The notes beneath the pieces are model-generated. The model searched no databases, was not told where the DNA came from, and saw only the letters and a program-made list of their open reading frames with translations. A DNA stretch of 58,059 bases, taken from Planctomycetota bacterium. GTDB taxonomy: Bacteria; Planctomycetota; Phycisphaerae; Phycisphaerales; UBA1924. The position numbers and the translations under genes are program-made. This document shows, in pieces, positions 1-58,059 of this stretch. The first letter of the stretch is position 1, and each line of letters begins with the position of its first letter. The stretch is from NCBI GenBank assembly GCA_018242645.1, contig JAFEBN010000224.1, forward strand, positions 1-58,059. The letters are read 5' to 3'.

Positions 1-1332
1 GTGACTTGTCCCGAGTGTGGTGGAGGACTGAAGCGGGCGAAGGCGGTGCGGATAGGCGAGCGGAGGCGGATGCCCGTTGTGGCAACGAGCGGGATCGTTC
101 TTTCGGCGACGGCGGTTGTTCCGGTTGTCGCTTTGTTGCTCGGGGCATTACAGGGCAAGACCGTATTGGCGCATCTGCCAACGGGCGTTCTTTGCCGCAT
201 GGCGAGCGGCGATAGCGCAGCCATCGCGGAGGAGCTCGAAGCAAGGATTACCTCCAAGGGCATCGGCACGAAGCAAGCGGAACCCGTTGTGGAGCGAATC
301 CTGGAGTTGCAGGCGGATTGGGAGCGACCCTGGAGCGAGGCGTGGGGAAGCACGTTCGATGCGGCGATCGCTGCCGGGTTTGTGAGTCCGAGCCAGGGCA
401 TTCGCTGGAAAGAAAACGCAGTGACCTTCCGAGCCAAGGCGCGTTCCGAGATGAATCCCGGGGATCCACTTGTGCTGCGCATCCAGAGAATGGGAGTACG
501 GCTGGGGGCGGCGAGCGTGGCGGAGCACAACGTCGGTGTCGAGTCGATCCAAATTGACGGTCGTGATGTGACCGGACAGGTGAAAGCCGGGTCAAAGTCT
601 CGACACAATGCGCACTTCTACACGGCGGCTAGAAGGGGTGACGCCCGCATTTCACGTGATCTTGCGGTCGGTATCCCAGAGCTGCCCGCCGGGAAACATC
701 CGTTCCGTGTTGTACTCGCCGTGCAACCGGCAGGAAGCTCCAATCCGCTGCCGGGCGCGAAGAGCCGGCGGTTTTCCCTGATCGGCGAATTGATCGTGCG
801 GGGGCCGGACCAACCGACCATCCGGACGTCCGTGGTCGATGCGGCGGCACGAGCGGGGGTGCGTAGTTACCTGAAGTTGTCCGAGGTGTGTTTCAGCTTG
901 TCGGGTTGGTCGACGGATTCAGCCGGCAACATTACGCCGAACAGTTGGAGAATGACCCACGAGTTCCCGTGGGACCAGCAGCCAACGGTGCCACTTGCCA
1001 TGCGCGTGTTGTTGACTGATGCGAAAGGCAATGAGTGGTCCGCTGGAACGATCACGACCAACTCGTTTGAAGAAGACGGCTCCGGCATCGTCGGCACGCA
1101 GATCATTTTGGATCTCTCGATTTCTGCCAACCTGGAACTCGAAGGGCCTGTGTCGATCATCTTCCGGCCGGACATCCGGTTGGCCAAAGAGTCTTTCGGC
1201 CTGCAGGAGTACTTTGCGGAGGAAGTGCGTTTCGACGCGCTCCCGCTGTGGTGGTCGAGTGAATTCAATTGCAAGCCCCGCTTCGAGCGTGCCGATGAGG
1301 CCATTCTCGCCAAGCAAAAAGCAAAGCGGTAA
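1..1332 (+). CDS. Membrane-anchored protein of unknown function, probably 5'-truncated by the window edge
   Basis: The frame is open from the first base, where a GTG happens to sit, so the true start may lie upstream. Residues 3-7 read CPECG, which looks like the second half of a zinc ribbon whose first Cys pair would precede the window; this supports truncation. A hydrophobic stretch at about residues 26-50 is a probable transmembrane helix, followed by roughly 390 residues that would be extracytoplasmic. I recognise no enzyme family in that part. It ends 9 bases from the stop of the convergent uvrA with no terminator visible between them. The membrane-anchor plus zinc-ribbon layout is inferred from this fragment only. 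Confidence 0.7.
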   Translation: MTCPECGGGLKRAKAVRIGERRRMPVVATSGIVLSATAVVPVVALLLGALQGKTVLAHLPTGVLCRMASGDSAAIAEELEARITSKGIGTKQAEPVVERILELQADWERPWSEAWGSTFDAAIAAGFVSPSQGIRWKENAVTFRAKARSEMNPGDPLVLRIQRMGVRLGAASVAEHNVGVESIQIDGRDVTGQVKAGSKSRHNAHFYTAARRGDARISRDLAVGIPELPAGKHPFRVVLAVQPAGSSNPLPGAKSRRFSLIGELIVRGPDQPTIRTSVVDAAARAGVRSYLKLSEVCFSLSGWSTDSAGNITPNSWRMTHEFPWDQQPTVPLAMRVLLTDAKGNEWSAGTITTNSFEEDGSGIVGTQIILDLSISANLELEGPVSIIFRPDIRLAKESFGLQEYFAEEVRFDALPLWWSSEFNCKPRFERADEAILAKQKAKR

Positions 1333-1341
1333 GACGGCGAC

Positions 1342-4300
1342 TTACTTCAGCAGCGGACGCAGGTACTGGCCCGTGTAGCTCTTTTCTACGGCCGCCACCT
1401 GCTCCGGCGTCCCTTGGGCCACGATGGTGCCGCCCTTGGCGCCGCCTTCGGGGCCAAGATCGACGATCCAATCGGCGCACTTGATGACGTCGAGGTTGTG
1501 CTCGATCACGATGAGGGTGTGTCCGGCCGCGGCGAGCCGGTCGAAGACGTGAACCAGCTTGCGGATGTCCTCGAAGTGGAGACCCGTGGTGGGTTCATCG
1601 AGCACGTAGAGCGTCTTGCCGTACGGATTCGCGGCACGCGCCCGCATCGCTTCGAATCGGTCCGCCCACTTTGACTTCTTGTCCGCCTTGCCCTTCTTGG
1701 CCTTGGCGAACTCATCGAGGGCATCGCCGTCGCTTTCGTCTTCCACTTCGGGTTGTGCGTCGGGGCTTCCGGCCGCGATGATCTCGGCCTGTTCCAGTGC
1801 GCCGAAGGTCTTTCCGAGTTCGGTCGCGAGCTTGATGCGCTGGGCTTCGCCGCCGGAGAGCTGTGTGCTCGGCTGCCCGAGCGTGATGTAGTCCAGGCCG
1901 ACATCGTGCAGGCACTTGAGGAAGCGGAGGATCTTCGGGTGATTCTCGAAGAACGAGAGCGACTGCTCGATGGTCATGTCGAGCACGTCGGCGATGGATT
2001 TGCCGCGGTAGAGGATCTCGAGCGTTTCGCGGTTGTAGCGTTTGCCGCGGCAGACTTCGCATTCCACGAACACGTCGGGGAGGAAGTGCATCTCGATTTT
2101 CTTGAGGCCCTGGCCTTCGCAAGCTTCGCACCGGCCGCCGCCGTTTTCGCCCCGCACGTTGAAGCTGAAGCGTCCGGGCTTGTACCCGCGGATTTTGGCT
2201 TCCTTGGTGGCGACGAACACCTTGCGGATGTCGTCGAAGATGCCGACGTAGGTCGCGGGGTTGGAGCGGGGTGTGCGGCCGATGGGTGACTGGTCGACTT
2301 CGATGACCCGGTCGAGCGTCTTGGGCCACTTGAATGAGGCGTGGGCGCCGGGTTTGTCGCGCCGGCCGAGCAACTGGTTGTTGGCCGAGACGAGGAGGAT
2401 GTCATTGACCAGTGTTGATTTGCCCGAGCCGCTCACGCCGGTCACACAGACAAAGCCGCCGGTCGGGAAGGCGACATCGATTTTTTTCAGGTTGTTGTGC
2501 GTGGCACCCTTGATGCTGATGGCGTTCTTCGTGTCCAGCTTGCGGCGCGACGCGGGCACCGGGATGTGCTTGCGGCCGGAGAGATAATCGCCGGTGAGCG
2601 ACTGGGGGCTGGCGCAGATTTCCTGCACAGTTCCCTGCGCCACGATGCGACCACCGTGCACACCGGGGCCGGGGCCGACATCGAGCACGTGATCCGCGGC
2701 CCGGATCATGTCCTCGTCGTGTTCGACGACGAGCACGGTGTTGCCGATATCGGCGAGGTGGCGAAGCGTCCTGATCAGCCGGTCGTTGTCCCGCTGGTGC
2801 AGGCCGATGGTGGGTTCATCGAGCACGTAGCACGCGCCCACGAGCCCGCTGCCCACCTGCGTCGCCAGGCGGATGCGTTGCGCTTCGCCGCCGGAGAGCG
2901 TGGCGGTTTTCCGGTCGAGCGACAGATACTCGAGCCCGACGCCGGTGAGAAAGCGAAGCCGGTTGTTGATTTCCTTGAGAATCGGCTCTGCGATGACCTG
3001 CTGCTCGCGGGTGAGCTGCAGGTTTTCCACGTACGCGATCGCGTCCACGATGTTGAGCCGCGAAAACTCGGCGATGTTGAGCATTGTTCCGTCCTGCCGC
3101 GGGCGGCCGATGACGGTCTCCGAGAAGGCCTTGGCGGTGTCGGCCTTGTGCGTGCTGGTGAGCAGCACGTGCAGCGCTTCGAGGCGCAGTCGATCGCCCC
3201 TGCATTCCGGGCAGGGGGAGTTGGACATGAACTGCCCGAGCCATTCCTTGACGGTCGGGTTGTCTGTCTTTCCCCACCACTCGGTCAGTTCGGGGATCAC
3301 GCCTTGCCACTCCTGGCGTGACTTGATCTTGAGTTTGGAGACCTTGCCCGAGGCCGGATCACCCATGTACCCGTACAGCAGCAGCTGACGTTGGTCTTTC
3401 GAGAACGTCGCGACGGGCGCGTTGTAGTCGATGCCGAGTGCTTTGCAGAAGCGCTTGAGCCCGCGCTGGAACCACGCGCGCACGGCCATGTTCTTGGCGT
3501 ACGCCTCGATGGCGCCCTCGGCGAGCGATTTCGCCTCGTTGGGCATGACCAGCGCCTCGTCGAGTTCGAGCAGCGTTCCCAGGCCCGAGCACGATTTGCA
3601 GGCGCCCTGGGGCGAGTTGAACGAGAACAGACGGGGCTCGAGTTCCTCGAGCGCCACTTCGGGGTGGTCGGGATCGGAGAAACGGGTCGAATACGTCGTG
3701 TCTTTCCAGCTCCCCGCGGCGTCTTCGAACGAGACCACGGCGGTGCCCTGGGCCACACGCAGCGCGGCTTCGACCGACTCGGCGACCCGTTGGCGTGCGT
3801 CGGGGCCGAAGGCGATGCGGTCGATCACCGCGTCGATATCGTGTTTCTCGAATCGGCCGAGTTTCAGCGGATTCTCACCCGGGTCCTTCAGCACGTCGCG
3901 CAGTTCGAGCAGTTTGCCGTTCACCCGAGCCCGCGCCCAACCCTGCTTCATCAGGTCCTCAAGCACGTCGCGGTGGAAGCCTTTCTTGCCGCGGACGACG
4001 GGGGCGAGGATCATGAAACGGGCGGCTTTGTCCTTGCCCGAGAGTTCCGCGGCACGCGCGGTGATGGCATCCACGATCTGCGTGCTGCCCATGGCGCTGA
4101 TCACGCGTCCCGAGCGTTCGAGCACCTGGCCGTCCTTCTTGGTCCGGGTGGGGGCCCAGGAGTGGGGTGTGCCGCAGCGGGCAAAGAGCAGGCGCAGGTA
4201 GTCGTAGATTTCGGTCGTCGTGGCGACGGTGGAGCGTGGATTGCTGCTGGCGCTCCGCTGCTCGATGGCGATCGTGGGGGGAACGCCCTCGACCTCGTCG

Positions 4301-4608
4301 ACATCCGGCTTCTTCAACTGCTCGAGGAACTGACGGGCGTACGCGGAGAGCGACTCCATGTACTTGCGTTGACCTTCCGCGAAAATCGTGTCGAACGCGA
4401 GGCTGCTCTTGCCCGAGCCGGACAGGCCGGTGATGACCACCAGTTCGTCGCGGGGGATCACCACATCGATGTTCTTCAGGTTGTGCTCGCGCGCACCGCG
4501 CACGTGGATCACGCGGCTGTCGAGCACGGAACGCTTCTTCGACTCGGTCTTCAACTCGACCACCGAGGGAGCCTTGGCCGCGGATGTGGCTTGGGTCTGA
4601 GCGGGCAC
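1342..4608 (-). CDS. uvrA: Excinuclease ABC subunit A
   Basis: UvrA is the damage-sensing ATPase of nucleotide excision repair; it acts as a dimer and loads UvrB on DNA. Two ABC modules are visible: Walker A GLSGSGKS near residue 65 and GVSGSGKS near 720, signatures LSGGEAQR near 567 and 916, and Walker B with LDEPTTGLH near the end. The second zinc module (CEAC...CEVC, about 822-854) is intact. In the first, only CKSC (about 335) remains; the expected upstream CPxC is replaced by DPDH. About 60 charged residues (roughly 934-996) separate the second signature from its Walker B. At 1088 residues it is longer than the usual ~940. I chose GTG 4608 because GAGGAG at 4618-4623 lies 9 bases upstream; an in-frame GTG at 4629 is the alternative. 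Confidence 0.97.
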
Positions 4609-4637
4609 TTTCTTTCTCTCCTCACGCACGGGAAAAG

Positions 4638-4645
4638 ACTGTAGC
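4638..4645 (-). promoter_or_regulatory. Putative -10 element of uvrA (GCTACAGT)
   Basis: On the minus strand GCTACAGT ends 29 bases before the preferred uvrA start, leaving a short leader that includes the GAGGAG ribosome binding site. I see no convincing -35. The same octamer precedes the gene at 12399, and close relatives precede several other genes here. Confidence 0.45.
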
Positions 4646-4702
4646 GGACCTCGTTCGGTCTTCGTTCACCAGTGAGGATGGATTCGGCACAGAAAGACGG
4701 AT

Positions 4703-4936
4703 TCAGGGCTTTTGCTCACCCGCCGGCACCGCTCGATTGCCCGGGGAGGAAGCCGGAAGAGAGGAACCCTCGAGGCTTTGTGCTTCCGCGGCGGCCCGTT
4801 GTGCCGCCCGCTTTTCCGCCTCGACTTTGCCTCGCTCGCGGAACATCCCCAGGATCAGAAATCCGAGCGCCACGCCCAGCAGATAAATGCCCAGGCGGCG
4901 CAGGAAACCGGCCCGCTCGTTGGGGGCTTTGGTCAT
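4703..4936 (-). CDS. Small single-pass membrane protein between uvrB and uvrA
   Basis: The predicted product is 77 residues: a short basic N-terminus (residues 1-13), one strongly hydrophobic helix at about 14-32, then a charged Glu/Arg/Ala-rich helix (33-52) and a Pro/Ser-rich tail. It is co-directional with uvrB upstream and uvrA downstream, with 69 bases to the uvrB stop. The ATG at 4936 is preferred over an upstream TTG at 4972, although neither has a clear ribosome binding site. I recognise no family. The clean membrane helix in the right orientation and position argues for a real gene; small size is the main doubt. Confidence 0.55.
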   Translation of the reverse strand: MTKAPNERAGFLRRLGIYLLGVALGFLILGMFRERGKVEAEKRAAQRAAAEAQSLEGSSLPASSPGNRAVPAGEQKP

Positions 4937-5005
4937 CGGTCGGGGCTTGGAGTCGTCCGCAGGCACGTACAACGGTACGGGCGCGGGCGTCGCCGGCCAA
5001 GCGGC

Positions 5006-7225
<2,220 letters not shown>

Positions 7226-7374
7226 GGCGGCAGCGTATTCCCGGGTCGGTGTCGCCGGCGCAAGGACCGAAAACCACCTGCCACGATCGTTAGGATCCGG
7301 GCATAAGTACCGGCGGCACCAGCGGAAGCGCTTTGGGAGACCTGCCGCGCCGTGAATTGGCCGATCCCTGCCGC

Positions 7375-7977
7375 ATGCGCTGGTTCAAAGACAAAGTCCG
7401 CGGACAGAAGCCGTCCAAGCCCGCTGCCGAGCGCCCAAAGGTGTCCCGCTCGGGCAAGCGATTCGACACCCGCCTGACCGACTCGGTGCTGGGCAGCGTG
7501 GTGGACCTGTCGACCGATGGCGCCCGCATCGTCACGCGCACCGAACCCACCGTGCGCGCCGGTCATGTGTTCGAGATCGCGGTCGCCTGCGACGATCTGC
7601 GCGTGTTCGTCCTGAGCCGCGTCGCATGGACCCGCAAGGTTGATAAGGACCTCTGGAACATCGGCCTGCACTTTTTCGACGCGGATGCCCGGACGCGATC
7701 GGATCTTGAGAAACTGCTCGACCGCTGCGCCTGCGGGCGTGAACTGCTGCCCACCAGCGTCGAGGTCGAAGACCTGTACGCCGTGCTCGGCATCTCGCGC
7801 GAAGCGACGATGGACGACATCCGAACCGCGTTCCGCCGCCTGGCCCGGCAATACCACCCGGATCACGCGCCCGATGAGGAATCCTCACGCCACTTTGCGC
7901 GCATCAGCAAGAGCTACATGGTGCTCCGCGACGAAAGCCTCCGCCGCCGTTACGACCAGCTTCTGAAAGTCGCCTGA
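7375..7977 (+). CDS. PilZ domain fused to a DnaJ J-domain
   Basis: The 200-residue product joins two recognisable modules. Residues about 25-115 form a PilZ domain with both c-di-GMP-binding motifs: RxxxR at 29-33 and DLSTDG (DxSxxG) at 44-49. Residues about 132-198 form a J-domain with the essential HPD at 161-163 and the usual closing helix (RRRYDQLL). A short Cys-containing linker (CAC, about 118-120) joins them. PilZ domains sense c-di-GMP and J-domains stimulate DnaK/Hsp70 ATPase, so the inferred role is c-di-GMP-controlled recruitment of DnaK. ATG 7375 is preferred; a TTG at 7333 would add 14 residues. It ends 4 bases from the stop of the convergent ABC permease. Confidence 0.85.
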   Translation: MRWFKDKVRGQKPSKPAAERPKVSRSGKRFDTRLTDSVLGSVVDLSTDGARIVTRTEPTVRAGHVFEIAVACDDLRVFVLSRVAWTRKVDKDLWNIGLHFFDADARTRSDLEKLLDRCACGRELLPTSVEVEDLYAVLGISREATMDDIRTAFRRLARQYHPDHAPDEESSRHFARISKSYMVLRDESLRRRYDQLLKVA

Positions 7978-7981
7978 AACT

Positions 7982-10774
7982 TCATCCCTTCATCGCCGCG
8001 AGCAATTCGCGGGGCTGCTTGCGCGAGAGCGCGAAGACCGACGGAGCCGCGGCGGCCAGCGTCAGCACAATCAGGATGGCGCATCCAACCGCGATCGCTC
8101 GGGCCTCGGGACGGAGCAGCAACTCCACGCCCATGATCACGGCGTTGAGCCGCACGCCCCCGTACGAACCCTGGATACCCATCGCCACGCCCACCAGGCA
8201 CGCGGCGAGCGCGACCACGATCGCCTCGGCCAGCACGAGCCGGCAGACCATGCCGGCCGATGCGCCCACCGCCCGCAGCACGCCGAATTCGAAGCGGCGG
8301 CTTTCGATCGCCGCCACAATGAGATTCGCGACGCCCAAGGAAGCGACAACCATCGACATCACCGCGATCGCGGACACGATGTACAAGCTCCGTCCGATCG
8401 CGCCCTCGATGAGACGTTTGAACATCCGGCCGGTGCCCACATCGAGCACGCCGCTGTCGTAAAGGTCCTTGCGGACGCTCGCCACGACAACTTCGTCGTT
8501 GGCGTCCTTGGCGAGGCCGAGGGAGATGATCTGCGTTGGCGGGTCGTTCCCGCCGAGCAGCTTGTCGCGCAGGTCCCGGCGCGAGCCAAAGACGGCGCTC
8601 ACGGCCTGGTCCACGTACATGTCGCCCAGATCGAAGAAATTGCTGACGATGTCGAGCCCGGGGCTGGTGACCACGCCGACGATCTCGAACTCCGCGGTGC
8701 GGTTCTGATAGCTCACCCGGACTTTTTTCCCGACCCCCAGGCCCTTGGACGTGAGGAATTCCCGCGCGACGATGACGGCACCGCCCTCATTCAGTCGGCG
8801 CGTCGCGGTCGCGGCGTCGCCCTGCACCCACGTCACATTCATCAGCTTGAAGAACGAGTCGGCGTCGAAACCGATGAATGCCGTCTTGAGCTGCTGGAGA
8901 GCGCCGACGCCCAGCCCCGACGCGCCCTCGCCGGAGATGCTCACGCGCACGAGCGAGAGCGGGCTGGCGCCCGTGATGCCCGGCATGGAGCGGAGCTTGT
9001 CAACACTCGCATCGGTCAGGGCAAGCCCGGTGACGAACGCATCCGGAAACTGGATGCGGCCCAGCCAGTCGCGGGCGAACGCGTTTCCCTGCGTCCACAG
9101 CGCCACCATCATCGCCAACCCGGACATGAGAGCGCCGGCGGTCAGACCGTGTCGATACGGTGTGCGCCGGATGCTGCGCTCGAGCAACGTTCGGGGCACG
9201 CCCAGGATGCGGGCGATGACGCCGCCCGCGACGAGCATCACGCCGGCGACCGCGGGTACCCCCAGCAGGAAGTAGCCGACGAACATGCACGGGAGGCCGA
9301 CAAGGACGTACAGAAAGAACAGACGATCGGCATCGGTGTTCAGCGTCACCACCAGAAAGTGGATTCCAATGAGCACCGATCCTGCCGCGAGCGTCCAGCC
9401 GATCGAACTTGTCCTGACCGCTTCGGCTCGGGCCGCGAGGGCGCGGAGCGGCTCCATACGTGCCGCGCGCCAGGCGGGAAACGCGGCGCCGAGCAGACCC
9501 GCGAGAACCGAGCCGAGAAGTCCCACGCCGATTCCGAAAACGGGAAACGCCAGTTCGACCTTCAGCTCTTCGCGGAACCACCAGATCACCGCGCTCGCGA
9601 GCCCTACACCGATCGGCACGCCGAGCAGCGAACCGGCGACCCCCAGGAACAACCCGGCGATCACCTGGCTTCCGGCGATCTGGGAGCGCGACGCACCGAT
9701 GCAGCGCAGGATCGCAAGTTCTCGCTGGCGCTCCACCACGCCGGTGGTCATGCCGGTGAGGATGATGAACGCCGCCGAAAGAAACGCCAGGGTCGAAGCG
9801 ATCACGAGCCCGACGTTGTTGGCCTGCAGGTTCTTTTCCAGGTTCGTCGTGATCTTCGCGGTTGCCTGAAGGATGGACTCGGCCGGCAGTTCGGAACTGC
9901 GGGCTGCGACCACCGCCGTCGGATCGTTTCCCGGTTTGAGCGCGAGTTCGATCTCGCTGAAAACGCCTTCTTGTTCCGTCACCTTTGCGAGTGCTTCGGG
10001 CGTCATCCACGCTCGGGGCCGGCCGCCGAGCATGCCGTGCGGCGCGATGCCGACGATCGTGAGCTTTGTGTCGGTCCCCGAGCGAACGAGTTCGATGGTG
10101 TCGCCGAGCTTTACCTGATACCGAGCTGTCAGCTCCGCCGCTTGGGCGCCGTCCGGTGCGATGGTCGGCCCGATATCGGCGTCCGCCTTTCCCTCGGGCA
10201 CCTGCGCCGGCGTGCCAGCGATCAGCGCGGACAGCGTTCCGCTGCGTCGATCCGCGCGGGGTTCGATGCCACGCAAGCGATCCAGCGCGGTGTGATCGAT
10301 GGCGATCTCGCCCGCGGCACGCGGCATGCGGCCCTCGAGCAATTCCACCGGGCGGTATCGCTCATCGAAGCCGGGTCGGAAACTCTCGATGTAGGCGTTC
10401 ACGGCGAACGACCGGACTGTCCGGGGCCAGCTCTTGGCGCCGTCTCTCTCGGTCTCCCGCCAGACGGGACGGACGGCGCGCAACGCCGCCGCGGCACGGA
10501 GTCTACCGCTGACGCTCTGCACCTCGGGCCACCGCTCGATGGATCGGATCAAGCCGCCGTCAAGGCGTTTCGAGCCGCCGGGACTCACGATCTGCAGGTC
10601 CGCCGATCCGACCGCGCCCACCATGCGTGCGCGTACCGATTCCGTGACACTCGCCATCGCCGTCGCAACAGCGCAGACGAGCGCCGCCGAGAGCGCGACG
10701 ACCAGCAGCAGCAAAATGCTGCGGCTACGCCGTTGCGACAGACTGCTGATAGCGAGCCGCCACGGCGCTCTCAT
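7982..10774 (-). CDS. ABC transporter permease, FtsX/MacB-LolE type with two FtsX cores
   Basis: This 930-residue membrane protein has an N-terminal helix (about 15-40), a large periplasmic domain, a three-helix FtsX core around 315-430 ending in the typical EPLRALAAR, further central helices, a second periplasmic domain, and a second FtsX core near the C-terminus. That duplicated layout is typical of permeases that do mechanotransmission or lipoprotein/peptide extrusion rather than transport through a pore. It is translationally coupled to the ATPase gene: ATG 10774 lies 50 bases inside that gene's 3' end. An upstream in-frame start at 10831 is less likely. The substrate cannot be told from sequence. 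Confidence 0.9.
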   Translation of the reverse strand: MRAPWRLAISSLSQRRSRSILLLLVVALSAALVCAVATAMASVTESVRARMVGAVGSADLQIVSPGGSKRLDGGLIRSIERWPEVQSVSGRLRAAAALRAVRPVWRETERDGAKSWPRTVRSFAVNAYIESFRPGFDERYRPVELLEGRMPRAAGEIAIDHTALDRLRGIEPRADRRSGTLSALIAGTPAQVPEGKADADIGPTIAPDGAQAAELTARYQVKLGDTIELVRSGTDTKLTIVGIAPHGMLGGRPRAWMTPEALAKVTEQEGVFSEIELALKPGNDPTAVVAARSSELPAESILQATAKITTNLEKNLQANNVGLVIASTLAFLSAAFIILTGMTTGVVERQRELAILRCIGASRSQIAGSQVIAGLFLGVAGSLLGVPIGVGLASAVIWWFREELKVELAFPVFGIGVGLLGSVLAGLLGAAFPAWRAARMEPLRALAARAEAVRTSSIGWTLAAGSVLIGIHFLVVTLNTDADRLFFLYVLVGLPCMFVGYFLLGVPAVAGVMLVAGGVIARILGVPRTLLERSIRRTPYRHGLTAGALMSGLAMMVALWTQGNAFARDWLGRIQFPDAFVTGLALTDASVDKLRSMPGITGASPLSLVRVSISGEGASGLGVGALQQLKTAFIGFDADSFFKLMNVTWVQGDAATATRRLNEGGAVIVAREFLTSKGLGVGKKVRVSYQNRTAEFEIVGVVTSPGLDIVSNFFDLGDMYVDQAVSAVFGSRRDLRDKLLGGNDPPTQIISLGLAKDANDEVVVASVRKDLYDSGVLDVGTGRMFKRLIEGAIGRSLYIVSAIAVMSMVVASLGVANLIVAAIESRRFEFGVLRAVGASAGMVCRLVLAEAIVVALAACLVGVAMGIQGSYGGVRLNAVIMGVELLLRPEARAIAVGCAILIVLTLAAAAPSVFALSRKQPRELLAAMKG

Positions 10775-11459
10775 CCAACCCCTCCGTTGAAATCCGCGTC
10801 TTGACCCGACCGTCAGCCACGACGAACACATCGCGGCAGTGCGCCGCCGCGGCGGGCTCGTGGGTGACCATCACGATGCTCACGCTGTGCTCTTGTGCAA
10901 TTTCCGACAGCAGCGCCCACAACCCCTGGCTGCTCGCGGAGTCCAGGTTGCCCGTGGGCTCGTCCGCCAGGAGCAGCGACGGGGAAAAGTGCAGGGCCCT
11001 TGCGATCGCGACACGCTGCTGCTCGCCACCCGACAAGGCATCGGGCCGGTGATCAAGCCGGTCACGCAGACCGAGCCGGGCGAGCAGGTCCGCGGCCCGC
11101 TTGCGGGATTCCTCCGCGGACGCCCCGGTCAGGATCGCCGGCAGCTCCGCGTTCTCGAGCGCCGTCATGGTGGGGATGAGGTTGAACTGCTGGAAGACGA
11201 TTCCGATCTTTGTGCGTCGGAAGTCGGTCGCGTCGCGCTCGTTGAACCGATCGATGCGTGTCCCGCCGATCTCGATCTCGCCGGAGTCGGGCTTGTCGAG
11301 CGCCGCCAGCAGGTGGAGAAGCGTCGATTTGCCGCTGCCGGACCTTCCCATGATGGCGTAGAAACCCGGCTCGTCGATGCGCAGATCGATGCCGCGCAGC
11401 GCTTCGACCTGCCGCGCTCCGACCCGGTACGTCTTTCGAACGTCTGTGCAGCGCAGCAT
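10725..11459 (-). CDS. ABC transporter ATP-binding protein, LolD/MacB family
   Basis: This 244-residue ATPase has Walker A GRSGSGKS (38-45), a Q-loop at FQQFN (about 89-93), signature LSGGEQQR (142-149), Walker B LLLADEP (162-168) followed by TGNLDS, and an H-loop THE. The FQQFNL and TGNLDS motifs are characteristic of the LolD/MacB/FtsE group that partners FtsX-type permeases, which matches the overlapping downstream gene. ATG 11459 is preferred over TTG 11468. It starts 46 bases after gcvH ends on the same strand, so it may be cotranscribed with gcvH, although no functional link is evident. Confidence 0.93.
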   Translation of the reverse strand: MLRCTDVRKTYRVGARQVEALRGIDLRIDEPGFYAIMGRSGSGKSTLLHLLAALDKPDSGEIEIGGTRIDRFNERDATDFRRTKIGIVFQQFNLIPTMTALENAELPAILTGASAEESRKRAADLLARLGLRDRLDHRPDALSGGEQQRVAIARALHFSPSLLLADEPTGNLDSASSQGLWALLSEIAQEHSVSIVMVTHEPAAAAHCRDVFVVADGRVKTRISTEGLDESAVAARYQQSVATA

Positions 11460-11505
11460 GCAGGACAACCGCCCGGGTCGAGTGGGTTCTGAGTTGATCG
11501 GGCGA

Positions 11506-11889
11506 TCAGTTCGCAGGGTGCGCCTTGTCGTACGCCGAAGCGTCCACCAGCTTCGACAATCCCGCCCGATCCGTGATCTTCGCCTTGAGCAGCCAACCCT
11601 TGCCGTACGGGTCTTCGTTGATCAGCCCGGGGTTGTCCGTCAGTGCGGCGTTCACTTCCGTGATTTCGCCGCCCACGAAGCAGTAGATGTCGCTGGTCGT
11701 CTTGACGCTCTCGACTTCGCCCACCACGTCGCCGGCCTTGAACTTGGTGCCGACCTTCTTCATCTGCACGTACGTGATGTCGGTGAGCGCATCCACCGCG
11801 AAGCGGCTGATGCCGAGCGTCAGCGTGTCGCCTTCGACTTTGTGCCACTCGTGCGATTCCGAATACGTGCGGTCGGCGGGAGATGCCAT
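11506..11889 (-). CDS. gcvH: Glycine cleavage system H protein
   Basis: GcvH is the lipoyl-carrier protein of glycine cleavage; its swinging lipoyl-lysine shuttles the aminomethyl group between P, T and L proteins. The lipoylation site is visible as VESVKTTSD with Lys63, inside a biotin/lipoyl-type beta-barrel, and the 127-residue length is normal. AGGA about 8 bases before the ATG serves as ribosome binding site. The other gcv genes are not in the window. The lipoyl synthase gene needed to mature this protein lies at 44931. The upstream minus-strand sequence shows no glycine-riboswitch core that I can recognise. Confidence 0.97.
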   Translation of the reverse strand: MASPADRTYSESHEWHKVEGDTLTLGISRFAVDALTDITYVQMKKVGTKFKAGDVVGEVESVKTTSDIYCFVGGEITEVNAALTDNPGLINEDPYGKGWLLKAKITDRAGLSKLVDASAYDKAHPAN

Positions 11890-12022
11890 CGGATGTGTCC
11901 TGTGGGTAAGAAAGAGGTTGCTCGGCGGGCTTACGGACGCTGGGGAAACCGGCTTGGAAACGCCTTCGAAACGGAATCAGGAAGTCTCCGGAGGTCCCAT
12001 AAGGGCGGGTGATGCTCCGGCC

Positions 12023-12054
12023 CCGTGATCGCGATTTGGGTCGGCAAATCACGG
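12023..12054. repeat. Inverted repeat upstream of gcvH
   Basis: Outer arms CCGTGAT and ATCACGG match perfectly, and GATTTG/CAAATC form a competing inner stem that shares three bases with the outer one. It lies about 135 bases before gcvH on the minus strand. It could be an operator or a leader structure; nothing decides between them. Confidence 0.4.
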
Positions 12055-12193
12055 GAAAAGGATGCTAGTCCGCCCGCCCCTCGAACTTCTCCCTCTCGCG
12101 CCAAGTTCCAGGAGAGCTCCCCAACTGGCCAACGTTCATTTGACGCCAATCCCGCCAGCCGGTATTTTGGAAGCGTTACCTTTTTCCCCTCCG

Positions 12194-12223
12194 GACGGTC
12201 GCCGCTGAAAGGCGTCGACCGTC
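12194..12223. repeat. Hairpin-forming inverted repeat
   Basis: GACGGTCG (12194-12201) pairs perfectly with CGACCGTC (12216-12223) across a 14-base loop. On the plus strand only TTTG follows, so it is a poor terminator. Its role is unknown. Confidence 0.4.
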
Positions 12224-12375
12224 TTTGTCCAAGGAGGTTTGAAGTCCGGGTTCGGCCTCGAAACCGGTTCTCGAAAGGGAAACGGGGTTTGTGGAAAAGG
12301 GTCGCGGTTCGGTCCGGGGAGGGGCGTAGAGAAGCGCGGTCGGTTCGGCCCGGTTTCGCCGGTGCCCCCGATGCC

Positions 12376-12383
12376 GCTACAGT
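12376..12383 (+). promoter_or_regulatory. Putative -10 element (GCTACAGT) of the TIM-barrel gene
   Basis: GCTACAGT ends 15 bases before ATG 12399, which has no ribosome binding site, so transcription would start only a few bases upstream of the start codon. It is identical to the element preceding uvrA. No clear -35 is seen. Confidence 0.45.
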
Positions 12384-12398
12384 CGCCTCTGACGACGC

Positions 12399-13577
12399 AT
12401 GCTTCTCACTCTTAATGCATCATGCCTTCGGTCGCAGTTGGTTCCGGCATCCGGAGCCAGCGCGCCCGCCATTCAACTTTCCGATCTTCCGCAGTTCACC
12501 CGCGAGGTCCTGGGGCTGGGGGGGCTCAACCTCTCGACCGACCTGCTGGTGGGGGCCGACCGGCGAAAGCTCGAGAGCCTGCGGGAGCGCGCAGACCGCG
12601 CTGGTTGCCCGTGCCTTCTTTTGGTTGAAGCCGAGGCTCAGAAGCTCGGCTCGCCCGATGCGCAGGTGGCCGAGGCCGCTATTGCCCGCATGCTTCGGGT
12701 CATCGAGGCCGCCCAGATTCTCTCCTGCACGGCTGCGGCACTGCGGATTCAGGCCGACGACACCGACGAGGCCCTCCAGTTGGTCTGGCCGCGGCTTCGC
12801 AAAATCGTGGACCGGGCGGAACGCTTGGAACTGAACCTGCTGGTCACACCCATGAAGGGCCTGACCGCCCGGGCCGATCGCGTGACCGACATGATCAAGA
12901 AGGTGGGGGGGTTCCGGATCGGCACCCTGCCCGACTTCCAGTTCGCGTTCGAATCGACCGGGTCCATTGATGGCGCCGTGACCTTCCTCCGCAGGATCAC
13001 GCCCTACGCCAGCGTGGTACTGGCCTCCACCATGGATTTCACCGACCCCGTTCCGGGCAATGCCGCCCTGCCCCCCAAGGCCCCGGCTCGCAAACCCAAG
13101 GTCGAGGAGGAGGAAGACGAAGAACTCCTCGAAGCGCCCAAGAAAAAAGCCGGCTCGACTCTTCCCCCCGCGGAGGACCAGGAAGAGGCCCCGAAAAAGA
13201 AGGGAGCCAAGGGCGCAAAGGCGGCCGAGCCCCCCAAGGGCAAAGGCAAGGCCAAAGCCAAAGCCGAGGAGCCCCCGCCCCCCGCCGCGGCCGCCGACGA
13301 TGAAGAAGACGAAATGGAGGATCTCGACGACGCCTCGCTCGAAGATTTGATTGCGGACATCTTCAAGGGCGAGGGCGAAGAGCCCCCGGCTCCGCAGGAG
13401 CCGTTGCCCGTCCACAAGAACTACGACCTCTTCAAGATGGTCCACGCCGTGGCTTCCGTCGGCTTCGATTCCACCATCGCGGTTGACTACCGGGGGGGAG
13501 GCGACGTTACACTGGGCATTCGGAAGAGCCAGAGAGTGCTGCGTGCCGCGCTCGATCACGCGGCAGCGTCCGCATAA
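12399..13577 (+). CDS. Xylose-isomerase-like TIM-barrel protein interrupted by a long charged insert
   Basis: Residues about 1-215 alternate strands and helices as in sugar phosphate isomerase/epimerase (xylose-isomerase-like) TIM barrels, with GLGGLNLSTDLL at the start and VVLASTMDF as a late strand. Residues about 216-335 are a low-complexity Glu/Asp/Lys/Pro/Ala-rich segment. The barrel then resumes (HKNYDLFKMVHAVASVGFD) and ends with a last strand like IAVDYRGGG and a final helix. The insert is therefore inside the fold, before the last unit, and likely forms a disordered loop. Metal ligands typical of the superfamily are not obvious, so catalysis is uncertain. The gene is followed by cmk 63 bases downstream. 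Confidence 0.75.
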   Translation: MLLTLNASCLRSQLVPASGASAPAIQLSDLPQFTREVLGLGGLNLSTDLLVGADRRKLESLRERADRAGCPCLLLVEAEAQKLGSPDAQVAEAAIARMLRVIEAAQILSCTAAALRIQADDTDEALQLVWPRLRKIVDRAERLELNLLVTPMKGLTARADRVTDMIKKVGGFRIGTLPDFQFAFESTGSIDGAVTFLRRITPYASVVLASTMDFTDPVPGNAALPPKAPARKPKVEEEEDEELLEAPKKKAGSTLPPAEDQEEAPKKKGAKGAKAAEPPKGKGKAKAKAEEPPPPAAAADDEEDEMEDLDDASLEDLIADIFKGEGEEPPAPQEPLPVHKNYDLFKMVHAVASVGFDSTIAVDYRGGGDVTLGIRKSQRVLRAALDHAAASA

Positions 13578-13640
13578 GAGCCCGACGCGAGTCGGGGCGG
13601 ACGGAGGGATTGCGCAGGAAGCCGCGCCGGGAGGACCGCC

Positions 13641-14516
13641 ATGTCGCCCACCTCAACTCCAGAGTCCGCCTCACGAAACCAGGACCTTCCTTTCGAACTC
13701 ATCGAAGTGGTCGAGGTCTCGCGCACCGAGATAGAAGTCGTCGCTGATATGGAGCGCGTCGTATGCGATCGCGATGGCGCCGTCGCTACGCTTGACCGCA
13801 CTCCTTCCGACGACCGACCCATGCCCACGCTCCCGCGAGATCAACGGATCGTCATCACCATCGACGGCCCCGCCGGTACCGGCAAGTCGTCGGTGGCGCG
13901 GTCCCTCGCCAAGGCTCTGGGCCTCGATTTCCTCGACACAGGCGCGATGTATCGGGCCGCGGCCGCCATCGCCATCGACCACGGCATCCCCGCGTCCGAT
14001 GCCGAGGCGGTCGTCCGCGAAACGACCAAGGCCGATCTGCACTTTGATTGGATGAAGGATCCTCCGACCATCCTGGCCTTTGGAAAGCCGATTGACCATC
14101 GCATCCGTTCGGCCGATGTCGGCGAGATCGTTTCGCCCATCGCGACGATCAAGCCGCTGCGCGAGCACATGGTCCGCAAGCAGCGCATTATCGCTCAGCA
14201 GCACCCCCGCCTGGTGACGGAAGGTCGCGACCAGGGATCGGTCGTGTTCCCCGACGCCGCGGTCAAGTTCTACCTGGATGCATCGCCCGACGTTCGGGCC
14301 CGCCGCCGCGCCGAGCAGTTGATCGCGTCGGGCCACAGCGCCGATCTGGGGTCCATCACCGCCGAGATCCTCGATCGCGACAAGCGGGACTCATCCCGCG
14401 CCGACGGTCCGCTGATCTGTCCGAAGGATGCCATCTGCGTGGACACGTCCGACCTTGCATTCGATCAGGTCGTCCGCACGCTGCATCGGCACGTGCTCGC
14501 CGCCGTCGGACGCTGA
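13641..14516 (+). CDS. cmk: Cytidylate kinase with an N-terminal extension
   Basis: CMP/dCMP kinase transfers phosphate from ATP to CMP in pyrimidine nucleotide recycling. P-loop GPAGTGKS is at residues 76-83, followed by the typical LDTGAMYRA, the EGRDQGSVVFPDA segment, and the lid-like region near RDKRDSSR. The P-loop normally lies within the first 20 residues; here about 65 residues precede it. The long start is supported by GGGAGGA just before ATG 13641, while the alternative ATG at 13821 has no ribosome binding site. The extension is acidic with a beta-like stretch (ELIEVVEVSRTEIEVV) and has no recognised domain. Confidence 0.93.
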   Translation: MSPTSTPESASRNQDLPFELIEVVEVSRTEIEVVADMERVVCDRDGAVATLDRTPSDDRPMPTLPRDQRIVITIDGPAGTGKSSVARSLAKALGLDFLDTGAMYRAAAAIAIDHGIPASDAEAVVRETTKADLHFDWMKDPPTILAFGKPIDHRIRSADVGEIVSPIATIKPLREHMVRKQRIIAQQHPRLVTEGRDQGSVVFPDAAVKFYLDASPDVRARRRAEQLIASGHSADLGSITAEILDRDKRDSSRADGPLICPKDAICVDTSDLAFDQVVRTLHRHVLAAVGR

Positions 14517-14525
14517 GCGCGACTC

Positions 14526-14533
14526 GCTATCCT
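14526..14533 (+). promoter_or_regulatory. Putative -10 element (GCTATCCT) of the acyltransferase gene
   Basis: The octamer lies between the cmk stop and ATG 14543, ending 9 bases before the start codon. If used, the transcript would be nearly leaderless. There is no clear -35, and read-through from cmk is also possible. Confidence 0.35.
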
Positions 14534-14542
14534 CCGCTCCCG

Positions 14543-15271
14543 ATGCGATCGTTCTACTCAAGACGCCCCGGCGGCACGCTGGGCAAGATGCTCCTGTACG
14601 AGTTCCTGAGCGGGCTGTGCGCCTGCATTTTTATTCTCTTCTATCGCGCCCGCGTCAACGGCTCGAAAAATGTGCCGGCGACCGGGCCGGTGTTGATCGC
14701 CGCCAATCACCAGAGTTTTCTCGATCCGCCTCTCATCGGCTCCTTCATCCGCCACCGGCATCTGAGCTTTGTCGCACGCGTGGGCCTGTTTCAGTTCGGG
14801 CCCTTCGCGTGGCTGATCAGCGCGCTCAATTCGGTTCCCATCAATGACGAAGCCGGCGACGCGGGAGCGATCCGCGAGATCCTCAAGCGCCTGGGCGAGG
14901 GCCACGCCGTCCTCATTTTCCCGGAAGGCTCTCGCACCACCGACGGGGGCCAGAAGTCCTTTAAACGGGGCGTCGCGCTGCTCATGAAGCGGGCGAAGTG
15001 CCCGGTCGTTCCCGCGGCGGTCGAAGGCTGCTTCGACACCTGGGGACCCGGAACCACGTGGCCCAACGTTCTGGGCTGCCGCGTCGCGGTGCGATACGGC
15101 AAACCGATTCCCTATGACGAACTCGTCCGGGAGGGCGCGCAGGGCGCTCTTGATCGCATCGCTCGCGAAGTGAACGCGCTCCGCCTGCAGCTCCGGGCGG
15201 ATATGAAGCGCGCGACAGGCGGGTCCTATCCCGCGCCCGGACCGGGCGATCAGCCCGCCGAAGGCATCTGA
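14543..15271 (+). CDS. 1-acyl-sn-glycerol-3-phosphate acyltransferase family protein (PlsC-like)
   Basis: PlsC-type enzymes acylate lysophosphatidic acid at the inner membrane in phospholipid synthesis. The HX4D catalytic motif is seen as NHQSFLD (His56, Asp61), and the substrate-binding motif as FPEGSRT near residue 130; VPAAVEG follows as motif IV. A hydrophobic helix at about 18-35 anchors the protein. The length of 242 residues is normal. Cmk and a PlsC-like gene adjacent is a common bacterial arrangement. It ends 3 bases from the stop of the convergent cydB. The precise acyl acceptor cannot be told. Confidence 0.92.
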   Translation: MRSFYSRRPGGTLGKMLLYEFLSGLCACIFILFYRARVNGSKNVPATGPVLIAANHQSFLDPPLIGSFIRHRHLSFVARVGLFQFGPFAWLISALNSVPINDEAGDAGAIREILKRLGEGHAVLIFPEGSRTTDGGQKSFKRGVALLMKRAKCPVVPAAVEGCFDTWGPGTTWPNVLGCRVAVRYGKPIPYDELVREGAQGALDRIAREVNALRLQLRADMKRATGGSYPAPGPGDQPAEGI

Positions 15272-15274
15272 CGA

Positions 15275-16306
15275 TCAGTACGACTCGTCGTGCAGCACAA
15301 CCTTGCCCCGAAACACCCAGTAAATCACGGCGGTATACGCCAGCACGAACGGGATGCCCAGTGCGGCGATGATCGCCATGATGCCCAGGGTCTTCTGCGT
15401 TGAGGCCGCCCGGGCGATCGACAGGTCGTGTTCCGGGCCCAGCGTCGAAACGATCAAGTTGGGAAACAGCGCGATGCCGAAGAGGAACGTGAACGCCGCG
15501 ATCGTACACGCGGACGACACAAACGCCCTGAGGGGCCGGCGAAGGTAGATCGACCGCGGAATGTTGGCGATGGCCAGCATGTTCAATCCCACGATCAGCA
15601 CCGCCCAGGGATAGTTCCGGAAGCTGCTGGTCGCCCGCGGGATCGCGACGATCGCGTACACCGTCACGATCACGTACATCGCAAGAAAACACCAGAACGC
15701 GGTCCACATCCATCGTTGCACGCGATTGTGGAGCTCTCCTTCCGTTTTCATGTTGAGATAGATCGCGCCGTGCAGCGCAAAGGCCGACACCGCGAACAGC
15801 CCGACGCACACCGGGAACGGATGCAGCATCTGCACGAGCCGGACCGAATCCACGAAGTCGCCGTCTTTGCCGAGGGGCAAACCGTGCATCGAGTTGCCGA
15901 CCGCCACACCGAAGAGAAAAGTCGCTAGCGTGCTCGCCAGGAAGAATGACCAGTCCCAGAAGGTGCGCCAGATCTTTTCCGGTCGTTTGCTGCGAAACTC
16001 CATCGATACGCCCCGGAAAATCAGACAGAAAAGCAGCAGGATGAACGCGAGGTAGAGCCCCGAGAAGGCCGCGGCATACGCCTTGGGAAATGCCGCGAAC
16101 AGCGCGCCGCCAAAGACGACCAGCCAGACCTCGTTCCCGTCCCACAACGGTCCGATCGAGTTCATCATCACCCGGCGTTCGCGATCGTCCCGCGCCAGCG
16201 GGTGCAGGATTCCCACGCCCAGATCGAAACCATCAAGTATGGCGTAACCGGCCAGCAGGATGCCGAGCAGGACAAACCACAGCAGCTGGAGCGAAGTTAT
16301 CTCCAT
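15275..16306 (-). CDS. cydB: Cytochrome bd ubiquinol oxidase subunit II
   Basis: CydB pairs with CydA in the cytochrome bd oxidase, which reduces oxygen to water with quinol at high affinity. The N-terminal LLGILLAGYAILDGFDLGVG segment and the WDGNEVWLV motif (about 55-63) are diagnostic, and about eight to nine hydrophobic helices span the 343 residues. Its ATG overlaps the cydA stop by one base (TAATG), so translation is coupled. The gene ends 3 bases from the convergent acyltransferase gene, leaving no room for a cydX-type small subunit downstream. Confidence 0.97.
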   Translation of the reverse strand: MEITSLQLLWFVLLGILLAGYAILDGFDLGVGILHPLARDDRERRVMMNSIGPLWDGNEVWLVVFGGALFAAFPKAYAAAFSGLYLAFILLLFCLIFRGVSMEFRSKRPEKIWRTFWDWSFFLASTLATFLFGVAVGNSMHGLPLGKDGDFVDSVRLVQMLHPFPVCVGLFAVSAFALHGAIYLNMKTEGELHNRVQRWMWTAFWCFLAMYVIVTVYAIVAIPRATSSFRNYPWAVLIVGLNMLAIANIPRSIYLRRPLRAFVSSACTIAAFTFLFGIALFPNLIVSTLGPEHDLSIARAASTQKTLGIMAIIAALGIPFVLAYTAVIYWVFRGKVVLHDESY

Positions 16307-17790
16307 TACTCGTCTCCCTTCGAGCGTTCGCGTGTTTCGAACGCGAGCGTGGTGCCCTGGCGATCGACCAGCGTTGCCGCGGCATCGAAGAAGCCGCTCC
16401 TCTCGCTCCCCGGAAGCGCAGGCTTCTCGGGTTCTCCCGGCCCGTGCTGGATCTTGGTATTGAGAACGAAAACCCAGATCGCAAACAGCATCGCGTATAC
16501 CAGGCTGAACAACACGATCGACGTGAGCACCTGGCTCGCGACCACCACGTTGCGGTTCGATATTCCATCGACGGTGCGCATGCCGCCGGTCATGGTGTAC
16601 ATGCCGTCCGCACCCTTTTCGACCTTGGGATACACCACGAAGGGCTGGCGACCGACTTCGGCCGAGACCCAGCCCGCCTGATTCGCCAGGTACGCGCCGC
16701 CGACGGCGAACACGAACACCCAGAGCAGCCAGCGCTTCTCGAAGAGCGTTCCCTTCCAGCGGAGGTAAGACGCCAGCACGGTCAACCCGACGAACGCCGT
16801 TCCGAGCCCGATCATCAGGTGATACGTCATGAAGGGAACCCGCACGGGCGGTCGATCTTCCGGGCGGAAGCGATCGAGCCCGTCGATGGGCGTGCTGAGA
16901 TCGCGGTACATCAGCAGTGTGAGCATGTACGGCACCTTCACGCCGTAGACCGTTTGCGTTGCCGGGTCGGGCCAGCCGATGAGGTACATCCCGGTGGGAC
17001 CGGGCTCGGTCTTGAACACGCCCTCAAACGCCGCCAGCTTCGCGGGCTGGTGAAAACCGACCACGCGCGCCTGCAGATCTCCCGAAAAGAGCATCACCAG
17101 CGAGCAGAGCGTGCCGAAGCCCAGCGCGATCGTGAAACTCTTCTTGGCGAAATCGAGGTGGCGCCCCCGCAGCACGTAGTACGCCGTGATGCTCATGACA
17201 AAGAAGGAGCCGAGGATGAACGCCCCCATCAGCACGTGGAAGAGCCGGATCATGCTCGAGGGGTTGAACACCAGCGCCCAGAAATCGGTGATCACCGCGC
17301 GGTGCTGCTCTGGGTCGATCATGTAGCCCGCGGGCGTCTGCATCCAGGAGTTGGCGACCACGATCCAGATCGCCGAGAAAATCGAGCCCAGCGAAACCAT
17401 GCACGTCGCGAAAAAGTGCATCCGGGGTGAGACGCGGTCCCAGCCGAACACCAGCACCGCCAGGAACCCCGACTCCAGGAAGAACGCGAAAATGCCCTCC
17501 GCCGCCAGCGCGCTCCCGAACACATCGCCCACGAATCGCGCGTAGTTCGCCCAGTTGGTCCCGAACTGAAACTCCATCACGATGCCCGTGGCCACGCCCA
17601 TCGCAAAGTTCACGGCGAAGATCCGGCTCCAGAAACGCGTCATGGCGTGATACTGCGGGTCGCCGGTGCGGAGATACGTGCCCTCCATGGTCACCATCAG
17701 CACGCCCAGCCCGATCGACAGGGGCGGAAACAGATAGTGAAACATGATGGTGATCGCGAACTGGATACGCGACAGGGTTTCCACGTCCAT
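16306..17790 (-). CDS. cydA: Cytochrome bd ubiquinol oxidase subunit I, short Q-loop type
   Basis: CydA carries hemes b558, b595 and d and the quinol site. The N-terminal [20 protein letters not shown] includes the conserved heme-ligand His; [10 protein letters not shown] (second conserved His) and [11 protein letters not shown] later in the chain are typical. The quinol loop between about 260 and 315 is short and lacks the long insert of the Escherichia coli enzyme, as in the short-loop/CIO-like group. Start ATG 17790 gives 494 residues and matches the family N-terminus; an ATG at 17817 would add nine. Expression of a bd oxidase suggests adaptation to low oxygen or stress. Confidence 0.97.
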
Positions 17791-17870
17791 GGTGTCTGCT
17801 CCGCTCGGACCGCGCATGTTGTATCACCATTTACGCCGGTCCGTCGAAGCCAGTCGGAAACATGTCGTGT

Positions 17871-17876
17871 TACAGT
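17871..17876 (+). promoter_or_regulatory. Putative -10 element (TACAGT) of elbB
   Basis: TACAGT lies 27 bases before ATG 17904 in the 113-base gap between divergent cydA and elbB, leaving a leader with a GGAG ribosome binding site. No convincing -35 is seen. Confidence 0.35.
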
Positions 17877-17903
17877 CTGTTCATCCTCTCCCGGAGATGT
17901 GCG

Positions 17904-18575
17904 ATGCACGCCAGGTCGATCGCTGTTGTCCTCTGCGGCTGCGGACGCGCCGACGGAAGCGAGATTCACGAATCCGTGTCTCTGCTCATCCACCTCGACC
18001 GTCACGGCTTCAATTACCGGTGCTTCGCGCCCGACCTGCTCCAGCCCGAAGTCGTGGATCATCTCCACAACAAGGTCGTGCACGAACAGCGCAACATGCT
18101 CGTGGAAGCCGCCCGGATCGCCCGCGGCGAGATCGCACCGCTCGCTCAACTGGACCCGCACAAGTTCGACGCGATCACCTTCCCCGGGGGCAACGGGCTC
18201 GCCAAGAACCTTTGCACATTCGCCAGACACGGCGCGGATTGCACCGTGAATGCAGATGTCGCACGCCTGATCCGGGCGTTTCATGACGCCCGCAAGCCGA
18301 TCGGCCTCATCTGTATCGCCCCCGTGCTCGCGGCCAAGGTGCTCGGAACCGCCGCCGGCGGGCCCGGTTGCACGATTACGTTGGGCCCGGGCGGCGAAGC
18401 GGCTTCCGCCGCGGCGCGGATGGGTGCCCAGACCGTGGCGAAGGGCGTCACCGAGGCGTTTACCGACCAAACCCAGAAGATCGTGACGACTCCGGCCTAC
18501 ATGTGCGAGACAGGTCCTGCCGGGGTCTTTGCGGGCGTCGGGGCGATGGTCGATGAACTCGCCCGGCTGCTGTGA
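17904..18575 (+). CDS. elbB: Isoprenoid biosynthesis glyoxalase ElbB-like protein (DJ-1/PfpI superfamily)
   Basis: The 223-residue protein follows the ElbB pattern: CGRADGSEIHESV near the start, RNMLVEAARIARGEI (about 70-85), the FPGGNGLAKNL nucleophile-elbow region (about 95-105) and GLICIAPVLAAK near 140. ElbB proteins are class I glutamine-amidotransferase-like, have glyoxalase activity in Escherichia coli, and were named for an effect on isoprenoid synthesis; the physiological role is uncertain. ATG 17904 with GGAG 8 bases upstream is preferred over an upstream start at 17862. It is divergent from cydA. ispF at 26515 is the only isoprenoid gene nearby. Confidence 0.9.
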   Translation: MHARSIAVVLCGCGRADGSEIHESVSLLIHLDRHGFNYRCFAPDLLQPEVVDHLHNKVVHEQRNMLVEAARIARGEIAPLAQLDPHKFDAITFPGGNGLAKNLCTFARHGADCTVNADVARLIRAFHDARKPIGLICIAPVLAAKVLGTAAGGPGCTITLGPGGEAASAAARMGAQTVAKGVTEAFTDQTQKIVTTPAYMCETGPAGVFAGVGAMVDELARLL

Positions 18576-18604
18576 AACACGGGGTCGCGGCCCTCATGCG
18601 GGGT

Positions 18605-18640
18605 GGGGGCAGCGGTGAGAGCCGACAAAGGCCTGCCCCC
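18605..18640 (+). terminator. Possible stem-loop downstream of elbB
   Basis: GGGGGCAG (18605-18612) can pair with CTGCCCCC (18633-18640) across a 20-base loop, 29 bases after elbB. No T-run follows, so intrinsic termination is doubtful. Confidence 0.3.
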
Positions 18641-18657
18641 TCAAAGTCCGTACGCCT

Positions 18658-18665
18658 GCTACGCT
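18658..18665 (+). promoter_or_regulatory. Putative -10 element (GCTACGCT) of the APC permease gene
   Basis: The octamer ends 28 bases before ATG 18694. It matches the GCTANNNT pattern seen before several genes in the window. No -35 is evident. Confidence 0.35.
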
Positions 18666-18693
18666 CTTTGCTCGCCGTCCCTGAGAAGCCCGA

Positions 18694-20622
18694 ATGCTCG
18701 TTTCCGACAACCGCCCACCGCGAAACCTGAAGTGGTATCACGCCGGGCCGCTTCTGTTCGGCGACTGGGGCACGAGCCGGCTCTACGTCCTCGGACTCGC
18801 GTTTTACTACACCGCGCACGCATCGGTCCTTTATCTCGCCGCCATGTCGCTCATCATGGCAGCGATCGCCTGGGCGTACACCGTTGTCTGCCGCTGCTTC
18901 CCGGACGGTGGAGGCGTCTATTCCGCGGCACGGCGGCTCAGCCCCACCCTGGCGGTCCTGGGCGCCACGCTTCTTCTCTGCGATTACATCGTGACCGCGG
19001 CCCTTTCGGGCATCGAGGCGTTCCACTACCTCGGCGTCGGCGAGTCCAAGGTCGTCATCATCTCCGTTGCCACGATCTTCCTGATCGGTGTTGTCAACTG
19101 GCTGGGGGCTCGCAATGCCGGGCGGATGGCGCTGGTCATCGCCGTGGTGTCGATCGCGCTCTCCGCCGTGATCGCCCTGCTCTGTCTGCCGTGGCTTCGC
19201 TCGGGCATCTCCCGGGTCAGCCTCCACGGCGGGGGCCAGACCTCACCCTGGCAGATGTGGGAATCGCTGGTCCGCATCGTGCTCGCACTGTCCGGCCTGG
19301 AGGCCGTCGCCAACATGACCGGCCTGATGAAGGCTCCGGTCGCCAAGACGGCGAAACGCACCATCTGGCCCGTGCTGTGCGAGGTGGTGCTCCTCAACCT
19401 GATTTTCGGTATCGCCCTCAGCGCCATGCCCGGCCTCAAGGACCAGGTGGAGCCCGATTGGGTTCGCTACGAAATCCGCGAGCGCATGGCCCCCGAAAAC
19501 GTCCCGCAGGAGGTGAAGGAGTATCGCGATACCGCGATGCGACTCATCGCCACCGAGACCGCCACCCGTCAGTTCGGCGACCGGACCGGCCATGTTTTCG
19601 GAATCGTGACCGGCGTGATCTTCGGGTTGTTGTTGCTGAGCGCGGTGAACACGGCGGTCATGGCCATGGTCTCTGTCCAGTATTCACTGGCGCAGGACGG
19701 CGAGCTGCCGAGAGTGGCGACCAGGTTGAACTACTCCGGTGTCCCTTGGGCGCCGCTCGTCATCGCCTGCGCTGCGCCGGCGGTCCTTCTCATGGTTGTC
19801 GCCGACGTGAAGTCGCTTGGCGAGCTGTACGCCATCGGCGTGGTCGGGGCGATCTCGATCAACCTGTTCTCGTGCGCCGCGAACAGGAAGCTGGAGATCG
19901 GACGCTATGAGCGCACCGGGCTCTGGGTGCTCGCCGGTCTGATGGGCGCCATCGGCCTGACCATCGTCGTCGCCAAGCCCAATGCCACGATTTTCGCGGG
20001 CGTGATCGTCTCGGCAGTTCTGGTCACGCGGTTCTTTGTTCGCCTTCGTGCCCGGCGCATCGCCGCCAGTCCGTTGCCCGAGCCCACGCTGGGCTGGCTG
20101 GCCCAGCTCCGCGATCAGCCGACGGTGCCGGGCCCGGGCCCGCGCATCATGCTTGCCGCAAGGGGTCGCGACCAGGCGGCCTACGCGGTCGATCTGGCCC
20201 GGCGACGCAAGGCAACGCTGTTTGCTATTTATGTTCGCACGTTGCGCCTGATGGACGTTGTTCCCGGTCAGGTGCCCAAGATCGAAGATGATCCCGAAGG
20301 CCAGGCGGCGCTCGGAACGGCCGCGATCCTGGCTCGCGAAGCAAACGTGCCCTTCGTACCTATCTATGTCACCAGTAGTGATGTCGTGAGCGAGATCCTG
20401 GACTACACCGTGACCTTCGGCTGTGATGTCCTGATCATGGGTAAGAGCCAGCGGACACCGTTCAGCAGGGCCGTGATTGGCGACGTCGTGGCCCGGGTCG
20501 CGGAGAACCTTCCCGAGGGCGTATCGCTGCTGACCAGGGCGCCAGGGCCGTTCGAGCACGCCGAGGAGGTCAAGCCGGCGGCCAAAGCCGCCGAGTCGTT
20601 CTCGCCGGACCAGGAGAGCTGA
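18694..20622 (+). CDS. APC-family amino acid/cation permease with a C-terminal UspA-like domain
   Basis: The first ~460 residues contain about twelve hydrophobic helices in the APC-superfamily pattern, beginning GPLLFGDWGTSRLYVLG and including the conserved helix around 205-230 (LALSGLEAVANMTG). Residues about 480-630 are soluble and alternate like a universal stress protein domain, with ARRRKATLFAIYVR and a late CDVLIMGKSQRTPFSRAVIGDV that resembles the UspA nucleotide-binding segment. Transporters with a USP tail are known, where the tail is thought to regulate transport. The substrate is not identifiable. The next gene is separated by 218 bases with inverted repeats. Confidence 0.85.
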   Translation: MLVSDNRPPRNLKWYHAGPLLFGDWGTSRLYVLGLAFYYTAHASVLYLAAMSLIMAAIAWAYTVVCRCFPDGGGVYSAARRLSPTLAVLGATLLLCDYIVTAALSGIEAFHYLGVGESKVVIISVATIFLIGVVNWLGARNAGRMALVIAVVSIALSAVIALLCLPWLRSGISRVSLHGGGQTSPWQMWESLVRIVLALSGLEAVANMTGLMKAPVAKTAKRTIWPVLCEVVLLNLIFGIALSAMPGLKDQVEPDWVRYEIRERMAPENVPQEVKEYRDTAMRLIATETATRQFGDRTGHVFGIVTGVIFGLLLLSAVNTAVMAMVSVQYSLAQDGELPRVATRLNYSGVPWAPLVIACAAPAVLLMVVADVKSLGELYAIGVVGAISINLFSCAANRKLEIGRYERTGLWVLAGLMGAIGLTIVVAKPNATIFAGVIVSAVLVTRFFVRLRARRIAASPLPEPTLGWLAQLRDQPTVPGPGPRIMLAARGRDQAAYAVDLARRRKATLFAIYVRTLRLMDVVPGQVPKIEDDPEGQAALGTAAILAREANVPFVPIYVTSSDVVSEILDYTVTFGCDVLIMGKSQRTPFSRAVIGDVVARVAENLPEGVSLLTRAPGPFEHAEEVKPAAKAAESFSPDQES

Positions 20623-20701
20623 CGCGGCTTGGGGCGTCTGTTTCGAAATACATGACGTTCTACCTTCGTTATCGGTCGGTCCGAACGTATCGACTGTCGG
20701 A

Positions 20702-20763
20702 TTTCTCACTTCTGGGACGCCTTTCTGAGCAGAAATCCGCAGATTTGTTGGCAACGTGAGAAA
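20702..20763. repeat. Nested inverted repeats upstream of the PEP-CTERM-like gene
   Basis: TTTCTCAC (20702-20709) matches GTGAGAAA (20756-20763) as a perfect inverted repeat. Inside it, TTTCTG AG CAGAAA (20722-20735) is a compact palindrome. They sit about 80-140 bases before the secreted-protein gene and 80 bases after the permease gene, in AT-richer DNA than its surroundings. An operator or transcript-end structure are both possible. Confidence 0.4.
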
Positions 20764-20840
20764 CATTGCAAGCCAGACTCAACTTCACCGCATATCAATG
20801 TGAGTAGGCGAATTTGGTCGTCTCCAAGAGGAGAGGGATT

Positions 20841-21545
20841 GTGATAAAGTCGAGTTGTATTGCAGCGGCTTTGGCCGCGACCGGTGTCGCTGCCTCCGCA
20901 CATGCCGCAGTGACCTTCACGGGCACGGGCTTCAACCCCGAGGGTTCGGCGATCGTTTCCGGATCGGCGAAGTTCTCGGTCTCGGGGAACACGCTCACGC
21001 TGGTTCTGACCAACACGAGCCTGCCCCGCACGACGGCGCAGGGAAACGCCCTGACCGGCGTCGCGTTTAGCTTCGCGGGCGGGTCGCCTTCGCTCACCAT
21101 GACCAGCATCGCGATGACCGGCGGCAGCCTGCTCTGGACGAGCAAGACCGCGTCGTCCGCGGTCGCGTCGCTCACCGGCTCCTGGACCACGACGCTGGGT
21201 GCGACGCCTTTGGGCGCGTACGGCGCCGCGACGACGGGATTCGCGGGCGGTTTCAATGGCGGCTCCATCGCGCTGGGCAACGCTTCGCCGAACTACGGCA
21301 TCGTCGCTGCCGGCACCTTCGATGGCTCGAATGTTTCCTTCGGTGGCGCCCAGTTCCCGTTCGTCCAGAATTCGCTCACGCTGACCTTTACCGGCGTGAA
21401 CGGCTTCAACGAGTCGCAGATCAACAGCGTCAAGCTGCTCTTCGGCACGGATGGCACAGGGGTAATCCAGGCGATCCCGTCTCCGGGCTCGCTGGCGCTC
21501 GTCGGCCTTGGCGGCCTGGTGGCCGCCCGCCGCCGGCGGAACTGA
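20841..21545 (+). CDS. Secreted protein with a PEP-CTERM-like sorting tail
   Basis: The 234-residue product starts at GTG 20841, preceded by GGAGAGGG at 20830-20837. Residues 1-22 are a signal peptide (ending ASAHA). The body is Gly/Ser/Thr-rich, beta-type and poor in charge, without a known catalytic domain. The last 23 residues form the tripartite C-terminal anchor: IPSPG, a hydrophobic helix (SLALVGLGGLVAA) and RRRRN. In exosortase systems this tail is cut and the protein is sorted to the envelope or matrix. The tail has Pro-Ser-Pro-Gly rather than PEP. An exosortase gene is present at 40673. This is a probable exosortase substrate. Confidence 0.85.
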   Translation: MIKSSCIAAALAATGVAASAHAAVTFTGTGFNPEGSAIVSGSAKFSVSGNTLTLVLTNTSLPRTTAQGNALTGVAFSFAGGSPSLTMTSIAMTGGSLLWTSKTASSAVASLTGSWTTTLGATPLGAYGAATTGFAGGFNGGSIALGNASPNYGIVAAGTFDGSNVSFGGAQFPFVQNSLTLTFTGVNGFNESQINSVKLLFGTDGTGVIQAIPSPGSLALVGLGGLVAARRRRN

Positions 21546-21574
21546 ACGGTTTCATCCACATTGTCATCTCTCTC

Positions 21575-21608
21575 GCGGGCCCGCGTAGCCGGGCCCGCTT
21601 TTCATTTC
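21575..21608 (+). terminator. Strong intrinsic terminator after the PEP-CTERM-like gene
   Basis: GCGGGCCCG (21575-21583) and CGGGCCCGC (21590-21598) form a perfect 9-base-pair stem with a 6-base loop, followed by TTTTCATTT. It is the clearest intrinsic terminator in the window and isolates the secreted-protein gene from uvrD. Confidence 0.85.
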
Positions 21609-21630
21609 CGGGATAGGCCCTCGCTCGGCT

Positions 21631-21659
21631 TTGCCCCGGGGAGCGGCGTCCACTACGCT
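21631..21659 (+). promoter_or_regulatory. Putative promoter of uvrD/pcrA
   Basis: TTGCCC (21631-21636) and TACGCT (21654-21659) are separated by 17 bases, an ideal housekeeping-sigma spacing. The -10 ends 23 bases before GTG 21683, and the leader carries AAGGAG. Confidence 0.5.
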
Positions 21660-21682
21660 CCTGCCAACGGGAAGGAGCCCGC

Positions 21683-24103
21683 GTGTTGCAGGAAGAGATG
21701 CCGAGCCATGCCATCGAATCGGAGGGGCCGTCCGAACTGCTGAAGGGCCTCACGGAGCCGCAGCGCCAGGCGGTCCTGGCCACCGAAGGACCGCTGCTGG
21801 TGCTGGCGGGCGCGGGCTCGGGCAAGACGCGTGTCATCACGCGCCGCATCGCCTACCTGATCCACCAGGGCATCGCGCCCTGGTCCATTCTGGCGGTCAC
21901 GTTCACGAACAAGGCCGCCGCCGAGATGCGCGAACGCGTGCACGGGATCCTCGGGCACGACCCGCAGTCAACACGGGGCCTGACCGTCACCACGTTCCAC
22001 TCGCTGTGCGCACGCCTGCTCAGGCGATATGCGGAAGCGGCAGGACTCAAGCCGGAGTTCTCGATCTACGACTCGTCGGACCAGGCGGCGCTGGCCAAGA
22101 AGATCATCGCCGAACTGCAGTTGTCCACCAGCAATTGGCCGCCCCGCAGCGTGCTCTCGGCGATTTCTTCGGCCAAGAACGAACTGCTCGACGCCGACGA
22201 GTACGCCGCTCAGGCGGTCGACTTCTACTCGCGCACGGTTGCGAAGATCTACGCCGGATATCAGCGCGCCCTCAAGCTCGCCGGCGCGGTCGATTTTGAT
22301 GACCTGCTCGTGCTCACGGCAAAGATGCTCAAGAGCAACGAGCAGGTCCGAGCCGAGTGCAACGAGCGCTGGCGCTACCTGCTGATCGACGAGTACCAGG
22401 ACACCAACCACGCGCAGTTTGTGATCGCTTCGCTGATCGCCGGACGGAACGAAGAAGGCCGGCCCCCCAACATCTGCGTCGTCGGCGACCCCGACCAGGC
22501 CATCTATGGCTGGCGCGGAGCGGACATCAGCAACATCCTCGAGTTCGAGAAGAGCTATCCCGGCACCAAGGTCATCACGCTGGGCGAGAACTTCCGCTCG
22601 ACGGCGCCGATCCTCAAAGCGGCCGACACGCTCATCCGCAACAACATCAAGCGCAAGCACAAGGACCTCTTCACCACCCGCGCCGGCGGCGAGCGGGTCG
22701 AGGTGACGCTCGCACGCGACGAAAATCACGAGGCGGCGCTCGTGGTCGACTGGATGAAGAGCGTCAAGGACGAACGCGAGAACTCGCCCAGCCCCGTCGC
22801 GTGGCGCGAGATGGCGATCTTCTACCGGACCAATTCGCTGAGCCGCGTGATCGAAGATGCGCTGCGCGGTGCGGCCATCCCGTACACCATCGCCCGCGGC
22901 ACCGCTTTCTACGAACGCGAGGAAGTCAAGAACGCCATCGCGTACCTGCGCGTCGTCGCCAACCCGAGCGACGGCGTTTCGCTCGCGCGAATCGTCAACA
23001 CGCCCACCCGTGGAATCGGCTCGACCACGTTCGGAAAAATCGAAGACGCCGCGGCACAGCAGGGGCGCGCGACGCTTGAAGTCATGCGCGACAGCTCCGT
23101 GCTCACGCAGGTCGCGGGACGCGGCGCCGCGGCCGTGGGCAAGTTCGTTCAGATGATCGACGACTGGACCGGCGGCGGCACTTTCATGGGTGCGCAGGTG
23201 CCCACCGGCCTGTCCGACCTGGTTTCCCGCATCATCCGCGAGTCGGGCCTGGAAGCGATGTACCGCGCGCAGGCCAAGGCCAGCGGGAGCGATGCCGACC
23301 TTGAACGCCTGGACAACCTCGACGAACTCGTGAGTTCCGCCCGCCAGTTCGAGATGGAATTCGACGCGATGGCCGATCCGGCCGCCGCGAGCGAAGACGG
23401 GCTCGCTCGTCCGAGTGATCAGACGCCGCCCCTGCTCGCGATGCTCCGGGCGTATCTTGAATCGATCGCGCTGGTGGCGGATGCGGACGCCGTGGACCCC
23501 GCCCAGGGGGCGGTGACGCTGATGACGCTGCACGCCGCAAAGGGCCTCGAGTTCAAGGCGGTGGCCATCATCGGGTTGGAGGAGGGGCAGTTACCCCACA
23601 GCCGCGCCCGCGAGTCGCAAGACCAGCTCGAAGAAGAACGTCGCCTGTGTTTCGTGGGCATTACGCGTGCGATGCGACGGCTGCTCATGACCAGCAGTCG
23701 CTACCGCACCATGCGGGGAATCCCGGAGCGGACGATTCCGAGCAGATTCCTGGAGGAACTGCCCAAGGACGCGGTCCTCATCAGCGATCAGGCCGACATG
23801 CTGGGCGGTCTCGATGATTTCATCGAGCGGGGCGAAGGCGGTTCCCAGGGGCCCCGCTACGAAGCCGAGGGTGAATTCGCCGCACGCGACAGCAAGCGAG
23901 CGTCGCTCGCATGGAGCGGCGGCTCGCGCACCCCGCGCAACGCGCCGTTCCCGGTCGGCGCCACCGTTCGCCACCCGCAATTCGGCGAGGGCGAAGTGAT
24001 CAACATCACAGGCGGCGCCAACGCGCGTGCGACTATCCGTTTCAGAGGCGTCGGCACCAAGACGCTGGTGCTGGAATACGCGCGGCTCACGCGTGTGAAG
24101 TAG
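21683..24103 (+). CDS. ATP-dependent DNA helicase, UvrD/PcrA family
   Basis: A superfamily-1 3'-5' helicase of 806 residues. Motifs: Q-motif LTEPQRQAV (27-35), Walker A AGAGSGKTR (about 43-51), Ia TFTNKAA, II DEYQDTN (about 235-241), III GDPDQAIYGWRGAD, IV FRST, V TLHAAKGLEF (about 615-624), VI EERRLCFVGITRA. The C-terminal ~50 residues (VGATVRHPQFGEGEV...) match the Tudor-like domain by which PcrA/UvrD bind RNA polymerase. These enzymes unwind DNA in excision repair and resolve transcription conflicts. Start GTG 21683 follows AAGGAG by 7 bases. PcrA and UvrD cannot be distinguished from sequence alone. Confidence 0.95.
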   Translation: MLQEEMPSHAIESEGPSELLKGLTEPQRQAVLATEGPLLVLAGAGSGKTRVITRRIAYLIHQGIAPWSILAVTFTNKAAAEMRERVHGILGHDPQSTRGLTVTTFHSLCARLLRRYAEAAGLKPEFSIYDSSDQAALAKKIIAELQLSTSNWPPRSVLSAISSAKNELLDADEYAAQAVDFYSRTVAKIYAGYQRALKLAGAVDFDDLLVLTAKMLKSNEQVRAECNERWRYLLIDEYQDTNHAQFVIASLIAGRNEEGRPPNICVVGDPDQAIYGWRGADISNILEFEKSYPGTKVITLGENFRSTAPILKAADTLIRNNIKRKHKDLFTTRAGGERVEVTLARDENHEAALVVDWMKSVKDERENSPSPVAWREMAIFYRTNSLSRVIEDALRGAAIPYTIARGTAFYEREEVKNAIAYLRVVANPSDGVSLARIVNTPTRGIGSTTFGKIEDAAAQQGRATLEVMRDSSVLTQVAGRGAAAVGKFVQMIDDWTGGGTFMGAQVPTGLSDLVSRIIRESGLEAMYRAQAKASGSDADLERLDNLDELVSSARQFEMEFDAMADPAAASEDGLARPSDQTPPLLAMLRAYLESIALVADADAVDPAQGAVTLMTLHAAKGLEFKAVAIIGLEEGQLPHSRARESQDQLEEERRLCFVGITRAMRRLLMTSSRYRTMRGIPERTIPSRFLEELPKDAVLISDQADMLGGLDDFIERGEGGSQGPRYEAEGEFAARDSKRASLAWSGGSRTPRNAPFPVGATVRHPQFGEGEVINITGGANARATIRFRGVGTKTLVLEYARLTRVK

Positions 24104-24232
24104 ATTCGCCCGTCCCGACGGCTGTGTTCGCGCCCCGTATCGCTTTTCGGTCCTGGGAGAACAGCCGTGTCGATGAACCCCGCCGCGGGCTTGCGCGCTC
24201 CACGGATCACAGCCCCAATGCAGGAGTTTGGC

Positions 24233-25789
24233 ATGAAGACCAACGTGTTTGCGGTCGGTTGCATGGCCTTGTTCATCGCCGCGGGTTCGGCCCGAGCTCA
24301 GTCGGATTCGCCCGGTCCGGTCGTCACGATTTACAGCACGCTCTCGCCGGGCCAGGGCGTGCCGCGCGACGCGCTCGCGCAGGCCAAATACAACGGCGGG
24401 TGGGGCGGCGTCGCCAACGCGGTGCAGGGTTTCGCGACGGTCCGGCAATATCTGAAACTCGAGCTCAAGCACGGCCTCAACGATGTCCGCGTAACAGATG
24501 TCGCGGCACTCATCGAGCCGACCACCGTGACGTTTGAGTCTCTGACGGCTCCCACGCTCACGCGGGTGCTGGAGCAGAATTTCCAGTTTGATCTCATCGG
24601 GCGCGAAAAGCTGCTCGAGAAATATCTGGACAAGGAAATCACGGTTTCGTCACCAGCGGGCGACCGGGTGGCCGTTTCGAGCGGGACCCTGCTGAGCACC
24701 GCGGGCGGAGTGGTGCTGCGCGACAAAGGCGGCCAGGTGCAGATCGTCGCCAACCCCACGAGCTTCGAGCTGCCCTCGCTGCCCGGCGGGCTGCTCACAC
24801 GCCCCACGCTTCTCTGGCAAGTCGAGACCCAGCAGCCGGGAACGCACACGGCCCGAATCAGCTACGAAACCGAGGGCATGACCTGGTGGGCCGACTACAA
24901 CGCGCTTTTTGCACCAGGCAAGGACAACAACAGCGGCACGCTGGATTTGTCCGCCTGGGTAAGCATCGTCAACCAGTCCGGCGCGACGTACGACGGTGCG
25001 ACGCTCAAGCTCATCGCCGGCCGCGTCAACAAGATCCAGCCCCAGGACAACCGGTACAACTACCCCCGGATGGCCAAAGCGGCGCTGGCCGAAGACCGAA
25101 GCGAAGGGTTCGAGCAGAAGGCGTTCTTTGAGTACCACCTGTACACACTGGGTCGCTCGACGACGCTGCCCGACAACTCGACCAAGCAGATCGAGCTTTT
25201 CCCTTCGGTCATGAAGGTCCCGTGCGAGAAGACCCTTGTGTTCGACGGCTTGGCGCTCGACCCCATGGATTACGGCGGTCCGATGACCGACCAGGGATTC
25301 GGCGCACAAGGGCGCAGCACGGTTGATGTGTACCTTCGCTTCAAGAACAACAAGGAATCGGGTCTTGGCATTCCGCTGCCCGCGGGGCGCGTGCGTGTCA
25401 GCCAGTCGGATCCGGGCAAGGGCGGTCCGAACGACGCCATCGCCGAGTTCATCGGCGAGGATGTGCTCAAGCACACGCCCAAGGACGAAACCGTGCTCTT
25501 AAGGCTCGGCGCCTCGTTCGACGTCGTGGGGGAGCGCACGCAGGTCGACTTCAAAGTTGATAGTGCGCGGCGCACGATGGAAGAGACCATCGAGATCACC
25601 CTTCGCAACCGCAAAGAGGTGAAGACCGACGTGATCGTGCGCGAGCGGCTCTACCGCTGGGCCAACTGGGAAATCAGCGGCGCGAGCATCAAGTACGACA
25701 AGATCGATTCACGCACGGTGCAGTTCCCTGTCACGGTCGAACCCGGCAAGGAGGTCAAGCTGCGCTACACCGTGAAGTACAGTTGGTAA
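24233..25789 (+). CDS. Secreted DUF4139-type protein
   Basis: The 518-residue product has a signal peptide (residues 1-22, ending SARA before Q). The central and C-terminal parts resemble DUF4139 (MuiA-like) proteins: ISYETEGMTWWADYNALF (about 220-240), STVDVYLRFKNNKESGLGIPLPAGRVRV (about 370-390), and a C-terminal run of beta strands with ending EPGKEVKLRYTVKYSW. The N-terminal DUF4140 partner domain is not evident. Function of the family is unknown; it is predicted to be periplasmic or surface-exposed. AGGAG lies 7 bases before ATG 24233. It ends 3 bases from the convergent lipoprotein gene. Confidence 0.85.
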   Translation: MKTNVFAVGCMALFIAAGSARAQSDSPGPVVTIYSTLSPGQGVPRDALAQAKYNGGWGGVANAVQGFATVRQYLKLELKHGLNDVRVTDVAALIEPTTVTFESLTAPTLTRVLEQNFQFDLIGREKLLEKYLDKEITVSSPAGDRVAVSSGTLLSTAGGVVLRDKGGQVQIVANPTSFELPSLPGGLLTRPTLLWQVETQQPGTHTARISYETEGMTWWADYNALFAPGKDNNSGTLDLSAWVSIVNQSGATYDGATLKLIAGRVNKIQPQDNRYNYPRMAKAALAEDRSEGFEQKAFFEYHLYTLGRSTTLPDNSTKQIELFPSVMKVPCEKTLVFDGLALDPMDYGGPMTDQGFGAQGRSTVDVYLRFKNNKESGLGIPLPAGRVRVSQSDPGKGGPNDAIAEFIGEDVLKHTPKDETVLLRLGASFDVVGERTQVDFKVDSARRTMEETIEITLRNRKEVKTDVIVRERLYRWANWEISGASIKYDKIDSRTVQFPVTVEPGKEVKLRYTVKYSW

Positions 25790-25792
25790 AGG

Positions 25793-26353
25793 TCAGGGCG
25801 CCGAGGGCTTGGCGGGCTCCGCCGCCGGCTGCGCAGCCGGAGCGACTGGTTCAGCCGGAGCGGGCGATGCCGCGGGTGTCGGGCTTGGTGCCGGTGCGGG
25901 TGTTCCCGGGGTCACCATCACGGGCTTTCCGCCAGTTGCGTTGGCGTGCTCGATGCGCGGATCGCTGCCGGTCGCGTACTCGGGGGTCTTGCGGATCGAG
26001 ACATCCATACGGCGCGAGTACTTGTCGGGAACAGCCATCACGCTATTGAGTTCGCCGCCCCGGGTGGGGCGGTCGAAGAACTGCCAGCGCATCGCGTCGG
26101 GGTTGGCGGGGTTGTCGGGATACTGGGCCTCGTGGAAACGGAACGTGAGCTGCTTGCCCACGGGCACATCGGCGGTCCAGATAGGCTCGTTGGAACGCAC
26201 ATCGACGATGGTCACCGTGACGGGGTAGAACTCGTTGGAGATGAAGGTGAACGTGTCGTTGGACCGCATCGAGCCGCCGGGGCGGTAGACGTTGCATCCG
26301 GCCAGGGAAGTCAGCAGCAGGGCGGTCGCGAGGGCGGCACGGCGAAGTGACAT
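25793..26353 (-). CDS. Predicted lipoprotein with a Pro/Ala-rich tail
   Basis: A 186-residue protein with a type II signal peptide and lipobox LAGC (Cys20). Residues about 30-125 form a compact beta-rich domain (FISNEFYPVTVTIVDVRSN...). The last ~50 residues are Pro/Ala-rich and would be flexible, possibly spanning to the cell wall. I do not recognise the core domain. ATG 26353 is preferred because the signal sequence then has normal length; GGAG precedes it. It is divergent from ispF. Confidence 0.8.
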   Translation of the reverse strand: MSLRRAALATALLLTSLAGCNVYRPGGSMRSNDTFTFISNEFYPVTVTIVDVRSNEPIWTADVPVGKQLTFRFHEAQYPDNPANPDAMRWQFFDRPTRGGELNSVMAVPDKYSRRMDVSIRKTPEYATGSDPRIEHANATGGKPVMVTPGTPAPAPSPTPAASPAPAEPVAPAAQPAAEPAKPSAP

Positions 26354-26499
26354 CAGCGGGTATCTCCGGCTCAACAGTCCAATGGGATCAGCACGTTCGA
26401 AGAGTCGGAAGCCCTCGAGCGTCCCAGAATGTATCGGCTCGACACCTGTTCGTCGTGATTCCTGTAAAGGATCGTTCGGAAAAAGGTCGGAATTCGCCC

Positions 26500-26507
26500 G
26501 CTAGACT
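26500..26507 (+). promoter_or_regulatory. Putative -10 element (GCTAGACT) of ispF
   Basis: The octamer ends only 7 bases before ATG 26515, which has no ribosome binding site. Initiation at the usual distance would place the transcript start at or next to the start codon, so a leaderless mRNA is inferred. Confidence 0.45.
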
Positions 26508-26514
26508 GCCGGTC

Positions 26515-27027
26515 ATGCGCAATCTGGCGGAATCGGTGCGAATCGGACATGGGTACGACCTTCACCGGCTCGAGCCGCAGGCCCCGAGCGGGCCCGGGCG
26601 GCCCCTGGTGGTTGGCGGCGTACGGCTCGACTTCGATCGGGGCCCTATCGCCCACAGCGACGGCGACGCCCTTCTGCACGCCGTGACCGACGCCTTGCTG
26701 GCCGCCGCCAGCCTGCCCGACATTGGGCAGCTTTTCCCGGATAACGACCCGCGGCACGAATCTCAGGACTCTCGCGACTTCCTCCGTGAAGCCGGCGACC
26801 GCGTGCGGGCGCTCGGATGGACGATCGCCAATATCGACGCCACGGTGATTCTGGAGAAGCCCAAGCTCAGCCCGCACAAGGCGGCGATGCGGTCCTGCAT
26901 CGCCGGCGTGCTGGACATCGACGTCTCCCGCGTCGGGATCAAGGGCAAGACCCACGAGAAGGTGGACGCGGTCGGCGAAGGCCGCGCCATCGAGGTGCAC
27001 GCTGTCGCGCTACTTGTTCGCGACTGA
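26515..27027 (+). CDS. ispF: 2-C-methyl-D-erythritol 2,4-cyclodiphosphate synthase
   Basis: IspF cyclises CDP-methylerythritol 2-phosphate in the non-mevalonate (MEP) isoprenoid pathway as a zinc-dependent trimer. Metal ligands Asp15 and His17 (GHGYDLHRL) and His55 (in HSDGDALLHAVTDALL, 47-62) are present, as is the C-terminal KGKTHEKVDAVGEGRAIEVHAVALL. The 170 residues are close to the usual ~160. The 3' end overlaps the convergent SDR gene by 18 bases. ATG 26515 matches the family N-terminus; the open frame extends upstream but is not homologous. Confidence 0.96.
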   Translation: MRNLAESVRIGHGYDLHRLEPQAPSGPGRPLVVGGVRLDFDRGPIAHSDGDALLHAVTDALLAAASLPDIGQLFPDNDPRHESQDSRDFLREAGDRVRALGWTIANIDATVILEKPKLSPHKAAMRSCIAGVLDIDVSRVGIKGKTHEKVDAVGEGRAIEVHAVALLVRD

Positions 27028-27846
27028 GCCCGAGACATCCTTCTGCTGATTTCGCAGAATTCGATCGGTCAGGCCGGGCATGAGCGTCGCCAGCGCGAGG
27101 GCGGCCCGCACCGGAAAACTCGTCCACACCTCGCCCTTTGGCTTGCGGAGGCATCGGACGATGGCCTTGGCAACCGTCTCCGGAGGCTGCTTGAGCGTGT
27201 CGGGGGTCTGGAGACTCACGCGCCGGCCTCCCGAGCGCTCCCGCGCGGTCTCGAAGAACTCGGTGCGGGTGCCGATGGGATGCACGGTCGACACGTGAAT
27301 GCCCTGCGGGGCCAGCTCGATCCGCATCGCCCTGCCAAAGTGATCTTGGAGCGCCTTGCTGGCGGAGTAGGCCGCAAAGTTCGGAAGCCCGATCTTGCTC
27401 ACGCAGCTTGAGCACAGCAGAATGTGCCCGCGATTCGGGAGCGGATTCCGCTCGAGCATGAAGCGTGCCGCGAGGCGGGAAAGCTCCAGGCTCGACCAGA
27501 AGTTGGTCTCGAACATCTGCGTGAGTTCCGACTGGGTGTAATCCAGCACGCGACGCTCGATGCCGTAGCCGGCGTTGGAAAATACGGCGTAGAGACCGCC
27601 GAAGCGTTCGACGGCGAAGTCGACGAGGCGCTGGTTGTCGCCCGGCGCGATGACGTCCATCACCATGAACGCCGCTTTGCCGCCGGAAGATTCGATGCGC
27701 CGCGCCAGATCGCGCAGCCGCTCCTCGCGTCGGGCAGCGATGACGACGTTCATGCCCGCCTCGGCGCACGCAATACCCGTCGCGAGACCGATGCCGGAAC
27801 TGGCGCCGGTGATCGCGATCGTTCGGCCGCGGAGGTCGATGCCCAC
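27010..27846 (-). CDS. Short-chain dehydrogenase/reductase
   Basis: A classical SDR of 278 residues: cofactor motif TGASSGIG (13-20), NAG (about 91-93), Ser/Tyr/Lys active site with SCVSKIG and YSASK (about 150-163), then the substrate-binding loop. The C-terminal ~60 residues (after a conserved PPETVAKAIVRCL) match SDRs acting on lipids or long substrates, but this does not identify the substrate. It lies 4 bases after the entericidin-like gene on the same strand and overlaps ispF tail-to-tail by 18 bases. Confidence 0.88.
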   Translation of the reverse strand: MGIDLRGRTIAITGASSGIGLATGIACAEAGMNVVIAARREERLRDLARRIESSGGKAAFMVMDVIAPGDNQRLVDFAVERFGGLYAVFSNAGYGIERRVLDYTQSELTQMFETNFWSSLELSRLAARFMLERNPLPNRGHILLCSSCVSKIGLPNFAAYSASKALQDHFGRAMRIELAPQGIHVSTVHPIGTRTEFFETARERSGGRRVSLQTPDTLKQPPETVAKAIVRCLRKPKGEVWTSFPVRAALALATLMPGLTDRILRNQQKDVSGSVANK

Positions 27847-27850
27847 GACG

Positions 27851-28009
27851 TTACTTCGAGCCGCTCAGAGCCTTCTTGGTGTTGTCGCTGGTTTCCTGGA
27901 TGTCTTCACCAGCGCCCTTCACCGTGTTGCATGCCACGACGGTGGCGAGCGAGACAGTCGAGAGAACCATGGCAGTGACCCGGAGCAGCGTTTGAGCCCG
28001 AAATTTCAT
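27851..28009 (-). CDS. Entericidin-like small lipoprotein
   Basis: The 52-residue product has a hydrophobic signal and a lipobox-like VVAC (Cys27), then a short polar tail NTVKGAGEDIQETSD, the hallmark of the entericidin A/B family. These lipoproteins are outer-membrane peptides of unclear function, in Escherichia coli linked to a toxin/antidote pair. Here only one copy is seen, so no antidote partner is apparent. ATG 28009 has GGGAG and GAAGGA just upstream. It sits between murJ and the SDR gene on the minus strand. Confidence 0.85.
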   Translation of the reverse strand: MKFRAQTLLRVTAMVLSTVSLATVVACNTVKGAGEDIQETSDNTKKALSGSK

Positions 28010-28027
28010 TCCTTCAACTCCCTCAAA

Positions 28028-28044
28028 GGCCGGGAACCCCGGCC
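28028..28044. repeat. GC-rich hairpin between murJ and the entericidin-like gene
   Basis: GGCCGGG and CCCGGCC form a perfect 7-base-pair stem with a 3-base loop. On the minus strand it lies after murJ and is followed by TTTG, so it could be a weak terminator or a leader structure of the small gene. Confidence 0.45.
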
Positions 28045-28074
28045 CGAAGCAGAAGGATACTCGAGATTTCGGTT

Positions 28075-29763
28075 TCACTCCATCATCATGGCGTCGGCCT
28101 TCGCGCCGGCCGGGCCGCGGCGGACCAGCCAGCGGAGTTCTTCGAGTCCTGCGGCGAAAGACATCGCGCCGTAACTCAAGCCGCCGACAATGGTTGCAAC
28201 GGCCAGGCGCGTGATGGCGCCCCATCGCCCGCCCCCGACCGGCAGCCAGTGGATGATTGCCCACACCAAGGCCCCCATGACCACCGCCACGCCGAAGATC
28301 TTGAGACATCCACCAAGCGTTTCCCGATCAAAAACATCCGCTCCGAGCTTCCTGCGAGCCAGCCATGCGACGATGAAGGCTTGCGCCATCGCGCACAGTC
28401 CTGTCGAAAGCGCAAGCCCCGCCTCGCGGAGCGGCCAGATCAGGATCAGGTTCAGCGCGAAATTGGCGCCCACCATCGACATCGCGACCCGCATCGGTGT
28501 CACGGTGTCGCCTCGCGCGTAAAACGCACGCGTGAGCACGTGATTCAGTGAGTACGCCCACACCGCGGGCGCGTAGCAGGCGACAACAAGAGCCGCACGC
28601 GACAGTCCCGATTGCGAGAACCGGAAAAACATGGTGTCGACCAGATCTTCACGGACCACAACCAGGCCGATGCTCGCGGGAATGCCGATGAAAAGAGACA
28701 GGCGTACGCCGCGCCGGAGCACATCCACAAACGCCACGCTGTGCGAAGCGGTCCTGGAAAGCAGCGGAAACACGGCAACCGCCACGGCGATACCGAAGAC
28801 GCCCAGGGGAAACTGATAAAGCCGCGAGGTGTACGAGAGAATCGCATTGGACGATTCGTCAAGTGTGACGGCGATTCCCAAGATGGTCGGTCCGACCAAC
28901 ATTGGCCACATCGCGATCAGCGTGTCCATCATCGTGTTGAGTTGCAGCGTTCCCAAGCCCAGCAGCACAGGAACGAACCGCTTCAGCACCCGCTTTGCCG
29001 ATTCTCGTGCGGCATCCGCGGCCCGCGTCCACGCCACCAGCCCCCGCAACGCCAGCAACGACCACACGATCTGCAGCACGCTCGCGATCACGGCGCACAC
29101 GCCCACGATGTACGCCGAGGTTGTCTGCGGAATGTCCTTCCAGACAAAGCCCGCGAGCGCTCCCGCGGCCATCATGACGTTCAGAATGATCGGCGCAGCC
29201 GCGGGCGGGCCGAATTTCCCGTGGCTCTGCAGCACCCCGCCCAGAATCGCCGTCATGCACACCATGGGCATCATGGGAAGCATGAGCATGAGCAGGCGGA
29301 TCGACAGCGTTCGCTCCGGGTCGTTTTTTCCAAAGACCAGCACACCCAGCAACGCGATTTCGGCGACCAGCACAATCGCCGAAGTCACCAGGGTCAGCAG
29401 ACGCATCGTCAGGGAGGCAAGCTGATGCGCCGCGTGCGGCGATTCCTGCCGGAGCCGGCTGTACTCGGGCAGAAACGCCGCCGACAACGCCCCCTCGCCG
29501 AAAAGACGCCGGAAGACGTTGGGCATCATGAACGCGGCATTGAACGCCGAACCCACGCCCGTGTCTCCGAAGATCGCCGCTGTCAGAAGATCCCGCACCA
29601 GTCCGGTCAGACGCGAAACAAGCGTCAGGCTCGCCACGATCCGGATCGCCGCCGCCAGCACGCCGCCCAGCGCGTGCAGATCATGCGGGTGCGATTCGCC
29701 GGCGGGCTTGTCGGAGGGGGCAGCCCCCATCGTGGCCGGAGCGGTGTTCATGGGCTCGTTCAT
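28075..29763 (-). CDS. murJ: Lipid II flippase MurJ (MviN family)
   Basis: MurJ moves lipid-linked murein precursors across the inner membrane. The 562-residue protein has about 14 hydrophobic helices, with the conserved RLTGLVRDLLTAAIFG (about 53-68), NVFRRLFGEGALSAAFLPEY (about 83-102) and a later YQFPLGVFGIAVAVAVFPLLSR. The first ~25 residues are a polar extension. ATG 29763 is preferred over TTG 29775. In this position at the end of a polysaccharide cluster it could alternatively flip another undecaprenyl-linked sugar, since the locus shows no separate Wzx-type flippase. Confidence 0.93.
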   Translation of the reverse strand: MNEPMNTAPATMGAAPSDKPAGESHPHDLHALGGVLAAAIRIVASLTLVSRLTGLVRDLLTAAIFGDTGVGSAFNAAFMMPNVFRRLFGEGALSAAFLPEYSRLRQESPHAAHQLASLTMRLLTLVTSAIVLVAEIALLGVLVFGKNDPERTLSIRLLMLMLPMMPMVCMTAILGGVLQSHGKFGPPAAAPIILNVMMAAGALAGFVWKDIPQTTSAYIVGVCAVIASVLQIVWSLLALRGLVAWTRAADAARESAKRVLKRFVPVLLGLGTLQLNTMMDTLIAMWPMLVGPTILGIAVTLDESSNAILSYTSRLYQFPLGVFGIAVAVAVFPLLSRTASHSVAFVDVLRRGVRLSLFIGIPASIGLVVVREDLVDTMFFRFSQSGLSRAALVVACYAPAVWAYSLNHVLTRAFYARGDTVTPMRVAMSMVGANFALNLILIWPLREAGLALSTGLCAMAQAFIVAWLARRKLGADVFDRETLGGCLKIFGVAVVMGALVWAIIHWLPVGGGRWGAITRLAVATIVGGLSYGAMSFAAGLEELRWLVRRGPAGAKADAMMME

Positions 29764-29778
29764 CGGCTCGGCCAACGT

Positions 29779-30165
29779 TCACTCCGCACTCGCGCCACGG
29801 CCTCGCGCTACCCCCATCAGCGAGAGCAGTCCGATCGCAAGCGTGACGCCGATGGTATTGAACAACAAGTCGTCCCAGGCGCAGGTCCGCCCGAGCGCGG
29901 GTATCGCCTGAAGTCCCTCGTCGATGCAGGCGTAGCCGACGGCAAGCAGCCAAGACAGCCCCAGGTTCCTCCGCGAAAGCACGGGCCCGAAGAACCCGCA
30001 GCACGCCGCCAGCGCCGCCCAGGTACCAAAGGCGACAAAGTGCACCCAGAGGTCGCTCCGCTCCACCGGCCCCCTGATCTGGAGGTTGGGCCAGTGGGTG
30101 CCCGAAAAAAGCAGCGCGGCATACACGCCGAACGCGGCTGTCCTCAACGGCTTCGCGGGCTTCAT
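29779..30165 (-). CDS. VanZ-like membrane protein
   Basis: The 128-residue product has three to four hydrophobic segments and the VanZ-like pattern: an N-terminal helix, DLWVHFVAFGTWAA (about 38-51), and the later DEGLQAIPALGRTCAWDDLLFNTIGV (about 82-107) with the Asp/Glu-rich EGLQ...DDLLFNTIG core. VanZ-family proteins are linked to teicoplanin resistance or to PEP-CTERM/exosortase loci, but their chemistry is unknown. It overlaps parA by 4 bases (ATGA) and ends 15 bases before murJ, so it is part of a tight operon. Confidence 0.85.
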   Translation of the reverse strand: MKPAKPLRTAAFGVYAALLFSGTHWPNLQIRGPVERSDLWVHFVAFGTWAALAACCGFFGPVLSRRNLGLSWLLAVGYACIDEGLQAIPALGRTCAWDDLLFNTIGVTLAIGLLSLMGVARGRGASAE

Positions 30166-31073
30166 GCCGGTGCGCCGCCGAGCGAAGGCTCCACCGGCAT
30201 TCGAGTGACGACAACCGGCACTTCCGCCCGCGCCGGCGCCGCGTGCCGGGCCGTGAACGCTTCGGCCAGCGCCCGATAGTCATCCGCACCGCTGGCGGTG
30301 GGCGCGTACTCAAAGATCGTCTTGCCGAAGCTCGGACTCTCCGCGAGTTTGATGTTCCGCCGGATCGCCGGGCGGAACACCACCGCTTCACTCCAGGCCG
30401 CCGTGCTGCCACGCGCACCTTCGAAGAACGCGTCCAGATCCGCGACCACTTCCCGCGTGTGCGTGCTGCCCGCATCGTGCATGCAAAGCACCACGCCGGC
30501 AACCCGCAGTTTCGGATTGATCGGGGGCGAGCCCGTCGCCAGCAAATTCACCGTTTCCAGCAGCTTGCCCACGCCCTGCAGCGCCAGGAAGTGTGCCTGC
30601 ATCGGAATCAGCACTTCATCCGCCGCCGCGAGCGCATTCAGTGTCAGCAGCCCGAGCGACGGGGGGCAGTCGATCAGCACGTACTCAACCTTCCCCGCAA
30701 ACTGCGCGATCACGCGCTTCAGCCGCTCCAGCCGGTCCACGGCCGAGGCCAACTCCGTTTCCGTCGCCGCCAGATCGGTGTGGCTCGCAATCGCCCACAG
30801 CCCCGCCGACACCTCGCACGCCGCACCGAACGCATCGGCCGGATCGTGAATCAAGTCGTAAATGCTCCGCGTCGCCTTGCCGTCGATGCCCAGGCCCAGC
30901 GTCGCATGCGCCTGCGGATCGAGGTCGATGACCAGCGTGGGGTGTCCCGCCCGCGCGAGTGCCGCGGCCAGATTGATCGTGGTCGTTGTCTTTCCCACGC
31001 CGCCCTTCTGGTTCATCAGCGCGATGCAGCGTGGCCGGCCAGGCGGAGAATGGGCGGGAGCCGAGTCGTTCAT
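30162..31073 (-). CDS. ParA/Soj-family ATPase without a ParB partner
   Basis: This 303-residue ATPase has the deviant Walker A KGGVGKTT (23-30) with the signature Lys23, Walker A' region DLDPQAHATLGLG (about 49-61), and Walker B LIDCPPSLG (about 131-139). These are typical of chromosome/plasmid partition ATPases. No parB or parS-like gene is adjacent. The last ~30 residues are a Pro/Ala-rich tail. It is encoded between the WecA-type transferase and VanZ genes, which suggests a positional role, such as placing the polysaccharide machinery, rather than chromosome segregation. Confidence 0.9.
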   Translation of the reverse strand: MNDSAPAHSPPGRPRCIALMNQKGGVGKTTTTINLAAALARAGHPTLVIDLDPQAHATLGLGIDGKATRSIYDLIHDPADAFGAACEVSAGLWAIASHTDLAATETELASAVDRLERLKRVIAQFAGKVEYVLIDCPPSLGLLTLNALAAADEVLIPMQAHFLALQGVGKLLETVNLLATGSPPINPKLRVAGVVLCMHDAGSTHTREVVADLDAFFEGARGSTAAWSEAVVFRPAIRRNIKLAESPSFGKTIFEYAPTASGADDYRALAEAFTARHAAPARAEVPVVVTRMPVEPSLGGAPA

Positions 31074-31078
31074 GCCCG

Positions 31079-31084
31079 AGTATA
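31079..31084 (-). promoter_or_regulatory. Putative -10 element (TATACT) of parA
   Basis: TATACT on the minus strand ends 5 bases before the parA ATG, so the transcript would begin at or inside the first codon. No -35 is evident, and read-through from the upstream transferase gene is possible. Confidence 0.35.
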
Positions 31085-31126
31085 CGAATCGGCAGAATCC
31101 GCGCGTACGCACCAGCCTGAAATCTT

Positions 31127-32569
31127 TCAGCGAATCGGCGCCGCTTCCGCACGCACCGGCTCGGCCTTGGCCGCTTCCGAAGGCAACGGGGAGACCGCCC
31201 TGCGAGCCTCGGAATCGATCGCCTGCTGCTCGATGAACTTGCGCCGGGCGATCTTGATCGCGGTAACGCCGATGAACGATGCCAGCATCAGGGCGATGAT
31301 GTACACCACCCGTGCCCGGCCCATGCTCACCAGCACCCCCAGCGTCGCGAAGCAGGCCGCGATGGCGTAGAGCACCAGCACCGCGCCCTTCACGCCCAGC
31401 GCCCGCTTGAGCATGTGGTGGAGGTGGTCGCTGTCCGCGCTCGAGATGCTCTGCCCGGCCATTTTGCGACGCACGATCGCGAGGCACGTATCAATCAGCG
31501 GCACGGCAAAGACAATCAGTCCCGCCATCACCAGGTGCGTCTTGTCGGTGGCGCCCAAGGTCAGGATGATGACGATGACGGTAAAGCCGAGCAGGAGCGA
31601 CCCCGCGTCGCCCAGGAAGATCGTCGCAGGATTGAAGTTGTGAGGCAAAAACCCGAGGCAGGCCCCCAGCAGCGCCATGCACAGCACAAGCCGCTGCGTA
31701 TCCCGCACGCCGTCATCCGCCGACGCAAGACCCAGCGAAATGACCAGCAATCCCGCGGCACTGATGGCCGTCGTGCCCGTTAACAGGCCGTCCAGCCCGT
31801 CGATGAGATTGGTCGCGTTGCACGCGCCCAGCACAAAGAAACCGATGATCGCCGTCCCGACCCAATACACCAGATCAAAGTGCAGCGCGCCCGTCTCGGT
31901 GCCCGGCACCCTGAACGGCAACGGGATGTTGAAGACCAGATTCGGATTGTGCAGCAGCGTTCCCAGCGGCGAAAGCACCTGGGCCGCCACGCGGGCACCC
32001 ATGTCGTCGATGGCCAGCAGAGCCGCGGCAAACAGAAGCCCGCCGATTTTCACCCGTGGAGCAAGGCCCCACACATCGTCGAGCAGCCCCACGACGACCA
32101 CCACAGTCATGCCAAACAGCACGAACAGCGGCACCGCCCGCTGCTCGGGCTCCGAGACGTGCTGGGACGGGTGATACTCCACAAGCCCCGCCCATTTCAC
32201 GGAGGCGTAGCTGTAGAGAATGGCCGCGAGCATGCCGAGGAAGACCGCAACGCCGCCCATGTAAGCCACGGGCATGCGGTGGACTTTCCGGGCCTCGCTC
32301 GGTCGATCGACCACGCCGTACGTGATCGCCAGACGACGCATCAGCGGGGTCGTGAGCAGCGTCACGACGAACGCGATGGCCATGATCCATGCGTAGCCGT
32401 TGAAGATCTCCCAGCGGGAGGAGTGATCAATCTCGCTGGAGGCGGGCGTCACAGGGTCCGCCGCGTGGGCCAGCACGGTCAGGCCCAAGGCCCCTATTCC
32501 GGCGATCAGCGCGTGCGCACGGTTCAAACCGCGGCAGGCCAGCTGGATGGGGTGTGCCGGATGCTTCAC
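31127..32569 (-). CDS. Undecaprenyl-phosphate sugar-1-phosphate transferase (WecA/TagO/MraY family)
   Basis: These enzymes start polysaccharide synthesis by moving a sugar-1-phosphate, usually GlcNAc-1-P, from a UDP-sugar to undecaprenyl phosphate. Motifs: VHRMPVAYMGGVA (about 99-111), GLLDDVWGL (about 160-168), NATNLIDGLDGL (about 254-265), GDAGSLLLGF (about 318-327) and the DSDHLHHMLKRALG loop typical of the WecA branch. About eleven hydrophobic helices are visible, plus a C-terminal charged tail. Its start overlaps the epimerase gene by 4 bases. It is the initiating transferase of the locus. Confidence 0.93.
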   Translation of the reverse strand: MKHPAHPIQLACRGLNRAHALIAGIGALGLTVLAHAADPVTPASSEIDHSSRWEIFNGYAWIMAIAFVVTLLTTPLMRRLAITYGVVDRPSEARKVHRMPVAYMGGVAVFLGMLAAILYSYASVKWAGLVEYHPSQHVSEPEQRAVPLFVLFGMTVVVVVGLLDDVWGLAPRVKIGGLLFAAALLAIDDMGARVAAQVLSPLGTLLHNPNLVFNIPLPFRVPGTETGALHFDLVYWVGTAIIGFFVLGACNATNLIDGLDGLLTGTTAISAAGLLVISLGLASADDGVRDTQRLVLCMALLGACLGFLPHNFNPATIFLGDAGSLLLGFTVIVIILTLGATDKTHLVMAGLIVFAVPLIDTCLAIVRRKMAGQSISSADSDHLHHMLKRALGVKGAVLVLYAIAACFATLGVLVSMGRARVVYIIALMLASFIGVTAIKIARRKFIEQQAIDSEARRAVSPLPSEAAKAEPVRAEAAPIR

Positions 32570-33603
32570 AGACGGTGCCCTTGGTCAACCTTGCCCGATG
32601 TCGAGAGCCAACCGGCCACGTCCCGGATGGTGTTCTCGAGCGACTTGCGGGGTTCAAAGCCGATCGCGCCTCTGATCTTCCTCAGATCGGGTCGCCGATC
32701 GGCCAAGTCCTCGAAGCCCGGCGGATACGCCTCACTATAGGGAACGAGCTCGATACTCGACCCCGATCCTGTCAATCGGATGACCAGTTCCGCCAGTTCA
32801 CGGATGCTGATCGACCGATCCGAACCGACATTGAACACCCCTCCCCGGCATGCCGGGTTCGTCATCAGCTTCGGGAGAGCGTCAACGACATCGGCAATGT
32901 CGCAAAAACAGCGCGATTGGCGACCCTCGCCGTGTACCCGCAGGGGTTTGCCCCCCAGCGCCGCCTCCACAAAGCGGGGCAGCACCATCCCGTAGTCGCC
33001 CACCTGTCGGGGTCCGACGGTGTTGAAAAAACGCGCAATCACAACGGGCAGACCTCGCTGGATCCCATAGCTCAGCGCGAGGTACTCGTCGATCCCCTTG
33101 CTGTAGGCGTAGCTCCACCGGGAAACAGTGGTGGGGCCGTAGGTCACATCGTCGCCTTCGCTGTAGGGCGACTTGGCGCTCTTCCCGTAGACCTCGGAGC
33201 TGCTGGCGATGAGCGTGGGGATGCCGCAAGAGGCTGCCCCGGGGGCCGAGCGTCCCGCGGCAAACTCCAGCAACGCAATCGTCTGCTCAATATTGGTCCG
33301 GATCGCCGCGACCGGGTCTTTCATCACAAGCCCGACGCCGACCGCCGCCGCAAGGTGGTAGATCTCATCGAACACCTCGCCCGGCCCGAGCGCGTGCAGC
33401 GCTTCGTGCAGGTCGGCTTCGATGAATCGCAGCCTCGGGTGATCCGGCAGGTTGCGCGTCCGCCCGGTCGAGAGGTTGTCGATCACGGTCACGCGGTCGC
33501 CCCGGGCGAGCAGCCGCTCGGAAAGATGGGACCCGATGAAGCCGGCCCCCCCCGTAACCAAGCTTCTTCGCGCGCGCGATTCTGGGTGCGTGGTCTCGGG
33601 CAT
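32566..33603 (-). CDS. NAD-dependent sugar-nucleotide epimerase/dehydratase
   Basis: An extended SDR of 345 residues with TGGAGFIGSHL (17-27), an SSSEVYG Ser motif (about 140-146), YAYSKG (Tyr/Lys about 165-169), and a conserved C-terminal NVGSDRSISIRELA. The pattern fits UDP-glucose 4-epimerase or UDP-glucuronate decarboxylase relatives; the exact sugar cannot be told. It is 11 bases downstream of the Wzz-like gene and overlaps the initiating transferase by 4 bases, so it likely provides an activated sugar for the same polymer. Confidence 0.9.
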   Translation of the reverse strand: MPETTHPESRARRSLVTGGAGFIGSHLSERLLARGDRVTVIDNLSTGRTRNLPDHPRLRFIEADLHEALHALGPGEVFDEIYHLAAAVGVGLVMKDPVAAIRTNIEQTIALLEFAAGRSAPGAASCGIPTLIASSSEVYGKSAKSPYSEGDDVTYGPTTVSRWSYAYSKGIDEYLALSYGIQRGLPVVIARFFNTVGPRQVGDYGMVLPRFVEAALGGKPLRVHGEGRQSRCFCDIADVVDALPKLMTNPACRGGVFNVGSDRSISIRELAELVIRLTGSGSSIELVPYSEAYPPGFEDLADRRPDLRKIRGAIGFEPRKSLENTIRDVAGWLSTSGKVDQGHRL

Positions 33604-33614
33604 GGGTGGCGAGT

Positions 33615-35864
33615 TTACGCCGCGTTCGAGGTTTCGCCGGCGTTCTGGTACTCGTGCGTCGCCCGCATGTTGCCGCGGATGTAACCGCCGGCCGAGGGCT
33701 TGACCGCGTTGACCACGACGCCCAGGAACTCGCCCTTGGCTTCGCTCAGGTCGTTGCGGAGTCGGGCCACCAGGCCCCGCTTCTCGCCCATCGCACGAAC
33801 GACCAGGCAGCTGGCGTCGGTGCGGTTGGCGATGGCCAGGCCGTCGCTGGCGACCAGTGCCGGCGCGACGTCGATGAGCACCAGGTCGTAGCGGGCCTTG
33901 AGCTCGGCCAGCAGCACCGAGAAACGCTCGCTGCTGAACATCTCGAACACACGCTTCTCGCGCGAACCGGCGCTCAGCACGTCCAGGCGCGGATCGGCGG
34001 TCTTCTGGATCGCCTCGTCGATCGACGCGCCGGTCAGCACATCGGCCAGACCCGGCGTTTCACGCAGGGCGAAGATGCGGTGCGTGCCCGGGCGGCGGAA
34101 GTTGGCGTCGATCAGCAGCACCTTCTTGTCGGAAGCCGCCCACGCCAGGCCCATGTTGCACATCACGCTCGTGGAACCCGAGCCGGGCATGCCGCCGATG
34201 ACCGCGAGCGATTTGTGGCCTGCCTGGCCGAGGCGCTTGGCCACGACCGAGCGGAGCTGACGGTAATTCTCGGCGATGACGCCGCGCGGACGGTCGCGGA
34301 ACGTGGTCTCGATCGCGCCGGCGCCCGAGGGGTCTTCCGATGCATCGGGGATCCAGCCGAGCAGGCGGGTGCGGGGCATCAGGGCGATGTCCGCCGGGCC
34401 CTTCACGCGGCTGTCCATGAGCTCGATGGCCAGGATGAGCGCCGTCACCAGGCCCACCACGCCGAGCATGCTCGCGGGCAGCACGACCGACAGCTTGGGC
34501 GAAGAGACTTCGCGGGGCAGCTTTTCATCGCTCGCGATCACCACGCGGTTGCTGGTCGGAAGTTCGGCGAGCATGGCCAGCGTGCGCTGCTGCTCGGTGA
34601 AGAGCGAGATCGACCGCTGGATGTTTCCAATCTTCTCTTCCAGATCCTTCACCTGAGCCAGCGTGCGAGCCGCAACCTGCTGCTTCTCGCTGATCTCGTC
34701 GCGCTGCTTGGTCATTTCCCTGTCCTGGTTCTCCAGGGACTGCAGCACAAGCTTCATCTGCTCGAGGTTGCTGTCGAATTTCTTGCGCATCAGCTCTTCC
34801 CGCTGCTGCGTGAGATTCTGGTTCATGCCCTGCAGGAGCGAATCGCCCCGCTTGTACTCGCGGTGCTCGCGGGTCATGCCCCGCATCAGCATGCCCTTAA
34901 GGTCGGCCTCGGTCGACTGGATCTGCTGCTTGATGTGGATGATCAGCGGGTCCTCTTCGACTTCGCTCTTGATCTGATCCGTGTACTGAATGCCCGCCGG
35001 ATTCTCGAGCTGGTCCTGCAGCTGCTTGATCGAGACCCGGCGAAGCTGGATCTGGTTCTGCACGTCGAGGATCTGCGTGTTCAGGATGTACAGACGCTGC
35101 AGCGTTTCGCTGCCCTGCTCGTTGATCGTCGTCACGCCGGCATCGCGGAGCAGCGCGTCGCGACGCGTCTGATAGTCGCGGAGTTCGTCGTTGAACTTCT
35201 GGAGCTGCGCCTGGATCTGATCGCGCTGCGTCTGCGTGCTGCTGCCCGCCACGCGCTTCAGTTCGGTCATGTACGCTTCTTTCAGAAGCTTGGCCAGGGC
35301 CGTCGCGTCCTCGCGCCACCGGCACGAGGCCGTCAGTTCGATCAGTCGCGTGCCGGGGATGATGCGGGTCTTTGCGACGTTGTTCGTGAGGTCCTTCACC
35401 GCTGAGACGATGTCGATCTTGCCGCCCTCTTCAAACTGGGCTGTCCACAGCGGCGCCTCGCGCGCCAGCCGCGGATCGGTCGCCACGCGGTTGAGCACGT
35501 CTTCGCGCGTCATCTGGCGCGCCTGCGTCAGCATGAATCGCTCGATTTCGTTCTGGCTTTCCATCGTGCCGATGCCCGTCGGCGAAACGATGCTCGACGT
35601 CGGCGTGAACGCCTCGAACACCGCGCCGCTCGTCCACACAGGCCGGAACTTCAGAAGCAGCACATACAGCACCACGCCGATGACCATCCCCACGCCGGCG
35701 GCGCCCGCCAGAATGTACTTGTACTTCATCAGCAGCTTGATTGGATCGATCGCCACGCCGCCGCCACCGCCGCCCGCGGGCGCGGGAGCACTCGGAGCCG
35801 GACCGCCCGGACGCGGCGCGGCTGTCGGCATGGAGGCGCTGGAACCAATCGGTGCGGTCGTCAT
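33615..35864 (-). CDS. Wzz/BY-kinase-type polysaccharide co-polymerase with a degenerate P-loop
   Basis: The 749-residue protein has a Pro/Gly-rich N-terminal tail, a first membrane helix (about 49-74), a periplasmic region with strongly predicted coiled coil (about 190-450), a second helix (about 460-487) and a cytoplasmic BY-kinase-like domain (about 535-725). Walker A' (LLIDANFRRP, near 582) and Walker B (LVLIDVAP, near 657) are recognisable, but the P-loop reads PGSGSTSV where the family has PGxGKST: the catalytic Lys is replaced by Ser. Only two Tyr residues are in the C-terminal tail. A co-polymerase role is likely; kinase activity is doubtful. AAAGGTGA precedes the ATG. Confidence 0.88.
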   Translation of the reverse strand: MTTAPIGSSASMPTAAPRPGGPAPSAPAPAGGGGGGVAIDPIKLLMKYKYILAGAAGVGMVIGVVLYVLLLKFRPVWTSGAVFEAFTPTSSIVSPTGIGTMESQNEIERFMLTQARQMTREDVLNRVATDPRLAREAPLWTAQFEEGGKIDIVSAVKDLTNNVAKTRIIPGTRLIELTASCRWREDATALAKLLKEAYMTELKRVAGSSTQTQRDQIQAQLQKFNDELRDYQTRRDALLRDAGVTTINEQGSETLQRLYILNTQILDVQNQIQLRRVSIKQLQDQLENPAGIQYTDQIKSEVEEDPLIIHIKQQIQSTEADLKGMLMRGMTREHREYKRGDSLLQGMNQNLTQQREELMRKKFDSNLEQMKLVLQSLENQDREMTKQRDEISEKQQVAARTLAQVKDLEEKIGNIQRSISLFTEQQRTLAMLAELPTSNRVVIASDEKLPREVSSPKLSVVLPASMLGVVGLVTALILAIELMDSRVKGPADIALMPRTRLLGWIPDASEDPSGAGAIETTFRDRPRGVIAENYRQLRSVVAKRLGQAGHKSLAVIGGMPGSGSTSVMCNMGLAWAASDKKVLLIDANFRRPGTHRIFALRETPGLADVLTGASIDEAIQKTADPRLDVLSAGSREKRVFEMFSSERFSVLLAELKARYDLVLIDVAPALVASDGLAIANRTDASCLVVRAMGEKRGLVARLRNDLSEAKGEFLGVVVNAVKPSAGGYIRGNMRATHEYQNAGETSNAA

Positions 35865-36021
35865 ATCAAGTCACCTTTGCAAGACCATCGTTCGTGTTCT
35901 GATAGGCCGTTCCCCTCCGAGGAAGGACCTGTCAGGGGGTTCGATCCACGCGCGCCCGGTGTTCGAGCGAAGGTGGGCCAAGACCCCATATAGATCGGCT
36001 CCGGACGCGAAATCCTGAGCT

Positions 36022-39000
36022 TCAAGAGGCTTCGACGAGCTTTTCCAGCCGCTCAAGGTCGGCTTTTTGCTGCGCCTGCGTCAGACTCTGGACCTGCTGG
36101 AACAGTGTGCGGGCCTTGCCCAGCGATGCCCGGGCCTCATCCTTCTTGCCCTCCGCCAGCTGCAATTCCGCAATGTGCAGGAGCACCGTCACTTGGGTAG
36201 AAGGTGTCGACGAGATCGCGATGGCGCGATCGAGCACCTTTTGCGCCTCCGCGTTCTTGCCGGTCATCATCAAGAGCATCCCGTACGTGTCCAGGACCTC
36301 CGGGCTCTTGGGAAGCAGGTCCACGGCCCGCTTCGCGTACTCGAGACCTTCCGCCGGCCGGTTCAAATCCTTTCCGAGCAGGTAAGCCAGGTTGTTGAGC
36401 GTATCGGCGTCGTTGGGATTCTTTGCGATAATCGCCTTCATCGCCTCCGCCGCCGGCTCCATCTTGCCGGCGATGTACAAGCGGCCGGCGTTTTCCTTGT
36501 ACGCAAGCGTCGCAAGGCCGGGGTTCTTCGCGGTTTGAGCGACCTTCAGAATGTCGTCGATGCCCGCCAGCTTCGTCTCCGGGTTGGCGTCATCGGCCTT
36601 GAGGCGACCTTTGAAGAAGGCGATCCAATCCGGATACAAGCCGTCCTTCGACAGTTGATCCAGGGTCGCCAAAAGCTCTTTCGCGCCCAGCAGCCTGTAC
36701 GCCGCCTGGAACCAAGCCTGCATGGCGCCGGCCTGTTCGTTGGGGAGTGCTTTGAGGGAAGCCGCCGTGTCCTTTCGGGCTTCCGGCAGCTGGTTGCGCA
36801 CACGGCGCACGCCCGCGCGGGCGAGCAGCAGCTCGGGATCCTTGGCGATCCGGTCCTGCACCTTTGTGAGCGTCGCTTCCGCTTCGTTCACGTTCGCCGG
36901 CTTCTGTGAGAGCAGCGCATTGACGTAACGAACCACGTGATCCGTGCGGGGATCGATCGTAAAGGCCTGCTTGTAGAACGCCAGCGCCCGATTCGAGCGG
37001 CCCAGCATGTCGAAGAGATCGCCCACGTTGGCGTAGAGCACGCCCGGAGCGCCGCGCCGCTTCGCGACGTCCTCGGCCAGCGCCACCGCTTCATCATCGC
37101 GAGCGTCCGCGACCATCATGCGGAGCCCCAGGCCCAGGATCTCATCCTGACTCGGGTCGATCGCGAGGATCGCCCGGATCTCGCTGATCACTTCGTTCTT
37201 CTTGCCCTGCGACTGGTAGAGCGCCGCCTTGAGCTGGTGGGCCTGCCACAAACGGGGATCCAGCTTGATCGCCTGATCCAGGTCGGCCAGCGTGTCCGCG
37301 ACATTGCGCTTGGCTTCCATCGAAGCCTGGCCGCGCTTGAGGAACACCCCGGCGTTGTTCGAGAACGCCGTGACAGCCTTGTCCAGAATCTCCATGCCCG
37401 TCTTCGGGTCCCCGCGTCCCATCGCGGCGTCGGCTCGCAGAAGCATCGCGACCGCGCCATCCTGTGCCTGCTTGCTCAGCTTCTGAAGCTCCTGCTCCGC
37501 GGCGTCAAACTGCCGCGCCTGCACCAGGGCTTCCGCCAGGCGCAGCCGCACCGTATCGTCCGCCGGATCCGCCTGGGACACGCGCCGGAGAGTCTCAATC
37601 GCCTTCTCCGAGTCGGCCCCGTCCAGGTACAACTCGGCCAGCAGCCGGTCGGCCTGCACAAGCTTGGCATCTTGCAAGGCCTGAGCTTCCGTAAGGATCA
37701 CCACGGCGCGGTCGGGCCGGCCGCGTGAAACCATGAAACGGGCCATCGCCAGCGATCCTTCGAGAGCCTTGGCCTTGTCGTCCTTGTTCTTGCCGATGTA
37801 GTCGCGATACACCTTCTCGGAGCTTTCGAGGTCGCTCTGGTCGGCGCTCCACGTCGCGGCGATCGTCACAACATCCAGGCCGTCCTGGGTCTTCCGCACA
37901 TCGTCGATGCGACGCTTGGCGTCGTCCCAGCGCCTCAGATCCGTGTTGAGCGCCGCAACCTGGACCTTGTAGCTGCGGTTGGACGGATCACGCACCAGGT
38001 CCTTCTCGCGCTCCTTGAGCGCCAGTTCGCGATCGCCGCCGATGCCTTCCAGGCGGAGCCACTCGTCGCGCAGCATGATGGAGTCGTTCAGCTTGGTCTT
38101 TTCCCGCAGCAGCTTGAGCGCCTCGTCGGTCTGGTTGGCCGCCTGGAGCGTCGCGGCATACTGCAGGATCGACGTGGCATCGTCCGGGCGCAGGTTGAGC
38201 GCTCTCTGCATGCTCTGTGTCGCGTCGAGGAGTTTGCCATCTTCAACCTGAAGCGCCGCGAGCACGCGCCACGCCTCCACATTGAAGTTGAATTTCTGCG
38301 AAGCCTGGGCCAGCACCGTGATCGCTTCCGCGCGCTTGCCCTGGGCCGCGAGCAGCCGCGCCTTGAACGTGGCGCCCTCGTACTTGTCGCTGTTCCGGGC
38401 CGTTGCCTTGTCGGCCAGCGGCTGCGCCGCATCGAACCGCTTCTCGCGGAGCGCCTTGATGAACAGCGCCTCGATCACCATCGGTTCATCCGGGAACTTC
38501 TGCTCCATCTCGGTCGCGATCGCCTGCGCCTGTTCCTTGTACTTCTCGCCCCCGTTGCTGAGCACACCCAGCTTCACCACCAGTTTGTCCACCGGCGTCA
38601 GCGTCGTGTTGAGGTCGATCGCCCGCAACTGCGCGGTGACCGCATCCCCGGCGTCGAGCACGGACAGCATGTCCTGCATCGACTTCTTCTGAGCTTCGTT
38701 CGGATTGGCGGCGATCGCCTTCTGAACCAGCGCCTTGGCGCCCTCGACGTCGTTGGAATTCGCCATATCCGAAACCAGTTGGCGAACGATCCGCATGTCG
38801 TACTTCGAGGGCTCCAGATTGTCGCGCATCAGCTGCGCCGAACCCTTTTCATCGCCCATCTCCCGGCGCTTGCGGACTTCGGCCAAAAGCTTGTCCACCG
38901 GGTCGTCGAAATCGGCCTTGCCGGCCTCCTGCATCACCGCCTTGCGACGCGCCTTGATCTGGGCGTTGTCCGGCACCAGCGCCTCGGCCAGTTCGTACAG

Positions 39001-40605
39001 CTGCGCCGCCCGCTCGGTGTTGCGCAAACGCATCTCCACTTCCGCCAGCATCACCATGGCCTGCACGTTGGTGCCGTTGATCTGCAGCGCCTTGTTCAGC
39101 AGGTCCTGGGCCTTGCCCGGCTGGTTCAGCCGGTACGAGGCGTTCGCCGCGGCAAGAAGCCCTTCCGGGTCCGCCTGGTTGACGAAGTTGAGATAGCTCA
39201 GCAGGAGCTGCTGCGCACCGCCGTAATCCTCCTGGGCGAGCTTCAGCTTGCCGTCGATGAACAGCATGCGGGGCGACGTTTCCGGGTCGATCTTCGCGAG
39301 CTCGGCTCGCCGTGCCTTCGCCTTCTCCATCCACTCGGCCCGGAGCTGTTTTTCCTTGGCCGGGTCCGGATCGGTGGCGGTTTCGAGCGCCTTGAGCGAC
39401 AGCGCCGCCTGGCGGAACACCGCATCGTTCTTGCGGTACCACTGCATGCGGCCGGCCACGCCCAGTGTCGGGTTCGGCAGTTCGCGCACCTTCTCGAGCG
39501 TCGCGATCGCTCCCGGGAAATCGCGCGCAACCGCCTGGATCTCTGATTTGCCCATCAGCAGCGACGCGTCCTGCGGGCGCGCCGCGATCGCACGATCGAC
39601 CGCCGCGAGGCTCCGCGGCATCTTGCCGGTGGTGTCCAGCTGCATTTCCAGATACGCAAACTGAGAAAGCATCGTGGCGGAAATCTTCGCGGGATCCATC
39701 TTCATCAGCAGCGCGCCCGCCTCGTCGAGCTCCCGGGTGCCCTCAACGCGAAGCTGTTCCGCGACTTTCTTGCGATCCTCCTGCTTGTTCAGCGACTGGG
39801 CCTGGCGACGGGCGTCCGCGAGCAGCCACGTCATGTAGAGCGACTTGGTGCGAGGCTCGTCCGGTTCGGACTTGCGGAACGTGCGAACCACGTCGCGGCC
39901 CTGCTCCGCCCACTTGATCGCTTCGTCGGGACGCTGGTTCTGCAGCGCTTCATCCGCCTTGTAGATGTACCAGTTGTGAAGCCCGATGACCGAATCGACA
40001 TCCGCCGGGTCCGCCGCCAGCGCCGCCTCGAAATCGGCCTTGATCGCCTCGATCTCCGTGTCCTTCAGGTTGCGCGATTCGGTCAGGATCCGCAGATTCG
40101 CCAGCGCCCGGTACCGACGCAGCGCCTGCGCCTTGCCGTCCTTGTCGTCCAGGAACTGCGCGAGCGCATCGGTCGCCGCCTGGGCCATCGCTTCCGCGTA
40201 CTGGCGGCTGTACCCGGCGTTCTCCAGCGTCTGCTGGTACACATCGAGGTTGTCCCGGTGCGCCTGCACATCGGTCTTCAAGAGGTCGGCGATCTTCTTC
40301 CGCACCTGCGAGTAGTACGGGTACTTCGCGTCAAAGAGCGTTTGCGTCGGAGGCGTCAGCTTGTCCAGCGAATCACGCCACTTCCGCAGGTACTCGACGT
40401 TCGTCGTTTCCTTGGCAACCGCCTTGCCGAACGCCTTCTCCGCTTCCGTGGGCTTGCCCGCCGCCATCAGCGCGTCGCCCTGCTTGGCCAGGTCCGCCGC
40501 CGACTTGAAAAGCACCAGGTACGCCGCGCCGGCCACGCCGCCGGCCATCAGCACCAGCACACCGACCAGGACGGCGACAAACTTGGTATTCACTTTCGCG
40601 GCCAT
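36022..40605 (-). CDS. Very large TPR protein of the exosortase/polysaccharide locus
   Basis: A 1527-residue protein with one N-terminal membrane helix (about 9-31) and then tetratricopeptide-type helical repeats along nearly the whole length, ending in a short Gln/Lys-rich helix. Exosortase clusters often encode a TPR lipoprotein (PrsT) in this position; this one is longer and lacks a lipobox, so it is an analogue rather than a clear orthologue. It probably scaffolds polymer assembly or secretion at the membrane. The preferred ATG 40605 follows AGG; GTG 40611 is an alternative. It lies 157 bases before the Wzz-like gene. Confidence 0.88.
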   Translation of the reverse strand: MAAKVNTKFVAVLVGVLVLMAGGVAGAAYLVLFKSAADLAKQGDALMAAGKPTEAEKAFGKAVAKETTNVEYLRKWRDSLDKLTPPTQTLFDAKYPYYSQVRKKIADLLKTDVQAHRDNLDVYQQTLENAGYSRQYAEAMAQAATDALAQFLDDKDGKAQALRRYRALANLRILTESRNLKDTEIEAIKADFEAALAADPADVDSVIGLHNWYIYKADEALQNQRPDEAIKWAEQGRDVVRTFRKSEPDEPRTKSLYMTWLLADARRQAQSLNKQEDRKKVAEQLRVEGTRELDEAGALLMKMDPAKISATMLSQFAYLEMQLDTTGKMPRSLAAVDRAIAARPQDASLLMGKSEIQAVARDFPGAIATLEKVRELPNPTLGVAGRMQWYRKNDAVFRQAALSLKALETATDPDPAKEKQLRAEWMEKAKARRAELAKIDPETSPRMLFIDGKLKLAQEDYGGAQQLLLSYLNFVNQADPEGLLAAANASYRLNQPGKAQDLLNKALQINGTNVQAMVMLAEVEMRLRNTERAAQLYELAEALVPDNAQIKARRKAVMQEAGKADFDDPVDKLLAEVRKRREMGDEKGSAQLMRDNLEPSKYDMRIVRQLVSDMANSNDVEGAKALVQKAIAANPNEAQKKSMQDMLSVLDAGDAVTAQLRAIDLNTTLTPVDKLVVKLGVLSNGGEKYKEQAQAIATEMEQKFPDEPMVIEALFIKALREKRFDAAQPLADKATARNSDKYEGATFKARLLAAQGKRAEAITVLAQASQKFNFNVEAWRVLAALQVEDGKLLDATQSMQRALNLRPDDATSILQYAATLQAANQTDEALKLLREKTKLNDSIMLRDEWLRLEGIGGDRELALKEREKDLVRDPSNRSYKVQVAALNTDLRRWDDAKRRIDDVRKTQDGLDVVTIAATWSADQSDLESSEKVYRDYIGKNKDDKAKALEGSLAMARFMVSRGRPDRAVVILTEAQALQDAKLVQADRLLAELYLDGADSEKAIETLRRVSQADPADDTVRLRLAEALVQARQFDAAEQELQKLSKQAQDGAVAMLLRADAAMGRGDPKTGMEILDKAVTAFSNNAGVFLKRGQASMEAKRNVADTLADLDQAIKLDPRLWQAHQLKAALYQSQGKKNEVISEIRAILAIDPSQDEILGLGLRMMVADARDDEAVALAEDVAKRRGAPGVLYANVGDLFDMLGRSNRALAFYKQAFTIDPRTDHVVRYVNALLSQKPANVNEAEATLTKVQDRIAKDPELLLARAGVRRVRNQLPEARKDTAASLKALPNEQAGAMQAWFQAAYRLLGAKELLATLDQLSKDGLYPDWIAFFKGRLKADDANPETKLAGIDDILKVAQTAKNPGLATLAYKENAGRLYIAGKMEPAAEAMKAIIAKNPNDADTLNNLAYLLGKDLNRPAEGLEYAKRAVDLLPKSPEVLDTYGMLLMMTGKNAEAQKVLDRAIAISSTPSTQVTVLLHIAELQLAEGKKDEARASLGKARTLFQQVQSLTQAQQKADLERLEKLVEAS

Positions 40606-40672
40606 AAGCACCTGACTCCCTATGCAAACAGCCGGGCCCCGCGCCAGCGGCGGCTTTGCCCGGTCATCAAAC

Positions 40673-42679
40673 TCACGATGGATCCTTGTCCGTCCGCTCG
40701 ACCGGGTAACGACCTTCTTCCACCTCGATCCAGTCCGGGACGCACCGCATCACTTCCGGCAACAGTTCGCCCAGCAGGCTCGAAGCCAGTTCGCCAAGTT
40801 CCTCCGCGCTCTTCACGCTGCGGCTGGTGAACTGCACCTTGAGGTAATACGCGTAGTCGTTCCGCAGATCGAACGCCAGCAGCCGCACGGCTTCCGCGCT
40901 GCTCACGTGGCCGCCGTTGGCGATGAACAGATACCCCGCATAAATCTTCGGACCGTTCACGTTGCCCGAGGTGGCGAACTCCGTCACGCGGAGCTTCATG
41001 GATCCGGGATCGATCGGCAGCGTCACGCTGGAGCCGGCGCCGTCCGGCGACCAGTTCGGCACCCGCTGCCTGTACACGCCGCGCTTCTCCGCCTCCCGCG
41101 CGCCGCCGTGCAGCGACCAGAGGCTCGGATCCAGTTTCAGGGGCACCGTTTCCGTGTGCAGCGCCGTCATGCCCCCGCCCACGTAGCAGCGTTCGGGAAT
41201 GTGAGGCACGGTGTCCACGCCGCCCGTGTAGTACGCCGCGTGCAGCTGGAGCTCCACCGGCTCCTGGTTCTTATCGCGGTCCTTCCGCAGGAACGTGCGC
41301 GTGATGTAGTTCTTGGTGCCCAGCGTCTCTTCGATCTCGGCCGATTCGAGCTTGTCCGTGCCGATCTGCTTCCATGTCGGCGTCTCGGTCGGCAGCGAGA
41401 TCAGCGCCCGGTGATTCGGGGCGTAGATCTCTTTCTTGCGGAGGTGAATGCCGGCGTAACGAATGCCCGCGGTCATGCTCACGCCGCACGCGATCATCAC
41501 GAGAATCGAAAACACGAAGGCCGGACGCGAGAGCGCCGACCAGCCCCGGGTCGGAATCACCGGCCCGAGCACGGCCTTCTTCTCGCTCGGTGCTTCTTCA
41601 ACCACTTTGGCAAGGGCCCACACGATCCCCAGGAAAAGAAGCAGGCCCGGCACCAGCAGCACCGTGCCGATCATCATGTGCACGTCGCCTTTGGCCAGTT
41701 CACCGTCGAACGTGCTCGCGATACCCAGCACCGCGACCCGGACGACGTTCATGAGCACCGCGACCGGCAGCGCCAGCGCGATCACCGCCACCCGCTGCCA
41801 CCAGTGCCTGGCGGAAACCAGCGCGACCGCTCCCGCCAGCGCGATGAACGCGATCACCATCCGCATGCCCGAGCACGCTTCCGCGACGTTGAGCGGAATC
41901 GTCGTTCCGCCCTTGGGCGTCACATCGAGCGTGTTGCCCTTCACTTCCACCGCAAACCCCATCAACGGCCCGATGATGCCCAGCATCAGCCCGGCGCCCT
42001 GGCTCGCGATCAACTGCATCTGGAACGTGATCGAATCCATGATCCGGTCCGCGATCGTGATCGCAAAGACCAGGTACGCGATCGGCAGGAACAGAAGCCG
42101 GAACATCTTCGGCCCGGTCAGCAGCAACGCCAGCCCCGCGATCGTCAGGATGATCGAGAGCCCCTGCGCCATGTGATTGCGGATCACAACGACCGAGACG
42201 AAATACGCCGCGATCCCCAGAAGGAACGGCAGCAAGCCAGGCCAGAAGGTCGTGATCGGCGTCCTCACCACCTTCTCCCGCTCGCGCCACACCAGGTACC
42301 CGCTGATCAGCGGGATGACGTACGCATGGCCCCAGTCGGCCGGCTTGCCGGACGACATCCAGTGCTGGCGCAGGATCCAGTGCCAGAACAAGAACCCGAT
42401 CGCCGTCACCAGGGCCACCACCATGACGACCTGCGGCGGGGTGAGCAGCCCCCCGATCCGCTCGCCCCCCGGGACACCCCCGGCGCGCGACGCCGAACCC
42501 GATTCCAATCGGGACAGCGGCGAATTGCCAGAGGTGCTTTGAGAAACGGTCGTCAACGTCGCTTTCCTGACACCCTTCAATGTCCGGTCGATTACCGGGC
42601 CTGCCAGTTTGGGAGGTGATTCTTGGCAGATCGGCCACTTCGGCCCGGGCATCAAGCCCCGAAACCCAAGAGATCGCAT
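40673..42679 (-). CDS. Exosortase with a C-terminal EpsI-like domain
   Basis: Exosortases are membrane Cys transpeptidases that process PEP-CTERM-type proteins and usually sit in exopolysaccharide loci. About eight hydrophobic helices span residues ~80-370. The catalytic triad is visible: Cys in EACSGMRM (near 267), Arg in NVVRV (near 311) and His in GDVHMMIGT (near 333). After a further helix (about 385-405) a periplasmic domain (about 410-655) resembles EpsI, which in many loci is a separate gene. The start is uncertain: ATG 42679 has no strong ribosome binding site, and ATG 42652 or a TTG near 42558 are alternatives. Confidence 0.92.
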   Translation of the reverse strand: MRSLGFRGLMPGPKWPICQESPPKLAGPVIDRTLKGVRKATLTTVSQSTSGNSPLSRLESGSASRAGGVPGGERIGGLLTPPQVVMVVALVTAIGFLFWHWILRQHWMSSGKPADWGHAYVIPLISGYLVWREREKVVRTPITTFWPGLLPFLLGIAAYFVSVVVIRNHMAQGLSIILTIAGLALLLTGPKMFRLLFLPIAYLVFAITIADRIMDSITFQMQLIASQGAGLMLGIIGPLMGFAVEVKGNTLDVTPKGGTTIPLNVAEACSGMRMVIAFIALAGAVALVSARHWWQRVAVIALALPVAVLMNVVRVAVLGIASTFDGELAKGDVHMMIGTVLLVPGLLLFLGIVWALAKVVEEAPSEKKAVLGPVIPTRGWSALSRPAFVFSILVMIACGVSMTAGIRYAGIHLRKKEIYAPNHRALISLPTETPTWKQIGTDKLESAEIEETLGTKNYITRTFLRKDRDKNQEPVELQLHAAYYTGGVDTVPHIPERCYVGGGMTALHTETVPLKLDPSLWSLHGGAREAEKRGVYRQRVPNWSPDGAGSSVTLPIDPGSMKLRVTEFATSGNVNGPKIYAGYLFIANGGHVSSAEAVRLLAFDLRNDYAYYLKVQFTSRSVKSAEELGELASSLLGELLPEVMRCVPDWIEVEEGRYPVERTDKDPS

Positions 42680-42804
42680 GCCGCCAGTTTCGCGAGCGTT
42701 CTACTCGTGCCCCGCCGAGCCGGTTCACCCGGAAACCGTCCAAAGCATGCCAGGGGCGCACAAAGTGCGTTCTGGGAGGCTGTCCGTGACCCGAGGCCTC
42801 TGAA

Positions 42805-44652
42805 TCAGTTGAAGATGTTCTGGGATTCCGGCGGCACGCCGAAGATGTCCGACCCGAAATTGCGGTCGATGACCAGGCCCCAGCCGTAGTTGGCCCGGAA
42901 GCCGTTCCGGATAACCGCCAGCGGGAAGGCCCAGAAGTTCGTGCCGACGTTCACCATGTCGTCCGCTTTCAGATACACGTCGGGCTGGGTGCCCTCCGCG
43001 ATCGCCCGCATATCCAGACGCACCATGGCCTGCTGGCCATCACCGACAACGCGAATCAGGTCCACGCGTTCGGGAATGGCGAGGTTGGAGAGTCCGCCCG
43101 AAGCCGAGCTGACAGCGCGCAAAAGCGTGAGACGCCCGGTGTCCGACAGGTTGTACACGCCGGGGCGGTTGACCTGGCCCGCGATGTACACCTCGCCCCG
43201 AGGCAGAGCGGGAATGCGGATCACGTCACCCGGCCGGATCACGATGTTCATACTCGAATCGCCGTCCATCAACTGCTGGAACGGAATCCGGATGATGCGC
43301 TGGGCCACCACGCGCGGGCGGTCGCCTGCCAGGTCCTTCTTCGGTTCGGGCCGCCCGCTCGGTGAGGTCGCGAGCTGCACCCACTTGCCATCGATGAACA
43401 CCCAGGAGCTCTGAGGTTCGGACGCTGAAGCGGCGGCCTGCGCCGTCCGGCTCGAATCGGGCAGGTCAATCGTCGGCGTCGAGCCGCGGCCGCTGCTGGG
43501 CTCGTCGAACCGGCGATCCCGGCGCTGCAGGACCGGTCCGCCGTTGTACCCGGTCATCATCCCCGGCGAAGGCAGATCGATCGGAGGCGGAGACTTGGGT
43601 TCATCGGGCTTGGTCGCCGGCGTCGGGCTCGGCGGGGGCGTCGTGGGAGCCGGGCTGCTCGGAGCGGGATTGGTCGCGGGCGGAGGCGTCGCTGGGGCAT
43701 CCGGCATGGGAACCGGGGGCTCGGAATTTGGGCGCGGGGTGGAGTTTGGGTTGGAGGGGGAGGTGGGGGAGGTGGGGGAGGTGGGGGTAGGTGCGGTTGG
43801 AGAAGTTCCGGGCTGCGAAAGCTGGTCGATCAGGTCGATCAGCGACTCGCCGTTTTTCGGGGCTTCTGCGGGGGCCGTCGGCTCGGTGGTGGTAGTGGGG
43901 CGCGACGGACCGTTGCCGGGCAGGGGGGAGCGGCGCGTATCGCGCGGGCTCATGGCGCGCTCGTCGAGCTGCACCTGGCGGATGATGTAGATTTCTTTGG
44001 TTTTGTCGTCGATGCGGCCGCCGGCCGTGATCGCCTCCATCAACTTGTAGTCGATCGAGGGGATGAAGTAGGGGCCGGGACGCTCAACCGCGCCGACCAT
44101 CGTGAATGTCTGTTGGCGGAGTTCGCGGATGTCCACGCCGACCAGGGGATCGCCGATGAACTTCTTCATCCCGTCGGCGATGGTGTCACGCACCTGCTCG
44201 ATGGATTTGCCCGACACAAACAGGCGGCCGAGCTGGGGCAGTTCGATCATGCCCACCGGATCCACCACGCGCTCGAACAGTTCCGGGGGCGTGCCGGTCT
44301 GCACGAAATCCCAGATTTCAATGCGCAGGGTGTCGCCGGGGCCGACGCGATAATCGCGCGGGTCGGTGTACAGGTCTTCGGGCGTGGGAGCGCTGTGTTC
44401 GACCAGATCGCCCTTGGCGTCCTCGATGCTTGCGATGCGCTCGAGCACGGGAACCTTGGTCGGCGTGTGTTCCCAGCGGCCCATCACGCTGGGGTCGATG
44501 AACGAGTCCGACTCGCAGCCCACCATGACCAGACCGGCGGCGGTGCCCACCGTCGCGAGGATGCGGGCGGGCGCGCGACGCAGGCCGCGGCGCTTGGAAA
44601 GGGCATGAGTCTTCGGGGCGGTCGGGTTCAATCTCGGCTCCTGGCTCGGCAT
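42805..44652 (-). CDS. Wza-type polysaccharide export lipoprotein with a Pro-rich insert
   Basis: The 615-residue protein has a long N-terminal region with lipobox-like MVGC (Cys46), a polysaccharide export domain (DYRVGPGDTLRIEIWDF, about 99-115), an SLBB-like segment, a low-complexity Pro/Ser/Thr-rich insert (about 255-420) and a second export/SLBB-type half (IRPGDVIRIPALPRGEVYIAGQVNRPG, about 490-515). Wza proteins form the outer-membrane channel. A promoter at 44690-44717 lies between an alternative start (44706) and the chosen ATG 44652, which excludes the longer form if that promoter is used. It is the first gene of the minus-strand locus. Confidence 0.9.
   Translation of the reverse strand: MPSQEPRLNPTAPKTHALSKRRGLRRAPARILATVGTAAGLVMVGCESDSFIDPSVMGRWEHTPTKVPVLERIASIEDAKGDLVEHSAPTPEDLYTDPRDYRVGPGDTLRIEIWDFVQTGTPPELFERVVDPVGMIELPQLGRLFVSGKSIEQVRDTIADGMKKFIGDPLVGVDIRELRQQTFTMVGAVERPGPYFIPSIDYKLMEAITAGGRIDDKTKEIYIIRQVQLDERAMSPRDTRRSPLPGNGPSRPTTTTEPTAPAEAPKNGESLIDLIDQLSQPGTSPTAPTPTSPTSPTSPSNPNSTPRPNSEPPVPMPDAPATPPPATNPAPSSPAPTTPPPSPTPATKPDEPKSPPPIDLPSPGMMTGYNGGPVLQRRDRRFDEPSSGRGSTPTIDLPDSSRTAQAAASASEPQSSWVFIDGKWVQLATSPSGRPEPKKDLAGDRPRVVAQRIIRIPFQQLMDGDSSMNIVIRPGDVIRIPALPRGEVYIAGQVNRPGVYNLSDTGRLTLLRAVSSASGGLSNLAIPERVDLIRVVGDGQQAMVRLDMRAIAEGTQPDVYLKADDMVNVGTNFWAFPLAVIRNGFRANYGWGLVIDRNFGSDIFGVPPESQNIFN
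43756..43787 (+). repeat. G-rich tandem repeat (potential G-quadruplex)
   Basis: Four runs of five G are separated by AGGT, built from three tandem 9-base units AGGTGGGGG (43761-43787). It encodes Thr-Ser-Pro repeats of the minus-strand export gene. The plus strand is the template strand here, where G-quadruplexes may stall polymerase. Confidence 0.6.
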
Positions 44653-44689
44653 CGGTCGCACTCTCTTCGGGCGCGGACCGCGGTTCCGC

Positions 44690-44717
44690 ACCGTATCACC
44701 CCGCACACGGTTGTCAA
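44690..44717 (-). promoter_or_regulatory. Promoter of the polysaccharide/exosortase locus
   Basis: On the minus strand TTGACA (44717-44712) and TACGGT (44695-44690) are separated by 16 bases, with TGA directly before the -10 as an extended element. The inferred start of transcription near 44683 gives a leader of about 30 bases before ATG 44652. This is the best housekeeping-type promoter I see in the window. Confidence 0.65.
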
Positions 44718-44913
44718 ACCTTCTCTGGGACCACCTTCAGGCGGCGCGCGGACCCGGCGGGTACCCGCGCGCTTCCTTGGATATCTGCATCGGCTGAATG
44801 CCCGAAGGGTTTTGATCGGACCTTCGATTGTCGGACGATCCGGGTTCGCGCAGAAATTGCCGACCCCGGTTGATTCTCAGGAAACCCCTTCCGCAAGCCC
44901 GGTGCCGCGTTCC

Positions 44914-44920
44914 CTACAGT
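44914..44920 (+). promoter_or_regulatory. Putative -10 element (CTACAGT) of lipA
   Basis: The element ends 10 bases before ATG 44931, so the transcript would have a leader of only a few bases. It shares CTACAGT with the uvrA and TIM-barrel elements. No convincing -35. Confidence 0.45.
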
Positions 44921-44930
44921 CGGGGCGGAA

Positions 44931-45989
44931 ATGACCCCTCCCAACAGCATCCTGCCCCCGGGAATGACCCCCGAAGCGCTCGCCAAGACGCTGGCTCGCC
45001 ATCCGCGTCCTGCCGGCGGGGACCCCCTTCGCCGGGTCGATCAGCCATTGGTCAGCCTTTCGGGCATGATCCTCAACAACCAGGCACCGGAGCAACTGCA
45101 GATCAAGCGCAAGCCGCCGTGGCTGCGGGCCAAGGTGCCCGGCGGCGAGGGCTACACCCGATTGCGCAAGATCATGACAGAGCACAAGTTGCACACTGTC
45201 TGCGAGGAGGCGGGCTGCCCGAACATGGGCGAGTGCTGGGCCCGTGGCGTCTCGACCATCATGATCCTGGGCGACACCTGCACACGGGCGTGCGGGTTCT
45301 GCAACGTCAAGACGGGCCGGCCGGGGACGGTGGATAAGGACGAGCCGCGGCGTGTCGCTGAAAGCCTGGCGCTGATGGGCCTCAAGCACGTTGTCATCAC
45401 CAGCGTGAACCGCGATGAACTTTCTGATGGCGGTGCAGGAATCTGGGCGGAGACCATCATCCGCTCGCGTGAGGCGTGCCCGACGATGAGCATCGAGGTG
45501 CTCATTCCCGACTTCGAAGGCAACTGGCCAGCGCTTCAGATGGTGATTGACGCCCGGCCGCACATCATCAACCACAATCTGGAAACGGTGCGCCGGATGT
45601 ATCCGGCGGTGCGGCCGAGCGCGAAGTTTGACCGCTCGCTCGAATTGCTGCGGCGCGTGAAAAAACAGGGCGTGGCGGCCAAGACGGGCATTATGGTGGG
45701 CATCGGTGAGCGGGATGAAGAAGTTCTCGCGCTGATGGACGACGTGATCGCCGGCACGCGGACCGAGGTGGGCTCGTGCGACATTCTGACGATCGGGCAG
45801 TACCTCCAGCCGACCCGCAACCACCTGCCGATGGACCGTTGGGTGCATCCCGATACTTTCGCGATGTTTAAGAACGAGGCGATGCGGCGCGGTTTCCGTG
45901 TGGTGGAGAGCGGCCCGCTCGTCCGCAGCAGCTACCACGCCGATCATCAGGCGGATGTTCTGACGGACATCGTTAACGCGAGGGCGTGA
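44931..45989 (+). CDS. lipA: Lipoyl synthase
   Basis: LipA is a radical-SAM enzyme that inserts two sulfurs into octanoyl-carrier domains, including GcvH. The auxiliary cluster motif CX4CX5C is at Cys91, Cys96 and Cys102; the radical-SAM CX3CX2C at Cys117, Cys121 and Cys124. The C-terminal RSSYHAD contains the conserved Ser ligand of the auxiliary cluster. The N-terminus is about 60 residues longer than the core needs. The 3' end overlaps the convergent kinase gene by 17 bases. The partner octanoyltransferase (lipB) is not in the window. Confidence 0.96.
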
Positions 45990-48534
45990 GATTCGAGCCT
46001 GGCTCTTCTTTCCCCTGCGCGCGGGCGGACCATTTCCTGATTCCGGCGGCATCCGAGCGGGCCTTTGCGAGCGTTTCGAGAAACTGCGCCGCGGACTTTG
46101 CCTGCTTGGAACGGATGCCGAGAGCGGAGGCTGCAGCGTCGTAGGCGCCCGTCGCCACCCGAACGGCATCGTCGATCTTCCCCTGTCCACGGAGCGTGCC
46201 GGCGTAGCGCAGAGCGGCATTGACACGGGCGGCGGCATCCTGGCCTTCCGCGAGCCTGATGGACTCAAGGTGCAGCTTTTCGGCTGTTTCGAATTGTTCT
46301 GCGCGGCCGTACTCCGTGCCTCCGGTGGCCAGGATGGCGATCATCCCCACTGAATCCTTCAGCATGGCTTGACGCTGAAACTCGAGCCACCGGTCAAGCA
46401 GGTCGACCGCCTCTTGTTTGTAGCCGCACTTGTTGAGCGATTGGGCGGCGAAAAAGCGGGTCACCGCCACGGATTCGGGGCGGTCGCGGTATTCCTCGTC
46501 GGCCACCTTGAGAGCGAGCAGGGCGGCGGCTCGACCGGCAAACTTGTATCCGCGCTCCGCGAGCGCGCCCGCGAGGATGGCTGTGGAATCGGGAAAATTG
46601 GATCGCATGCCGGGAAAAGCGAAGTAGGACTGGCTGTAGTCGAGGAGCGTTTTTTGTGCCGGCTCCCATTCGCCGCGAGCCCCCTGGTCGTTGGCCAGTT
46701 TGACGACCTTTTCGATTTCTTCGTGGAGCTGCTGCGGCGTCTTGCCCCAGTTGTTGGGCAGCAGGCGCAGGCTCTCGATGTAGAAGCTCTCCTGTTTATC
46801 CGAGTTTCCGGCGTTCGCGTAAAACTGCGAGAGCATTCCCGTCATGCGCGACGTTCGAGGATCGCTCTCGCCGTAGAGCTTTCGGGAGAGGGCGACGGAC
46901 TCTTGAAGCAGAGCTTCCACCTTCGGAACGAGGTCTTCGTGGCCCGGGAGCGAGGCCATCGAGCACGCGAGACGGAACTTGATGTTGGCGACTGTTTCGC
47001 TTTCGGGTCCGTACACATCGAGGGCGGTACGCAGCGCGTCTTCGTGATACGGAATGGCTTCGCCGTCGAGGCCCAGGTTGGCGTAGGCCTCGGCCACAAC
47101 GGACTGAACCGCGATCCGGCCTTCGGGGTTGCCTTTGAATTCCGTGCCGATGCGCTTGCCGGCGATGTCGAGCATTTCGCGGACGGTGAAGCCGGTGCCG
47201 CGGTTCTGGACGGCGTTTGAATCCTGGAGCACACCGGTCAGGAACTTGAGCGTCGATTCGGCCTGCTGGCGGCGCCGCTGCGAATCGGCTTCGGCTGCCT
47301 TTGCCTGCGCCTCGGCCCGTCGGGCGGCGCGGCTCTCGGATGCCGCCCGACGCCATCCCCAGGCCGTGCCCGCGAAACCGAGGATGAGAATGAGGAGGAG
47401 GAGAGCGGCAGCGACGGCGGGGGCGCGGTTCCTCCGAATGAACTTGCGTGCTTTGTAGGAAGCGCTGTCGGGGCCGGCCTGGAGGGGCTGTCCGTCGAGA
47501 TACCGCTGGATATCTTCGGCAAGCGCGACCGGCGTGAGGTACCGCTCGGTTCGCTCCTTGCGCATGGCTCGCAAAGGAATCCACTCGAGTTCGCGACGCA
47601 GAGCGTGAACAAGTTCGGGGGGCTCGATCCGGCGGCACTTCGCGATCTCGTGCGCCAGCGCGGACGTCTGCGGGCTGGCGCGCCGCCCGGTCCATGTGAG
47701 GATGCGGGTGCTCGGCCTGGGGGGATCAACTTCACGAATGATCCGACGGATCTCGTCGTAACCCTTGTCGCGCAGGGTCTGGGAATCGAAGGGTTTGAAG
47801 CCGGTCAGAAGCTCGTAGAGCACGACGCCGAGCGAGTAGATATCCGAGCGCGTATCAACGTCGCGGCCGCCCACTTCGGCCTGTTCGGGGCTCATGTATT
47901 CGGGGGTGCCGATGACCTGGCCGACCTCGGTGTACACGGTCATCTCGGTGAGCGAGCCGGACATGGCCTTGGCGACGCCGAAGTCGATGACCTTGGCAAC
48001 GGGGCGCTGGTCGATCGTCTCGATGAGGATGTTGCTGGGCTTGAGGTCGCGATGGATGATGCCCTTGAGATGGGCGTGCTGAACGGCGTCGCAGACCGTC
48101 TTGAAGAGGACCAGGCGATCGCGGAGCGTCATCCGGTTGCGGTCGCAGTATTCCGTAATCGATTCGCCGCTCACGTACTCCATCACGAAGTACGGTCGTC
48201 CCTGCGGCGTCGTGCCGGCGTCAAAGACCCGGGCGACGTTGGGATGATCCATCATCGCCAGCGCCTGGCGTTCCTGTTCGAACCGCGCGATCACCGCGCG
48301 CGAGTCCATACCCGGCTTGATGATCTTGATGGCGACGCGCTGGACGATCGGCTCGCGGCGTTCCGCCAGCCAGACTTCGCCGAACCCGCCCTCGCCGAGC
48401 ATCGTGAGCAGTCGGTAGGGCCCGATGGTCTGTCCCCGGCTGCTCAAGACTCCGAGCACCGAGGAGTGAGACGGGGGCGCCGCACCGGCGGTCGGAGTCA
48501 GGTCGCCCGGAATGATAGATTCTTCATGCCCCAC
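45973..48534 (-). CDS. Membrane Ser/Thr protein kinase with a C-terminal repeat domain
   Basis: A Hanks-type kinase (about residues 38-330): glycine loop GEGGFGEV (47-54), VAIK with Lys70, catalytic loop HRDLKPSN (161-168) with Asp163, DFG (184-186), and the APE-like PEYMSPE. A single membrane helix (373-393) separates it from a ~450-residue extracytoplasmic part with TPR-like helical repeats. The GTG at 48534 is chosen; TATTAT (48543-48548) ends 8 bases before it. Kinases of this layout are numerous in planctomycetes; the signal sensed is unknown. The 3' end overlaps lipA. Confidence 0.92.
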
Positions 48535-48542
48535 GCCGCTGA

Positions 48543-48548
48543 ATAATA
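48543..48548 (-). promoter_or_regulatory. Putative -10 element (TATTAT) of the kinase gene
   Basis: On the minus strand TATTAT ends 8 bases before GTG 48534, consistent with a nearly leaderless transcript. It lies in the 32-base gap separating the kinase from the divergent HD-GYP gene. Confidence 0.35.
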
Positions 48549-48566
48549 CCAGCAGGCAATGCGGCC

Positions 48567-49253
48567 TTGCGTACCCTGACGGGCTTGCTGGCACCCGAAG
48601 TTATTCAAGCGATGGTCGGGCTTCTTGAAGCCAAGGACATGAGCACCGCCGCTCACACCTGGCGTGTCGTTCTGTACACCCGGGCACTGGCCGAAAAGGC
48701 GGGTCTGAACAGCGAAGAGTTGGAAAGGCTCACCGTGGCGGCGGCGCTGCATGACATCGGAAAGATCGAGATTCCTTCCGCGATCCTGCAGAAGCCGGGC
48801 AAGCTGACGGAAGACGAATTCGAGATCATGAAAACCCACACCATCCTCGGGCATGATCGCCTGCTCCGGATGGGCGAAGATGATCGCGTGGTGCTTGACC
48901 TTGTCCGTCATCACCACGAGCGGTTCGACGGCCTGGGGTATCCGGATCGACTGACGGGCGACCGCATCCCGGTCGCGGCCCGGTACTTTGCGGTCATTGA
49001 CTCGTTCGACGCCATGACGAGCATCCGTCCGTATCGGAAGGAAACGGGCGTGGGCGCGGCGGAGAAGGCGATCGCCGAACTGGAGTCGGGCATCCGCACC
49101 CGCTACTGCCCGGGGACGGTCGAGATGTTCGTTTCGATGTACCGGACGGGGGAACTGGGCTGGATTCTCGAGTATTTCAACGACAACGCCGCGGTGCCCA
49201 AGTTCAGCGGGGGCATCGACGTGGCGGGCGCCCGGAAAAACCTGAAAGGTTGA
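48567..49253 (+). CDS. HD-GYP domain phosphodiesterase
   Basis: A stand-alone HD-GYP domain of 228 residues with HDIGKIEIP (62-70) and HHERFDGLGYP (116-126). The latter is the HHExxDGxGYP signature of enzymes that hydrolyse cyclic di-GMP. A recognisable N-terminal helix (LLEAKDMSTAAHTWRV) precedes it. There is no receiver or other sensor domain attached. The start is uncertain: TTG 48567 fits the family N-terminus, with ATG 48612 as alternative. The three PilZ proteins in the window are potential users of the same second messenger. Confidence 0.9.
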   Translation: MRTLTGLLAPEVIQAMVGLLEAKDMSTAAHTWRVVLYTRALAEKAGLNSEELERLTVAAALHDIGKIEIPSAILQKPGKLTEDEFEIMKTHTILGHDRLLRMGEDDRVVLDLVRHHHERFDGLGYPDRLTGDRIPVAARYFAVIDSFDAMTSIRPYRKETGVGAAEKAIAELESGIRTRYCPGTVEMFVSMYRTGELGWILEYFNDNAAVPKFSGGIDVAGARKNLKG

Positions 49254-49318
49254 GGCTGTGGAGTCCGGGAGAGCTGCGCCATAGACTTGCCTCCTGCGGC
49301 GGTAATCGCCGTGTGATG

Positions 49319-49392
49319 GTGGCCATAGCTCAGTTGGTTAGAGCACGAGGTTGTGATCCTCGGGGTCGCGGGTTCGAGTCCCGTTGGCCACC
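49319..49392 (+). tRNA. tRNA-His (anticodon GTG)
   Basis: Acceptor GTGGCCA/TGGCCAC, D-stem GCTC/GAGC, anticodon stem CGAGG/CCTCG with loop TTGTGAT (anticodon GTG at 49353-49355), and T-arm GCGGG-TTCGAGT-CCCGT fold into a standard cloverleaf. The base before the acceptor (49318) is G and the discriminator is C (49392), giving the G-1:C73 pair unique to tRNA-His. CCA is not encoded; CTTTT follows. A TAGACT at 49282-49287 is a possible -10. Confidence 0.97.
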
Positions 49393-49445
49393 CTTTTCGA
49401 AATTCCCGGCTTGCCAGTGCCGTCCGCCCCGCCCCAAAGCGGGTG

Positions 49446-49871
49446 TCAGAGGCCCGCGAGCTTGCGCAAAGCCTTGTCGAGTTCCGCCGGGACGGGCATG
49501 ACGCTGAGCCGCGACTGTTTGATCAAGCCAAAGGTCGCGAAGCGCTTGTCGGCTTTGAGAGCGGTCAGGGTCACCGCCGTTTTCACGGGCTTCAGGGGCG
49601 CGAGGTCGATTACCGGGAACTTTGTGTCGCCGGCGGCGGTGTTGCCGGGCCGTTGCGGGTCGGGATACGCGCCCTTCACGACTTTGGCCAGACCGACGAT
49701 CGCCTTCTCATCGCCGGTGTGATAGATGAAGGCTTCGTCTCCGGTGCGTGCCTCGCGCAGGGCTTTGAGCGCCGCCGGGTTGGTCACACCCGTCCAGATC
49801 GTTCGTCCGTCGCGCACCAGATCGGCGAAGGCGTAGTCCCCCGGCTCGGTTTTCAGCAGGAATGTGGCCAT
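49446..49871 (-). CDS. EVE domain protein
   Basis: The 141-residue product begins MATFLLKTEPGDYAFADL and continues TIWTGVTNPAALKALREARTGDEAFIYHTGDEKAIVGLAKV, the diagnostic pattern of EVE domains (PUA-like fold related to YTH). EVE domains bind modified bases in DNA or RNA and are often fused to restriction or translation-related modules; here it stands alone. The molecular role in this organism is unknown. GCTAGCAT ends 7 bases before its ATG, suggesting a leaderless transcript. It is separated from tRNA-His by 53 bases. Confidence 0.9.
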   Translation of the reverse strand: MATFLLKTEPGDYAFADLVRDGRTIWTGVTNPAALKALREARTGDEAFIYHTGDEKAIVGLAKVVKGAYPDPQRPGNTAAGDTKFPVIDLAPLKPVKTAVTLTALKADKRFATFGLIKQSRLSVMPVPAELDKALRKLAGL

Positions 49872-49878
49872 GCGCCCG

Positions 49879-49886
49879 ATGCTAGC
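49879..49886 (-). promoter_or_regulatory. Putative -10 element (GCTAGCAT) of the EVE-domain gene
   Basis: On the minus strand the octamer ends 7 bases before ATG 49871; no ribosome binding site intervenes, so a leaderless mRNA is inferred. It overlaps the 3' end region of the upstream PilZ gene. Confidence 0.4.
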
Positions 49887-49889
49887 GGT

Positions 49890-51074
49890 TCAGGCGGCGC
49901 GGGCCCGCTCGCAGGCCGCGATGACGTCGGCGAGGACCACGGCGGATTCCTTGGCGCTCCTGGTCCATTCGAGCATCTGCAGCGCGCGTTCGGCGGGCGG
50001 AACCATGCTTCCGAAACCCATGGCCGGCGCCGCGCCGGCGATCATCAGGCAGACGCGTTCGCATTCGCGTGCGTCGTCGCGTGCGATCGCGCCGCGGAGC
50101 GTTTCCGCGGAGGTGTGCAGTTCGGCGACAAAGTCCGGCAGCATCTCTGCGGCGGAATCGCCGGCGCTCAGGGTCGAGGTGGATGCCGCGGCGGCGGAGC
50201 CTGCGGCATCGCCCATGAATTCCGCGAGTGCCCTGAGCAACCGGTCGCAGCTCAGCGGCTTGCCGAGCACGCCCTCGCAGGTTGCGGCTCGCGCCGCGTC
50301 GCGCGACTGGCGTGAGACGTCGGGCGTGATGATCAGGACGGGGGTGCGAACGCCGACCGCCCGCACGTTGGAGATGAACTCCGCGGCGCTGCCGTCGGGA
50401 AGGTTGAGCGCGACCAGGATGAGATCCGCGGGTTCTCGCAGCGCCGCGAGCGCTTCGCTCTGCGAGGCGCAGCGGCGCAGACGGATCTGCGTGCCTCGCG
50501 TGAAATGGTTGATCAGCCGCTGCTCCTGCTCGTCGGGGTCGACAACCATGAGCGAGCCGGAGAGTTTCTCGGGGGTGACCTTTTCCTGGCTGTAGATTTC
50601 GGCGCCCGCATCGAGCGAGACGTATTCCTTGGCATCGATGGGGTGATCGAACCGGATGCCGAGTTCGTGCACTATGCCGCCCCGGTGCTTGCAGCGGGCG
50701 AGGCTGCCGAACACGCCGACCTCGCCCCGGACAGGGTGCGGGAGCCAGAGCACGCACCGTCCCCGTTCGTGCAGGTAGGCGTTGTGGAAGAGCGAGATGC
50801 CGCCCCGCGAGAGGTTGCGGCACGCGAGCTTCAGCAAGAGCTGTGTGCCGCCGGGCTGATCGACCTGGACGCGCACGCGTTCCCGGTGGAAAGGCCAGCG
50901 AACGAAGTCGCGTTTCATCTCCGACGGGCGCGAGCCGTCGCTCGAATCAAGGCGAGCGGACAGTGCCCGCACGCCCTCCAGATCCAGTCCCAGCGTGTTC
51001 TTGCGTGCACCGACCGAGTCTTCGGTCCAGCCGCCACGGTTGGCCCAGCCTGCCGTGCCTTCGCGAATGTCCAT
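49890..51074 (-). CDS. PilZ / pseudo-receiver / HPt-like protein, copy 1
   Basis: The 394-residue product contains a PilZ-like domain (about 55-165; NLSRGG in place of DxSxxG, with nearby basic residues), a receiver-like domain (about 180-300) and an HPt-like helical domain (about 310-394). The receiver lacks the phosphoacceptor Asp: the strand reads DLILVALNLPDG with Ala in that place. The HPt-like helix (IAGAAPAMGFGS) lacks the phosphorylatable His. It is a tandem paralogue of the gene at 51199. ATG 51074 is preferred because it aligns with the paralogue's N-terminus and has GAGAGG upstream; ATG 51137 is the alternative. Confidence 0.85.
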   Translation of the reverse strand: MDIREGTAGWANRGGWTEDSVGARKNTLGLDLEGVRALSARLDSSDGSRPSEMKRDFVRWPFHRERVRVQVDQPGGTQLLLKLACRNLSRGGISLFHNAYLHERGRCVLWLPHPVRGEVGVFGSLARCKHRGGIVHELGIRFDHPIDAKEYVSLDAGAEIYSQEKVTPEKLSGSLMVVDPDEQEQRLINHFTRGTQIRLRRCASQSEALAALREPADLILVALNLPDGSAAEFISNVRAVGVRTPVLIITPDVSRQSRDAARAATCEGVLGKPLSCDRLLRALAEFMGDAAGSAAAASTSTLSAGDSAAEMLPDFVAELHTSAETLRGAIARDDARECERVCLMIAGAAPAMGFGSMVPPAERALQMLEWTRSAKESAVVLADVIAACERARAA

Positions 51075-51198
51075 TCGACGAACCCTCTCCGCTCCGCATT
51101 CCTTGCGAGCGTCTGAGGATCGGCCGTGCTGAGTCATGGCATGAGACTCCGCAGAAGACTTAATGATCCGCCGATGGCGAAGAAGTCCGAGAGCGAAC

Positions 51199-52362
51199 TC
51201 AACCGGCGCGGCGTGCGGCCTGTGCGCTCTCGCAGGCCCCGATGAGTCTCAGAATCGCCGCCTTCGACGATTCGACTGAGCGCGTCTGAGTCAGAGAACG
51301 GGTGGCCTGATCGGCGAGCGAACCGATTCCGGCAAAGCCCATGGGGGGCGCCGCGGAAGCGATCTGCGAGCAGATGGCCTGGGTGGCGTCGAGCTCGCCC
51401 CGCTCAAGCAGGCCGCGAAGGTCGGTGGCCGAGGCGTTGAGGCTGCGGACGAACTCGGGGAGCAAGGCGATCTTCTCGTCCTTGGCGTTCATGGAACTGA
51501 CCGTTGAGGCGGCCGAGCGTCCGACGATCAGGAATTCCCCCAGAGCGCGTGCGAAAACATCGCGCGTCAGGGGCTTGGCGAGTACGGCGGCGGGGTCGAG
51601 TTCTTTCAGGATCTTGCGCCGCTCATCGGGTCCGCGGGCGGTGGTGACGAGAATGGGCGTCGCGAGGCCCGCATCGTGCGCCGCCTGCATGAACGCCGCG
51701 AGCTCGAACTTCTGCTGATCGGGGTCCGCGACGATCAGGTCGGCGCCTTCCGCGGCGTGCTTCAGTGCCGTGACCTGGTCCTGCGCCACGCGGAGGCGCA
51801 CATCCGTTCCTTTGAGGAAGCTCTGGATCAGCTTGGCTTCCATGTCGCTGGTGCCGACAAGCACGATGCAGCCCCGCATCTCCTCGTCCTTCACGTTCTC
51901 GAGCGTGAACCAGTCCTCGAGCGGATCGATCTGCAGGAATTCGGCCGGCTTGATCGGCTGATCGAACTTGATGCCGAGCTGATGCACCAGCGCCCGCACG
52001 TGCTGGCAGTGGGCCACCTTTCCGGTCACGGCCACCGTTCCCCGCGTCGGGGTGCGGAAGTTGAGCACAACCTTGGTGCCGACGTGCAGGAACGAGTTGT
52101 GCAGAAGGGCGGCGCCGCCGCTGGAGATATTGCGGCAGACCACGTTGAGCTTGGTCGGCACGCCGCCGGCGTGATGGACTTCCAATTCAAGCGCCGAGAG
52201 CCGGAGCTGACGCCGCTTGTACCGGCGGTGCTTGGATGATGCCGCGGCATCCGCCTCGTCGAGCCGCTTGAGCAGCGCCGCGAGGTCGTTGATGCTGAGC
52301 CCGAGCGTGTTGATGCGCCCGACGCTCTGTCCCGTGCTATCACGTCCTTTGATTTCTGCCAT
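51199..52362 (-). CDS. PilZ / receiver / HPt-like protein, copy 2
   Basis: A 387-residue protein with the same layout as its downstream neighbour: shared N-terminal NTLGLSINDLAALLKRLDEAD-type segment, PilZ-like domain (NISSGG near 80), receiver-like domain (about 165-275) and C-terminal HPt-like bundle. Here the receiver strand ADLIVADPDQQ keeps an Asp at the phosphoacceptor position, but the usual acidic pocket and the conserved Lys are only partly recognisable (VLAKPLTRD). The HPt-like helix (IASAAPPMGFAG) again has no His at the phosphorylation site. Function is unknown; a c-di-GMP-responsive adaptor is inferred. Confidence 0.85.
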   Translation of the reverse strand: MAEIKGRDSTGQSVGRINTLGLSINDLAALLKRLDEADAAASSKHRRYKRRQLRLSALELEVHHAGGVPTKLNVVCRNISSGGAALLHNSFLHVGTKVVLNFRTPTRGTVAVTGKVAHCQHVRALVHQLGIKFDQPIKPAEFLQIDPLEDWFTLENVKDEEMRGCIVLVGTSDMEAKLIQSFLKGTDVRLRVAQDQVTALKHAAEGADLIVADPDQQKFELAAFMQAAHDAGLATPILVTTARGPDERRKILKELDPAAVLAKPLTRDVFARALGEFLIVGRSAASTVSSMNAKDEKIALLPEFVRSLNASATDLRGLLERGELDATQAICSQIASAAPPMGFAGIGSLADQATRSLTQTRSVESSKAAILRLIGACESAQAARRAG

Positions 52363-52509
52363 TGTCGAGTAAACCCCCGAAGCTTCGGCATCGGGAGTTT
52401 TCGGCGTTGTGTGAAGGCGACGTCACAGACGGCGCGGTCAACCGCCGGTCCGGCTTCGTCATAAACGTTACAACCACTCGGACCAATGTCCGGTCGGGCT
52501 CGATCAGGG

Positions 52510-52524
52510 TCGGCAAATTGCCGA
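52510..52524. repeat. Perfect palindrome between gyrB and the PilZ gene
   Basis: TCGGCAA (52510-52516) and TTGCCGA (52518-52524) form a perfect 7-base inverted repeat around one base, in the 175-base gap downstream of gyrB and 148 bases before the PilZ gene. No T-run follows, so an operator or weak transcript-end hairpin are both possible. Confidence 0.4.
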
Positions 52525-52537
52525 GACGCGGCGGTGC

Positions 52538-55276
52538 TTACACGTCGAGGTTCTTGACCTCGAGCGCATGCTCCTCGATGAACTTGCGGCGGGGTTCGAC
52601 TTCCTCGCCCATCAAGACCGAGAACAGCGCATCGGCGTTGCTCGCCATGTCCCAGTTGACGCGCAGGAGCACCCGCTTGGTGGCGTCCATCGTCGTCTCC
52701 CAGAGCTGCTCGGCGTCCATCTCGCCCAGGCCCTTGAAGCGTTTGATCTCGAGCCCGCGCCGGCCCAGTTCGTGGAGCGACGCGAGGATCTCGAGCAGAT
52801 TGCTCGCCTCGATCACGCGGCTGTTGCGTGCGGAGACCACGGGTTTGACCGCCCCGGTCTCTCCGGTCGGCTCATCCGGGTCGTCGGCGGGTTCTGGTGC
52901 TTCGGCGGGGGCTTCGGCCGGCGTGTCGCCCGTCAGGATCCAGGCGAACTTCGCGGGCATCTTCTCGCCCGAGGCCGATTCCTCGCGCACCAGCGCGAAG
53001 TCATCGATGGAAAGCCCCAGCGACGCAAGGTCCTGGAAGATGCGTTCGAGTTCGCGGTTCTCGTGCAGTTCGCGGATGGTCGCGACGAACTCGCCCATGC
53101 CCGCCGCGGCGCTCTCCGTGCCGGTCGAATCGGCCAGGCGGAGCTTGTGACGGGAGAGCACGTCGAGGGCCTGCTCTTCGGTCCAGGCGTACTCGTCGCC
53201 GGCCCGCCAGGTGATGCGGCGGGTGGGCAGTCGATTCTTGCCCGAGGGGTCTTTGGCGCGAGCCGAGAGCAGGTCGACGAATTTCACGCCCCGGCGTTCC
53301 GCGATCGTGACCAGCTCTTCGAGCCGGCCGAGGAGGAAGATCACGCGCTTGAGGCGGTCGCCCTCGATGCGTGCGGTCTCGGCGGCTTCGCGGCCCGGAG
53401 CGGTGTTCTCGATATCGCGCACGATCAGCACGGCGTTTTCCAGGCCGAGGTTCGTGAGCGAATCGTCGAGTGTTTTCTCGTTGAGCACGTACCAGGCGCG
53501 CTTGGCCTTCCCGTGGCCCTTCGACACCTGATAGAGCGGCGGCTGCGCGATGTAGATATGACCCTTGCGCACCAGGTCGGGCATCTGTCGGAAGAAGAAC
53601 GTGAGCAGCAGCGTGCGGATGTGGCTGCCGTCCACATCGGCGTCGGTCATGATGATGATCTTGCCGTAGCGCAGCTTGCTGATATCGAGCTCGTTGCCGA
53701 TGCCGACGCGCAGCGCCGCGATGAGCGTGCGGATTTCTTCGAAGCCCAGGATCTTGTCGATGCGGGCCTTCTCGACGTTGAGGATCTTGCCCTTGAGCGG
53801 GAGGATGGCCTGCGTCTCGACGTTGCGGCCCTGGGTGGCGCTGCCGCCTGCGGAGTCGCCTTCGACGATGAACAGTTCGGCCTCGTCCACGTTGCGTGTC
53901 TTGCAGTCGCGGAGCTTGTGGGGCATGCTGCCGCTGTCGAGCGCGGTCTTCCGCCGCGTGAGCTCGCGCGCCTTGCGGGCGGCCTCACGCGCCTGCGCCG
54001 CGACGATGCCCTTGAGGCAGAGGCGCTTGGCCTCCTGCGGGTGCTCTTCCATCCAACTCTCGAGCGCTTCGCCCACCGCCTGGCTGACGAAGGTTTCGAT
54101 CTCGGGGTTGAGCAGCTTTTCCTTGGGCTGGTTATTGAAGGTGGGGTTGGGCAGCTTGACGCTGATGATCGCGACCAGGCCCTCGCGCAGGTCTTCGCCG
54201 CTTGGCACCGGGTCCTTGTCCTTGATGATGCCGGCCTTTTTGGAGTAGGCGTTCATGGTGCGGGTGAGCGCGACCTTGAAGCCCTGCGCGTGCGTGCCGC
54301 CATCGACGTTGTTGATGTTGTTGGCGAAGCTCAGCAGCGTCTCGTTGTAGCCGTCGTGATACTGCATCGCGACTTCGCAGACCAGCGTCTGGGCCGGGTC
54401 TTCGCGCCGCAGGTACACGGGCGTGGCGACGGCGTTCTTGCCGGTCATGAGATACTGGACGTATTCGAGCAGGCCGTTTTCGGCGCGGAAGGTTTCGGAG
54501 CGGACCTTGCCGTCCGGTCCGACGCGCTCGTCCACCAGCTTGAGCGTGACGCCGGGGTTCAGATATGCCAGCTCGCGCAAGCGCGTGGCCAGCGTGTCGA
54601 AGCTGAAGGTGGTGTCGGGGAAAATCGTCGGGTCGGGCCGGAAGGTGACCGTGGTGCCCCGCACGCGCGTCGCGTTGGCCGGGATGTTGCCCACTTCGTG
54701 CAGGGGCGTCGTCACGCGGCCCTGTTCGAACCCGATCGCGTGGATCTTGCCGTCGCGGAAGACCTCCGCATCGAGGTATTCGCTCAGCGCGTTCACGCAG
54801 GAAACGCCGACGCCGTGAAGGCCGCCGGAGACCTTGTACGCCGAGCCTTCCTGCTGGAACTTGCCGCCGGCGTGGAGCTTGGTGAGCACGATCTCGATGG
54901 CGGGTTTGCCGTTGAGATTCGGATCCTCGTGCTTCATCGCGTCGGTGGGGATGCCGCGTCCGTCGTCGATCACCTGGCAGGAGCCGTCGGGCTGGATGGT
55001 GACGCTGACGAAGGTGGCGTGACCGGCCATGGCTTCGTCGATGGAGTTGTCCACGACTTCGTACACAAGGTGGTGCAGCGCATTGATGCCCGTGCCGCCG
55101 ATGTACATGCCCGGACGCTTGCGCACGGCTTCAAGACCTTCGAGGACCTGGATCTGATCGGCGCCGTAGTTGCCGCTGGTCGCACCCGGGTTGCTCGCGG
55201 GCGGCACGGATGTGGTGGGGTGGCTCGGCTGGTTGGACGTGTCGGACTTGGAAGCGTCGGAAGTTGCCTTGCCCAC
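52538..55276 (-). CDS. gyrB: DNA gyrase subunit B
   Basis: GyrB is the ATPase subunit of gyrase, which introduces negative supercoils. The GHKL ATPase motifs are EVVDNSIDEAMAG (around 75), DDGRGIPTD (around 107) and GGLHGVGVSCVNALS (around 150); the TOPRIM domain has EGDSAGGSA (around 475) and DADVDGSHIRTLLLTFF (around 548), and the C-terminus has the family's KRFKGLGEMDAEQLW. About 240 residues are inserted between TOPRIM and this end, as in the Gram-negative GyrB type though longer. GTG 55276 is preferred because GAGG lies 8 bases upstream; GTG 55285 is the alternative. ParE is a less likely assignment. Confidence 0.94.
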   Translation of the reverse strand: MGKATSDASKSDTSNQPSHPTTSVPPASNPGATSGNYGADQIQVLEGLEAVRKRPGMYIGGTGINALHHLVYEVVDNSIDEAMAGHATFVSVTIQPDGSCQVIDDGRGIPTDAMKHEDPNLNGKPAIEIVLTKLHAGGKFQQEGSAYKVSGGLHGVGVSCVNALSEYLDAEVFRDGKIHAIGFEQGRVTTPLHEVGNIPANATRVRGTTVTFRPDPTIFPDTTFSFDTLATRLRELAYLNPGVTLKLVDERVGPDGKVRSETFRAENGLLEYVQYLMTGKNAVATPVYLRREDPAQTLVCEVAMQYHDGYNETLLSFANNINNVDGGTHAQGFKVALTRTMNAYSKKAGIIKDKDPVPSGEDLREGLVAIISVKLPNPTFNNQPKEKLLNPEIETFVSQAVGEALESWMEEHPQEAKRLCLKGIVAAQAREAARKARELTRRKTALDSGSMPHKLRDCKTRNVDEAELFIVEGDSAGGSATQGRNVETQAILPLKGKILNVEKARIDKILGFEEIRTLIAALRVGIGNELDISKLRYGKIIIMTDADVDGSHIRTLLLTFFFRQMPDLVRKGHIYIAQPPLYQVSKGHGKAKRAWYVLNEKTLDDSLTNLGLENAVLIVRDIENTAPGREAAETARIEGDRLKRVIFLLGRLEELVTIAERRGVKFVDLLSARAKDPSGKNRLPTRRITWRAGDEYAWTEEQALDVLSRHKLRLADSTGTESAAAGMGEFVATIRELHENRELERIFQDLASLGLSIDDFALVREESASGEKMPAKFAWILTGDTPAEAPAEAPEPADDPDEPTGETGAVKPVVSARNSRVIEASNLLEILASLHELGRRGLEIKRFKGLGEMDAEQLWETTMDATKRVLLRVNWDMASNADALFSVLMGEEVEPRRKFIEEHALEVKNLDV

Positions 55277-55492
55277 TGCTTTCACCTCAATCAGCGCATC
55301 GGCCGGTTGAACGGCGGTATCGGAGTTGGATCGCGTGCGAGTCAGAGCGCTGTCTCCTGCCGCGTCGAAGGCTCAAAAGTCGGCCCGATTTTCCACCCAA
55401 ACAAGATTCAAACTCGGGCCCGCAAAATCAATCAGGAATGATAGGCAAACCACCGGCAAAATCGGCGGAAAAGCGGGGTTTTCTTGATGATT

Positions 55493-55523
55493 GCCGAGCC
55501 CTGAAAAACAGGGCTTTTCGGCG
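55493..55523. terminator. Stem-loop, possible bidirectional terminator between the DUF6159-type gene and gyrB
   Basis: AGCCCTG (55497-55503) pairs with CAGGGCT (55509-55515) over an A5/T5 loop, and flanking GCCG/CGGC extends the stem past a TTT bulge. On the plus strand TTTT follows the core stem. On the minus strand it lies 40 bases after the upstream membrane-protein gene. A second T6-containing CCGG pair (55533-55546) lies between them. Confidence 0.5.
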
Positions 55524-55561
55524 TGTATTTGAGCCGGAAAAAACCGGACGGTTCGCGGGGC

Positions 55562-56449
55562 TCAGATCGCGCTGTTTTTCGGCGCCTTCTTGGGGCCAAA
55601 GGCCGCGCGCATGTCCGCCTCGACAAACCCTGCGGGGACGGTGCCGGCCGCGGCAAACCGGTAGAGCGCCGCGACGAGAATCATGTTCATCGCGCTGGTG
55701 ACCAGCGAGAACAGGATGATGGCGAGGATCGTGAAGAAGCCGCCGATCGCGACGGGGATCCAGTGCTGCAGCCAGATGCTGATCGCACCGCCCGCGGCGA
55801 CCGGGATCAGACACAGCAGGAACAACCCGATGTTGATGAGTCCAAGCCCGACGTTGCTGACCACCGCCGTGCCCCAGTTTTTCGACAGCACGGCGACCGA
55901 GCGCTTCACCGCGGTGAGTGGGCCGGCCTTCTCAACAACCAGCACGGGGACGACGAAGTAGGTCGCGATGCTCCAGGCGGCGCCCCCGAGCGCGGTCAGC
56001 AGCTTGCCGAGGAAGCCGACGCGTTCCTCGATCGCCCGGAGAATCGTGCCGACGGTCGCCGAGAGCAGTGCCCAGCCGAGAATCTGCGGCAGCAGGGCCG
56101 TGGCCGCACGCATGCCGGAAGAGAGTGTCGGTGTCCTGCCGTCGAACCGTTCCATCGCACACGAGACGAGCGCGGTGTTGAAGAAGACGACGATGGTGTA
56201 GGTCACGAAATAGAAAAGGAAGGTGAGAGCGAACCCGACGGCCCGCATGCCCGAGCTGATCTCGGGCTTCCCGTGCTGATCGGCGATGCCGCCCGACATG
56301 GCGGCGATGAGAAAGGGCGCCGCAAAGGACAGGAGCACAACAAAGCAGGTGACGGCGCTGATCAGCGGGAAGATCAGCAGTTGCTTATCCGAGCGAAGGA
56401 CGCGAAAGCTCTGCTTGAGCAGTTCACCGCTGCGACGGAATAAGGCCAT
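55562..56449 (-). CDS. Multi-pass membrane protein, DUF6159-like
   Basis: A 295-residue integral membrane protein with about six hydrophobic helices. It starts LFRRSGELLKQSFRVLRSDKQLLIFPLISAV, and carries the FFNTALVSCAMERFDGR and RAIEERVGFLGKLLTALGGAAWSIATYFVVPVLVVE segments typical of the DUF6159 family. Function of the family is unknown. It ends with a charged tail (GPKKAPKN). GGGAGG 6 bases before ATG 56449 is a strong ribosome binding site. It lies 105 bases downstream of the L,D-transpeptidase gene on the same strand. Confidence 0.82.
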   Translation of the reverse strand: MALFRRSGELLKQSFRVLRSDKQLLIFPLISAVTCFVVLLSFAAPFLIAAMSGGIADQHGKPEISSGMRAVGFALTFLFYFVTYTIVVFFNTALVSCAMERFDGRTPTLSSGMRAATALLPQILGWALLSATVGTILRAIEERVGFLGKLLTALGGAAWSIATYFVVPVLVVEKAGPLTAVKRSVAVLSKNWGTAVVSNVGLGLINIGLFLLCLIPVAAGGAISIWLQHWIPVAIGGFFTILAIILFSLVTSAMNMILVAALYRFAAAGTVPAGFVEADMRAAFGPKKAPKNSAI

Positions 56450-56554
56450 AGTGATCCTCCCGCCTGTTGTTGGGAATCGTTGCTGGGGATTGCAGCCCGC
56501 GCTCGATCCGCTCCGCCCATGCGGGTGGAACGCGGCTTTTCCCGGTTCGGGGCC

Positions 56555-57949
56555 TCAGGGAACGATCTTTACATCGCTGAACTGTTCGACGAGCATCTCG
56601 TAAAGCAGCTTGATGTCTTCATCGCCGAGGCGGACGCAGCCCATCGACTTCTGCTGGCCGATGGAATCCGGCTCGATGGTGCCGTGCAGGCCGTAACCGG
56701 TGACCGCCTTGCTTTCGCCGATGCCTTCGATACCCATCCAGTACTCGCCGATGGGGTTCTTGGGGTCGTTGGCATCGAACTTCTGGCCGGTCTGCGGATT
56801 CACCCAGTGGGGATTGACGAGCTTGCTCTTGGGCTTGATCACAAAGCTGCCGACCGGCGTGCTGTTGCCCGTGCCAAGGCCGACCTTGAACGAGCGGATG
56901 AAGGTCCACGAGTCCGGATCGTCCGGCGAACCCTGGAAAAGATCGAGCCGGTAATCACCCTTGTGGACGATCGCGTGGAACGGCCCGCGCACGAGCTTGA
57001 GTTTCTGGCCCACTTTCAGCGTGTTGCCCTTGACGCCGTTGATGCGCTCGATGAGACGCCAGTCAACCGCGAGTTCGCGATTGCGAGTGATCTTGATGAG
57101 ATTGTCGCCGCTCTTGACGACGTATTCCTCGGCCATCGGGTCGCCGGCGAAGACCTTGGGAGAGAAGAGCAGGTCCGCGTTGATCGCCGCGAGCCGCTGG
57201 CGGATGCGTTCCTGATCGTCGCGCACCGCGTTGGGGTTCCGCAGGGCTTTGTTGAGCAGCGTGCGGGCGCCGAGCAGGTCGCCGGTGGCGGCCCGCTGCT
57301 CCGCGGCCTGGATCTGCTGCGTCACTTCGCTGGTGCTGCTGGTCGGCGTGAGCGTGGTCGAGCCCGGAGAAGAGGGCGAGGCCGACGGATTCGAGCCCGT
57401 CCCAGGGGTGCCGGCAGGCGTGATGGTGGTGGGGGTGCTGCTGGTGGTCGGTGCGGGCGCGGGGCTGGGCGTCAGGTCCTTGCGGGTCACATCGACCGGT
57501 GCCGGGCGGCCGGAGGAATCCGCCCCGGGCGTTGTGGTTGGCGCGAACGGAGCGGTCGGGTTTCCCGTCGGCGAAGGAGTGGAGGTCGTTTGCGAGCCGG
57601 CGGGCGGCGTGATTGGGGCGTCGGTCTTGATGGGTGTCGGGTTGGTTCCGCCGCCGGCCGGGGTGAGCGAGGGGGTGGAGCTCGCGAGCGAGGTCGCGGG
57701 GTGAACGGGCTTGGGTTCGGTGCCGGTCTTGTTGGCGACGGTCTGGGTCTTGGTGTCGCCGGGGGGAAGTGTGCTGGTCGCGGAGCGGCGATTCAGCATG
57801 GTGATGATGCCCCACACGCTGCCCGCCGCCAGTACGAGCACGGCCGCGGCGATGACCGCCTTGCGGATGCCGGTCTGGGCGGTGCGCTGGTTGTACACAT
57901 ACGAACGACCGATCTCGGTCTGACGCTCGGTCTGGGAAGGAAGGGCCAT
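56555..57949 (-). CDS. L,D-transpeptidase (YkuD) with a LysM domain
   Basis: The 464-residue product has a short cytoplasmic N-terminus, one membrane helix (about 30-50), a long Pro/Thr/Ser-rich linker (about 55-205), an alpha-helical segment, a LysM domain (EEYVVKSGDNLIKI..., about 275-325) and a YkuD catalytic domain (about 330-464) with the active-site pattern HGTIEPDSIGQQKSMGCVRL (Cys nucleophile). It forms 3-3 crosslinks or anchors proteins to peptidoglycan. GGAGG 6-7 bases before ATG 57949 fixes the start. GATAAT further upstream on the minus strand is a possible -10. Presence implies a peptidoglycan wall. Confidence 0.93.
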   Translation of the reverse strand: MALPSQTERQTEIGRSYVYNQRTAQTGIRKAVIAAAVLVLAAGSVWGIITMLNRRSATSTLPPGDTKTQTVANKTGTEPKPVHPATSLASSTPSLTPAGGGTNPTPIKTDAPITPPAGSQTTSTPSPTGNPTAPFAPTTTPGADSSGRPAPVDVTRKDLTPSPAPAPTTSSTPTTITPAGTPGTGSNPSASPSSPGSTTLTPTSSTSEVTQQIQAAEQRAATGDLLGARTLLNKALRNPNAVRDDQERIRQRLAAINADLLFSPKVFAGDPMAEEYVVKSGDNLIKITRNRELAVDWRLIERINGVKGNTLKVGQKLKLVRGPFHAIVHKGDYRLDLFQGSPDDPDSWTFIRSFKVGLGTGNSTPVGSFVIKPKSKLVNPHWVNPQTGQKFDANDPKNPIGEYWMGIEGIGESKAVTGYGLHGTIEPDSIGQQKSMGCVRLGDEDIKLLYEMLVEQFSDVKIVP

Positions 57950-58059
57950 TCTCAACCTCCATGCAATCGATGAGCCGAATCGGCCCATTATCGACCCGCG
58001 GGCCTGCCGCGGCACAATCAGGAGCGTCGCGACCGGATTTCGCGAGTCTCGGTCACGAC

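Follow-up and report, generated by a model that had tools for sequence, protein, structure and literature searches.

The 58,059-nt stretch of DNA analyzed here (the window) carries, at 7375..7977 on its plus strand, a gene for a 200-aa protein in which a PilZ domain is followed by a J-domain (hereafter PilZ-J). The open reading frame (ORF) starts with ATG at 7375 and closes with the stop codon at 7975-7977. Although the longest mechanical ORF opens upstream, at TTG 7333, we set the start at 7375 because an M[RK]W start is common to the genus orthologues; ORF and start are shared by eight genomes of the genus. Four parts follow one another along the chain, all on the plus strand: an N-terminal segment of the MRW[FIL]xxK[LV] type (residues 1-9; 7375..7401), whose M[RK]W start is present in 8/8 genus members; a compact PilZ domain (residues about 23-119; 7441..7731); a short linker (residues 120-130; 7732..7764); and a C-terminal J-domain (residues 131-197; 7765..7965). 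The linker, ~11 residues, is constant in length within the genus, and in distant homologues it is longer and variable. The distance from D44 of the PilZ domain to the HPD tripeptide of the J-domain is 117 residues in the genus and reaches 177 in distant homologues.

PilZ-J lies between two minus-strand genes that are not part of the proposed system. The divergent neighbor, uvrB (5006..7225; Pfam UvrB domains), recurs in the genus loci compared and serves as a synteny marker, while the convergent neighbor, encoding an FtsX/MacB-type permease (7982..10831; Pfam FtsX and MacB_PCD), is kept in the genus loci with a clean gene call, where an ABC ATPase is also found on the permease side of PilZ-J. 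At two genus loci (L105 and L108), the gene call had taken an overlapping ORF on the opposite strand; uvrB is present at both, and the PilZ-J frame was found by profile. No consistent neighbor that would name a client was seen in the loci compared outside the genus. The genome that carries PilZ-J also has six matches to GGDEF, the domain of c-di-GMP synthesis, as well as DnaK and three other J-domain genes. In one other genome (G012, contig C71, locus L124, 141-3784), PilZ-J, an uncharacterized gene of 268 aa, and a GGDEF-EAL gene succeed one another on the same strand, placing PilZ-J two genes upstream of the latter; with a single such case in about 20 loci, the proximity may be due to chance.

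The initial annotation held that one chain carries both a PilZ domain and a J-domain, each of them intact. Pfam matches support the first point, at 37.1 bits for PilZ (PF07238; residues 37-115; cut-off 22.5, E 4.2e-9) and 69.7 bits for DnaJ (PF00226; residues 133-194; cut-off 27.8, E 2.3e-19), scores that put the pairing of the two domains far beyond chance. The J-domain is indeed intact, its match covering 63/63 profile positions and its HPD tripeptide (H161-P162-D163; 7855..7863) being present in 39/39 homologues. For PilZ the description applies in part: both ligand motifs are conserved, but the first strand and the β1-β2 hairpin are shortened, as seen from where the Pfam alignment starts. 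That match opens at profile position 22, leaving the first 21 profile positions without a counterpart.

PilZ receptors bind c-di-GMP through an RxxxR motif and a DxSxxG motif, and in VCA0042 this binding rotates the neighboring domain (PMC3131395). Two overlapping RxxxR strings occur in PilZ-J, R25-SGK-R29 and R29-FDT-R33, and residue tallies were taken over 39 distinct full-length PilZ-J proteins. Since R25 is kept in 37/39 and R29 in 39/39, while R33 is arginine in 8/39 and is retained essentially only in the genus, R25-SGK-R29 (7447..7461) is the true motif pair and R29-FDT-R33 was rejected as a binding motif. The conserved arginines of the homologues sit 19 and 15 residues ahead of D44, the first residue of the DxSxxG motif (D44-LSTD-G49; 7504..7521). 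Here D or N occupies position 44 (37 D and 2 N), S or T position 46 (38 S and 1 T), and G position 49 in all 39 proteins. A 26-sequence alignment gave 13 invariant columns, among them R25, R29, G49, H161, P162, and D163, with D44 and S46 conserved at ≥90%. Membership of the PilZ family is therefore backed both by a PF07238 score above the curated cut-off and by conservation of both ligand motifs in homologues. Judged from the aligned residues, this is the pattern that selection for ligand binding and DnaK stimulation would leave. Motif residues are no guarantee of c-di-GMP binding, however, as PlpA of Myxococcus xanthus has them and is a reported non-binder.

The family PilZ profile matches Alg44 (4xrn, 4rt0, and 4rt1) and PP4397 (2gjg and 3kyf) from the DxSxxG motif to the C-terminal helix, and both of these proteins bind c-di-GMP. 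An AlphaFold model built from two sequences, that of the window and that of its relative L001, shows five strands and a helix, where a PilZ domain has a six-stranded β-barrel and a C-terminal helix, but its mean pLDDT of 45 is too poor for judging either the fold or the pocket. This low-confidence model also places a helix at residues 2-8, so that residues 1-9 could possibly form a short amphipathic helix; a targeting role for such a helix, with its conserved M[RK]W, is guessed from the sequence.

The shortened hairpin deserves separate consideration. In PilZ-J, 15 residues lie between the second arginine of RxxxR and D44, whereas the other PilZ proteins of the genome in which both motifs are readable have 24-33 residues between the motifs, with one exception: contig C11 encodes a stand-alone PilZ with the same spacing of 15. 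The inter-motif stretch of PilZ-J is thus ~10 residues shorter than that of most other PilZ proteins of the genome, in line with which the Pfam match begins only at profile position 22. Many genomes of the order, with or without PilZ-J, also encode compact PilZ proteins that stand alone; since they exist, the short β1-β2 hairpin is a trait of the lineage's PilZ domains and not of the fusion. Pfam does not separate the compact form, which seems to represent a PilZ type specific to the lineage.

Several related arrangements were observed. Stand-alone PilZ genes with ~15 residues between the motifs are widespread in the order (e.g., at L142, L145, L149, and L153), and at L148 (G041, contig C19) a second compact PilZ gene, lacking a J-domain, lies a few hundred bases from PilZ-J on the opposite strand. 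At L029 (G055; 1498-2463, plus strand), the PilZ-J protein has a second PilZ-like stretch (NASSTG) beyond the J-domain. In the window itself, two adjacent, similar genes on the minus strand (49890-51137 and 51199-52362) lie downstream of a gyrB-like gene; one matches Pfam Response_reg and the other PilZ. On visual inspection, both seem to consist of a PilZ domain with a receiver-like domain behind it, as though one gene had been duplicated in tandem and Pfam detected a different half of each copy.

Features of class A and B DnaJ proteins (G/F region, zinc repeats, and DnaJ_C) are absent from PilZ-J, in which the J-domain is C-terminal and stands without zinc or client-binding domains; its best PDB sequence match is the J-domain of DnaJ 2. 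NCBIfam DnaJ models align along roughly their first 70 positions and no further, with scores far under the cut-off. Since this match is confined to the J part and the chain ends just past the J-domain, we assign PilZ-J to the class C J-proteins. J-domains with HPD stimulate the ATPase of DnaK, and in class C proteins specificity comes from the non-J part.

The same domain order recurs in related genomes, as the initial annotation had proposed to check. A full-length orthologue was found in 7/7 other genomes of the genus, at 67-82% identity. A contig scan gave one relative, L001, from a metagenome-assembled genome named Planctomycetota bacterium, with 82% identity across all 200 residues. Within the genus, the PilZ part has a mean dN/dS of about 0.14, the J part one of about 0.10, and the linker at residues 10-22 one of about 0.40, ratios that are rough because dS is high; both domains are under purifying selection. 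Within the order, a profile of 26 sequences (E ≤ 1e-33) had matches in at least 87 of 301 genomes, representing at least 42 of 147 genera and five families, and every listed match covered both domains. Samples of the class (at least 7 of 198 genomes) and of the phylum (at least 5 of 294) yielded matches that were all within the order; outside it, only J-domain matches were among those listed. Because 10-15 first-look candidates were scored per genome, and because G019, which carries PilZ-J (L129), was tallied in the order count as being without one, these numbers are minimum counts, and PilZ-J may also exist beyond the order. A scan of viral contigs found no relative, and plasmid records gave partial matches only, mainly to the J-domain. 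Two findings named beforehand as contrary evidence, loss of HPD in relatives and homologues split into neighboring genes, were looked for as well: HPD was never lost in the 39 proteins, and no J-domain gene stood beside a stand-alone compact PilZ in the flanks inspected (about 1.5 kb; 12.5 kb at L123). Taken together, the sequence comparisons indicate that the fusion is real, conserved, and probably functional.

One earlier statement, that no example of such a protein had been described, must be withdrawn, since PilZ proteins of M. xanthus with a DnaK or DnaJ domain are already published (PMC8316039), as are the PilZ-DnaK chaperones CsdK1 and CsdK2 of the same bacterium (PMC10313047). The former resemble PilZ-J in that a single protein unites PilZ with a J-domain (or with DnaK), and their authors suggested that they contribute to folding or quality control (PMC8316039). 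The comparison with the M. xanthus PilZ-DnaJ proteins covered one published sentence, and since M. xanthus belongs to another phylum, common descent of the fusions can only be conjectured. CsdK1 and CsdK2 stabilize the PilZ protein CdbS and, like PilZ-J, have PilZ N-terminal to a module of the Hsp70 system; in them, however, PilZ is fused to Hsp70 itself, whereas in PilZ-J it is fused to a co-chaperone and DnaK would be recruited in trans. Short class C proteins such as AtcJ of Shewanella (PMC6715715) resemble PilZ-J in having neither zinc finger nor DnaJ_C and in drawing specificity from another segment, which is a short C-terminal extension in AtcJ and the PilZ domain in PilZ-J. Canonical PilZ receptors (YcgR, Alg44, and PP4397) likewise have RxxxR in an N-terminal stretch along with DxSxxG; PilZ-J stands apart in its motif spacing, shorter than in most other PilZ proteins of its genome, and in having a J-domain as output. 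Searching the literature for PilZ in combination with Planctomycetes returned nothing relevant, and no paper on such a c-di-GMP output in the phylum was found. The kind of fusion is therefore already known and barely studied, and the PilZ-J of this order is a conserved variant, new for the phylum in the literature searched.

We propose that PilZ-J is a class C J-protein with a c-di-GMP-receptor PilZ domain, in which the ligand alters docking and the J-domain brings DnaK to a client or site, a reading to which we give roughly even chances. Rising c-di-GMP would be bound by R25 and R29 together with D44, S46, and G49; the N-terminal segment would then close over the barrel, and closure would change the docking partner of the PilZ domain, either a client complex or a membrane site. 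The tethered J-domain would recruit the housekeeping DnaK at that docking site and stimulate its ATPase. That the protein binds c-di-GMP, stimulates DnaK, switches its docking, and has a client at all is inferred in this scheme. The broader claim, that an order-wide planctomycete family of compact-PilZ, c-di-GMP-gated J-proteins lets the messenger decide where, or on which client, DnaK acts, we hold tentatively, with chances just short of even.

Alternatively, and with distinctly lower probability, the PilZ domain could bind c-di-GMP and yet be mainly a constant targeting or dimerizing module, the ligand altering stability or location slightly, in an ordinary specialized J-protein with one client (e.g., an envelope or polysaccharide-synthesis complex). 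CsdK2, the closest studied relative, keeps both c-di-GMP motifs, yet its tested client contact is independent of the PilZ motif (PMC10313047), and ligand-dependent behavior was not reported for any PilZ-chaperone fusion in the literature examined; the conserved M[RK]W segment, moreover, could supply the targeting. However, the arginine pair is near-invariant among proteins that are otherwise about 30% identical, a degree of conservation that would be puzzling if ligand binding were of no importance.

The short genus linker, which sets the two domains side by side, would also suit an intramolecular gate, by which c-di-GMP hides or exposes the J-domain and so switches the general DnaK pool, as in a stress response, instead of recruiting DnaK to a specific client. 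In heat-stressed M. xanthus, c-di-GMP rises about 4-fold (PMC10313047), in keeping with such a gate. Nevertheless, the variable D44-to-HPD distance in homologues argues against a fixed interdomain interface and is more readily reconciled with a docking module than with a rigid gate, making the latter improbable. It is very improbable that the PilZ domain has ceased to bind c-di-GMP and makes protein-protein contacts only: the compact hairpin, the missing start of the Pfam match, and the precedent of PlpA would allow it, but few residues of the protein are as well conserved as those of the ligand motifs. An artefact, in which a sequencing error or a mis-assembly had fused two genes, is refuted by the same fusion in eight genus genomes and many other genera, and its probability is negligible.

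To our knowledge, there are hardly any descriptions of Hsp70 co-chaperones under second-messenger control. The conservation within the PilZ-J family is that which one expects of a working receptor. If ligand-controlled docking is true of PilZ-J, c-di-GMP would be a direct second-messenger input to the Hsp70 cycle, with protein folding or the assembly of complexes as its target, and the PilZ-DnaK observation of Myxococcus would be extended to a co-chaperone.
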